A DNA stretch of 34,120 nt, taken from the NCBI GenBank assembly GCA_947471825.1, contig CANIYR010000001.1, positions 1 through 34,120 of the forward strand, in the 5' to 3' direction. Within the stretch, counting starts at the first letter, position 1; each line of letters opens with the position of its first letter. Shown in pieces: positions 1 to 34,120 of the stretch. Both the position numbers and the translations under genes were made by a program. The stretch comes from Phycisphaeraceae bacterium (GTDB lineage: Bacteria; Planctomycetota; Phycisphaerae; Phycisphaerales; Phycisphaeraceae). Under the pieces are notes generated by a model. The model made no database searches. It saw only the letters and a program-made list of their open reading frames with translations, and was not told where the DNA came from.

Positions 1-651
1 CACGGTGCCGGCAAGTCGTACCTGGGTTTCATCCTGCATGATTTGTGCCTGAAGGCGCGCAAAGGCCGGTCGCGGGTGGTGGGCATCGAAACCCGCGCCG
101 AACTGGTGGCCAGTTCGCGCGCGCTGGCCGCGCGGCTGGGTTTCGCCGGCATGGAATTCCTGCATTTGCCCGCCGCGCAGGCCGCCGCCGGCGTCGCCGG
201 GCCGGTGGATATCGTGACCGCCCTACATGCCTGCAACACCGCGACCGACGATGCCATTGATTTCGCCTTGGCCAAAGGGGCGCAATCGGTGGTGCTGGTG
301 CCCTGCTGCCAGGCGGAAGTCGCCACCCATTTGCGCCAAAGCAAGGCCCGGATGGACGGACATCCCTTGGGTGAGTTGTTCCGCCACGCCCTGCACACGC
401 GGGAATTCGGCAGCCATCTGACCAATGTGCTGCGCTGCCTGCGGTTGGAGGCCCACGGTTACCAGGTGACCGTCACCGAATTGGTGGGATGGGAGCATGC
501 GGTCAAAAACGAGTTGATTGTCGCCAGGCGATCCGCCGCGCCGGAACAATCCGGCAAGCGTGCCGCCATGCAATTGCAAGCGTTGCTCAAGCAGTTCAAG
601 TTGGAGGAAATGAAGCCGCGGTTTGCGGTGTCCCAGGTTCTGCAGGCATGA
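1..651 (+). CDS. SAM-dependent methyltransferase, 5'-truncated by the window edge
   Basis: The frame is open from base 1, so the gene begins outside the window and only the last 216 codons are seen. The visible protein starts with HGAGKSYLGF, a glycine-rich SAM-binding loop (motif I). It continues with VVGIET, where an acidic residue would contact the ribose, then ALHACNTATDDA and VVLVPCCQAEV. This order is typical of class I Rossmann-fold methyltransferases of the Methyltransf_32 type, whose substrates are mostly unknown. The PCCQ motif is characteristic of that group. The C-terminal 50 residues are basic and helical (KNELIVARR, LKQFKLEEMKPRF). The stop codon lies inside the palindromic terminator that follows. 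Methyltransferase function is well supported. The target is unknown, with RNA or protein both possible. Confidence 0.8.
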   Translation, partial: HGAGKSYLGFILHDLCLKARKGRSRVVGIETRAELVASSRALAARLGFAGMEFLHLPAAQAAAGVAGPVDIVTALHACNTATDDAIDFALAKGAQSVVLVPCCQAEVATHLRQSKARMDGHPLGELFRHALHTREFGSHLTNVLRCLRLEAHGYQVTVTELVGWEHAVKNELIVARRSAAPEQSGKRAAMQLQALLKQFKLEEMKPRFAVSQVLQA

Positions 652-701
652 AAAAACCAAGGGGGCGGGCCATCGGCCCGCCCCCTTGGTTTTTTCATGC
701 C
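645..701. terminator. Perfect 27-bp inverted repeat, bidirectional terminator
   Basis: Bases 645-671 and 675-701 are exact reverse complements around a 3-base loop (ATC). The inner part is GC-rich (GGGGGCGGGCC) and the outer part has an A6 run pairing with a T6 run, so either strand makes a hairpin followed by U residues. The TGA of the methyltransferase gene (649-651) and that of the converging 304-codon gene (695-697) both lie inside the arms, so the genes end within the terminator itself. Confidence 0.93.
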
Positions 702-1609
702 TGTGCCGGTGCGCCACCGCCGGTTGGAGACTGCCCCCCGCCACCGCCTTTGCGCTTTCTGCGCCGCCGGCGTTTTTTGCGGCCGCCTTCGCCGGGCTGC
801 CCGGGCTGGCCTTGCGGCTGGGCGCCGCTTTCGGGCGTGTCATCGGATTCATCGCCGTCCTCCCCGCCATCTTCGACTTCAAGCGCTTCAACGTCCGCCA
901 TCCATGGGGCCTTGGGGGCGGGCGGTGGCGGTTTGGGCGCCTGAAACTTGGGTTGAAAGGGGGGCAGGATCGGCTTCGCGGCCGGCCGGAAGGCCGGTTT
1001 GGCCGGCGGCGGGGGCGCATCGTCTTCATCGTCGTCGCCATCCTCGTCATCGTCCATTTCGCTCGCCCGTTGGCGGACGATTTGCGGCCCATGGATGTGG
1101 TGCGGCGTGAGGCCGGAGGGGCCGTGCCCGCCGCCCTGCGGTTGCACCGGGTCCATGATGCGGCCGTTCATCCAGGTGCCACCGTAGGCATAGTCCGGAT
1201 TGGTGTCGCAGAAACGCGCCCAGCAGATGTCGCAGATCATGTACCACACCGGCGCACGGTCCAGGCGGGCGCGGGTCAGAAGCACGCAAGGCGTCATGCA
1301 TTTGGAACACTGCTTGGTGCGGACCCGGCGTTTTTTCTTTTTCGGGGCAGGCGGTGGCGGCGGCGGGGCCGTGGCGGCCGCCCCGCGCGGACGAAAGGAG
1401 CCTGGGCCGGTGGCCGGGCGGTCGGCGAATTTGCCGGACGGCCCAGTGCCCGGGACGGGTGCGCCTGATGGGCGGCTGGGGCCGCCCTGCGGGGCCGGCT
1501 TGGGCGCGGCCGGCCGCGGCGGCGGCACCGGGCGCTGGGGGGGGCGCTGCCCCGCCGGCTGGCCGGGGGAGGGTTGGGGGGCGGGCGATGGCGTGGTGGG
1601 TTCGGGCAT
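695..1609 (-). CDS. Unknown protein: Cys-cluster core between proline-rich, acidic and poly-basic segments (304 aa)
   Basis: I do not recognise this protein. Residues 1-90 are almost all Pro, Ala, Gly and Gln, ending in a run of prolines. Residues 91-150 form the only globular-looking part, with KKKKRR followed by Cys at 101, 104, 108, 126, 129 and 134 (CSKC...C, CDICWARFC), which looks like a zinc-binding knuckle. Residues 186-197 are nearly all Asp/Glu, followed by another Pro-rich stretch and a second acidic patch. The C-terminus is a cluster of about 12 Lys/Arg residues and then glycines. Such charge-segmented proteins often bind nucleic acid, but that is inference. No signal peptide or membrane segment is seen. 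The chosen ATG lies 9 bases after a good extended -10 box. The reading frame is supported by the ordered segments and clean convergent end, but part of its length could reflect high GC. Confidence 0.65.
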   Translation of the reverse strand: MPEPTTPSPAPQPSPGQPAGQRPPQRPVPPPRPAAPKPAPQGGPSRPSGAPVPGTGPSGKFADRPATGPGSFRPRGAAATAPPPPPPAPKKKKRRVRTKQCSKCMTPCVLLTRARLDRAPVWYMICDICWARFCDTNPDYAYGGTWMNGRIMDPVQPQGGGHGPSGLTPHHIHGPQIVRQRASEMDDDEDGDDDEDDAPPPPAKPAFRPAAKPILPPFQPKFQAPKPPPPAPKAPWMADVEALEVEDGGEDGDESDDTPESGAQPQGQPGQPGEGGRKKRRRRRKRKGGGGGQSPTGGGAPAQA

Positions 1610-1618
1610 TGCGCAGGC

Positions 1619-1624
1619 ATGATA
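1619..1624 (-). promoter_or_regulatory. Extended -10 box for the 304-aa Cys-cluster gene
   Basis: Read on the minus strand the box is TGTTATCAT (TATCAT with an upstream TG), 5 of 6 matches to TATAAT. Only 9 bases separate it from the ATG at 1609, so the transcript would have a leader of just a few bases. No convincing -35 box is present at 17 bases, as expected for an extended -10 promoter. Confidence 0.5.
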
Positions 1625-1725
1625 ACAGCCCCGCCCAAGCGGCTTTTTGGCGTTACGCTTTCATACTTTTCGCCTGCTTGGGCGCCCATGCGGGCCGCCT
1701 GCGAACTCCACTTCGGGACATTGCC

Positions 1726-2835
1726 ATGCTTTTTGCCGACGGACACCTGGATCTCGCCATGAATGCCATGCTTTATGAGCGCGATCAGACGCTGCCCATT
1801 GAAGCCATTCGCGCGCGCGAGGCCAACTTGCTTGCGGCGGACAAAAAAGAACGCGGCATTTGCACGGTGTCCTTCCCCGAATTGCGCGCCTGCGGGCAGG
1901 GCGATCCGGTGATTGCCTGCGCCACGGTCATCGCCCGCTGCCGCCCGTGGGTGGCGCCCGAGCGCCTGATCCGCCGCGATGACTTGGATTTTTGCCATGC
2001 GGACCAGGCCCATGCCGCCGCGATGGCGCAAATGGCCTATTACCACCTGCTGGAGCGGCGCGGGGAAGCGCGCCTGCTGCGCACGCAAAACGACCTGGCC
2101 GACCACCTGCAAAACGGCGCCGGCCGGCTGGCTTTGCTCGTCATGATGGAAGGCGCCGATCCGATCACCACCCCGAATGAGTTGGCATTCTGGCACGCCC
2201 AGGGGCTGCGTTGCCTGAGCCTGGCCCATTTCGGCCAGTCGCGCTACGCCGCCGGCACGCCGTCCAAAGATGCCGCCGCCCGCGCCGAGATGAAGGACGG
2301 TCCGCTGTCGCCCTTGGCCGGGCCGCTCCTGGCCGAGATGGCCCGGCTTGGCGTGATCCTCGACATGACCCACCTGGGCGACACCAGTTTCGCGCAGGTG
2401 GCGGAACTGGCGGAGCGGTTGCCCGGCCTCAAGGTTTGCGCATCCCACAGCGCCTGCCGCGCCATCACCCCGGGTTACCGCCAATTGAGCGATGACCAGC
2501 TGAAATTCATCCTCGCGCGCGGCGGTGTCGTCGGCTTGCCCATGCACCGCGAAATGCTGCGGCAGGGTGGCCGTGCCGGCGATGTGGGTCTGGCGCAGGT
2601 GCTGGCACATTTCAACCATGTCTGCGTTTTGGCCGGCAATGCGCGGCAGGCCGGCATCGGCAGCGATTTGGACGGGGGCTTCGGCACGGAACTCACCCCG
2701 GTGGAAATCCAGCGCGCCGGGGATCAGGTGAAACTGGCCGACGCCTTGCGCGGCGCAGGGGTTGGCGAGGCCGCCGTGCGCGGTTTTCTCGGCGAAAACT
2801 GGGCGCGATTCTGGGGCGGCGCGCTGCCGGCATGA
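1726..2835 (+). CDS. Membrane dipeptidase-type peptidase, M19 family
   Basis: Zinc-dependent hydrolase of the peptidase M19 (renal dipeptidase-like) family, which cleaves dipeptides and some amide-bonded small molecules. The binuclear-site residues can be placed: H7 and D9 in ADGHLDL, E142 in MMEGAD, H216 in LDMTHLGD and H241 in CASHSACR. The C-terminal GSDLDGGFG is also typical of M19. The length of 369 aa fits the family. The reading frame is open much further upstream (to 1354), but the protein similarity begins exactly at MLFADGH, so 1726 is chosen. There is no signal peptide, so a cytoplasmic enzyme is expected. It is divergent from the unknown gene at 695-1609 and ends about 30 bases before a terminator. 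The natural substrate cannot be told. Confidence 0.9.
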   Translation: MLFADGHLDLAMNAMLYERDQTLPIEAIRAREANLLAADKKERGICTVSFPELRACGQGDPVIACATVIARCRPWVAPERLIRRDDLDFCHADQAHAAAMAQMAYYHLLERRGEARLLRTQNDLADHLQNGAGRLALLVMMEGADPITTPNELAFWHAQGLRCLSLAHFGQSRYAAGTPSKDAAARAEMKDGPLSPLAGPLLAEMARLGVILDMTHLGDTSFAQVAELAERLPGLKVCASHSACRAITPGYRQLSDDQLKFILARGGVVGLPMHREMLRQGGRAGDVGLAQVLAHFNHVCVLAGNARQAGIGSDLDGGFGTELTPVEIQRAGDQVKLADALRGAGVGEAAVRGFLGENWARFWGGALPA

Positions 2836-2862
2836 TGCGCGGAGCCGTTTCTTGGGCATGAA

Positions 2863-2890
2863 AAAACGCCCGCTTGCAGGCGGGCGTTTT
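2863..2890. terminator. Stem-loop terminator between dipeptidase and isomerase genes
   Basis: An 11-bp perfect stem (AAAACGCCCGC paired with GCGGGCGTTTT) surrounds a 6-base loop. A-run and T-run flanks on both sides make it usable by the dipeptidase gene on the plus strand and the converging isomerase gene (stop at 2907). Confidence 0.9.
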
Positions 2891-2906
2891 CCTTTTTCAA
2901 GCGGTT

Positions 2907-3902
2907 TCATTTGCGATCGAACTGCGCGTCGAACACGATGTTGGACGGCGGGAAGTCCAGCTTCTTCACGAAGGCGCAGGATTCGGTGGCGCCGAATTCG
3001 CGGTCCATGCCGCCGTCTTCCCATTCCACGCTGAGGGGCCCCATGTACTTGATGTCGTTCAAGGCACGGATGATCTTCTCGAAGTTGATGTTGCCGCGGC
3101 CCACCGACTTGAAGTCCCAGAAGCGGTTGGGCTGGTGGAAATCCACATGGCCGCCGAACACGCCGGCTTCGGTCGGGGTGGCGCTCCAGGCCACATCCTT
3201 CATGTGCACATGGAAAATGCGGTCGTGGAACTTGCGGATGAAACCCACATAGTCCACGCCCTGGTAGCCGAAGTGCGAGGGGTCGTAATTGAAACCGAAG
3301 GCCGGATGGTGGTTGACCGCCTTGAGCGCGCGCTCGGCGCTGGCGATGTCGAAGGCGATTTCGCCGGGGTGCACTTCCAGCGCGAATTTGATGCCGAGTT
3401 TCTGGAATTCGTTGAAAATCGGCGTCCAGCGGGTCGCAAAATCCTGGTACCCGGCGTCGATCTGGCCGGGCAAATTCGGCGGAAAGCTGTAGACCAGGTG
3501 CCAGATGGAACTGCCGGTGAAGCCGTTGACCACCGGCACGCCCATGCGCTTGGCGGCATGCGCGGTGGCGATCACTTCGGCGGCGGCGCGCTGGCGCACG
3601 CCTTCCGGCTCGCCATCGCCATAAATGGCGGGCGGCAAAATCTGCTGGTGGCGCGCATCGATGCGGTCGCACACGGCCTGGCCCACCAAGTGGGTGGAGA
3701 TGGCGAAGCATTTGAGGCCGTATTTGGCGAGCAAGGCCTTCTTGGCGTCGCAATAGGCTTGGTCCGCTTTGGCCACTTCAAAGTGGTCGCCCCAGCAGGC
3801 GAGCTCAACGCCGTCGTAGCCGAAGGCCTTGGCCTTGGCGAGCAGGGTTTCGAGCGGCAGATCGGCCCATTGGCCTGTGAACAGGGTGACGGGACGGGGC
3901 AT
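2907..3902 (-). CDS. Sugar phosphate isomerase/epimerase-like TIM-barrel protein (331 aa)
   Basis: A member of the AP-endonuclease-2-like TIM-barrel superfamily, which includes sugar isomerases, epimerases and 3-keto-sugar lyases. Four metal-ligand regions appear in order: LEVHP (Glu), NYDPSHFG (Asp/His), HVHMKDV (His) and SVEWED (Glu). The N-terminal [10 protein letters not shown] and FTGQWADLP fit the subgroup common in PVC bacteria beside Gfo/Idh oxidoreductases. The frame extends 16 codons upstream, but that part is low-complexity and family similarity begins at [10 protein letters not shown], so the start is set at 3902. A Gfo/Idh gene on the same strand lies 1.4 kb upstream, separated by a patch of apparently foreign genes. 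The precise reaction (isomerisation, epimerisation or beta-elimination of a keto-sugar) is not determined by sequence. Confidence 0.88.
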
Positions 3903-3955
3903 GGGTGGGCTCGTGGGGTTAGAGGGAGAAAGAAAAGGTGTGTGCGACACATGCC

Positions 3956-4090
3956 ATGAACAGCCCTAAAATCATCAAGCAACCGAAAGCTGATGGCTGG
4001 GTGCATGTGAAGACCAAGGCGTCCCATTGGCAGTTGAAGCATCCTACCAAACCGGGGCGGGGCACGGCACCGCATCCGAAAAAAGTCTAA
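3956..4090 (+). pseudogene. hicA: Truncated HicA-type mRNA interferase toxin (44 codons), no HicB partner
   Basis: A short frame starting [15 protein letters not shown] matches the N-terminal three quarters of HicA toxins (double-stranded RNA-binding fold, ribosome-independent mRNA cleavage). The KASHWQLKHPTKPGRG stretch corresponds to the family's KGSHHQFKHPTKPGxV, with the catalytic His kept at residue 24 but the usual Gly before Ser-His changed to Ala. Translation ends right after PHPKKV, where family members continue for about 15 more residues (typically DLPxGTxxSIxKQAG). The gene normally precedes hicB, but no HicB-like frame is found in the following 200 bases. It therefore looks like a decayed toxin relic. 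It lies head-to-head with the isomerase gene in sequence less GC-rich than its surroundings. Confidence 0.75.
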
Positions 4091-4157
4091 TCCTCTTCAC
4101 CCCTGTCGCTTCCTTTCGCAGCCAATCAGTTAGAGTGCGCTTGCCAAAGGCATTGCT

Positions 4158-4283
4158 ATGAAATCCCTTTTTCATCTCAAAATTCCGCAGCTTCCTTCCA
4201 TGGTGAAGCTTGGTGTTTGCTTGCGTGTCGAGCACACGCGGCAGGGGCTGTCTCAAGCGCAATTGGTGGTTTCCCATGCATGA
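4158..4283 (+). CDS. Small unknown ORF (41 aa), doubtful
   Basis: An ATG frame of 41 codons (starts MKSLFHLKIP) fills the space between the hicA remnant and the DUF1796 gene and overlaps the start of the latter by 8 bases, ending in TGA at 4281-4283. It does not resemble HicB and has no recognisable motif. The overlap could allow translational coupling to the downstream gene, which is the only reason to list it. It may equally be non-coding. Confidence 0.2.
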   Translation: MKSLFHLKIPQLPSMVKLGVCLRVEHTRQGLSQAQLVVSHA

Positions 4284-4959
4284 ATTCTTAGATGCCCGCG
4301 CCATTGACAACTATGAGTTCATTCCGCTGGGATCGAACTGCAATGTCTCGCATTGGCTGCGTCGACGCAGTTTGCGCAAGAATGCGTATCCGTTTGATTG
4401 GAATGTCGCATCTTTGTCCGCAGTGTGCGACCTGCTGGAAAGCGATTTCTCTGGGTTTCTCGCGCAGGAAAACCTGGCCTACCTGGATCCAGTGCCTCGA
4501 TTGCTGTTTGAGGAGAGCGACGCTGCGGCGCTGAAGGTGTCGGAGGAGATCATCACGCCGGTGGTGTGTCGTCGCCATGGGCTGCTTTTTCCACACGATT
4601 TTTCTAAGGCGGGAGCCGCCGAATGGCCCGCAGTCCAAGAAAAATATGCCCGCCGGATCGCCAGGTTCCGGGAGGCGCTGGCCGCTCCAGCCGTGAAAAT
4701 GCCGGTGTTTGTCGCGGTGAATGCCCCGCTCAACGCCTGGCAGGAGGAGAGATACCGGTTGGCCGGCGTGGTGGCTCCGGACATGTCGCCGGGGTGTTTC
4801 CGGACGGATTTCGAGCGGCTGCGCACCGTATTGGCCGCCCGGCTTGCAGGGCCGTTTGTTGTGGCGACTCTGGACGAAGTGACGGCGATGTTTCCGGAGC
4901 GAAAGGGAGTTGCAATGGAGGCTTGGCGGAAGTTCAGAAATATTTTCAAAAGTCCATAG
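4276..4959 (+). CDS. DUF1796 family putative papain-like cysteine peptidase (227 aa)
   Basis: The N-terminal half carries the DUF1796 signature: IPLGSNCNVSHWLRR, then AYPFDW, then LLESDFSGFL. Family literature predicts a papain-like cysteine peptidase fold. Cys22 in GSNC is the candidate nucleophile and His107 in FPHDFS the candidate base. The central part YARRIARFREAL...MPVFVAVNAP also suits the family. The frame is open to 4210, but MHEFLDARAIDNYEF is the natural start. Members are scattered in surface-polysaccharide and mobile regions of many phyla, consistent with acquisition here. Base composition is visibly less GC-rich than neighbouring genes. It is on the opposite strand from both flanking sugar genes. 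No signal peptide is seen, and substrate and role are unknown. Confidence 0.72.
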   Translation: MHEFLDARAIDNYEFIPLGSNCNVSHWLRRRSLRKNAYPFDWNVASLSAVCDLLESDFSGFLAQENLAYLDPVPRLLFEESDAAALKVSEEIITPVVCRRHGLLFPHDFSKAGAAEWPAVQEKYARRIARFREALAAPAVKMPVFVAVNAPLNAWQEERYRLAGVVAPDMSPGCFRTDFERLRTVLAARLAGPFVVATLDEVTAMFPERKGVAMEAWRKFRNIFKSP

Positions 4960-4989
4960 AACGGCGACTCTCGCCAGCTGTTTTGAAAA
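4943..4989 (+). terminator. Nested inverted repeat after the DUF1796 gene, probable terminator
   Basis: An inner hairpin GGCGA-CTC-TCGCC (4963-4975) sits inside an outer inverted repeat TTTTCAAAA (4943-4951) / TTTTGAAAA (4981-4989). The inner stem followed shortly by a T4 run could stop transcription of the DUF1796 gene. Confidence 0.5.
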
Positions 4990-5301
4990 CCCCCACGCAC
5001 ATCCCCCTGCCAAAAGAGTGCGTTTCAAAGGGCCGCTTTGCCATTCCCGGCATCCGCTCTCGGACCCTCTTGGAACATCCTGAATGACCGGTTAGCGCCC
5101 GCATCACCGGCAACGCTGCAGCCAACTGCGGCAAGCCGTGGCACCAATGCGCACGCGGTGTGGTGGCCGTGGTGGCGCCCAATTGGGAAACGCTGCCGGC
5201 GAAAGGCTTGGTTGAAAGCGGACGAAAAGTCAGCGTCGAAGGGACGCTGCTTTTGTTTGTGAAGCCGGAGGTGGGGTGCGGCAGTGAGGGGGCGCTCCAA
5301 C
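4990..5301. other. Gene-poor stretch with no convincing content
   Basis: About 310 bases between the DUF1796 terminator and the end of the Gfo/Idh gene. Short frames exist in several phases but none has a start, composition or motif that makes it believable. It may be debris of the event that brought in hicA and the DUF1796 gene. No strong hairpin or promoter is evident. Confidence 0.4.
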
Positions 5302-6459
5302 TCAGTGTTCAACTTCCACCCAGGCCGCGTTGGCCTTGGTGGACTTGATCACCGCATCAATGAACGCCATCCCGCGGATGCCGTCTTCAATCTTGGGGAA
5401 GTCGTTTTCGATTTCGGTTGGCACGCGGCCTTCGCCCTTGGCGCGCAGGGTGCCGGCGAAGTTTTTGTAAATGGTGGCAAAGGCTTCCAAATAGCCTTCC
5501 GGATGGGCCGGCGGCGTGCGGGTGGCGGCGGCGGCGGTGGCACCCAGATAGCCCATGCCGGTGCGGTAGACCTGCATCGGCTGGTCGAGCCACTTGACCA
5601 GCATGGTGTTGGGCTCTTTCTGATGCCACTCGATGCCGCCCTTTTCGCCCCAGATGCGGATGTTGAGGTTGTTTTCCTCGCCCACGGCGATTTGCGAGCA
5701 GTGCAGCACGCCCTTGGCGCCGCCTTCGAAGCGCAGCAGCATGTTGGCGTCGTCGTCGAGCAGGCGGCCTTCCACAAAGGTGCTGAGATCGGCGGCCAAT
5801 TCCTTGATCTTGAGGCCGGTCATGTATTCGGCCAGGTTTTCGGCATGGGTGCCGATGTCGCCCACGCAGCCGGCGGCGCCGCTTTTGGTGGGGTCGGTGC
5901 GCCAGGCCGCCTGTTTCTGCCCGCTTTCCTCGAGGCGCGTCGCCAGCCAGCCCTGCGGGTATTCGACCACCACCTTGCGGATCTTGCCCAATTTGCCGGC
6001 GGCGATCATCGCCTTGGCTTCCTTCACCAGCGGGTAGCCGGTGTAGTTGTGGGTCAGGCCGTAGGTGAGCCCCGTCTTTTTGACGAGCAGCGCGAGTTCC
6101 TTGGCCTGTTCCGTGGTGAAGGTGGCCGGCTTGTCGGAGAGCACATGGAAACCGTTTTCAAGCGCCAGCTTGGCCGGGGCGAAGTGCATGTGGTTGGGGG
6201 TGACGATGGAAATGAAGTCCATGCGCTGGCCCTCGGGCAGGGCTTTCTCCTTGGCGATCATTTCCTCAAAAGAGCCGTAGCAGCGCGACTCGGCCAGGAA
6301 GAAATCACGGCCGGAGGCTTTGGACTTTTCAGGGTCGGAAGAAAAGGCGCCGCAGACCAGTTCAATCTGGCCGTCGATTTGCGCCGCGATGCGGTGAACG
6401 CCGCCGATGAAGGCACCGCGACCGCCGCCGACCATGCCGTAACGAATTTTTCTGCTCAT
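5302..6459 (-). CDS. Gfo/Idh/MocA family NAD(P)-dependent oxidoreductase (385 aa)
   Basis: An N-terminal Rossmann fold (IRYGMVGGGRGAFIGGVH) binds NAD(P). It is followed by VTPNHMHFAPAKLALENG and SDKPATFT, the variant of the family's E-K-P motif (here D-K-P) that contains the catalytic lysine region. The C-terminal alpha/beta domain carries GAAGCVGDIGTHAENLAEY, with Asp and His at the expected active-site positions. Members oxidise or reduce sugar hydroxyls, often at C3, and work with TIM-barrel isomerases such as the one at 2907-3902 on the same strand. No Tat or Sec signal is visible, so it is predicted cytoplasmic. The start at 6459 gives a full-length protein and lies about 36 bases after a plausible promoter start. 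The sugar substrate is unknown. Confidence 0.93.
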   Translation of the reverse strand: MSRKIRYGMVGGGRGAFIGGVHRIAAQIDGQIELVCGAFSSDPEKSKASGRDFFLAESRCYGSFEEMIAKEKALPEGQRMDFISIVTPNHMHFAPAKLALENGFHVLSDKPATFTTEQAKELALLVKKTGLTYGLTHNYTGYPLVKEAKAMIAAGKLGKIRKVVVEYPQGWLATRLEESGQKQAAWRTDPTKSGAAGCVGDIGTHAENLAEYMTGLKIKELAADLSTFVEGRLLDDDANMLLRFEGGAKGVLHCSQIAVGEENNLNIRIWGEKGGIEWHQKEPNTMLVKWLDQPMQVYRTGMGYLGATAAAATRTPPAHPEGYLEAFATIYKNFAGTLRAKGEGRVPTEIENDFPKIEDGIRGMAFIDAVIKSTKANAAWVEVEH

Positions 6460-6501
6460 GTTGAGTATTGGAAAAGAGGAAATGGGGAGCGGGAAGGCCG
6501 T

Positions 6502-6531
6502 AGTTTAGGCTGGCGGGGCGCATGCGGACAA
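6502..6531 (-). promoter_or_regulatory. Candidate promoter of the Gfo/Idh gene
   Basis: On the minus strand TTGTCC (6526-6531) and TAAACT (6502-6507) are separated by 18 bases, and the predicted start is about 36 bases upstream of the ATG at 6459. Matches are moderate (4 of 6 each). Confidence 0.4.
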
Positions 6532-6674
6532 GGATGGGGGAGTGCAAAATTTGTCCAGTAAAATCCACAAAAGACGGCGATTGTCATACATATTGGGGCC
6601 GCATGGCCGCCCGTGACATGCTTACCCATGGGTGTTGGCGGCATCCGCCATTGATTATTTTTATTAACAAGGGA

Positions 6675-6702
6675 TTGACACAGTTCCCCACAACCTTACA
6701 AT
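6675..6702 (+). promoter_or_regulatory. Strong sigma-70-type promoter of the small lipoprotein gene
   Basis: TTGACA (6675-6680), a 16-base spacer and TACAAT (6697-6702) form a near-consensus promoter in a locally AT-rich segment. The predicted start near 6709 leaves a leader of about 40 bases with a TTGGAG ribosome-binding-like sequence before the ATG at 6751. Confidence 0.8.
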
Positions 6703-6750
6703 CTTCACCTGTTTTAGTATTCCCACCATCCTTTCTTTTGGAGAAACCCC

Positions 6751-6918
6751 ATGAAGCTGTTCGCCCTCATCGCCGTTGCCGCCCTCACCATCACCTTCGT
6801 TGGTTGCGAAGAAGCCAAGAAGCCCGCGACCCCGGCCACCCCGGCTGCTCCGGCCGCCCCCGAAGCTCCGGCTGCTCCGGCCGCTCCGGCCGCTCCGGCT
6901 GCTCCGGCCGCCAAGTAA
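6751..6918 (+). CDS. Small Pro/Ala-rich lipoprotein (55 aa)
   Basis: A short gene encodes a signal peptide MKLFALIAVAALTITFVGC in which FVGC resembles a lipobox, so Cys19 would be lipidated and the rest anchored at a membrane surface. The mature part begins EEAKKPATPATP and is then made of PAAPAAP-type repeats ending in Lys. It has no globular domain. Short Pro/Ala-rich lipoproteins are widespread and often abundant, but their functions are mostly unknown. Here the gene stands alone with a near-consensus promoter 50 bases upstream, one of the better ribosome-binding sites in the window (GGAG, 9 bases before ATG) and a strong terminator 17 bases after the stop, implying high, independent expression. 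The DNA repeats (GCTCCGGCC units) may vary in copy number. Confidence 0.8.
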   Translation: MKLFALIAVAALTITFVGCEEAKKPATPATPAAPAAPEAPAAPAAPAAPAAPAAK

Positions 6919-6935
6919 TTTTGGCTCCGCGCCAA

Positions 6936-6967
6936 AAAAACGCCCCGCATCCGTGCGGGGCGTTTTT
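6936..6967 (+). terminator. Rho-independent terminator after the small lipoprotein gene
   Basis: A 14-bp perfect stem (6936-6949 with 6954-6967) around the loop TCCG has a CGCCCCGCA core, an upstream A-run and a T5 run. It ends 18 bases before the next start codon, so the downstream operon depends on readthrough or an unseen promoter. Confidence 0.92.
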
Positions 6968-6984
6968 CATATGAAGGCCAATCC

Positions 6985-7608
6985 ATGAAACATGCCGACT
7001 GTCACACGCCGCCCTTCGCCGTCCTGCGCCATCGCAGGGTGCTGGTCACGCTTGCATTCCTCTGTTCGGTGGGATTGTTGACGGTGGCAGGCATGGGGGT
7101 CTGCGACCGGTGGGTGGTGACACCCGAGCGGACTTCGTCATGGATGGCTGCGCATCCGTTGCGTGCCGACATGCCGGCGGTTGAGCGTTCCGCGCGTTGC
7201 GCATCCTTGGCGGAGCAAGTCAACCAATTGTCGCTGGCCCAGCGCCAGGATCCCGATTTCAATGCGGCCTTGAATGCGTACCAAGGGGGCATGTCGCAGG
7301 CGGAGTTGGCCGATTTTTATGACCTTTGCTTCGCCCGGAGCATCGGCCAGATGATCAAGGTCCTCAATGCCATGACCCCGGCCCAGCGGCAGTCCTTGCT
7401 GGAAAGGGTGCTGCAGGACAAGCCAACCCTGCTTGGCCGAGGCGGCAACTTCGCCGGCGACGGCCGCTTGTCGGCCCGTGAGCAGGACAAAATGATCAAA
7501 AACGGCCTCGAACTGTTCATGAAGGATGCAACCCCGGCCACGCGGATGGACGTCATCCCGCTGCTCCTGGAAATGCAGGTGCGCATGCAAAGGGGGCGTT
7601 TGTGGTGA
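6985..7608 (+). CDS. Unknown membrane-anchored protein in an ABC transporter operon (207 aa)
   Basis: I do not recognise the family. Residues 18-41 (RVLVTLAFLCSVGLLTVAG) form one membrane segment after a basic N-terminus, so the rest should lie outside the cytoplasm. The exterior part is helical with repeated Gln/Arg/Leu-rich stretches (LAEQVNQLSLAQRQDP, MTPAQRQSLLERVLQDKP, LSAREQDKMIKNGLELF), and it contains Cys residues at about 66 and 105. Its stop codon overlaps the GTG start of the ABC ATPase by 4 bases (GTGA), so the two are translationally coupled and probably act together, perhaps as an accessory or sensor part of the transporter. An AAGG sequence 7 bases upstream supports the start. 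Confidence 0.7.
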   Translation: MKHADCHTPPFAVLRHRRVLVTLAFLCSVGLLTVAGMGVCDRWVVTPERTSSWMAAHPLRADMPAVERSARCASLAEQVNQLSLAQRQDPDFNAALNAYQGGMSQAELADFYDLCFARSIGQMIKVLNAMTPAQRQSLLERVLQDKPTLLGRGGNFAGDGRLSAREQDKMIKNGLELFMKDATPATRMDVIPLLLEMQVRMQRGRLW

Positions 7609-8519
7609 ACGCCATCGAGATTGCCGGTCTTTCCAAATCCTTCAAGGGCCGGCCGGCGGTCATCGGCTTGGATTTGTGCGTCAAGACCGGCACGGTGACG
7701 GGCTTGCTCGGCCACAATGGCGCCGGCAAGAGCACCACCATCGGCGCACTGATCGGGTTGGTGCAGCCGGATTGCGGCACCGTTCGCGTGCAGGGGCATG
7801 ACGTGCTGACGCAGCGCAAGCAGGCATTGGCCAAAGTGGGGGCCATTTTCGAATCACCGGCCTTCTGGCCTTACCTCTCGGGCTGGCAGTGCCTGCAGGG
7901 GCTGCTGGCTTGTTCCGGCGTGCGCCTCCCGCGCGCGCAGATTGAGGAAACCGTGGCCTGGGTGGGTCTGGCCGACCGCATCGGCGACCGGGTGGCCACC
8001 TATTCGCACGGCATGCGCCAGCGGCTGGGCCTGGCCCAAGCCCTGCTGCCGCAGCCGGAGCTGCTGATCCTGGACGAGCCGACCAACGGATTGGATCCGC
8101 GGGGCATCCACGAGATGCGCGGCCTCATCCGCCGTTTGCACACCGAGCGCGGCATGACCCTGCTTTTGTGCTCCCACATGCTGCATGAAGTCGAGCAGAT
8201 CTGCAGCCATGTGGCGATCCTGCACCAGGGCCGCAAGGTGCATGACGGACTGGTTTGCGACACCCTGGGGGATGCGCGCCGGGTGCGCATTGAATGCGAC
8301 CGCCCTGCGGAGGCCGCCGGTTTGCTCGCCCGCCTTGGGCTTGCCGAGTCCGTCGGCGGAGAGTCCTTTCACTTGCTCAATGGCCATGAACCGGCCGATG
8401 TCGCGGCCGCCCTGGTTGGCGGCGGCTTCCGCGTGCAGGGGCTGGCCCGCGAGCGCACAAGCTTGGAATCTTTTTACATGGGTCTTACGGGCGGCGACGC
8501 CGGAGGAGGTGCGGCATGA
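7605..8519 (+). CDS. ABC transporter ATP-binding protein, ABC-2 exporter type (304 aa)
   Basis: A complete nucleotide-binding domain is visible: Walker A GHNGAGKST, the signature YSHGMRQRLGLAQAL (SHGM in place of SGGQ, usual for this group), Walker B LLILDEPTNGLDP, and the H-loop LLCSHMLHE. About 80 residues follow, as in drug, antibiotic or Nos/Cu-type ABC-2 exporters. The start is GTG at 7605 or 7602. The former overlaps the preceding stop by 4 bases. The 3' end overlaps the permease ATG by 4 bases (ATGA). It energises the permease encoded next. Cargo is unknown. Confidence 0.93.
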   Translation: MNAIEIAGLSKSFKGRPAVIGLDLCVKTGTVTGLLGHNGAGKSTTIGALIGLVQPDCGTVRVQGHDVLTQRKQALAKVGAIFESPAFWPYLSGWQCLQGLLACSGVRLPRAQIEETVAWVGLADRIGDRVATYSHGMRQRLGLAQALLPQPELLILDEPTNGLDPRGIHEMRGLIRRLHTERGMTLLLCSHMLHEVEQICSHVAILHQGRKVHDGLVCDTLGDARRVRIECDRPAEAAGLLARLGLAESVGGESFHLLNGHEPADVAAALVGGGFRVQGLARERTSLESFYMGLTGGDAGGGAA

Positions 8520-9355
8520 TGGCGCTGTTGTTTCATGAGTTGCGCAGGCTGGCCATCCGTCCGCGCACGTGGATTGGCTTCGGCGTTTTTTTGGCGCTGG
8601 AGATCATTTTTTTTGCGATGCTGCGCCACCCGGAAGTCCAGCAGGCTTTCAGCCGGTTGCTCACCAGCAACGGCCTTGATGACACGCGTTACGCCCGGGG
8701 CATGACCCTGGCGCTCATGAGCGTCATGTTCACCTTCGTCATGATCGGCTCCCTATACATCACGCTGGTGTCCGGCGACATTGTGGCCAAAGAGACCGAG
8801 GAGGGCACCATGCGCCTGATCCTGGCCCGGCCGGTGTCGCGCCAGCGCATGCTTTTGGCCAAGATTTTCGCCTGCACGCTGCACACCACCCTGCTCGTGG
8901 TGTTCATGACCGGCACATCCCTGCTTTTGGCCCGGCTTTTTTCCGGGGCATGGGGCGGCCTGTTTTTCTTCATGCCCGAGGCGAAGGTCGTGGCTTTCCA
9001 CGACGGCGCCGAGGCATGGAAGCACCTGCTCATCGCCTTCACCCTGCTCGCCCTGAATGCCCAACTGATTTCAGCGCTGGCTTTTTTCTTCTCATGCTGC
9101 AACATCAAGGCCGCCGCGGCGACCATCCTGGCGCTGTCCTGCCTGTTCATTGATTTCGTGCTGGCGCAGATGCCCTGGTTCGAATCATTCCATGTCTTTT
9201 TCCTGTCGTGGAATTTCGACGCATGGCGGCGGGCCCTGTGGGATCCCGCCCCGTGGGCCCTCATCGGGCGCTCGGAGTGTTTGCTGGTCGGCCTGACCCT
9301 GGCTTTCTACGCGCTGGGGGTGGCGCGTTTTTGCAGCCGGGATTTGAAGAGTTGA
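8516..9355 (+). CDS. ABC-2 type permease subunit (279 aa)
   Basis: Six hydrophobic segments can be traced: roughly residues 16-36, 63-85, 120-140, 170-192, 196-218 and 252-272. Between the second and third lies the cytoplasmic stretch VSGDIVAKETEEGTMRLILARPVSRQRMLLAK, which is the hallmark of ABC-2 permeases (E-x-x-x-G-T followed by L-x-x-P-x-x-R). It would form a homodimer or pair with an unlinked subunit, energised by the ATPase just upstream. Coupling by a 4-base overlap supports equal production. The gene ends 31 bases before a converging gene, with no clear terminator between them. Confidence 0.92.
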   Translation: MMALLFHELRRLAIRPRTWIGFGVFLALEIIFFAMLRHPEVQQAFSRLLTSNGLDDTRYARGMTLALMSVMFTFVMIGSLYITLVSGDIVAKETEEGTMRLILARPVSRQRMLLAKIFACTLHTTLLVVFMTGTSLLLARLFSGAWGGLFFFMPEAKVVAFHDGAEAWKHLLIAFTLLALNAQLISALAFFFSCCNIKAAAATILALSCLFIDFVLAQMPWFESFHVFFLSWNFDAWRRALWDPAPWALIGRSECLLVGLTLAFYALGVARFCSRDLKS

Positions 9356-9385
9356 ACCCGCGGCCTGCCATGGCATGCCCATGCC

Positions 9386-11899
9386 TCACCGGTAAACAAA
9401 CCAGGCGGTGGCGGTGCAGTCCCGGTCGGCGCTGACCCGCACCCAGTGGGCGGCAAAGTCGGCGGGGAACGCATGGTTCAGTTCCTGGCCGGCCTTGAGC
9501 TTGAAAGTCATGACTTTGTGGAATCCGCTGAGCAGGTCGAAGTCCGCCTCCAGCGTCACCGTGCAATCGCGGTTGGCCAAGAGGCGCAGGCTTTTTTGGT
9601 CGTAGCCATTCATCAAGTACGGGTCAGACGGCACGCCGGCTTTGACCGCGCTGTCCTTCCACGGGCCGCCGGTGCCCACCGGCTTGCCCAACTGCCACAG
9701 GTCGTCGATCGCGCCCAGCCACAGGGCGGTCTTGCCATCGGCCGATTTGACCACATGGTCCGAGGCCGGCGCCGCCGGATTGACGCCGGAAAGCACGAGC
9801 AAGCCGCGCCAAGTGGCGTAATCCATGATTTGCTTGTTGTGGGTGCAGACCGGCTTCATCTTGGCGTACAGCGCGGGCTGGCCGACCACCCAGAACGGCA
9901 CTTCGTAAAAAGTGCCGTGGATGTTGGCCATCAGGCGCTCCGAAAGGATTTCGCGGTGGGCGCGCGGGGTGCCTTGCGCAAACGCCTTGTCAAAGGCGGC
10001 GTCGCCCTTGGGCAGGCGCAGGGTTTTGCCTTCGGAATGGAGGATCACCGAGGCGCCGTCCACGCTGAAGGACGCTTCCGGCTTGAGGAAGTCGCGCAGC
10101 GGCGTCCGGGGGTCGGCCAGGCCCTTCTTGTTGCCCCAGGCGGCGGAACCGAGGACGGCATCGGCGACGGTCTGCTCTTGGGTGGCGGGCACGAATGCGA
10201 GGCTGAGCTCATTGAGTTCAAGGGCGCCGCCGCCGGCATTGAAAACGCCAAGGTTGCGGTTGATGCGGTTGGGGAACAGAAGCGGCGCGCTGACCGGATC
10301 GGTGCTGGCGGCGTCGGGGATGGCGGCGAACAGTTCGCGGCCCTTGCCGCCTTCGTGCCTGGGCTCGTTGCCGAGCTGGAAGCCGACCGAGGCGCGGCAG
10401 TCAGCACTGGACCTCACGCGTATCCATTGCGCTGGCGGCAGGCTCAGGGTGGCGCTGCCGCCGGCGGTGACATCCACCGAGCCGGCGGGGGTCCACTTTC
10501 CGTCGCCCTTGGCGTCGATTTCAAGGCTGAAGCGGGTGGCCGCATCGGCGCTGAAGTGGCCCAGGCGCCGGGAGAACCCGTTGATCAGGAAGGGCGTGGA
10601 GTCTTCGCCGGATTTGACCGCGTCATGGGCCCAGATCGAGCCTGCGGCACTGGCTTCGCCCCAGGTGGCCAGGTCGTCATAAGAACCGAACCACAGGTTG
10701 GATTGCGGCTGGCCGCAGAGCGGATTGCCCTGGATCGAGGCTTCGTCGCAGCCCAGGACCAGCCGGTCGCCCCACTGGCAGAAATCCGGGATGTAGCGCA
10801 GGTGGCGGCCGATCGGCGTGATGCCGGCGGTGCGGCCGGGGGCGAAATCCTTGGGGAAGTCAAAGAACAGGCCGTGCATGTCCATCAGGCAGCGGCCGCC
10901 GCCGATCTCGCGGATGCGCGGCCATTCGGTGAACCAGCCGTGGGCGGCGTCGTTGTTGAGGCAGCCCTTGGGCAAAAGAAAGCAATGAAACATGCCGTCC
11001 TTGAGCACCTGCAGGCGCACCGCCCGTTTGTCCCAGCCGATGGTCCACAGCGGCAGGTCGCGGCCGGCGGCCGTCGGCGCGATGCCTTCGGGCCCGGTGA
11101 TGTCGGTGTATTGGCGCTGCTCGACGATTTGCCAGGTTTTGCCGTCAAAGGTGGCCAGGCAGCCGCGGTCCTCCGGGCCGAGCGTACCCGGGTCGGCGAC
11201 CTTCCAGTCCTTCTTCGGATCAAGGGCGCCGCTCTTGCCGTTGTTGGCCACCACCAGCAAACCCTGCGCGCAGTAAGCGCCCTTGCCGTGTTCGCCCGGG
11301 ACGGGGTTGTGGAACAGTTTGGTCACCGCCAGCGACCGCACATCCACCTCGTAGAGCATGCCCTCCATGTCGTACATGTAGGCCTTGTTGGCCGGGTCGG
11401 AGAGGTGGCGCGCCCAGGCGGTGACGCGACCGGGCATATCCTTGACCGGGATGACGCGCAATTCGCCCTTCTCGCTGATGGCGTAGTGGCCGATGAAGAG
11501 CTGCTTCGACTCAGCGTGGATCATGCGGCCGGCCGGGGTGCCCCCGACGGACTCCGAGCGCAGGATCATCTTCTTGTTTTCATCGATTTCGTAGAGTTTG
11601 TGCTGAGAGCCGTGCGGCTGATGGGGCGCATAGGTCACCATCCACAGTTTGCCCGCCCAGGGCACCAAGGCACCGATGCCGCATTCCTCGTGTCCCGCGG
11701 CGTTGAACAGGCCGTCGGCGCGGCTTTGGGAGTAGGCGGTCAGGTGCGGATAGACGCCGCTGATCTGGCGGGTGCCGGAGGACGAGGTGATTTCTTCGCG
11801 GCCATTGACCATTCCGGTGGTGACGGTGGCAGGGCTGTCGCCCGCCGCGGCGACGGCGGCGAAGAGCGAGAAAAGCAGGGCCGGGGTGGCGTGGCGCAT
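9386..11899 (-). CDS. Unknown secreted protein with an internal duplication (837 aa)
   Basis: The start at 11899 gives a clean signal peptide (MRHATPALLFSLFAAVAAAG), so the protein is exported. The body is rich in Gly, Trp and Tyr with many short beta-strand-like stretches, suggesting a beta-propeller followed by beta-sandwich modules. Residues 336-510 and 655-837 are repeats of each other. They share an HG-F-(D/E)-P pattern near the start, then DDL-W-G, then D-AVK-G with P(F/Y)L(I/M)NG, and end in an (I/W)VR-S-DC-A segment. No catalytic motif or known family is recognised. It is the last gene of an operon with an exported FAD oxidoreductase (34-base gap) and a metallophosphoesterase, so a role in extracytoplasmic glycan or metabolite handling is plausible but unproven. 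Confidence 0.8.
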   Translation of the reverse strand: MRHATPALLFSLFAAVAAAGDSPATVTTGMVNGREEITSSSGTRQISGVYPHLTAYSQSRADGLFNAAGHEECGIGALVPWAGKLWMVTYAPHQPHGSQHKLYEIDENKKMILRSESVGGTPAGRMIHAESKQLFIGHYAISEKGELRVIPVKDMPGRVTAWARHLSDPANKAYMYDMEGMLYEVDVRSLAVTKLFHNPVPGEHGKGAYCAQGLLVVANNGKSGALDPKKDWKVADPGTLGPEDRGCLATFDGKTWQIVEQRQYTDITGPEGIAPTAAGRDLPLWTIGWDKRAVRLQVLKDGMFHCFLLPKGCLNNDAAHGWFTEWPRIREIGGGRCLMDMHGLFFDFPKDFAPGRTAGITPIGRHLRYIPDFCQWGDRLVLGCDEASIQGNPLCGQPQSNLWFGSYDDLATWGEASAAGSIWAHDAVKSGEDSTPFLINGFSRRLGHFSADAATRFSLEIDAKGDGKWTPAGSVDVTAGGSATLSLPPAQWIRVRSSADCRASVGFQLGNEPRHEGGKGRELFAAIPDAASTDPVSAPLLFPNRINRNLGVFNAGGGALELNELSLAFVPATQEQTVADAVLGSAAWGNKKGLADPRTPLRDFLKPEASFSVDGASVILHSEGKTLRLPKGDAAFDKAFAQGTPRAHREILSERLMANIHGTFYEVPFWVVGQPALYAKMKPVCTHNKQIMDYATWRGLLVLSGVNPAAPASDHVVKSADGKTALWLGAIDDLWQLGKPVGTGGPWKDSAVKAGVPSDPYLMNGYDQKSLRLLANRDCTVTLEADFDLLSGFHKVMTFKLKAGQELNHAFPADFAAHWVRVSADRDCTATAWFVYR

Positions 11900-11933
11900 G
11901 GGATTTTGGAGGTGGCGTCGTGCGGCGGAGGTC

Positions 11934-13868
11934 TTACGGATTGGCGGACGGCGGCAGCACGCCACGGGTGATCTTTTCGCGCAGTTCCGGCAGGGCCTTT
12001 TCATACACCCCGCGCGGATCCAGGTGGTTACGCTTGGCAATGCCGGCGGCCAGGCCCACCACCTCGCCCATCATGCCGCAGGTGCGCATCACGCGCACGG
12101 CCCCCAGCGCTTCGTGGGTCACGCTGATGTCCCGGCCGGCCATCCACAGGTTGGCGATGTTGCGGCTGTAGAGCGCGCGGTAGGGCACCCAGTACGGGCC
12201 TTTGTAGCGGTATTGGGCCGACTCGGTGGCGCGCGAGATGAACGGGTCGGCGCCGTTGGCGGTCTTGTAGGCGGGGTCGGGCAGGTGCAGGTCCAGGTGC
12301 CAGGTGCAGGGGAAGGCGGCATCCGGGTAGGCCTTGGCTTGGCGGAAGTCCTCGCCACTCACGATGACATCGCCCAAGAGGCGGCGCGATTCGCGTTTGC
12401 CGGCGATGAAGGCCGCCCAGGCAAGCTGGCTGTCGGGGTAGGCGCCATCCACATTCTTGAGGGCATCCCAGGCGCCGTACATGGCGCGCAGGTTCTGGTC
12501 GCGCATCAGTTCCACTTCATTGATCGGGTCGCGGTCGAAGCCGGCTTCCCAGAACCACGAGCCCAGGTTGCGGGTGCCGGCCGGCTCCCATTGGCCGGCG
12601 TGCTTGCCGCGGCCCGGGAACGGCGTCTCGGTCAGATCCACCGCCCATGGGCAGCGCGGGAAGGCCACGGGCTGGGGTGTCCGGGCCGTCTCTTTCGAGA
12701 GCGGCTCGTCGAGGTCCTTGCAGTCGCAGCCCAACTGCTGGGCCCACGGGTTGCTGACGCCCATGTGGCCCTCGGGCGTGATTTCAAAATCGGCGCCGGC
12801 CATGGCCCCCACGCAGGCGTCGCCGGTGGCGTCCACAAAGTGGCTGCCGCCGATTTGCAGGCGCCGGCCGCTCTTGATGTCCTGCGCGGTCACCGACTGG
12901 ATGCGGCCGCCCTTGGCGGCCACCGCGTTGACGCGCATGCCGGTCAGCAGGTGCAGGCCGGGTTGGTTCTCGACCACTTTGAGCCGGCGCACATCCTCGT
13001 TTTTCAGGCCCTGCATATGCGCCAAGGGATCCGGGTTTTGGCAGGCCACCGCACTTTTACGGCTGCCGTCGAACTCGCCCACCAGATTGCCGATGGCCGG
13101 CCAAGGTTTCTGGTGCAGCAAACCCTCGATGCGCACGCCGACCTCGCTCGAACCGTTGCCGCCCAGCACAAAGCGGTCCTGGATCAGCGCGACCTGCAAG
13201 CCTTCGCGCGCGGCGGCCACCGCGGCGCAGGTGCCGGCGATGCCGCCGCCGACCACCACCAGGTCATACTGGCCGCCGTCTTCGGGCTGTGCCGGCAGGC
13301 CGAGCTGGGCGCGCCGCCACGGGGCCGCAGCCGGGCCGGCCTCCGGCGGTGTCCAAGCCGTGTCGGGGGCAAACAGCAGGGCGTCGCAGCGGCCCTCAAA
13401 GCCGGTCAGGTCGTGCAGGCTGATTTGGTTTTCGGCGGCCAGGTCCACCAGGCCGCCATCCTGCCAGTGCCACTGCGCGCCCTCGGTGCCGAATTCGGCG
13501 GCCACGGCGGCGCCGTTGACCCGCACCTGAAAGCGGCCCGGCGCACCCTTGGCGCCCCACGGCGCGACCCAGTCTTTGGTGCGCACCCACAGGCGGTGGC
13601 GGCCCGGCGTCGCCTTGAACATCGTTTGCGCGTCTTTCACCGGCCGCCCCAGTCCGTGGGCCAGCAGGTAGGGCGAACCCATCTGGTCCATGAACTGCTG
13701 GTCGAGCGCCCAGCCGCCCAAATCGCGGAAGGCTTCCGCCTCCAGCAGGATCGGGGTGGCCGGGCCGGTTGCGGCGGGCGCCGTGCGGGAGGCGGCCTGC
13801 GGCGTGCTGCCGCAAGCGGCAAGAACGGCGCATGACAAGGCGGCGGAGCCAAGGAGGACGTTGCGCAT
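11934..13868 (-). CDS. Exported FAD-dependent oxidoreductase with N-terminal beta-sandwich domain (lipoprotein, 644 aa)
   Basis: The N-terminus MRNVLLGSAALSCAVLAACG has a lipobox (LAAC), predicting a lipid-anchored exported protein. Residues about 40-175 resemble a carbohydrate-binding-like beta-sandwich (LLEAEAFRDLGGW, GRHRLWVRTKDW, GRFQVRVNG). A Rossmann-type FAD-binding motif follows at about residue 205 (LVVVGGGIAGTCAAVAAAREG), then VLGGNGSSEVGVR and FVDATGDACVGAMAGADFE, typical of the FAD_oxidored (PF12831-like) group found in PVC bacteria and Bacteroidetes. The C-terminal NLWMAGRDIS...GMMGEVVG closes the FAD fold. It is the middle gene of the operon, 7 bases after the metallophosphoesterase gene. 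The substrate is probably a sugar or polyol, by analogy only. An exported flavoprotein must receive FAD either before export by Tat or outside. A twin-arginine motif is not visible. Confidence 0.88.
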   Translation of the reverse strand: MRNVLLGSAALSCAVLAACGSTPQAASRTAPAATGPATPILLEAEAFRDLGGWALDQQFMDQMGSPYLLAHGLGRPVKDAQTMFKATPGRHRLWVRTKDWVAPWGAKGAPGRFQVRVNGAAVAAEFGTEGAQWHWQDGGLVDLAAENQISLHDLTGFEGRCDALLFAPDTAWTPPEAGPAAAPWRRAQLGLPAQPEDGGQYDLVVVGGGIAGTCAAVAAAREGLQVALIQDRFVLGGNGSSEVGVRIEGLLHQKPWPAIGNLVGEFDGSRKSAVACQNPDPLAHMQGLKNEDVRRLKVVENQPGLHLLTGMRVNAVAAKGGRIQSVTAQDIKSGRRLQIGGSHFVDATGDACVGAMAGADFEITPEGHMGVSNPWAQQLGCDCKDLDEPLSKETARTPQPVAFPRCPWAVDLTETPFPGRGKHAGQWEPAGTRNLGSWFWEAGFDRDPINEVELMRDQNLRAMYGAWDALKNVDGAYPDSQLAWAAFIAGKRESRRLLGDVIVSGEDFRQAKAYPDAAFPCTWHLDLHLPDPAYKTANGADPFISRATESAQYRYKGPYWVPYRALYSRNIANLWMAGRDISVTHEALGAVRVMRTCGMMGEVVGLAAGIAKRNHLDPRGVYEKALPELREKITRGVLPPSANP

Positions 13869-13875
13869 AAAGGTC

Positions 13876-14883
13876 TCAGGTGGTCTGCCCGGCTTTCCAG
13901 TGGCGGGCGCTGATTTTTGGGGTGATGAGGGCGGATTCTTGCGCCGTCATCTTGACTTTCAGATCCTGCGGCGAGGGGCCGACCCAGCGGGTCTGCATGC
14001 CCTCGATTTCCAGCGTGCCGGCGGCTGCATCCACCGTGAGCACGGCCCACAGCGGTCCCTCGTACGGGCAGGTGCTCGCCAGGGAAGGGCATTTTTTGTG
14101 GATCTCTTCCGACATGCTGCGGTGCGTGTGCCCGCCCACCCAGTAGTAGGAGGCGCTGTTGATCTCCACGCACGGAATGCCTTGGGGCGCGCGGAAACTG
14201 TCCTGGTGCAGGTGGCCCGACACGCAGGCCAGGATGCGGGCGGTGCCGGCGGCTTGGTTGGCCTTGGCCAGAAGATCGAGCAATTGCTTGCCGTCGTGCA
14301 GGCAGTTTTCCGGCGGCTGGTGGACGAACACCAAAACCGGCAGGCGGTCGGTGGCAAGCAAGGCATCCAGCCAATCCAACTGCTCTTGGCCGAGCGAACA
14401 GGCGTAGCCCTTGACTTTCGGGTTGGGGATGTTGCCATCCAAGAACACCAAGCGCACGCCGTTTGTCACCACGCTGTAATGGCAGGCCGGCATGCCGAAG
14501 GCGGCGGCGGCCGCCGTGCGTTGGAAGCCGCCATCCGTGTCATGGTTGCCCAAGACGCTGTGACGCGGCAGGTCGAGGCCGCGCCAGCCGGCCAGAAGCG
14601 CGGCATTGCGCGGGTGCGGCGTGGCGAAGTCGCCCAATTGCACCACGGCGTCCACCTGGCCTGCGCGGGCCGCGGCCAGAAACGCCGCGAGCCGCTCGGG
14701 CCCGTCGGGCATCACATCGTTGTGCAGGTCGGCAATCAGTGCAAGTTTGAGGCGCCGGCCTTGGGCCGGCGCGGCGGCCTGCGGGGTGCCGCAGCCCCAT
14801 TCGAGGCCCAGCGCCGCGCCGGCGACCAGGGTGGTCTTGAGGAAGGTGCGCCGGGTGTGCGGGGGCGGGGTGGGGGGTGGCAT
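13876..14883 (-). CDS. Tat-exported calcineurin-like metallophosphoesterase (335 aa)
   Basis: The N-terminus contains RRTFLKTTLVAGAALGLEWGC, a twin-arginine signal followed by a hydrophobic stretch and a possible lipobox, so the folded enzyme is probably exported and perhaps lipid-anchored. The metallophosphoesterase blocks occur in order: IADLHND (D-x-H), QLGDFATP (G-D), LGNHDTD (G-N-H-D), FVHQPPE and SGHLHQD (G-H-x-H). All metal ligands of the dinuclear site are present. Members cleave phosphomono- or diesters, and some act on nucleotides or phospholipids. It heads the three-gene operon, with 7 bases to the FAD oxidoreductase gene. The 93 bases upstream before the RAYT-like gene presumably hold its promoter, but none is obvious. 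Confidence 0.92.
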   Translation of the reverse strand: MPPPTPPPHTRRTFLKTTLVAGAALGLEWGCGTPQAAAPAQGRRLKLALIADLHNDVMPDGPERLAAFLAAARAGQVDAVVQLGDFATPHPRNAALLAGWRGLDLPRHSVLGNHDTDGGFQRTAAAAAFGMPACHYSVVTNGVRLVFLDGNIPNPKVKGYACSLGQEQLDWLDALLATDRLPVLVFVHQPPENCLHDGKQLLDLLAKANQAAGTARILACVSGHLHQDSFRAPQGIPCVEINSASYYWVGGHTHRSMSEEIHKKCPSLASTCPYEGPLWAVLTVDAAAGTLEIEGMQTRWVGPSPQDLKVKMTAQESALITPKISARHWKAGQTT

Positions 14884-14976
14884 GGGGAAGGGACGCCGCA
14901 GGGGGGTGGGTATTACGGTGGAGTGGGTGACGGAGGGGAATTTTCCGTGGCATGCCGTTTCCAGCGCATGCCACGC

Positions 14977-16179
14977 TCACCCCTTCAACTTCGCCACCCG
15001 CACCCACTGCGCCGCAAACGCGGCGGCGTTCAAGCCCAGCGCGGCCAGCGCCGCTCCCATCGCACTTTCCAAATCGGGCGTCTCCGGCGCCTTGGCCCGG
15101 CCCGGCGCGGAAAGCGGCAGGTGCGGCCAGGTTTTGGCTTTCGCCACCAATGCGTCGAGCAACTTGAGGTATTTGCCCAGCGGCAGCCATGACAGGATGC
15201 CCTTGGGTGCGGAGGGTGCAAACATCGGCGCGTCCTCGCGCAGGGCCAGCAGCCAGAAGGTGGCCGGCCCGGCGGGCTGCGGCATGGCCGCATCACCCAT
15301 CGGGGGAAGCACTGCGCCATCCATGCCCATCCCAGCCATGGTCGGCGTGGGATAAGCCATGCCCGGCATGTCTGGCATCGGCATACCGCCCATACCGCCC
15401 ATTCCCGGCATATCCACCGGCGGCATGGCGGGCGGCGGCGCCGCTTCCGCGTCCACGCCGGCCGCATCGCGCAGTGGTTGCGCCACCTCCGGCCCGTACA
15501 CCGCCGCTTCATCCTGCGCCGGCAGCGCATCGCCGTTCATGCCGTAGATCGCTTGGTAACGGCCCACCCGCGCATGCAGGCTGGTGAAGGGCTCTGCCTC
15601 CGGCCGCTCTCCGCCGGCATCCACCACGGCGCGCAGATCCACGAACGCCATCGCGCCGGCCACCGCGCTCGCATCGGCCAAGGGCGCCATGTGAAAGCGC
15701 CCTTGCCAAATGCTGCCGCGCCGCTGGTTTTCCCAGTTGATCTTCTGCGCCAGCATCTGCTTGAACTGCTTCATGAACATCGACAAACTGCCGAGTTTTT
15801 GACGGATCGCCGCCGCGTCAGGAACCCTGGGAACGCGGGCCTCCAGACCCGCACCCATCCCCGCCACCGCTTCTGCTTGCGTTCCCATCTTCCCCTGCGG
15901 CGGATGCGCCAAAAGCCAGCGCCGCACGGCCTCGGCATCATCCCAAGCCTGCGACTCGCCCGGCACCCACTGCAACACCAGGTGGAACTGCGCGTCTTCG
16001 AGCGCAAAGGCCTGCACCTTGACCGCATAACTCTGCGCCAACCGCTTGAGCAATTTCTGCGCCCAGACTTTGAGCTTGTCGTCCGCCAGCAAGGCCAAGC
16101 CCGGAGCCATCCGGCTCCACAGGTGGAAGCAGTGGAGGGGTGGGGCTTGGGCGAGCTGGGTGCGGCGGGGGATGAGCAT
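14977..16179 (-). CDS. RAYT-like (Y1_Tnp family) protein with a degenerate HUH motif and a Met-rich insert (400 aa)
   Basis: The protein follows the layout of REP-associated tyrosine transposases common in planctomycetes: CFHLWSRM near the N-terminus, then KRLAQSYAVKVQAFALEDAQFHLVLQ, then WDDAEAVRRW, then LSMFMKQFKQMLAQKIN with GSIWQGRFH, then AFVDLRAVV and EPFTSLHARV, ending in a helical GLNAAAFAAQWVRVAKL. In active enzymes the second block ends N-H-x-H. Here it reads A-Q-F-H (residues 63-66), so the first His of the HUH metal site is lost. Residues about 247-302 are an inserted stretch rich in Met, Gly and Pro. Three upstream ATGs are in frame, but the promoter at 16193-16221 overlaps them, so MLIPRRTQ (16179) is chosen. 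No inverted-repeat ends flank the gene. It may be a domesticated, non-transposing protein. Confidence 0.78.
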   Translation of the reverse strand: MLIPRRTQLAQAPPLHCFHLWSRMAPGLALLADDKLKVWAQKLLKRLAQSYAVKVQAFALEDAQFHLVLQWVPGESQAWDDAEAVRRWLLAHPPQGKMGTQAEAVAGMGAGLEARVPRVPDAAAIRQKLGSLSMFMKQFKQMLAQKINWENQRRGSIWQGRFHMAPLADASAVAGAMAFVDLRAVVDAGGERPEAEPFTSLHARVGRYQAIYGMNGDALPAQDEAAVYGPEVAQPLRDAAGVDAEAAPPPAMPPVDMPGMGGMGGMPMPDMPGMAYPTPTMAGMGMDGAVLPPMGDAAMPQPAGPATFWLLALREDAPMFAPSAPKGILSWLPLGKYLKLLDALVAKAKTWPHLPLSAPGRAKAPETPDLESAMGAALAALGLNAAAFAAQWVRVAKLKG

Positions 16180-16192
16180 GAGGGATAAGAAA

Positions 16193-16221
16193 ATCATAGG
16201 TACAGACCTCATAAGTGTCAA
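16193..16221 (-). promoter_or_regulatory. Near-consensus promoter of the RAYT-like gene
   Basis: On the minus strand TTGACA (16216-16221), exactly 17 bases, then TATGAT (16193-16198). The ATG at 16179 is 13 bases after the -10 box, giving a leader of about 6-7 bases. The box overlaps the more upstream in-frame ATG codons, which decides the start. Confidence 0.8.
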
Positions 16222-16310
16222 TTTTTAAAATTTTTCCATGGAAATGTAATGAGCCGACACCTTCACCCATCTCGCACTTCTGAATTCCGCCCTTTCACCA
16301 AGCTTTCATC

Positions 16311-19076
16311 ATGTCGAACAAATTCCGGACCCATCCCGCCCTGCCGTACATCCTGATGGTCGCCGCCGTGGTGGGCACCATCGGTCTGACCTTGGCGGCC
16401 CTGCCGTTCCTGACCAACCTGGCCCCATCGCCGCTCGCAGGTGGTGGCGCTGCCGCCGATGAACCGGTGGCGGAACTTCCCGCCGATGGCTGGGGCAGTC
16501 TTACGGTGCCCGCCGCCAAAGCCGCGGGAGTGGCCAAGGACGCCGCCGTCTTGCCGCCGGAGTTGTTCGCCCTGCCAGGCGACCTGGAGATCACCCTGTG
16601 GGCCAAGTCACCGCAGTTGTTCAACCCGACCAACATGGACATCGACGCCAAGGGCCGCATCTGGGTGACCGAGGGCCGCAACTACCGCGGCTCCCGCAAG
16701 GCCCCGCCGGAGGGCGACCGCGTGGTCATCCTGCAAGACAGCGACGGCGACGGGGTGGCTGACAAGTCCACCGTGTTCTACCAGGGCAAGGATCTCAGCG
16801 CGCCGCTTGGCATCGCGGTCATCGGCAACGAGATTTATGTTTCCATGTCGCCCAACCTGATCAAGTTCACCGATGTGGATGGCGACGGCGTGTTCAATCC
16901 CGCCGTGGACAAGAAGGAGGTTTTCCTGACCGGTTTCTCCACCTCCAACCACGACCACACCCTGCACGCGGTCACGGCCGGCCCGGACGGCGACCTGTAT
17001 TTCAACAGTGGCAACGAAGGCTTCGATGTCAAGGGGCCCGACGGCCGGCGCTTCACCAACGACGGCAAGCCGGGCGCCGACGGCCACCCGTCGCCGCAGG
17101 GTGTGGCCTTCCGCGTCAAGGCCGATGGCACCGGCCTGCAGCCGATCGGCTGCAATTTCCGCAACAGCTACGAGCAGTCGGTGACATCCTTCGGCGATGT
17201 GTTCATGAACGACAACGACGATGCCCAGGGCTGCCGCACCTCGTGGATGATGGAAGGCGCCGATTTCGGCTACCACACCAGCGACGGCCGCATGCACTGG
17301 CAGGCGGTGCGCCGCCCGGGCCAGCCCATGCCGCAGGCGCACTGGCGCCAGGCCGACCCCGGCGTTTCGCCGGCCGGCGACATCTACGGCAGCGGCGCGC
17401 CCACCGGCATCGCCTTCTATGAAAACGGCGCCCTGCCCGACCGCTACCTGGGCACCCTGCTCAGTTGCGAATGCGCCCTCAACACCCTTTTCGGTTACCA
17501 GCCGCGCCTCTCCAAGGCCGGCTTCACCCTGCAGCGCCATGACTTTTTGACCTCCAACAGCGGCAAGCAGTTCAGCGGCACCGATTCCACCGGCAGGAAG
17601 CAGGTCGCCGACCCGCTCAAGACCTGGTTCCGCCCCGCCGATGTGACCGTCGGCCCCGACGGCGCCCTGTATGTCTGCGACTGGTACGACGCCCGCGTCG
17701 GCGGCCACCAGACCTTTGACGGCCAGTGCCTGGGCGGCATCTACCGCATCGCGCCCAAGGGCTTCAAACCCAAGGTGCCGGCCCTTGATCTCAAGAGCGT
17801 GCCCGGCATGATTGAAGCGCTTGGGAACCCGACCCCGAATGTCCGCGTGCTGGGCTTCCGCGCGCTGGTGGCGCAGGGCGAAGCGGCCATCGGGCCGGTC
17901 AAGGCGTTGCTCTTGGACAAGAACCCCTACATCCGCGCCCGCGCCGTCTGGGTCTTGGCGCGCCTGGGCGAAGGCGGCGCCCAGGAGGCCGAAGCGCTTC
18001 TGCGCAGCCCGGAGGCGCCCCTGCGCATCACGGCCTTCCGCGCCCTGCGCCGCGCCGGCGCGCCGGTCCTGAAGCATGCCGCCCTTTTGGCCCGCGACCC
18101 TTCTCCTGCCGTCCGCCGCGAGGCGGCCCTGGCCCTGCGCGACCTGCCCCTGGCCGACACCCGCGAGATCCTGGCCAACCTGGCCCGCGGCTACGACGGC
18201 GCCGACCGCCATTACCTGGAGGCCTTCGGCAAAGCCTGCGCCGGCCATGAGGAGGAGGTCTACGCCATGCTCAAGACCGCGCTGGTCCAGCCGGATCCGC
18301 AGCAGTGGAACGACGCCTTCGCCGGCATCGCCTGGCGCCTGCACCCGGCATCCGCCGTGGCCGACCTGCAAGCGCGCGCCCTGGCGCCCCAATTGAGCCG
18401 CGCCGCCCGCCTGCAGGCGCTCGACGCCCTGGCCTTCATCCCCACCCGCGAAGCCGCCGCGGCCGCCCTGTCCATTGCGCAAAGCGGCGCCGATGACACC
18501 TACAACCAGGCGCATTTCTGGCTCGGCAACCGCCGCGGCAGTTATTGGAAGGGCCTTGGCATCGACGCCGGCCACGCCGCACTGAGCCGCAAGGTCAAGC
18601 CGGAGGCGGTGGCCGACGCCTCCTTCAAACTCGCCAATGTCACGCTGTCGCCGCAGGGCATCAAGGGGCGCGACGTGTTCCTTGGCCGGGGCACCTGCGT
18701 GGCCTGCCACAAGGTGGGGGACCAGGGCCGTGAAATCGCCCCCGACCTGTCTTTTGTCGGCGCCAAGTACAACGCCGCCGTGATCAAAGAATCCATGGTT
18801 GATCCAAGTTCCGCCATCGTCTTCGGCTACGAGACCACCACCCTGCGCACCAAGGACGGCAAGGAGCACCAGGGCTTCCTGCGTTCGGAGCGCGACCCGG
18901 TGACCCTTCAGGATTTCACCGGCGCCATGCAGGCCTTCCCCGAGGCCGACATCGTCTCGCGCGAAACCTCGCCGCAATCGCTGATGCCCTCGGCCAAGGC
19001 CCTCAACCTGAGCGATGCCGATCTGCAGGCTTTGGCCGACTTCTTCATCGAGGTCGCCGGCCAGGAGCGGAAATGA
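16311..19076 (+). CDS. PVC-type heme-binding CxxCH protein: dehydrogenase-like propeller, HEAT-like repeats, cytochrome c domain (921 aa)
   Basis: A large membrane-anchored redox protein. Residues 12-36 form one membrane segment. Residues about 85-475 form a soluble dehydrogenase-like beta-propeller (TIGR02604-like), with ITLWAKSPQLFNPTNMDIDAKG, DSDGDGVADK, DVDGDGVF and GPDGALYVCDWYDA. The D-x-D-G-D repeats look like calcium sites. Residues 490-750 consist of HEAT-like helical repeats (NPYIRARAVWVLARLG, PSPAVRREAALALRDLP). The C-terminal cytochrome c domain has the heme attachment site CVACH at about residue 796 (TIGR02603-like), and a Met near the end (SLMPSAKALN) is a likely sixth ligand. 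Such proteins are specific to the PVC group and are thought to pass electrons from sugar oxidation into the envelope. It heads a four-gene sugar operon. Confidence 0.93.
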   Translation: MSNKFRTHPALPYILMVAAVVGTIGLTLAALPFLTNLAPSPLAGGGAAADEPVAELPADGWGSLTVPAAKAAGVAKDAAVLPPELFALPGDLEITLWAKSPQLFNPTNMDIDAKGRIWVTEGRNYRGSRKAPPEGDRVVILQDSDGDGVADKSTVFYQGKDLSAPLGIAVIGNEIYVSMSPNLIKFTDVDGDGVFNPAVDKKEVFLTGFSTSNHDHTLHAVTAGPDGDLYFNSGNEGFDVKGPDGRRFTNDGKPGADGHPSPQGVAFRVKADGTGLQPIGCNFRNSYEQSVTSFGDVFMNDNDDAQGCRTSWMMEGADFGYHTSDGRMHWQAVRRPGQPMPQAHWRQADPGVSPAGDIYGSGAPTGIAFYENGALPDRYLGTLLSCECALNTLFGYQPRLSKAGFTLQRHDFLTSNSGKQFSGTDSTGRKQVADPLKTWFRPADVTVGPDGALYVCDWYDARVGGHQTFDGQCLGGIYRIAPKGFKPKVPALDLKSVPGMIEALGNPTPNVRVLGFRALVAQGEAAIGPVKALLLDKNPYIRARAVWVLARLGEGGAQEAEALLRSPEAPLRITAFRALRRAGAPVLKHAALLARDPSPAVRREAALALRDLPLADTREILANLARGYDGADRHYLEAFGKACAGHEEEVYAMLKTALVQPDPQQWNDAFAGIAWRLHPASAVADLQARALAPQLSRAARLQALDALAFIPTREAAAAALSIAQSGADDTYNQAHFWLGNRRGSYWKGLGIDAGHAALSRKVKPEAVADASFKLANVTLSPQGIKGRDVFLGRGTCVACHKVGDQGREIAPDLSFVGAKYNAAVIKESMVDPSSAIVFGYETTTLRTKDGKEHQGFLRSERDPVTLQDFTGAMQAFPEADIVSRETSPQSLMPSAKALNLSDADLQALADFFIEVAGQERK

Positions 19077-19180
19077 GCCGGCAAGGCCAAAATCGCAGGC
19101 GGCCGTAAACTTTCGCACGGCCAAGCGTCCGTTCTTCCTGAATTCCCCGCATCCACTTGGTTCCGCCTTTGAGACACCCC

Positions 19181-20134
19181 ATGATCAACCCGCTCAAACT
19201 GTTGCTGCCCCTGGTCCTGTTGGCCTGCACGCCCGCGGCCTTGACGGCGGAGGACGCCGCCCCCGCACCCAAGCCCAAGAAGATCGTCTTCATCGCCGGC
19301 AGTCCCAGCCACGGTTACGGCAACCATGATTTCAAATCCGGCTGCAACCTGCTGGCCAAACTGCTCAACGAATCGGGCCAGCCGGTCAAGGCCGAAGTGT
19401 GCTACCCTGGCTGGCCCAAGGACGCCTCCATCTTGGCCGATGCCGACGCCATCGTGGTCTATGCCGACGGCGGCCGGGGCAATCCGCTGATCCCGCATTT
19501 GAAGGAACTTGACGCCTTGGCCAAAAAGGGCGTGGGCATCGGCATGATGCACTACGCCGTCGAGTGCCCCAAGGGCGAAGCTGGCGACAAATTCATGGAA
19601 TGGACCGGCGGTTTTTATGAAACCCTGCACTCCTGCAATCCGATGTGGGAGGCCGATTTCAAATCCTTCCCAGACAACCCGGTCACCCGCGGCGTCACGC
19701 CGTTCCGCGCCATGGATGAATGGTATTTCTGCCTGAATTTCGCCGAAAGCCCGGTCAAGCCCACGCCCATCCTGCGCGCCACGCCGTCGGATGCCGTCCG
19801 CAACGGCCCCTATTCCGGCCCGGCCGGACCCTACAAGCACATCCAGGAAGCCAAGGGCCGGACCGAGACCCTGATGTGGACCCTGGTGCGCCCCGAGGGC
19901 GGGCGCGGCTTCGGTTTCACCGGCGGCCACAAGCATTGGAACTGGGGCAAGCCCCAGCAGCGCGCCGTGATCCTCAACGCCATCGTCTGGATTGCCGGGC
20001 TGGAGGTCCCCGCCGGCGGCGTGCCGAGCCCCAAGCTCACCTTCAAGGATCTTGACACGAACATGGACGAAGCCAAGCCGGCCCATTTCGATTCCGCCGC
20101 CGTTGAGAAGCAACTCGCCGAGTGGCAGAAATAA
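19181..20134 (+). CDS. ThuA-like domain protein, exported (317 aa)
   Basis: The start at 19181 gives a signal sequence MINPLKLLLPLVLLACTPAALTAED, in which LLAC is also a possible lipobox. The ThuA-like (PF06283) class I glutamine-amidotransferase-type fold follows: KKIVFIAGSPSHGYGNHDF, then YADGGRGNPL, KKGVGIGMMHYAVE (His at the nucleophile-elbow region), DEWYFCLNF, and the C-terminal GFGFTGGHKHWNWG. ThuA was named from trehalose utilisation in rhizobia, where the protein helps process 3-keto-trehalose, but its chemistry is unclear. The gene is 104 bases after the heme-protein gene and 33 bases before the epimerase-like gene, so it is probably co-transcribed. An upstream in-frame codon at 19157 is less likely because it would spoil the signal peptide. 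Confidence 0.92.
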   Translation: MINPLKLLLPLVLLACTPAALTAEDAAPAPKPKKIVFIAGSPSHGYGNHDFKSGCNLLAKLLNESGQPVKAEVCYPGWPKDASILADADAIVVYADGGRGNPLIPHLKELDALAKKGVGIGMMHYAVECPKGEAGDKFMEWTGGFYETLHSCNPMWEADFKSFPDNPVTRGVTPFRAMDEWYFCLNFAESPVKPTPILRATPSDAVRNGPYSGPAGPYKHIQEAKGRTETLMWTLVRPEGGRGFGFTGGHKHWNWGKPQQRAVILNAIVWIAGLEVPAGGVPSPKLTFKDLDTNMDEAKPAHFDSAAVEKQLAEWQK

Positions 20135-20167
20135 CCTTTCAGAAACAACCTTCCAAGAGCCCCACCC

Positions 20168-21025
20168 ATGAAACTCGGACTCAACCTGCTGCTGTGGACC
20201 GGCCATGTCACCGAAGAACATTTCCCGCTGATCCGTCGTATCAAGGCGGCCGGCTTCGATGGCGTGGAAGTGCCGCTGTTCGAGGGCTCGCCCGCCCACT
20301 ACGCCCGCCTCGGCGCCTTTCTGAAAGATGAGGGCCTGGCCTGCTCGGCGGTGGCCATCATTCCCGACGAGTCGAAGAGCCCCATCAGCCCGGTCCCGGC
20401 GCACCGCCAGGCGGCCATCGATCACCTGCGTCACGCGGTCGACTGCTCGGCGGCCCTGGGCGCCGATGTGCTGATGGGCCCCTTCCATTCGCCGCTGGGC
20501 GTGTTCAGCGGCCAGGGCCCCACCGAAACCGAGAAGCAGCACGGTGCCGCGGTTCACCGCGCCATGGCCGAGCATGCGCAAGCCGCCGGCGTCCTGTGCG
20601 TGCTGGAATGGCTCAACCGTTTCGAGTGCTACTTTCTCACGACCATGGACGATGCCGCCGCCTACGCGCGGCTGGTCAATCATCCGTCCTTCACGACCAT
20701 GCACGACACCTTCCACGCCAACATCGAGGAGAAGGATGTGGTCGCCAGCATCCGCCGCAACATCGCGCACATCGGCCATGTGCACATTTCCGAGAACGAC
20801 CGCGGCACGCCGGGCCGTGGCCACATCGATTTCCTGCCGCAATTGCAGGCCCTGCGTGCGGGCGGCTACGACGGCTGGCTGACCATCGAAGCTTTCGGCC
20901 GCGCCCTGCCCAGCCTGGCCGCCGCCACCCGCGTGTGGCGCGATTTCTTCCCCTATGCCGACGAGGTTTACCTGGAAGGCGGGCCGTTTGTCCGCAAACT
21001 CTGGGCACAGGCCGCCCCGCGCTGA
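20168..21025 (+). CDS. Ketose 3-epimerase-like TIM-barrel isomerase (285 aa)
   Basis: The protein resembles D-tagatose/D-psicose 3-epimerases. The four metal ligands lie in family motifs: Glu in LEWLNRFE, Asp in MHDTFHANIEE, His in GHVHISENDRGTPGRGHIDF, and Glu in LTIEAFG. The NRFE, HANIEE and ENDRGTPG blocks are particularly diagnostic. The family uses Mn2+ or Co2+ to invert C3 of free ketoses, and relatives act as 3-keto-sugar isomerases or lyases. No signal peptide is present, so this is a cytoplasmic step inside an operon whose other members are exported. The start directly at MKLGLNLLLWTGHV agrees with the family. The gene at 2907-3902 belongs to the same superfamily but to a different subgroup. 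Confidence 0.92.
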   Translation: MKLGLNLLLWTGHVTEEHFPLIRRIKAAGFDGVEVPLFEGSPAHYARLGAFLKDEGLACSAVAIIPDESKSPISPVPAHRQAAIDHLRHAVDCSAALGADVLMGPFHSPLGVFSGQGPTETEKQHGAAVHRAMAEHAQAAGVLCVLEWLNRFECYFLTTMDDAAAYARLVNHPSFTTMHDTFHANIEEKDVVASIRRNIAHIGHVHISENDRGTPGRGHIDFLPQLQALRAGGYDGWLTIEAFGRALPSLAAATRVWRDFFPYADEVYLEGGPFVRKLWAQAAPR

Positions 21026-21079
21026 CGCCCGACACCTTTTTACACCGCCTCGGCCACCCCTTTTTTGGAAAGACAATCC

Positions 21080-21796
21080 ATGTTCAAACGCCCCTTGATG
21101 ATGGCCGCCTCAGCACTTGTTCTTGTCGCCTTCGGCGCGTTGGCTGCCGATGACGGCGAGAAACTGTTCAACGGCAAGGACCTCGCCGGCTGGGAAGGCA
21201 ACCCGGCCTTCTGGAAGGTCGAGGATGGCACCCTCACCGGGGAATCCGGCGGCGCCAACCCCTGCAACAAAACCACCTTTCTCATCCTCAAGGACCGCCA
21301 GGTCGGCGATTTTGAGCTGACCGCCCGATTCCGTTTTCTCTCCGATCAGGGCAACTCCGGCATCCAGTACCGCAGCACCGTGGCCGATGCCAAGGCGTTC
21401 GATGTCAAGGGCTACCAGGCCGATTTCGAAGCGGGACCGACCTACACCGGCATCCTTTACGAGCAGGGTGGGCGGGGCATCCTGGTCAACCGCGGCGACA
21501 AGATGGAGATAGCCGCCGACGGCACCCGCAAGGTCACCGGGCATTTTGAGAATGTCAAAGGGCTCAAACTTGAAAAAGGCCGCTGGTACACCCAGCGCAT
21601 CATCGCCAAGGGCAGCCACCTGATCCAGGAGATTGACGGCGTGCGCACCATGGAGGTGGTGGACAACGACGCCAAGCGCAGCGCCAGCCGCGGCTGCCTG
21701 GCGCTTCAGTTGCATGCCGGGCCGGCCATGAAGGTGCAGTTCAAGGACATCGTGCTGAAAGAAACCCCCGCCGAAGGGGCGAAGCCCGCGAAGTGA
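21080..21796 (+). CDS. DUF1080 (3-keto-disaccharide hydrolase-like) secreted protein (238 aa)
   Basis: A Sec signal peptide (MFKRPLMMAASALVLVAFGALAAD) precedes a single DUF1080/PF06439 domain, a concanavalin-like beta-sandwich. Key strands are visible: LFNGKDLAGWEG, FWKVEDGTLTGES, FELTARFRF, NSGIQYRS, GYQADFEAGP, LYEQGGRGIL, ITxEIDGVR-like sequence near QEIDGVRTMEVVD, and GCLALQLHAGPAMKVQFKDI. Some characterised members cleave 3-keto-glycosides. It ends the operon and is followed by a strong terminator. Export suggests that the keto-glycoside is made outside the cytoplasm, perhaps by the heme protein, before the cytoplasmic epimerase acts. The frame extends five codons upstream to a TTG at 21065, but the ATG fits the signal peptide better. 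Confidence 0.92.
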   Translation: MFKRPLMMAASALVLVAFGALAADDGEKLFNGKDLAGWEGNPAFWKVEDGTLTGESGGANPCNKTTFLILKDRQVGDFELTARFRFLSDQGNSGIQYRSTVADAKAFDVKGYQADFEAGPTYTGILYEQGGRGILVNRGDKMEIAADGTRKVTGHFENVKGLKLEKGRWYTQRIIAKGSHLIQEIDGVRTMEVVDNDAKRSASRGCLALQLHAGPAMKVQFKDIVLKETPAEGAKPAK

Positions 21797-21828
21797 CCAC
21801 CCCCGGCACGCCAAGCGCCGAGCAACAA

Positions 21829-21861
21829 AAAAACGCCCTTCCATCGCGGAAGGGCGTTTTT
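21829..21861. terminator. Terminator between the sugar operon and serC
   Basis: A 14-bp perfect stem (21829-21842 with 21848-21861) surrounds a 5-base loop, with a CGCCCTTCC core, A-run upstream and T-run downstream. It sits between the convergent DUF1080 and serC genes and can serve both. Confidence 0.92.
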
Positions 21862-21879
21862 GTTTGTTCAACTTACAAC

Positions 21880-22962
21880 TCAGCCGTTCTTCCTGGCGAA
21901 CTCCGCCATGAACTGCGCCAAACCCTGCGCGCCTTCCAGCGGCATGGCGTTGTAGATGCTGGCGCGGATGCCGCCGACCGAGCGGTGGCCCTTCAGGCCG
22001 TCGAACTGCTGGGCCTTGGCTTCCTTCACGAACTGGTCTTCCAATTCTTCGGTGGGCAGGCGGAACACCACGTTCATCTTCGAGCGCACGGCGGCGTCCA
22101 CCGGGCTCTTGTAGAAGCCGCCGCTGGCCGCGATGGCGTTGTACAGCGCGTCGCTGCGCTTGTGCGCCATGTCGGCGGCGAACTTCAGGCCGCCCTTGCC
22201 CGCCAGCCATTCGTTGACCAGCTTGAGCATCCAGATCTGGAACACCGGGGGGGTGTTCAGCATGGAGTTTTCCTTGGCGTGGGCCTTGTAATTGAAGTAG
22301 CCGGCCAGGGTGTCGGGGCAGGCTTCCAGAATGTCCTTGCGGATGATGACCACGGTCATGCCGGCCGGGCCCATGTTCTTCTGCGCGCCGGCGTAGATCA
22401 GGCCGAACTTTTCAAAGGGGAGCGGCTTGCTCATGATGTCGCTGGACATGTCGGCGACGATCGGGCACTTGAGCGTCGGGAAGTCCTGCCACTGGATGCC
22501 GCCGATGGTTTCGTTGCTGGTCAGGTGGTAGTAGGCTGCGTTGTCGGCGACTTGCACGGCCTTGGGGTCCGGCAGGCGCGAATAGTTGTTGGCCTTGTCA
22601 TCAAAAGAGACCGTGATGTTGCCGAACTTCTTGGCGTCCTCGATGGCCTTCTTGGCCCAGGCGCCGGTGTTGGTGTAATCGGCCTGCCTGCCGCCGGCGA
22701 GCAGGTTCATGGGGGCCATGGCGAATTGCAGGGTGGCGCCGCCGCCGAGCAAAAGGATCTGGTGGGTGTCGGGCACGCCAAGCAGGGCCTTGGTGGAATC
22801 CAGCGCGGCTTGGTGCATGGCCTCGACCGGCTTGGTGCGGTGGCTCATCTCGACCAGGCCCATGCCCAGGCCCTGGTAGTCGGAGAACTGGGCTTTGGCG
22901 GCTTCGAGCGCTTCAAGGGGCAGGGTGCAGGGGCCGGCGGAGAAGTTGAAGATGCGGGGCAT
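21880..22962 (-). CDS. serC: Phosphoserine aminotransferase (360 aa)
   Basis: PLP-dependent class V aminotransferase that converts 3-phosphohydroxypyruvate to phosphoserine in serine biosynthesis and also serves pyridoxal phosphate biosynthesis. The family start MPRIFNFSAGPCTLP is clear, so the 18 extra upstream codons are rejected. Other signatures are MGLVEMSHRTKP, LLLGGGATLQFAM, YTNTGAWAKKAI, HLTSNETIGGIQW and the PLP-lysine block LIYAGAQKNMGPAG, with K195 as the Schiff-base lysine. The end GHRSVGGIRASIYNAMP is also typical. The 360 aa length matches the family. The gene follows the flavodoxin gene on the same strand but is separated from it by a stem-loop. Confidence 0.97.
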   Translation of the reverse strand: MPRIFNFSAGPCTLPLEALEAAKAQFSDYQGLGMGLVEMSHRTKPVEAMHQAALDSTKALLGVPDTHQILLLGGGATLQFAMAPMNLLAGGRQADYTNTGAWAKKAIEDAKKFGNITVSFDDKANNYSRLPDPKAVQVADNAAYYHLTSNETIGGIQWQDFPTLKCPIVADMSSDIMSKPLPFEKFGLIYAGAQKNMGPAGMTVVIIRKDILEACPDTLAGYFNYKAHAKENSMLNTPPVFQIWMLKLVNEWLAGKGGLKFAADMAHKRSDALYNAIAASGGFYKSPVDAAVRSKMNVVFRLPTEELEDQFVKEAKAQQFDGLKGHRSVGGIRASIYNAMPLEGAQGLAQFMAEFARKNG

Positions 22963-23015
22963 GTTTTTGCGGGGATGAAGGGTGGCGGGTCGGGTGATAA
23001 GGGGGTGGTCAAGCA

Positions 23016-23044
23016 AAGAACCGCAACCCAGGGGCGCGGTTCTT
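23016..23044 (-). terminator. Stem-loop between flavodoxin and serC genes
   Basis: Nine paired bases (AAGAACCGC at 23016-23024 with GCGGTTCTT at 23036-23044) enclose an 11-base loop. On the minus strand it lies just after the flavodoxin stop (23051) and is followed by TTTGCTT, a weak U-run, so termination may be partial. Confidence 0.55.
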
Positions 23045-23050
23045 GGAGTT

Positions 23051-23575
23051 TCAAACGCCCAGTTCGGCCTTGATCTGCGCGCACCAGTCTTTGACGCGCT
23101 GCTCGGTCAGTTCCGGCTGGCAATCCTCGTCGAGGGCCAGGCCCACGAACAGTTTCTTGCCGTCCTTGGTGATGCAGCCCTTGCTTTCCTCAAATTCGTG
23201 GGTGGTGGCATCGGTGAAGCCCAGGCCGCCCACCGCACCGCGGGCGACGAACTTGTCGTAAACGATGCCGATGGCATCCTGGTAGGTGTCGGGGTAGCCG
23301 GCCTGGTCGCCGGTGCCGAACATGAGCACCTTTTTGCCGGAGAGGTCGACTTCGTCCAGCTTGTCGAAGATGTCCTGCCAGTCGTACTGCAGCTCGCCCA
23401 CGTCCCAAGTCGGGATGCCGGCGATGATCACGTCGTATTTTTCCAGGTCCTTCGGTTCGATCTGCGAAACATCCTCGAAGGCGGTGAAGAAGGCTTCGCC
23501 GAGTTCTTCCTTGATTTGTTCGGCGACAGCTTCGGTTTTGCCAGTGCAAGTGCCGTAGAAAAGAGCGATTTTCAT
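23051..23575 (-). CDS. fldA: Long-chain flavodoxin (174 aa)
   Basis: A small FMN-binding electron carrier that can replace ferredoxin, for example under iron limitation. The FMN phosphate loop is GTCTGKTEAVAEQ (usual form GxxTGNTE, here Lys replaces Asn). The isoalloxazine loops are GIPTWDVGELQYDWQ (Trp) and FGTGDQAGYPDTYQDAIG (Tyr). The extra stretch TDATTHEFEESKGCITKDGKKLFVGLALDED marks the long-chain subgroup. The frame continues 17 codons upstream, but MKIALFYG is the family start. The C-terminus LTEQRVKDWCAQIKAE is normal. It may support radical-SAM or other reductive enzymes. The redox partner cannot be deduced from the neighbourhood. Confidence 0.95.
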   Translation of the reverse strand: MKIALFYGTCTGKTEAVAEQIKEELGEAFFTAFEDVSQIEPKDLEKYDVIIAGIPTWDVGELQYDWQDIFDKLDEVDLSGKKVLMFGTGDQAGYPDTYQDAIGIVYDKFVARGAVGGLGFTDATTHEFEESKGCITKDGKKLFVGLALDEDCQPELTEQRVKDWCAQIKAELGV

Positions 23576-23663
23576 GGGTTGGATGAAAGGGGGCGGGGCT
23601 GGTGGGGAAGGCGGAAACTTTAGCATGGAAAAGGGCCTTCCGCAGGCCTTCCTTGTGCGCCAT

Positions 23664-23692
23664 TTGCGCGCCGGCCGGCTTTCGGTGATAAT
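23664..23692 (+). promoter_or_regulatory. Candidate promoter upstream of rpsD
   Basis: TTGCGC (23664-23669), a 17-base spacer and GATAAT (23687-23692, 5 of 6 matches). The leader to the rpsD ATG at 23801 would be about 100 bases, long enough for an S4 autoregulatory structure, though I could not identify one by eye. Confidence 0.4.
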
Positions 23693-23800
23693 CCCCGCCC
23701 TTTCCGCCGGGCCGCCGTGGCCCAGAACTTCTTTTCACGCAACGCCGAAGCCTCGGCCGCGCAAAACATGAGGGCCTGCCCAAACGCAGGTTACACCCCG

Positions 23801-24403
23801 ATGGCCAATTACAACGGCCCCAAAGTCAAACTGTCCCGCCGCGTCGGTGTTCCGATTTCGGACACGCCCAAGCACACCTCCAAGCGCGAACTGAACCCGC
23901 CCGGCATGCACGGCGCCCGCGGCCGCCGCCTGCGCGACTACGGCGTGCGCTTGAACGAGAAGCAGAAGCTGCGCTACCACTACAACGTGCTCGAGACCCA
24001 GTTCCGCATCTACCTGGCCGAAGCGGGCCGCCAGACCGGCAACGCCGGCGCCAACGTGCTGCGTTTGCTCGAGCAGCGCCTTGACAACGTGGTCCGCCGC
24101 CTGGGCTGGGGCCGCACCATCTGGGCCTCGCGCCAGATCGTGGGCCACGGCCATGTGATGGTCAACGGCAAGAAGGTCGACCGTCCGTCCTACCAGATCA
24201 AGGTCGGCGACGTCATCTCGCTCAAGAAGGAAAACGGCAAGACCCTGGTCCGCAGCCAGATCGACTCGCTGCCCGGCCACGAAGTGCCGGCCTGGATCGC
24301 CTCCTCGCCCGCCGAGCTGACCGCCAAGATCATCGCCCAGCCGACCGCCGACCAGGTGCCGTTCGACGTGAACATGAACCTGATCATCGAGTTCTACCGC
24401 TAA
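23801..24403 (+). CDS. rpsD: 30S ribosomal protein S4, Cys-free form (200 aa)
   Basis: Primary 16S rRNA-binding protein of the small subunit. It starts ANYNGPKVKLSRRVGVPI and runs through RRLRDYGVRLNEKQKLRYHYNV, the S4 RNA-binding domain (RLDNVVRRLGWGRTIWASRQIVGHGHVMVNGKKV), and the end PFDVNMNLIIEFYR. The N-terminal zinc-binding cysteines of many S4 proteins are absent, so this is the zinc-free paralogue form. The frame continues upstream to 23717, but those residues are not S4-like and the ATG at 23801 fits. It is not in the usual alpha-operon context (no rpsK, rpsM or rpoA nearby), consistent with a separately transcribed gene. A 15-bp terminator follows directly. Confidence 0.97.
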   Translation: MANYNGPKVKLSRRVGVPISDTPKHTSKRELNPPGMHGARGRRLRDYGVRLNEKQKLRYHYNVLETQFRIYLAEAGRQTGNAGANVLRLLEQRLDNVVRRLGWGRTIWASRQIVGHGHVMVNGKKVDRPSYQIKVGDVISLKKENGKTLVRSQIDSLPGHEVPAWIASSPAELTAKIIAQPTADQVPFDVNMNLIIEFYR

Positions 24404-24425
24404 GCGGTTTTGGCCCGAAGCAATC

Positions 24426-24460
24426 AAAAAAACACCCGGCGCCAAGCCGGGTGTTTTTTT
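24426..24460 (+). terminator. Terminator of rpsD
   Basis: A perfect 15-bp stem (24426-24440 with 24446-24460) with CACCCGGC core, a 5-base loop, an A7 run upstream and a T7 run downstream. Confidence 0.95.
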
Positions 24461-24824
24461 GTGCCGGCGCTCAAAAAGGGGCCGTTCGAGGATCTTGCAA
24501 ACGCCTGCGAGGCGGTCGATTTTCAAGGATAAGGCGTGGGGGAGAAGAAAGATGGGAAGGGCGGACGGCGGGATGTGTTCATGTGATTGGCCTGCATGAT
24601 GCTTGGTGCATCGCTCATCGTGGACTTGCTCCGCCTGGCAGTGCGTAACCAACTGAAAAGGCAATGGGTTGTTTTGCCGCCAGCATCACCAAGGCAACCA
24701 TTTTAACAAATGTGTTTTGTTGTTAAATAACCACGACTTGAAATATGCGAAATTTAAATTACATATAATGGGACATAGGTCTGGCACGTTTGATGCATCC
24801 CCTTTCGAACTATACTTTTTAACC
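24461..24824. promoter_or_regulatory. Upstream region of the exporter operon, AT-rich near its end, two candidate -10 boxes
   Basis: No gene is seen in this 364-base gap. The last 140 bases are strikingly AT-rich compared with the surroundings. They contain a perfect TATAAT at 24764-24769 with TTGAAA at 24738-24743, a long 20-base spacing. A second candidate is TTGATG (24790-24795) with TATACT (24811-24816), 15 bases apart and only 8 bases before the ATG at 24825. Low GC and two overlapping promoters hint at regulated expression, for example by a nucleoid protein. Confidence 0.55.
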
Positions 24825-26315
24825 ATGCATTTGCAACGCCGCCCCACACAAAGACATGAACGCTGCGCTGCGCCCCCTGCCAAAAGATTCTCTTGGGCGT
24901 GCCTCATTCGCGCCACGGTGCTGGCGCCTTTGTTGCTGACCGGGTGCCAAGTCGGCCCGGATTTCGCGGCACCCGCTTTTCAGCCGCCAGCCGCCTTCGC
25001 CGCGGCACCCGCAAGCGACGGCGGGCAGGCCATGGCCCTGGCCAAATGGTGGGACCTTTTTCACGACCCTGCGCTTTCCGGGCGCATTGACAAAGCCATG
25101 GCAAACGCCCCCGACTTGCGCCAGGCCGTTGCGCGGGTCAATGAATCGCGCGCGCTTGCCCAGGCCGCCGGGGCGACCCTGTGGCCATCGCTTGACGCGC
25201 GCACCTCCTATTCGTTCTCGGAGAGTTACAGTTATCCCCACACCAAACTTTCGCCGTCGCCCAAAGGGACTTTGCGCGCCGGGCTGGATGCGTCATGGGA
25301 GTTGGACATCTGGGGTGTCAACCGGCGCGGCATCGAGGCCGCGACCGCCGATGCGGTTTCCGCGGAGTTTCAGGCGCAAGCCGTTCGATTGTCGCTTGTT
25401 GCCGAAGTCGCAAGGCAGGAATTCCTGGCGCGCGGCCTGGCCGCCCGCATGCGCGTGCTCAAGCAGAACATTGAAAACCAAAACGAAACGCTGGAGATGG
25501 CCGTGCAGCGCCGGAAGTCCGGATTTTCCAACGAGGCCGCCGTCGCTCAGGCCCGGGCGCAGTTGGCGGGCCTTCAGGCGCGCGTCCCGCCTTTGCGCGA
25601 GGCCTTGGCTGCGGCGGAAAACCGGCTTGCCGTCCTGATGGGCGAATCGCCCGGCGCCGTGCGGGTCGCCAAGTGGGAGGCGCGCCATGACGCCCCCGCC
25701 ATCCCCGCCATGCCTTCGCCCCCTTCGGCCATCCCGTCCGAAGCCTTGCGCCGCCGCCCCGATGTCGCTTCCGCCGCCCAGGCCCTGCATGCCGCCACGG
25801 CGCGCATCGGCGTTGCGGAGGGCGACCTTTACCCCCGTCTCACCCTGAGCGGCTTGGTCGGCGTGACAGGGACGGGGGTGGACGACCTTTTCCACGGCGG
25901 CACCCCGTACTACTCCATTGCGCCAAGCGTCCAATGGCGCGTGTTCGACCGCCGGCAAATCAAGGCGCGCGTGGCCGCCGCCGGGGCCAGGGCCGAGCGC
26001 GCCCTGGCCGAGCACGACAAGGCCGTTTTGGCGGCCCTGGAGGAGGTCGAAAACGCCTTCGTTTCCATGGAGACGGCCGGCGCCCGCATCGATGCGCTTG
26101 AAAAAGCGGTCTTGGCCGCCGAATACAGCACGGCCATTTCAACCCGCCAGTACGGCGAAGGCCTTGGCAATTTTGTTTCGGTCCTGCTCGAACAGCAGCG
26201 CCTGTTTGAGTCGCGCGAGCAGCTTGAAGAGGCGAAACTGCGCCAGGGACTTGCGTTCGTGTCGCTGTGCAAAGCCTTGGGCGGCGGCTGGGAGCCGCCG
26301 CCAAAACAACCCTGA
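24825..26315 (+). CDS. Outer-membrane efflux lipoprotein, TolC/NodT type (496 aa)
   Basis: The outer-membrane channel of a tripartite exporter. The N-terminus holds a basic leader and a lipobox (LAPLLLTGCQVGPDF), with Cys near residue 43 as the lipidation site. The motif GCxVGPDFxxP is diagnostic of NodT-type channels. Two OEP repeats follow: the first around ALAKWWDLFHDPALSGRI, DLRQAVARVNESRALAQAAG and SWELDIWGVNRRGIEAA, and the second around RRRPDVASAAQALHAATARIGVAEGDLYPRLTLSG and FDRRQIKARVAAAGARAERAL. Long helical coiled stretches build the periplasmic tunnel. The start at 24825 is chosen because the reading frame further upstream is AT-rich and lacks protein character. The gene precedes the ABC gene by 14 bases. 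Confidence 0.93.
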   Translation: MHLQRRPTQRHERCAAPPAKRFSWACLIRATVLAPLLLTGCQVGPDFAAPAFQPPAAFAAAPASDGGQAMALAKWWDLFHDPALSGRIDKAMANAPDLRQAVARVNESRALAQAAGATLWPSLDARTSYSFSESYSYPHTKLSPSPKGTLRAGLDASWELDIWGVNRRGIEAATADAVSAEFQAQAVRLSLVAEVARQEFLARGLAARMRVLKQNIENQNETLEMAVQRRKSGFSNEAAVAQARAQLAGLQARVPPLREALAAAENRLAVLMGESPGAVRVAKWEARHDAPAIPAMPSPPSAIPSEALRRRPDVASAAQALHAATARIGVAEGDLYPRLTLSGLVGVTGTGVDDLFHGGTPYYSIAPSVQWRVFDRRQIKARVAAAGARAERALAEHDKAVLAALEEVENAFVSMETAGARIDALEKAVLAAEYSTAISTRQYGEGLGNFVSVLLEQQRLFESREQLEEAKLRQGLAFVSLCKALGGGWEPPPKQP

Positions 26316-26329
26316 ATCCCCGCCAAACC

Positions 26330-28066
26330 ATGCAAACCAACATGCAATCAACCCATGCGGAAACGATGCAACACCCCGGCCATGCGCATCACGCGCACAT
26401 CCCGCCCTTCCTGCGCCTGATGCGCATGGCCGCGCCGGAGGGCCGCGAACTTCTGGCCATCCTTGTTTACGCGGTGGGATCCGGCGTTTTCACGCTGATG
26501 GGCCCCGTTGTCGCGATGGCGGTCGTCAACACGGTTGCGCTGGGCACCCTGCTGCAGCAACTGTTCGTGCTGTGCGCCGCCCTGTTTTTTGCCCTCGGCC
26601 TGGCCGCCGTGCTTTCGCTGTTCCAAAGCGTCGCTGTGGAATACATCCAGCGCAGGATTTTTGTGCGCATCGCTGACAACCTGGTTTACCGCCTGCCGCG
26701 GGTCGACCTGCGCGCTTTTTACAGGCAGCACGGCCCGGAACTGATCAACCGGTTCTTCGATGTGCTGACCATCCAGAAGTCGGGCGCGACATTGCTGCTC
26801 GACGGCGTGTCAACCGCGCTTCAGGTCGGCATCGGGCTGCTGCTCCTGAGTTTTTACCATGCCTATCTTCTGGGCTTCGGCCTTGTGCTGACGGCATCGC
26901 TGGTGTTTCTGTTCCTGGTTCTTGGCCATGGCGCGGTGCGCACCTCGGTGCGCGAATCCATCGCCAAGTTCCGCGTCGCGGGCTGGATGGAGGAAATCGC
27001 CCGCCACCCCGTCGCCTTCAAGATGGCCAGCGGCGAGCAGTTCGCCAAAACAACCTGCGATGCCATGGTGGCGGAATACCTCGATGCCCGCGGCGCCCAT
27101 TTCCGCATTTTGCTGCGCCAATCGGTTTTCGCCTTCGCCGTGCAGGTGGCCGCCAGCGTGGCGCTGCTTGCCCTCGGCGGCTACCTTGTCCACACCGAGC
27201 AACTGACTTTGGGGCAATTGGTCGCGGCCGAAATCGTGGTGACCCTGGTGGTGGGCACTTTTGCCAAATTCGGCAAGCAACTGGAGTCTTTCTACGACCT
27301 TTTGGCCGCCGTGGACAAAATCGGCTACCTGATTGATTTGCCGATCGAGCGCCCGGGCGGGGTGGTGCACGCGGGGGGGGCGCATCCCGCCAAACTGGAC
27401 GTCCATGACGTCGAGTTTGCCTATGAAGGCATCCAGCGCAACACCGTCAGCCGTTTCTCGATGCGGGTCGGACCGGGTGATCGGGTGGCCGTCACCGGGC
27501 CCAATGGGTCGGGCAAAAGCACGCTCATGGACATCCTTTACGGCCTGCGGTCGCCGAGTGCCGGATGGGTTGAGTTTGACGGCATGGACATGCGTGAATT
27601 GAACCTGGAAGCCATGCGCCACCACATCGCCCTGGTCCAGCGCATCGAAATATTCGAAGGAACCTTGCTGGACAATGTGCGCATGGGGCGCTCCGACATC
27701 GGCGTGTCGCAGGTGCGGCACGCCCTTGAGCAGGTGGGCCTGCTTGAGACGGCCATGGCGCTTCCCGCCGGCCTTGAAACGCCTTTGTGGACGGGTGGAA
27801 GCCCGCTTTCCCTGGGGCATGCCAACCGCCTGATGCTGGCGCGGGCGATCGTGGGCCGTCCGCGCCTTTTGATACTCGATGAAACACTTGAACAAATGGA
27901 TGAAAGCATCCAGAAGAAAATCATTCCGCTGATTTTTGACCGCTCCGCGCCCTGGACCCTGGTGCTTGTCACGCACTCGCCGGAAATCCAATCCATGTGC
28001 GATCGTGTGATCCGCCTGGGATCCGAGGCCCCCGCAACCGATCCATCCGTTTCCCCGAAAATATAA
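26330..28066 (+). CDS. ABC half-transporter (membrane plus ATPase domain) with altered signature motifs (578 aa)
   Basis: The N-terminal half contains about six hydrophobic segments (for example ELLAILVYAVGSGVFTLMG, LLQQLFVLCAALFFALGLAAVL, ALQVGIGLLLLSFYHAYLLGFG) and the C-terminal third is an ATPase. Walker A (GPNGSGKST), Q-loop (ALVQRIE), Walker B (LLILDE) and H-loop (LVTHSP) are intact. The signature, however, reads PLSLGHANRLMLARA instead of LSGGQ, and the segment after Walker B reads DETLEQMDE instead of DEPTSALD. Two half-molecules would dimerise as in type I secretion exporters. No N-terminal peptidase domain precedes the membrane part, whose leader is His-rich (HPGHAHHAHIPP). The gene lies between channel and adaptor genes with 14- and 10-base gaps, so the three form one operon. 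Confidence 0.9.
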   Translation: MQTNMQSTHAETMQHPGHAHHAHIPPFLRLMRMAAPEGRELLAILVYAVGSGVFTLMGPVVAMAVVNTVALGTLLQQLFVLCAALFFALGLAAVLSLFQSVAVEYIQRRIFVRIADNLVYRLPRVDLRAFYRQHGPELINRFFDVLTIQKSGATLLLDGVSTALQVGIGLLLLSFYHAYLLGFGLVLTASLVFLFLVLGHGAVRTSVRESIAKFRVAGWMEEIARHPVAFKMASGEQFAKTTCDAMVAEYLDARGAHFRILLRQSVFAFAVQVAASVALLALGGYLVHTEQLTLGQLVAAEIVVTLVVGTFAKFGKQLESFYDLLAAVDKIGYLIDLPIERPGGVVHAGGAHPAKLDVHDVEFAYEGIQRNTVSRFSMRVGPGDRVAVTGPNGSGKSTLMDILYGLRSPSAGWVEFDGMDMRELNLEAMRHHIALVQRIEIFEGTLLDNVRMGRSDIGVSQVRHALEQVGLLETAMALPAGLETPLWTGGSPLSLGHANRLMLARAIVGRPRLLILDETLEQMDESIQKKIIPLIFDRSAPWTLVLVTHSPEIQSMCDRVIRLGSEAPATDPSVSPKI

Positions 28067-28076
28067 CCCCATTCCC

Positions 28077-29495
28077 ATGGAAATCCACAAACCTCCCGTC
28101 GCGTCGGCCGGCCGCCAGCCTTTGGGCATGGCGGCGCTTGCCACCCAATCCCCCTTTTTGGTCCGCAAGGGGGTTTGGATCATCCTGGCCATTTTGCTCC
28201 TTCTGGTCCCCGCGCTGACATGGACGCCCTGGACGCAGACCGTCCTGGGGCAAGGCCGCGTGGTGGCCTTCAATCCCGTGCATCGCCCGCAGGCCCTGGT
28301 GTCGCCCATCCAAGGCCGCGTGATGAAATGGCACGCGGTCGAAGGCGACCGCGTGAAAGCCGGGCAACTGCTTGTCGATCTGGTTGACAACGACCCCGGC
28401 CGGCTTGAACGGCTCAAGGAACAGGCGCTCCTGGCCGACCAGCGCCGCACCCTGGGTGCCGGGATGGTCGCCGAACAAAAATCGCGCCTGGGCAATGTCA
28501 TGGCCGAACGGCCTTTGCTGATCGACCAGGCCCGCGCCAGGCGCGATGCGGCCGAAGCGGGTGTGATTCGCGCCAAGCAGAATCTCCAGCGTGAAAAGGC
28601 CAACCTCTTGCGCGAAGAACAGAATTATCTGCGCATCAAGCGCCTGCACGACGACCCCAAATTCGAGCAGGGCGCGCTGGTTTCGACAAACGACCTTGAG
28701 GAGGCCCAGCGCCGTTTTGTGCTTTCCAGGGAAACCGTCCCGCTCGCCGAAGCCGAGGTGACGGTCATTGAAAAGCAGCTTGCCGCCTCGGAGTCGGACC
28801 TCAAGGCCATCGAAGAGCGCACCCAGGCGCAGGTCGCTTCCGAACGCCAGGCGCTGGCCTCGCGCGAAAGCGATTTGCGCGCGGTTGAGCAGCAGTACCA
28901 GACCATCACATCCGAAGTCGGGCGCCAGGAAAACCAGCGCATTTTCGCGCCTGTCAACGGCACGATATTCCGCATTCTGGCCAACGCCGAAGCGGGCGGC
29001 CAACTGGTCAATCCCGGGCAGCAGCTGGCGGTGCTGGTGCCGGATGTTCCCGCCGCATCCGCCGCGTCTGTTTTGGACGACGCATCGGTCGAGCGGCCTT
29101 CCATCGTTGCCGAACTCCTGATTGACGGCAACGATCTGCCCTTGGTGCGCCAGGGTGACCGCGTCATCCTGCAGTTTGAAGGCTGGGCTGCCGTGCAGTT
29201 TTCGGCATATCCGGAGGCCGCATCCGGAACCTTCGAGGGCAAGGTCTATTTGGTTGATCCGACTTCCGATTCGCGCGGCTATTTCCGCGTGCTGGTTGAA
29301 CCCAACCGGAAGATGCCGGCATGGCCCAATCCGGAATATTTGCGGCAAGGTGTCCGTGCGCAAGGCTGGATGATTGCCAACCGTGTTTCGCTGGGCTACG
29401 AGATCTGGCGTGTCATCAACGGTTTCCCGGTCGCCCGGCCGCTGAACAAAAAACAACCGGCATCATCCCTTGGGCCCGTCAAAACGGGTTCCTGA
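28077..29495 (+). CDS. HlyD-like periplasmic adaptor protein (472 aa)
   Basis: The membrane-fusion partner of the exporter. One membrane segment is at residues about 33-52 (GVWIILAILLLLVPALTW). A biotinyl-lipoyl-like half domain follows at VVAFNPVHRPQALVSPIQGRV, with KWHAVEGDRVKAGQLLVDL typical of HlyD/MacA adaptors. Residues 100-300 are a long alpha-helical hairpin rich in Glu, Arg and Ala (coiled coil) that would reach the channel. The second lipoyl half is IFAPVNGTIFRILANAEAGGQLVNPGQQLAVL, and the beta-barrel part includes GNDLPLVRQGDRVILQFEGW. The extra 170 residues toward the C-terminus are not distinctive. The gene ends 100 bases inside an antisense frame at 29396-29785. Confidence 0.93.
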   Translation: MEIHKPPVASAGRQPLGMAALATQSPFLVRKGVWIILAILLLLVPALTWTPWTQTVLGQGRVVAFNPVHRPQALVSPIQGRVMKWHAVEGDRVKAGQLLVDLVDNDPGRLERLKEQALLADQRRTLGAGMVAEQKSRLGNVMAERPLLIDQARARRDAAEAGVIRAKQNLQREKANLLREEQNYLRIKRLHDDPKFEQGALVSTNDLEEAQRRFVLSRETVPLAEAEVTVIEKQLAASESDLKAIEERTQAQVASERQALASRESDLRAVEQQYQTITSEVGRQENQRIFAPVNGTIFRILANAEAGGQLVNPGQQLAVLVPDVPAASAASVLDDASVERPSIVAELLIDGNDLPLVRQGDRVILQFEGWAAVQFSAYPEAASGTFEGKVYLVDPTSDSRGYFRVLVEPNRKMPAWPNPEYLRQGVRAQGWMIANRVSLGYEIWRVINGFPVARPLNKKQPASSLGPVKTGS

Positions 29496-29785
29496 AGCCG
29501 GTTGCGGCGCGCTCTCCGGCCTCGTTCCTGCAACTTCGCCAGCCGCGCCCACGACGCGGCGAATGCTTGCGCATTCAAGCCCAGCGCCGAGAGTGCCGCA
29601 TCGAGCTTATGGCCCCAGGCCGGCGTGGCCGGTGCCGGCCGGGCTGCGCCTGCCTTTGTGGGCGCCGTGCAATCCGCCCCGGCCGCGCTGGGGTTTGAAA
29701 GCAGGGGCGCCCGGATTCCGCTTCGCGGGATCAAGTTGCCATCGGGCTTCGCCCTCTTGCGTCTTGCTGCGCAAGCCGCCCCCAT
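29396..29785 (-). pseudogene. Decayed C-terminal fragment of a second RAYT-like gene
   Basis: A minus-strand frame of 129 codons has a central stretch KLDAALSALGLNAQAFAA followed by SWARLAKLQERG that matches the last 30 residues of the RAYT-like protein at 14977-16179 (GLNAAAFAAQWVRVAKLKG). At the DNA level the two regions (about 14986-15050 and 29529-29600) also align by eye. Catalytic parts are missing, the stop expected after AKLxG is lost, and the frame runs on antisense into the HlyD-like gene, so everything past about 29520 is probably not protein. The upstream part has no recognisable domain. It lies next to the tRNA gene and its terminator. Most likely a relic, not an active gene. Confidence 0.55.
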
Positions 29786-29812
29786 GAAAATCCCGCCTTG
29801 CGGCGGGCTTTC
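29785..29812 (-). terminator. Terminator of the tRNA gene
   Basis: On the minus strand the tRNA is followed by GAAAGCCCGCC-GCAA-GGCGGGATTTT, a GC-rich 6-bp core stem with A and T flanks, ending in T residues. It overlaps the first codon of the RAYT-like remnant. Confidence 0.75.
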
Positions 29813-29813
29813 A

Positions 29814-29886
29814 TAGGGGCACCTGGATTCGAACCAGGGACCAAGGAATTATGAGTTCCGCGCTCTAACCACTGAGCTATGCCCCC
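29814..29886 (-). tRNA. tRNA with CAT anticodon (Met elongator or lysidine-modified Ile2)
   Basis: On the minus strand 73 bases fold as a cloverleaf: acceptor GGGGGCA with TGCCCCT (G-U at the first pair), D-stem GCTC/GAGC with loop AGTGGTTA, anticodon stem CGGAA/TTCCT (outer C-T mismatch) around CTCATAA, variable TGGTC, and T-arm CCTGG-TTCGAAT-CCAGG. The anticodon is CAT. The GTGGTTAGAGC D-arm and the TTGGTC variable region recall tRNA-Ile2, which is read as AUA after lysidine modification, but a methionine elongator is equally possible. It is not an initiator, because three G-C pairs at the base of the anticodon stem are absent. CCA is not encoded; discriminator base A. Confidence 0.9.
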
Positions 29887-29913
29887 GACATGGAAAAGGG
29901 GGCGGAGTATACT
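29885..29913. promoter_or_regulatory. Palindromic AGTATACT -10 box shared by tRNA and thioesterase genes
   Basis: AGTATACT (29906-29913) is its own reverse complement, so TATACT is a -10 box on both strands. On the plus strand CCGACA (29885-29890) lies 17 bases upstream and the thioesterase ATG (29921) is 7 bases after the box. On the minus strand the tRNA 5' end at 29886 is 19 bases downstream, leaving a short leader. The plus-strand -35 box overlaps the first bases of the tRNA gene. Confidence 0.6.
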
Positions 29914-29920
29914 CGCGGCC

Positions 29921-30367
29921 ATGAATCCGCAATCTTCTCAGGCGGCGCCGGCCGCCCCCAAACCGATGACCCTGCGCGTGCCGATCCGCGTGCGCTACGC
30001 CGAATGCGACCCCATGAATGTGGTGCACCACGCCGTGTACCCCATCTGGCTGGAGATCGCCCGCGTCGAATTGTTGCGCGCCCAGGGCGCGGTGTACGCG
30101 GAGCTTGAGAAAAAGGACATCCTGTTCATGGTGGCGCGCCTCTCGCTGCGCTACAAGAAGCCGGCGTTTTACGACGAAGAGGTGGAGGTGGAGGTGGTCT
30201 GCCAGCCCTCGGCCGGCATCAAGATCGAGCACAAGTACAGGGTGCTGCGCAAAAACCCCGCCAATCCGGTGGGCGGCGAGGATGTGCTGTGCGAGGCCGA
30301 AACCACCATCGTCTGCGCCGGCCGCGACGGCCGGGCCAAGCCGATTCCGGAGGGGTTGGTGCCGTGA
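29921..30367 (+). CDS. Acyl-CoA thioesterase, YbgC/FadM-like hot-dog fold (148 aa)
   Basis: Hot-dog-fold thioesterase of the 4HBT family, which hydrolyses acyl-CoA (or 4-hydroxybenzoyl-CoA-like) esters. The active-site block RVRYAECDPMNVVHHAVYPIWLEIARVELLR is complete, with Asp in ECDPMNVVHH as the catalytic carboxylate. ARLSLRYKKPAFYDEEVEVEVVCQP forms the typical strand pair. The first 20 residues are Ala/Pro/Gln-rich and probably disordered. The ATG at 29921 is chosen over the longer frame that reads through the tRNA and because it lies at the predicted transcription start. YbgC-like members often sit near tol-pal genes, but none is seen here. Confidence 0.9.
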   Translation: MNPQSSQAAPAAPKPMTLRVPIRVRYAECDPMNVVHHAVYPIWLEIARVELLRAQGAVYAELEKKDILFMVARLSLRYKKPAFYDEEVEVEVVCQPSAGIKIEHKYRVLRKNPANPVGGEDVLCEAETTIVCAGRDGRAKPIPEGLVP

Positions 30368-30397
30368 TCCGGCCCGTTTTTGCGGCGGGCTGCGCGG

Positions 30398-31752
30398 TCA
30401 GGGGTTTTTGCCGTCCACCTTGGCCAGCGCCTTGTTCAGCTTGTCGATCAGGTCGTCGTAGGTCGCCGGGCGGTCTTCCGGGGCGATGTTCATCATCCAG
30501 GCGATCAGGTTGGAGAGGTAGGAATTGACGTTGAACAGCGCGGCCAGGTCGCCCGGGCCTTCCTTGAAGCGCTTGAGGATGACTTCCTTGGGCGTCGGGG
30601 CCTGGTAGGGCGGGGTGCCGGCGAGCATGTGCCACATGGTGGCGCCCAGGGAGAAGATGTCGGCCCGGCAGTCGGCCTTGTGGCCGCGGGCGATTTCCGG
30701 CGGCATGTAATAGGGGCTGCCCATGACCTTGCCCTCGACTTGCTTGCTGGCGGTTTCCGCCAGGCCGAAGTCGATGATCTTGGTCCTGCCCTGGCGGTCC
30801 AAGAGCAGGTTGCCCGGCTTGAGGTCGCGGTGGATGTAGCCCATGCTGTAGGCGTAGGCGAGGCCCGCGCAGGCATCCAGCATGATCTCGATGGTGCGGC
30901 GCTCGCCCATGCGCCCGGCGGAGGTGTGGTCGCGGAAGCGGGCATCGGTCCTGAAGTTCCAGGTGGGGTAGGCACTGAGCTCGGCATCCGCCAGGTCCTT
31001 CATGGCCGGGCCTTGTTTGATCAGTTCCAGCACGCTGCTGCCATCCACCAATTCCATGGTGATGTAGGGATGGCCCATTTCCTCATTCATCGAATAGATC
31101 TGCGCGATGTTGGGGTGGTTGAGCGAGGCCAGGATGCGCGCCTCGCGCAGGGTGCCTTGGTACAGGTCGTCATCCTTCGACGGCGGGGCGTTGACCACCT
31201 TGAGCGCCACCTGGCGGTTGAGCAGTTCATCCAGAGCCACATACACCACACCCATGGCGCCGGAGGCGACGCGCTTGACCAGGATGTACTGGCCGATCTG
31301 GCAGGGCACCTGGAAGGACACGCCGCAGTCGGGGCAATCGGCCTGGCTGAGCGGTTGCATCTCCGAGATGTTGATTTTGTGGCGGCAGCCGGAGCAGGTG
31401 ATTTCTTGGATGCGGTTGACCTGCATTTCCTTGACGGCCGGTTTGCCATCCGCCGGCGTCCGGTTGGCGCCCCCTCCGGCGTTGGGCAGGCTTTGCCGGC
31501 CGAGGCGGCGGCCTGTCCGCTGGTTTTGCCGGAATCCCCCCCGGCTGACGAGCTTGCCTGGGCTTGTGGGATGGCCGCAAGCACGCCGGTGCCGGCGTTG
31601 GGTGATTCGGCTTGGGCCTTGGCCTCCGCATCGCTTGGCTGGCCGGGGATGGTGCAGGGGTTCTGGCATCCGATGCAGCGAACGCGCCGGCCGGCGGTTT
31701 CATCGGGGACGCCCAATTTACGGTTGCAGTGCGGGCAATGGAATTTGATCAT
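30398..31752 (-). pseudogene. Zinc-ribbon Ser/Thr protein kinase, split by an apparent frameshift near 31470-31490
   Basis: Two overlapping minus-strand frames make one protein. The first starts at 31752 with MIKFHCPHCNRKLG and RCIGCQNPC, a zinc ribbon common at the start of planctomycete kinases, then a linker. The second carries another zinc ribbon (CSGCRHK...CPDCG) and a full kinase domain: VALKVV (ATP lysine), YIHRDLKPGNLLL (catalytic loop), IIDFGLAE, SPYYMPPE and GATMWHMLAGTPPY. Natural-looking sequence changes frame around a run of G residues (GGAGGGGGCG on the minus strand), equivalent to one missing base. This may be an assembly error, a mutation or, less likely, programmed frameshifting. 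If the frames were separate, the kinase could start at ATG 31426 (MQVNRIQEITC). No receptor or membrane segment is seen, so it would be cytoplasmic. Substrates are unknown. Confidence 0.8.
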
Positions 31753-31935
31753 TGCGGAACTCGGTGCCGCCTTGGGGTGGAGGGTGTGCGGCCGGGGGCG
31801 GTTGCCAAACCAACGCGTCCTAAACGGTTCGTGGCTTTTCCGGCATCATCTTACAGCAACCGTTGCGCCAAGGACGCGACCCCATCGGTTGGGTGCTGCG
31901 CATCCGGCTGTGCGGCGGTCCCCCCAGGGCCTTTT

Positions 31936-31962
31936 TTGACCGGATGGCGGCTCTGCGTTAAT
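31936..31962 (+). promoter_or_regulatory. Weak candidate promoter upstream of ilvC
   Basis: TTGACC (31936-31941) and GTTAAT (31957-31962) are 15 bases apart, in the only T-rich part of the 283-base gap between the divergent kinase and ilvC genes. The leader would be about 70 bases; I saw no leader peptide or T-box element. Confidence 0.3.
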
Positions 31963-32035
31963 CTTTCCGTCCTTTGCTTTTCCATTCCGGCGAACCGGTA
32001 TGGATGTCCAGCCCCGTCATTTCCCCAGATCCACC

Positions 32036-33040
32036 ATGGCAATTGAAACGCTCTACGACAAAGATGGCAGCATGCAACCCCTCGCCGGCAAGACCGTTGC
32101 CATCATCGGCTACGGCTCGCAAGGCCATGCCCATGCGCAGAACTTGCGCGATTCGGGCATCCAGGTGATCGTGGCCAACCGCCGTGATTCGGCCAACGGC
32201 AAGCTTGCCATTGAGCACGGGTTCAACCCGTTGCCGGTGGCCGATGCCGTCAAACAGGCCGACGTGGTGGTCATCACCCTGCCCGACGAAGTGCAGCCGG
32301 CCGTTTACAAGAACGATGTGGCCCCCAACCTCAAGGCTGGCGCCTGCGTGCTGTTCACCCACGGCTTCAACGTTCATTTCAAGACCATCGTTCCGGCCGC
32401 CAATGTCGACGTGATCATGGTCGCCCCCAAGGGCCCCGGCCACACCGTGCGCTACGAGTATGAGAAGGGCGGCGGCGTGCCGTCGCTCATGGCCGTGGCG
32501 CAGGACGCCACCGGCAAGGCCTGGGACATCGCCCTGGCCTACGCCATCGGCAACGGCGGCGGCAAGGGCGGCATCCTCAAGACCACCTTCAAGGACGAGT
32601 GTGAAACCGACCTGTTCGGCGAGCAGGTCGTGCTCTGCGGCGGCCTGGCCGAGCTCATCAAGAAGGGCTTTGAAACCCTGCTCGAGGGCGGCTACCCGCC
32701 GGAATTGGCCTATTTTGAGTGCTGCCACGAAGTGAAGCTGATCGTGGACCTGGTGGTCCGCGGCGGTCTCAACTTCATGAACCACTCCATCTCCAACACC
32801 GCGGAGTTCGGCGGCTACTACACCGGCCCGAAGATCGTGGACGACGCCGCCAAGGCCCGCATGAAGGCCGCCCTGCAGCACATCCAGACCGGCGGTTTTG
32901 CCAAGGCCTTCCGCGAGGATTACGAGAAGGGCTTCCCCTGGTTCAAGTCGCAGAAGGAAGCCAACCGCACCCATTCCGTGGAAATCGTCGGCCAGGAACT
33001 GCGCGCCCGCATGCCGTGGATCAAGCCGGTGGTCATCTAA
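32036..33040 (+). CDS. ilvC: Ketol-acid reductoisomerase, class I (334 aa)
   Basis: Second enzyme of branched-chain amino acid synthesis, isomerising and reducing acetolactate or acetohydroxybutyrate with NADPH and Mg2+. The Rossmann motif is VAIIGYGSQGHAHAQNL and the following loop NRRDSANGK has the arginine and serine residues that favour NADPH. The catalytic His is in FTHGFNVHF, and the metal-ligand helix block contains KTTFKDECETDLFGEQ and ELAYFECCHEVKLIVDL. SNTAEFGGYYTGP is also conserved. The length fits the short class I form. The reading frame opens 12 codons earlier, but MAIETLYDKD is the family start. No ilvB or ilvN genes adjoin it, and a terminator follows immediately. Confidence 0.97.
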   Translation: MAIETLYDKDGSMQPLAGKTVAIIGYGSQGHAHAQNLRDSGIQVIVANRRDSANGKLAIEHGFNPLPVADAVKQADVVVITLPDEVQPAVYKNDVAPNLKAGACVLFTHGFNVHFKTIVPAANVDVIMVAPKGPGHTVRYEYEKGGGVPSLMAVAQDATGKAWDIALAYAIGNGGGKGGILKTTFKDECETDLFGEQVVLCGGLAELIKKGFETLLEGGYPPELAYFECCHEVKLIVDLVVRGGLNFMNHSISNTAEFGGYYTGPKIVDDAAKARMKAALQHIQTGGFAKAFREDYEKGFPWFKSQKEANRTHSVEIVGQELRARMPWIKPVVI

Positions 33041-33065
33041 GAACGCCCGATTTTGGCATTCATCC

Positions 33066-33092
33066 GAAAACCCCGCTTTTGGCGGGGTTTTC
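33066..33092 (+). terminator. Terminator of ilvC
   Basis: An 11-bp stem (GAAAACCCCGC with GCGGGGTTTTC) around a 5-base loop, with a T4 run at its 3' side. Confidence 0.9.
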
Positions 33093-33144
33093 CTTTGGCT
33101 TGCGGGGCCGGCATCGGGCCCGCAAAAGCCGCGCGGCTTGGCCT

Positions 33145-33150
33145 TACAAT
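33145..33150 (+). promoter_or_regulatory. -10 box directly before acpS
   Basis: TACAAT (5 of 6 matches) ends 6 bases before the ATG at 33157, so the transcript would start on or next to the start codon. No good -35 box is visible in the GC-rich sequence upstream. Confidence 0.4.
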
Positions 33151-33156
33151 CCGCCC

Positions 33157-33558
33157 ATGATTCTCGGCCACGGCCTCGACTTGACCGACACCGACCGCGT
33201 CGCCCGCCTGCTGGGGGAGCATGGCGAGCGTTTTGTTGCGCGCTGCTTCACCGCCGGCGAGCGGGCGTACGCCGACACCCATGCCAAGCGCCGCGCCGAG
33301 GTCTATGCCGCCCGCTTTGCGGCCAAGGAGGCGGTGCTCAAGGCCCTGGGCACCGGCTTGTCGGGCGGCATCCAATGGACCGATGTGGAGGTGGTGCGCG
33401 ACGGTGCCGGCAAGCCTGGCGTCAAATTGCACGGCAGGGCGGCGCAATCGGCCGATGAGCGGGGCATCACGTCGTGGTCGCTTTCGCTCACCCATGTGCG
33501 CGGCCTGGCGGCGGCCAGCGCCATTGCCTGGGGCGGCCCCGCCGCGTTTGGAGGGTGA
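33157..33558 (+). CDS. acpS: Holo-[acyl-carrier-protein] synthase (133 aa)
   Basis: Transfers 4'-phosphopantetheine from CoA to apo-ACP, needed for fatty acid synthesis. The two magnesium-binding blocks are conserved: GHGLDLTDTDR with Asp8, and ARFAAKEAVLKALGTG with Glu58 and neighbouring Lys57. The C-terminal SLSLTHVRGLAAASAIA matches the family's S-L-S-H-T end. Family members usually have I-D at the first block (GIDI), here LDL. The trimeric enzyme is cytoplasmic and its length of 133 aa is normal. Only 3 bases separate its stop from the next start codon, so the two genes are probably one transcript. Confidence 0.95.
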   Translation: MILGHGLDLTDTDRVARLLGEHGERFVARCFTAGERAYADTHAKRRAEVYAARFAAKEAVLKALGTGLSGGIQWTDVEVVRDGAGKPGVKLHGRAAQSADERGITSWSLSLTHVRGLAAASAIAWGGPAAFGG

Positions 33559-33561
33559 CCC

Positions 33562-34120
33562 ATGCCAGACAAACCCCCGCGCAAGAGCAACCTGCCGGAT
33601 TGGGCCCGGCCCGGGCCGCAGGGCCGGGAGGCTTCCGCCGCGCCGCCGTGGTCGATGGTGGTCAATCGCAGCCAAGCGCTCGCCGGCGGCGCAGCCCTCG
33701 CCTTGCTGCTGGCCATCGCGTTTGCGGCCGGCCGCCTGGCCGCCCAAAAAAGCACCACCCGCGAACTGACGGCCAAACACAAGGCGGAGATTGACGGCAT
33801 CCTGAAAAACATGGCGCCACTGCAGGCCGGACCGGCGGTGGAGGCTCCCCGGGTCCCCGTGACGGAGGCGCCGCAGCCCGCGCCGCAAAATGCCGGCGAT
33901 CCGCGCAGGCCCGGCCTCAACTACCCGCGCCTGTGCCAGGTGCCGGTGGCCGAAGCCGAGAAAATGGTGGCTTTTCTGGCCGCCAAGGGCCAGCGGACCG
34001 TGCGCGTGCCGGTCGCCAAGGCCCCGCATCTGGTCAGCATTTATGCGACCAACCAAGGGTTCAAGTCCAGCGGGGAGATTGAATACGAGAAATTCCGCGC
34101 CGAGGTGCTCAGCTTCGGGG
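33562..34120 (+). CDS. Membrane-anchored protein with a SPOR-like segment, 3'-truncated
   Basis: The frame runs off the right edge after 186 codons. A hydrophilic start (MPDKPPRKSNLPDWARPGPQ) is followed by one membrane segment (ALAGGAALALLLAIAFAAGRLA), a short charged stretch (KHKAEIDGILKN), a Pro/Ala-rich linker, and then RLCQVPVAEAEKMVAFLAAKGQ with VRVPVAKAPHLVSIYATNQGF. The last part has the pattern of SPOR-type domains, where paired strands and helix read glycan strands, with cysteine, valine and tyrosine-aromatic positions that recall planctomycete proteins of this layout. This is a suggestion only, because the domain is seen in part. It lies 3 bases after acpS and is likely co-transcribed. 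A cell-envelope function is plausible. Confidence 0.6.
   Translation, partial: MPDKPPRKSNLPDWARPGPQGREASAAPPWSMVVNRSQALAGGAALALLLAIAFAAGRLAAQKSTTRELTAKHKAEIDGILKNMAPLQAGPAVEAPRVPVTEAPQPAPQNAGDPRRPGLNYPRLCQVPVAEAEKMVAFLAAKGQRTVRVPVAKAPHLVSIYATNQGFKSSGEIEYEKFRAEVLSFG

Follow-up and report, generated by a model that had tools for sequence, protein, structure and literature searches.

Among the closest described counterparts of the locus analysed here are the polysaccharide utilization loci of Bacteroidota. The locus is a three-gene operon within a 34,120-nucleotide stretch of DNA from a Phycisphaeraceae bacterium (the window), and it encodes a phosphoesterase (MPE), a FAD-dependent protein (FAD) and an 837-aa protein (DUP). 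In Bacteroidota, the genes for relatives of FAD and DUP follow SusC/SusD, and sulfatases or glycosidases occur in their vicinity; the window, however, is without a SusC/SusD match (none by tblastn with SusC or SusD of locus L093 at 1e-6) and is therefore not classed as a polysaccharide utilization locus. Neither a flavoenzyme nor an unnamed propeller family is known as a standard component of such loci.

Extracytosolic flavinylated systems, including fumarate-reductase-like and NapH-like ones, offer a further comparison (PMC8238504, here and below as far as its available text describes them). FAD relatives lie beside an FMN_bind/4Fe-4S membrane protein and ApbE, as in those systems, and their pattern fits the account in section 17 of that paper, where cytochromes and flavinylated proteins replace each other. 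The genome that carries the window, however, has neither ApbE nor FMN_bind, and PF12831, FAD_oxidored and sugar are not mentioned in the main text of PMC8238504. In the periplasmic 3-ketoglycoside pathway (LacABC plus DUF1080; PMC9007349, in its accessible part), the likeness lies in gene content: one region of the window combines a candidate exported dehydrogenase, a candidate heme-type acceptor, a 3-keto-disaccharide hydrolase and a sugar-isomerase-like gene, although the candidate dehydrogenase is here a PF12831 protein.

Organization of the operon

The open reading frames of the window bear out the original prediction of three closely spaced minus-strand genes, in the order MPE, FAD and DUP with intergenic gaps of 7 and 34 bases. 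The operon and its surroundings comprise the following features.

13876..14883, minus strand: MPE, first gene, a 335-aa Tat-type exported calcineurin-like metallophosphoesterase (Metallophos 6.5e-13; TIGR01409 above cut-off)
11934..13868, minus strand: FAD, second gene, a 644-aa exported FAD-dependent oxidoreductase of PF12831, probable lipoprotein (FAD_oxidored 2.4e-65; LAAC lipobox)
13323..13769, minus strand: N-terminal domain of FAD, residues ~34-182, outside Pfam families (conservation in 35 FAD rows)
9386..11899, minus strand: DUP, third gene, an 837-aa exported protein of an unnamed family (without Pfam, NCBIfam or credible PDB sequence match)
10664..11767, minus strand: predicted seven-bladed beta-propeller of DUP, residues ~45-412 (model, PDB fold matches, conservation)
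9398..10015, minus strand: second copy of the last propeller part and sandwich of DUP, residues 629-834 (79 bits to residues 309-507)
16311..19076, plus strand: PVC-type heme-binding CxxCH protein, divergent from the operon (TIGR02604 385.7 bits, TIGR02603 98.2 bits, both above cut-off)
19157..21796, plus strand: ThuA, xylose-isomerase-like TIM barrel and 3-keto-disaccharide hydrolase, after the heme gene (PF06283, PF01261, PF06439)

The operon of three genes is real. Separate promoters would have argued against a common system, and no promoter-like site was found between the three genes; one strong site matching 11/12 positions lies upstream of the 414-aa gene that precedes MPE, which is weak evidence at 1 site against 0.6 expected. 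Terminator-like sites in the operon showed no excess over the shuffled expectation. DUP has 837 residues when read from an ATG; an upstream TTG start, overlapping the FAD gene, would give 884. Export signals had been proposed for all three proteins, and each has one: a Tat signal in MPE, a lipobox-like LAAC in FAD and a Sec-type leader in DUP, the last two read from the sequence.

The enzymatic identities given to the first two genes also stand, with profile scores above the cut-offs and intact motifs. MPE scores 50 bits against the Pfam Metallophos cut-off of 21.5, which places it among the calcineurin-like phosphoesterases, and its translation shows DxH, GD, GNHD, H and GHxH, the metal-binding motif set of these enzymes. 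Its Tat signal falls just short of the Pfam threshold (22.6 against 22.7 bits) but exceeds that of NCBIfam (18.0 against 16.7). Assignment as a SpdA-type cyclic nucleotide phosphodiesterase was rejected (41.3 bits against an NCBIfam equivalog cut-off of 400). No PhoD was found in the host assembly, which comprises 1.53 Mb in 172 contigs and is 78% complete.

The three genes in other genomes

Conservation of the trio had been suggested as a check on a common system, and this expectation failed. MPE, FAD and DUP were not found together in any other genome examined, either in a relatives sample of 101 genomes (matches at E 1e-3) or in a phylum sample of 294 genomes (stricter limits). DUP was present in 16, MPE in 31 and FAD or its superfamily in 89 genomes of the former, and in 21, 11 and 36 genomes, respectively, of the latter, where the FAD subfamily is rare and occupies one to three places in each of its 36 genomes. 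Within the phylum sample all three genes occur only in the window's own genome and in G369, whose copies lie at ~1.07, 3.93 and 2.93 Mb; G038 of the relatives sample has strong matches to all three, also far apart (~0.66, 1.42 and 1.96 Mb). The trio is thus not a conserved system. The neighbours of MPE differ among the 11 loci read, with a PVC-heme-like gene adjoining it in two of them (L191, by tblastn, and L122, by sequence cluster only), and MPE looks like a local addition beside the FAD-DUP pair.

Recurrence of the FAD-DUP pair

Absence of co-occurrence, named in the original prediction as an argument against a common system, holds for the trio but not for FAD and DUP. Nine Bacteroidota DUP loci were examined (L093, L094, L096, L097, L186, L187, L188, L189 and L197), and in four of them (L093, L096, L097 and L186) consecutive DUP and FAD genes lie downstream of SusC/SusD. 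These four flavobacterial loci share the order DUP, FAD, F4 (a ~374-aa protein that follows FAD in Bacteroidota), a CstA-type transporter and an FG-GAP/UnbV protein; DUP and FAD are at most 21 bases apart and, at the other extreme, overlap by 14, and the FAD homologue has the same N-terminal domain as that of the window. A fucosidase gene stands between SusC/SusD and DUP in L186, and L097 holds an additional short DUP paralogue. SusC/SusD precede DUP in 6/9 loci (the four above, L094 and L197) and follow it in L188; they were not found at L187 and L189. Viewed from the other gene, all six Bacteroidota FAD loci read come after SusC/SusD (the same four plus L198 and L199, where SusC/SusD were recognised by reading translations), and F4 follows FAD in five. 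In Prevotella oral taxon 299, FAD is followed by a GH20 hexosaminidase and an endonuclease/exonuclease/phosphatase-family gene. Of 199 genomes sampled from the G383 family, 5 contain DUP, and in 3 of those (G383, G386 and G549) FAD is its neighbour.

In the window's phylum, FAD and DUP are adjacent in the window only, the next closest copies being ~24 kb apart (G262). The two nevertheless co-occur there: with the window's own genome left out, the FAD subfamily is present in 12/20 genomes with DUP versus 23/273 without (Fisher p 8e-8), an association that may reflect large, glycan-rich genomes.

Phylogenies were built from 31 rows each, with duplicates removed and midpoint rooting, for DUP (at least 700 aa) and for FAD (>400 aligned columns and >280 bits to the window). 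In the DUP tree, the window clusters with four named Planctomycetota rows (100/100), and this clade is sister (93/92) to seven Bacteroidota rows. Together with the PVC-type heme protein, this grouping suggests that the host is Planctomycetota-like. In the FAD tree, the window is one of nine rows in a clade (100/99) that lacks DUP neighbours and is separate from the flavobacterial rows. Because the two trees place the window and the flavobacterial pairs differently, inheritance of one operon from a common ancestor does not by itself explain the association; and since the FAD clades differ while DUP is sister to Bacteroidota, the partnership probably formed, or switched partner, more than once.

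The FAD-DUP pair is an exported, uncharacterised module that recurs in polysaccharide loci and probably has a redox function. No paper on the pair was found in the open-licence literature, as covered by listings and the beginnings of abstracts, nor one in that literature linking PF12831 or FAD_oxidored with polysaccharide or Planctomycetes. A Brucella ovis flavoproteome paper, in the portion available, was a literature match for PF12831/FAD_oxidored.

DUP has a predicted propeller and a conserved polar set

Profile and sequence searches with DUP gave no Pfam, NCBIfam or credible PDB match. DUP had been described as duplicated, which is correct for its last ~200 residues: residues 629-834 repeat residues 309-507 with 30% identity and a score of 79 bits (E 1e-20), where 50 shuffles gave no more than 21.9 bits. 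The N-terminal part, in contrast, occurs once. Shorter relatives of ~480 aa match this N-terminal part and the last ~140 residues. In a structure prediction from 11 sequences (best pLDDT 76, pTM 0.81; mean pLDDT of the five models 59 to 76), a seven-bladed propeller (residues 45-412) is followed by a sandwich (~417-510), after which a poorly predicted linker connects to a second copy of the last propeller part and sandwich. PDB propellers match the predicted fold at Z up to 16.3 among the matches listed, but the likeness is generic, as many unrelated proteins score Z 14-16, virginiamycin B lyase (2z2n, Z 15.8) included. No propeller carbohydrate lyase family appears among the 50 PDB fold matches listed, an absence that is no evidence against one.

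Across 40 aligned rows, 75 positions of DUP are at least 90% identical, including six His (93, 128, 165, 204, 320 and 342), six Arg (125, 148, 158, 328, 330 and 494) and five Glu (72, 179, 184, 325 and 460). All of these except R494 and E460 fall in the predicted propeller. The conservation of six His suggests that DUP is an enzyme, and the polar set would resemble a catalytic or anion-binding pocket more than a scaffold.

The FAD protein and its candidate electron-transfer partners

FAD belongs to FAD_oxidored PF12831 (221.9 bits, cut-off 27; residues 202-631), with an intact FAD-binding motif, and the LAAC at its start makes it probably a lipoprotein. Residues ~34-182 stand out as a region of their own with very high conservation: in 35 FAD rows, many of its positions reach 93% identity or more. 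Since this domain is conserved about as strongly as the catalytic part, it may help to form the active site rather than serve as a detachable binding module. A Golvesin-like assignment (Golvesin_C) was rejected, with an hhalign probability of 1.2%. The structure model, from four sequences only, reached pLDDT 42 and pTM 0.36, so that the beta-sandwich proposed for the N terminus stays a prediction, and none of the solved structures among the matches listed covers more than the FAD-binding region.

Relatives of FAD are often accompanied by electron-transfer genes; FMN_bind or DUF4405-type partners or ApbE occur at 9/26 phylum FAD loci (23 plus L171-L173). A membrane protein with FMN_bind and Fer4_5 adjoins FAD at L112 and L164 (tested with Pfam) and, by the same sequence cluster, at L111, L114 and L173, while L172 has FMN_bind alone in a gene cut by the locus end. 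ApbE lies next to FAD relatives at L112 (tested) and at L111, L116 and L167 (by cluster), and DUF4405, scoring below the Pfam cut-off, lies beside them at L116 and L117. The host genome, at 78% completeness, gave 0 matches each for ApbE and FMN_bind, which sets it apart from NapH-like flavinylated systems; the electron acceptor is therefore likely to be a heme carrier instead, for example the divergent CxxCH protein. The partners of the relatives, and the heme operon next door, support the redox link raised earlier.

F4 was considered as a flavinylated carrier. All six sequences carry the motif D-x-x-[SAT]-G-A-T, which aligned to the FMN_bind motif with 15% probability and E 0.0017 (E 0.15-0.59 in 5 column-shuffled controls). 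Pfam FMN_bind, however, gave no match at E 10 for three sequences, nor for that of L093 at 0.01, and two sequences carry AGAT, unlike the published flavinylation motif [S/T]GA[S/T] in the available text of PMC8238504. As a flavinylated carrier, F4 remains no more than a lead.

Substrate clues

Sulfatases account for 6/94 DUP neighbours versus at most 1/97 control genes, where the control figure is read from the ordering of the first 25 control families and the sulfatases of the close relatives L091 and L092 are not independent. Neighbour ORFs came from a codon-usage script; for L091 and L092 some called fragments were dropped and longer ORFs used. The DUP locus of G549 contains an alpha-L-fucosidase, and a second Kriegella FAD locus contains a sulfatase-like gene (by reading its translation). 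Gfo/Idh genes near FAD relatives number 6/117 versus 2/97 in controls, a weak sugar-redox enrichment. The window itself has no sulfatase match at 1e-6; its 3-keto-disaccharide hydrolase (PF06439, 21065-21796, 116.5 bits versus 26.8) gives the locus the hydrolase expected of a 3-ketoglycoside pathway. The sulfatases near DUP, the fucosidase and the divergent operon with ThuA, the sugar-isomerase-like protein and this hydrolase point to a glycan, possibly anionic, as the substrate.

Discussion

We consider it about an even call that FAD and DUP are the two components of a glycan-processing module that works outside the cytoplasm with an electron carrier, beside which the phosphoesterase is a local addition. 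This reading builds on gene order and homology, the pair in SusC/SusD loci, the propeller prediction with its conserved polar residues, and the electron-transfer genes beside relatives; from these we infer that the two are enzymes acting as a pair on a glycan, that the reaction runs in the oxidative direction and that the heme protein accepts the electrons. DUP would bind or cleave a polysaccharide, probably anionic, in the polar pocket at the centre of its propeller, and the exported FAD protein would oxidise a sugar of the polymer or of a released oligosaccharide. Electrons would pass to a dedicated carrier. In relatives this would be a membrane protein of FMN-binding or cytochrome-like type, and in the window it may be the divergent heme protein; the 3-keto-disaccharide hydrolase of the heme operon could then split the oxidised product, and MPE might remove phosphate from the substrate.

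The original prediction raised the possibility of all three proteins acting together outside the cytoplasm on a phosphorylated or polymeric substrate. Joint action on a polymer survives for FAD and DUP, given the four flavobacterial SusC/SusD loci, but not for the phosphoesterase as a conserved partner, which is present in 11/294 phylum genomes with varied neighbours. That the three proteins act jointly on a phosphorylated polymer, with the phosphoesterase essential, is accordingly very improbable: the phosphatase-family gene and hexosaminidase of the Prevotella FAD locus would fit it, as would a weak metallophosphoesterase relative (30% identity) in G071, ~1.5 kb from the DUP gene with one gene between, but no metallophosphoesterase match is found in the SusC/SusD loci of the pair, and the surroundings of MPE change from locus to locus.

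At the other extreme, three unrelated exported genes may have come together by chance, the flavobacterial adjacency being a separate coincidence of polysaccharide loci. The absence of the trio elsewhere and the single adjacent pair in the phylum sample agree with this, yet a rare FAD subfamily lies tightly adjacent to the DUP family in two phyla, and the FAD clades differ between them, which is hard to ascribe to coincidence; we regard chance as unlikely. We think it just as unlikely that FAD works reductively, with an unsaturated or oxidised product of DUP, such as a lyase product, as electron acceptor, as in extracytosolic fumarate or urocanate reductases. FMN_bind/Fer4_5 and ApbE partners work in either direction, PDB profile matches include flavocytochrome c3 fumarate reductase (over the FAD-binding motif only), and PMC8238504, in its available text, describes cytochrome and flavinylated carriers serving such reductases; but the adjacent 3-keto-disaccharide hydrolase favours oxidation, as does the oxidative precedent of the periplasmic lactose 3-dehydrogenase (PMC9007349, accessible part).

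Extending the glycan-processing reading, we put forward as a speculative proposal, and a rather doubtful one, that the DUP family is a new class of propeller enzymes with a His-rich, possibly metal-binding active site. Working with an exported flavoenzyme dedicated to the task, such an enzyme would degrade polysaccharides by redox chemistry in Planctomycetota-like bacteria as well as in Bacteroidota, and FMN or heme carriers, one able to replace the other, would couple the process to the respiratory chain. The pair can be tested in cultured species, for example Kriegella aquimaris and Euzebyella. The share of algal polysaccharide carbon that is respired depends on marine bacteria, in whose sugar-uptake loci many genes have no known role; a recurrent pair of an unnamed propeller family and a flavoenzyme with its own electron carrier would constitute a redox step in glycan breakdown.

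Genes near the operon and in related loci

On the minus strand, two more genes of the window lie near the operon:

14977-16221, minus strand: 414-aa gene, upstream of the phosphoesterase gene
5302-6459, minus strand: Gfo/Idh/MocA oxidoreductase gene, separated by some 3 kb from the gene for the 837-aa protein

In a profile search the 414-aa gene gave a weak match to an IS200-like transposase (Y1_Tnp, score below the cut-off), and its product is possibly a REP-associated transposase; a promoter-like TTGACA-17-TATGAT lies with this gene at 16221-16193. The Gfo/Idh/MocA oxidoreductase is a candidate for a further sugar-redox function.

Short relatives of the 837-aa protein (~480 aa) occur at loci L125-L132 and L145-L149 of other genomes. 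Several of them (L128, L130, L132) adjoin regulator-like genes of a single sequence cluster and seem to have no signal peptide.

Two loci concern the flavoenzyme:

L093, 12329-13453: F4, exported ~374-aa family, next after the flavoenzyme gene in Bacteroidota
L198, 11890-16476: SusC-SusD-FAD-GH20-endonuclease/exonuclease/phosphatase locus

F4, which has no Pfam family, has homologues at L096, L097, L186, L199 and L179; its conserved D-x-x-[SAT]-G-A-T motif resembles flavinylation sites. Since L198 belongs to human oral Prevotella taxon 299, the flavoenzyme is present in a host-associated bacterium too.

What the first reader, a model, noticed from the sequence alone, without database searches (positions are those of the whole stretch)
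16311..21796. Four-gene operon for oxidative breakdown of a glycoside, with envelope and cytoplasmic steps
A heme-c/propeller membrane protein, a ThuA-like protein, a ketose 3-epimerase-like enzyme and a DUF1080 protein are collinear, with 33-104 base gaps and one terminator. Three of the four have a signal sequence or membrane anchor and the epimerase does not. From family knowledge, some DUF1080 members cleave 3-keto-glycosides and ThuA is linked to keto-trehalose use. The arrangement suggests oxidation and cleavage of a glycoside outside the cytoplasm, without a glycoside hydrolase, followed by uptake and isomerisation. The substrate and the role of the heme protein are unknown.
Basis: partly seen in the sequence, partly recalled or inferred. 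Interest (0 to 1): 0.72.

Follow-up and report, generated by a model that had tools for sequence, protein, structure and literature searches.

The report
Sugar-oxidising glycoside-cleavage operon in PVC bacteria
Four neighbouring genes encode what looks like an envelope machine that breaks sugar-sugar bonds by oxidising the sugar first; the same gene set recurs, often fused into single proteins, across Planctomycetota and Verrucomicrobiota, and its likely oxidising part is an unusual haem-linked enzyme whose cofactor is unknown.

Summary
In detail: four same-strand genes (16311-21796) with gaps of 104, 33 and 54 bases and one strong terminator. They encode a TIGR02604 propeller-HEAT-cytochrome c protein, a ThuA protein, a ketose-3-epimerase-like TIM barrel and a DUF1080 (3-keto-disaccharide hydrolase) protein. 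Among 80 GTDB loci chosen only by ThuA similarity, the recurrent same-strand neighbours are DUF1080 (34 loci), the propeller (19), the epimerase (18) and cytochrome c (11). The usual order there is epimerase-DUF1080-ThuA-propeller-cytochrome, a permutation of the window's. DUF1080-ThuA, ThuA-propeller, DUF1080-propeller-cytochrome and DUF1080-ThuA-propeller occur as single reading frames. The propeller's top structural matches are all PQQ sugar dehydrogenases, with the catalytic His/Arg/Asn retained, so the heme protein is the likely dehydrogenase. Two PQQ-site residues are lost, and module hosts lack pqqC, so the cofactor is open. A published protein of the same architecture releases glucose from lactose. 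No Gfo/Idh or GMC dehydrogenase and no transporter is in the operon. The epimerase could instead be a keto-glycoside eliminase or hydratase. Verdict: a new variant of the known 3-keto-glycoside strategy; chemistry and substrate are untested.

The parts
16311..19076 (+). PVC-type heme protein: membrane anchor (aa ~13-33), sGDH-like propeller (aa ~86-484), HEAT repeats (aa ~498-740), cytochrome c domain (aa ~785-911); proposed glycoside dehydrogenase with built-in electron acceptor
   Evidence: TIGR02604/TIGR02603/HEAT_2; Foldseek top hits PQQ sugar dehydrogenases; profile match to sGDH E 6.6e-7
18696..18710 (+). CVACH heme c attachment motif (aa 796-800)
   Evidence: sequence; alignment to diheme cytochrome 7zs0
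19181..20134 (+). ThuA-like exported protein (possible lipoprotein)
   Evidence: PF06283; invariant H47, H127, Y128, D182, E183, H253, H255 across 12 module ThuA domains, numbered in the 320-aa translation from 19172 (subtract 3 for the ATG start at 19181)
20168..21025 (+). Cytoplasmic xylose-isomerase-like TIM barrel, ketose 3-epimerase-like; four metal/catalytic residues E147, D180, H206, E241 intact
   Evidence: PF01261; best PDB hit D-allulose 3-epimerase 5zfs, E 4.5e-33, with 3-keto-D-glucoside 4-epimerase 6wn6 at 8.5e-16; residues fully conserved in module copies
21080..21796 (+). Exported DUF1080 / 3-keto-disaccharide hydrolase family protein; proposed glycosidic-bond-cleaving step
   Evidence: PF06439 116.6 bits
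21829..21861 (+). Intrinsic-terminator-like stem-loop (bidirectional) closing the operon
16222..16310 (+). Divergent intergenic region expected to hold the operon promoter (no consensus + strand promoter found)

Best explanation
The operon encodes a two-compartment oxidoreductive glycoside-cleavage module. The membrane-anchored propeller-HEAT-cytochrome c protein oxidises a sugar hydroxyl of a glycoside (most likely C3) on the envelope side and passes the electrons to its own c-heme and on to the respiratory chain. The exported DUF1080 protein, with the ThuA protein as a further processing or positioning enzyme on the same keto-glycoside, breaks the glycosidic bond by elimination/hydration rather than by a classical glycoside hydrolase. 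The released keto-sugar enters the cell through an importer that is not in the operon, and the cytoplasmic TIM barrel epimerises, hydrates or isomerises it for central metabolism. Shown here: the gene set, its wide co-conservation and fusions, the dehydrogenase-like fold and retained catalytic residues, the intact metal site of the TIM barrel. Inferred: reaction order, C3 specificity, the ThuA role, the uptake step, the substrate.
For: (1) Neighbourhood: in 80 GTDB loci picked by ThuA similarity alone, DUF1080 lies within 5 kb in 34, propeller 19, epimerase 18, cytochrome c 11; 34/35, 20/20, 17/18 and 12/12 hits respectively are on the same strand, and epimerase hits occur only within 5 kb although flanks reach 10 kb. 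(2) Order is permuted between the window (heme-ThuA-epimerase-DUF1080) and Verrucomicrobiota (epimerase-DUF1080-ThuA-(ThuA-)propeller-cytochrome), so the set, not just one ancestral string, is kept. (3) Single reading frames DUF1080-ThuA (19), ThuA-propeller (4) and ThuA-propeller-cytochrome (3) in those loci, DUF1080-propeller-cytochrome in relatives, and DUF1080-ThuA-propeller in G059. (4) Clustering of all neighbours finds no other family as recurrent; no Gfo/Idh or GMC dehydrogenase recurs, leaving the propeller-cytochrome as the only redox part. (5) The propeller model's top 17 PDB matches are PQQ sugar dehydrogenases (sGDH 1.4e-12, AA12, Asd); sGDH D143-H144 and R228-N229 align with D215-H216 and R284-N285, kept in 18 of the 20 module-family copies checked. 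(6) In Verrucomicrobiota propeller and cytochrome are separate adjacent genes, as for a catalytic and an electron-transfer subunit. (7) A published protein of identical architecture (Lac161_ORF7, Chthoniobacter cosmid) released glucose from lactose, Km 1.8 mM, and its cosmid restored lactose growth in Sinorhizobium but not E. coli (PMC5342196). (8) DUF1080 proteins act genetically with the periplasmic lactose 3-dehydrogenase LacABC in Caulobacter (PMC9007349). (9) In this genome another DUF1080 gene sits beside a HEAT-cytochrome c gene, an MFS sugar transporter, a TIM barrel and a Gfo/Idh-like start, and two more flank a TAT-exported Gfo/Idh protein.
Against: K377 and R408 of sGDH are not kept, and pqqC was found in 0 of 151 relatives and 0 of 37 module-carrying genomes, while the same search rang over cut-off in 2 of 392 genomes of the phylum; so if it is a quinoprotein it must scavenge PQQ, or it uses another cofactor, or it is not a dehydrogenase. 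Linkage is common, not universal: 33 of 80 ThuA loci have no other module gene within 5 kb (14 of 33 where both flanks are at least 4.5 kb). The Lac161_ORF7 authors called it a beta-galactosidase and used a glucose-oxidase/peroxidase readout, which cannot separate hydrolysis from oxidation plus release. Most of the Verrucomicrobiota epimerases are only about 30% identical to the window's. No transporter in the operon.
Confidence: 0.6

Rival explanations
1. The propeller-heme protein is itself a glycosidase or lyase: the propeller cleaves the glycoside without net oxidation (as claimed for Lac161_ORF7), and the c-heme has a structural or sensing role. DUF1080 and ThuA are auxiliary sugar-binding or debranching proteins.
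For: Lac161_ORF7 released glucose from lactose in vitro; metal-dependent propeller lyases and lactonases (virginiamycin B lyase, Drp35) also match the fold; an extra conserved H214/H216/H219 cluster could bind a metal; no PQQ synthesis in hosts.
Against: Quinoprotein sugar dehydrogenases rank above all lyases in both structure searches; separable adjacent cytochrome c genes and repeated cytochrome c fusions argue for electron transfer; the glucose-oxidase assay does not exclude oxidative release.
Confidence: 0.17
2. The TIM barrel, not DUF1080, is the bond-breaking enzyme or the hydratase: it is a Mn2+-dependent 3-keto-glycoside eliminase or keto-glycal hydratase of the AtOGE/AtHYD type acting in the cytoplasm, and the exported proteins oxidise and trim the substrate before uptake. 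(Partly compatible with the best explanation.)
For: AtOGE and AtHYD are annotated sugar-phosphate isomerase/epimerase TIM barrels in 3-keto-glycoside operons (PMC10628242); the window protein keeps a full metal site; 6wn6, a 3-keto-D-glucoside 4-epimerase, is a detectable relative.
Against: Closest solved relatives are free-ketose 3-epimerases; AtOGE (8BVK) is not among its sequence matches; DUF1080 is the more constant partner of ThuA and the heme protein.
Confidence: 0.3
3. The four genes are a lineage-specific assembly of expanded PVC families with no single pathway; TIGR02604, DUF1080 and ThuA are so abundant in these genomes that they often fall side by side.
For: Relatives carry up to 80 first-look candidates for the heme protein and many DUF1080 genes.
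Against: This genome has only one TIGR02604 protein over cut-off and one such ThuA and epimerase; strand bias, distance peaks and fusions in many genomes cannot come from abundance alone.
Confidence: 0.05

Closest known systems
Periplasmic 3-keto-glycoside pathway of Caulobacter (LacABC lactose 3-dehydrogenase plus DUF1080 hydrolase) (PMC9007349)
   Same: Exported DUF1080 protein; membrane/periplasmic oxidation; sugar epimerase-type genes nearby
   Different: No LacA-type dehydrogenase and no transporter in this operon; the redox protein is an sGDH-fold propeller with HEAT and c-heme; ThuA present
BT2157-type 3-ketotrehalose hydrolase locus of Bacteroides thetaiotaomicron (BT2157 from PMC9007349; the wider locus from general knowledge)
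   Same: DUF1080 keto-glycoside hydrolase; TIM-barrel partner (from general knowledge)
   Different: Bacteroides uses Gfo/Idh/MocA oxidoreductases (from general knowledge); none here
Agrobacterium GlycDH-OGE-HYD operon (PMC10628242)
   Same: Oxidation, bond cleavage, hydration logic; TIM-barrel metalloenzyme
   Different: TIM barrels do elimination and hydration there; no DUF1080, ThuA or heme propeller reported in that operon
Soluble PQQ glucose dehydrogenase / AA12 pyranose dehydrogenase / aldose sugar dehydrogenase
   Same: Six-bladed-propeller fold, catalytic His and Arg-Asn pair
   Different: K377 and R408 equivalents missing; host lacks pqqC; HEAT repeats and cytochrome c attached
Lac161_ORF7 'novel beta-galactosidase' (AGW45552, PMC5342196)
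   Same: Same three-domain architecture TIGR02604 + HEAT_2 + cytochrome c
   Different: Reported as a hydrolase; its operon context was not analysed in the text read here; sequence not available for comparison
Rhizobial thuAB trehalose/maltitol system (general knowledge)
   Same: ThuA family protein
   Different: ThuB, a Gfo/Idh-type dehydrogenase (general knowledge), is absent; here ThuA carries a signal sequence and is fused or paired with DUF1080

Membership tests
3-keto-glycoside cleavage pathway (LacABC/DUF1080 or BT2157 type) | DUF1080 / 3-keto-disaccharide hydrolase protein | tested here: met
   PF06439, 116.6 bits vs cut-off 26.8
3-keto-glycoside cleavage pathway (LacABC/DUF1080 or BT2157 type) | A Gfo/Idh/MocA or GMC/LacA-type glycoside 3-dehydrogenase in the operon | tested here: not met
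   None among the four genes and none recurrent in 80 related loci; Gfo/Idh genes do occur at other DUF1080 loci of this genome
3-keto-glycoside cleavage pathway (LacABC/DUF1080 or BT2157 type) | Production and cleavage of a 3-keto-glycoside | not testable with these tools
   needs enzymology
sGDH/AA12 quinoprotein sugar dehydrogenases | Six-bladed propeller of the sGDH type | tested here: met
   Foldseek top 17 matches, best E 1.4e-12; profile E 6.6e-7; TM about 0.55-0.7
sGDH/AA12 quinoprotein sugar dehydrogenases | Catalytic His144 and Arg228-Asn229 | tested here: met
   H216 and R284-N285, kept in 18 of 20 module-family copies
sGDH/AA12 quinoprotein sugar dehydrogenases | PQQ-binding Lys377 and Arg406/Arg408 | tested here: not met
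   R441 matches R406; K377 and R408 positions hold other residues (hand alignment in this part)
sGDH/AA12 quinoprotein sugar dehydrogenases | PQQ synthesis in the host | tested here: not met
   pqqC 0/151 relatives, 0/37 module genomes; positive control 2/392 in the phylum over cut-off; own genome 78% complete; scavenging not excluded
PVC-type heme-binding CxxCH proteins (TIGR02604/TIGR02603) | Both domains over curated cut-offs, CxxCH present | tested here: met
   385.7/122.2 and 98.2/68.15 bits; CVACH
ThuA (PF06283) | Score above gathering cut-off | tested here: met
   47.6 vs 33.4 bits
thuAB trehalose system | Adjacent ThuB-type dehydrogenase | tested here: not met
   no Gfo/Idh in operon
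D-psicose/D-tagatose 3-epimerase | Four metal/catalytic residues (Glu, Asp, His, Glu) | tested here: met
   E147, D180, H206, E241
D-psicose/D-tagatose 3-epimerase | Equivalog cut-off of NF051856 | tested here: not met
   129 bits vs 300

The most novel reading that the evidence does not exclude
The TIGR02604 propeller-cytochrome proteins of PVC bacteria are a new class of glycoside dehydrogenase: sGDH fold, direct electron transfer to c-heme, but a cofactor other than self-made PQQ (scavenged PQQ, a His-bound metal, or another). They work with DUF1080 and ThuA as one envelope machine that opens glycosidic bonds without glycoside hydrolases.
Probability: 0.35. Interest if true: 0.8.

Novelty: new variant of a known kind. 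Interest (0 to 1): 0.64.

Why it matters
TIGR02604 heme proteins are hugely expanded in some Planctomycetota and have no established role. Tying them by fusion and operon to 3-keto-glycoside hydrolases gives a concrete, testable function (glycoside dehydrogenase with built-in electron sink). It would also explain a reported 'beta-galactosidase' activity of a protein with no glycoside hydrolase fold, and add a hydrolase-free route to polysaccharide and glycoside breakdown in major marine and soil degraders.

Tried and rejected
Longest-ORF gene calling on high-GC loci gave many antisense artefacts and was replaced by codon-scored calling and six-frame HMM searches. Codon-scored calls still missed genes in low-GC loci, so counts use the six-frame search. 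Fold searches and profile hits to NHL/Pizza propellers reflect one repeat and were ignored; the sGDH match was isolated with a sub-region profile. An RNA-family scan of the operon was empty. No paper in the library holds both DUF1080 and ThuA. Considered and dropped: that PQQ use can be asserted from fold alone (missing residues and missing pqqC), and that chance adjacency of expanded families explains the cluster.
Full report
OBSERVATION. All four genes are present as described: a 921-aa membrane-anchored TIGR02604 propeller / HEAT / TIGR02603 cytochrome c protein, a 317-aa exported ThuA protein, a 285-aa leaderless TIM barrel of the ketose 3-epimerase kind, and a 238-aa exported DUF1080 protein. 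Gaps are 104, 33 and 54 bases and a 14-pair terminator-like stem-loop follows. The gene upstream is divergent and the one downstream is convergent, so this is a plausible single transcription unit, though no consensus + strand promoter was found.

IS IT MORE THAN CHANCE? In this 1.5-Mb partial genome the heme protein, this ThuA and this epimerase each have one clear copy. Eight of 151 relatives carry this ThuA, and it lies beside DUF1080 and a heme propeller in most of them (G023, G059, G063, G075; beside DUF1080 in G071 and G017). I then picked 80 named GTDB loci by similarity to the ThuA profile alone and asked what lies around them with profiles built from the relatives. DUF1080 is within 5 kb in 34 loci, the propeller in 19, the epimerase in 18, the cytochrome c in 11, nearly always on the same strand and at fixed distances (DUF1080 mostly 0-1 kb upstream, epimerase mostly 1-3 kb upstream, propeller about 1-2 kb downstream, cytochrome c about 3-4 kb downstream). 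No epimerase hit lies beyond 5 kb. An unbiased clustering of all neighbours finds no other family as recurrent. The usual order there, epimerase-DUF1080-ThuA-propeller-cytochrome, is a permutation of the window's order. The linkage is not universal: 33 of 80 loci (many on short contigs; 14 of the 33 with good flanks) have none of the partners close by. Two kinds of epimerase take part: 48-60% identical in four loci, about 30% in the rest.

FUSIONS. Single open frames hold DUF1080-ThuA (19 of the 80 loci, plus several relatives), ThuA-propeller(-cytochrome) (7), DUF1080-propeller-cytochrome (relatives G102, G144, G138, G094; one Verrucomicrobiae locus, L174) and DUF1080-ThuA-propeller (G059). 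Such fusions are strong evidence that the parts act on the same substrate in the same place, which must be the cell envelope, since DUF1080, ThuA and the heme protein all carry export signals in the window. The epimerase never appears fused to them in these data, in keeping with a cytoplasmic location.

WHAT THE HEME PROTEIN IS. The propeller profile finds soluble PQQ glucose dehydrogenase (E 6.6e-7) over a stretch that aligns D143-H144 and R228-N229 of that enzyme with D215-H216 and R284-N285 of the window protein. A predicted propeller model (mean pLDDT 77, pTM 0.83) has PQQ sugar dehydrogenases as its top 17 PDB matches; the full-length model (mean pLDDT 74, pTM 0.70) gives the same (top 14). 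H216, R284 and N285 are kept in 18 of the 20 module-family copies checked; two (L112, L114) have Gln in place of the His. By hand alignment R406 is kept (R441) but K377 and R408 are not. The PQQ-synthesis marker pqqC is absent from 151 relatives and 37 module-carrying genomes, while the same search rings over cut-off in 2 of 392 genomes of the phylum. So the fold and catalytic triad point to a sugar dehydrogenase, but PQQ dependence is not supported, and an additional conserved H214/H219 pair leaves room for a metal. In Verrucomicrobiota the propeller and a HEAT-cytochrome c protein are separate adjacent genes, which reads most naturally as catalytic subunit plus electron acceptor. The roles given to the sGDH residues rest on general knowledge of that enzyme.

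PUBLISHED FUNCTIONAL CLUES. Lac161_ORF7, a metagenomic protein with exactly this architecture from a Chthoniobacter-like cosmid, released glucose from lactose (Km 1.8 mM), and its cosmid restored growth on lactose in Sinorhizobium but not in E. coli (PMC5342196). The authors called it a new beta-galactosidase; the glucose-oxidase/peroxidase readout used would not separate hydrolysis from oxidation followed by release. DUF1080 works genetically with the lactose 3-dehydrogenase LacABC in Caulobacter (PMC9007349). In Agrobacterium, TIM barrels annotated as sugar isomerases are in fact a 3-keto-glycoside eliminase and a putative keto-glycal hydratase (PMC10628242), so the 'isomerase' of the window may do one of these jobs.

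OWN-GENOME CONTEXT. Other DUF1080 genes of this genome sit beside a TAT-exported Gfo/Idh protein (contig C8) and, on contig C135, beside a HEAT-cytochrome c gene, an MFS sugar transporter, a TIM barrel and the start of a Gfo/Idh-like gene. This supports a keto-glycoside setting for DUF1080 here and offers one possible importer, although none is in the operon studied.

MECHANISM. Best model: envelope oxidation by the propeller with electrons to c-heme; bond breaking by DUF1080 with ThuA; uptake by an unlinked transporter; cytoplasmic conversion by the TIM barrel. Shown: gene set, linkage, fusions, fold, retained residues. Inferred: C3 regiochemistry, reaction order, ThuA chemistry, uptake, substrate. 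The main rivals are a propeller that cleaves without oxidation, and a TIM barrel that does the cleavage or hydration.

NOVELTY. The strategy (oxidise, then cleave) is known. This version, with an sGDH-fold/c-heme protein in place of Gfo/Idh or GMC dehydrogenases and with ThuA as a fixed partner, was not found described in the library searched, so I call it a new variant of a known kind.

Noticed in passing
9386-11905 (-): Protein with no Pfam or NCBIfam match whose 58% (over 408 aa) homologue lies between the ThuA/DUF1080/heme module and the epimerase on contig C73 of relative G063; it may be a fifth partner of the module.
   Followed up: partly
14977-16221 (-): Possible transposase-like protein (a guess by eye, no family match) divergent from the operon; an 85% identical copy (411 aa) sits next to the DUF1080 cluster on contig C8 of the same genome.
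   Followed up: partly
L178 (G000:C135): Second DUF1080 gene directly downstream of a HEAT-cytochrome c gene and followed by an MFS sugar transporter, a TIM barrel and a Gfo/Idh-like start: a possible complete uptake and oxidation cluster in the same genome.
   Followed up: partly
L088, L089, L093, L095, L174: Giant single-chain DUF1080-propeller-cytochrome c proteins (about 1,180-1,370 aa), apparently common in one family of the order.
   Followed up: partly
L112:11019-12152, L114:11556-12689: Module propellers with Gln instead of the catalytic-position His and an altered DNDD loop: possibly inactive or differently acting copies.
   Followed up: no
11934-13868 (-): FAD_oxidored (PF12831) protein with a lipoprotein-like N-terminus and a long N-terminal extension, next to a TAT-signal metallophosphoesterase (13876-14883); not seen near the module in relatives.
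   Followed up: partly
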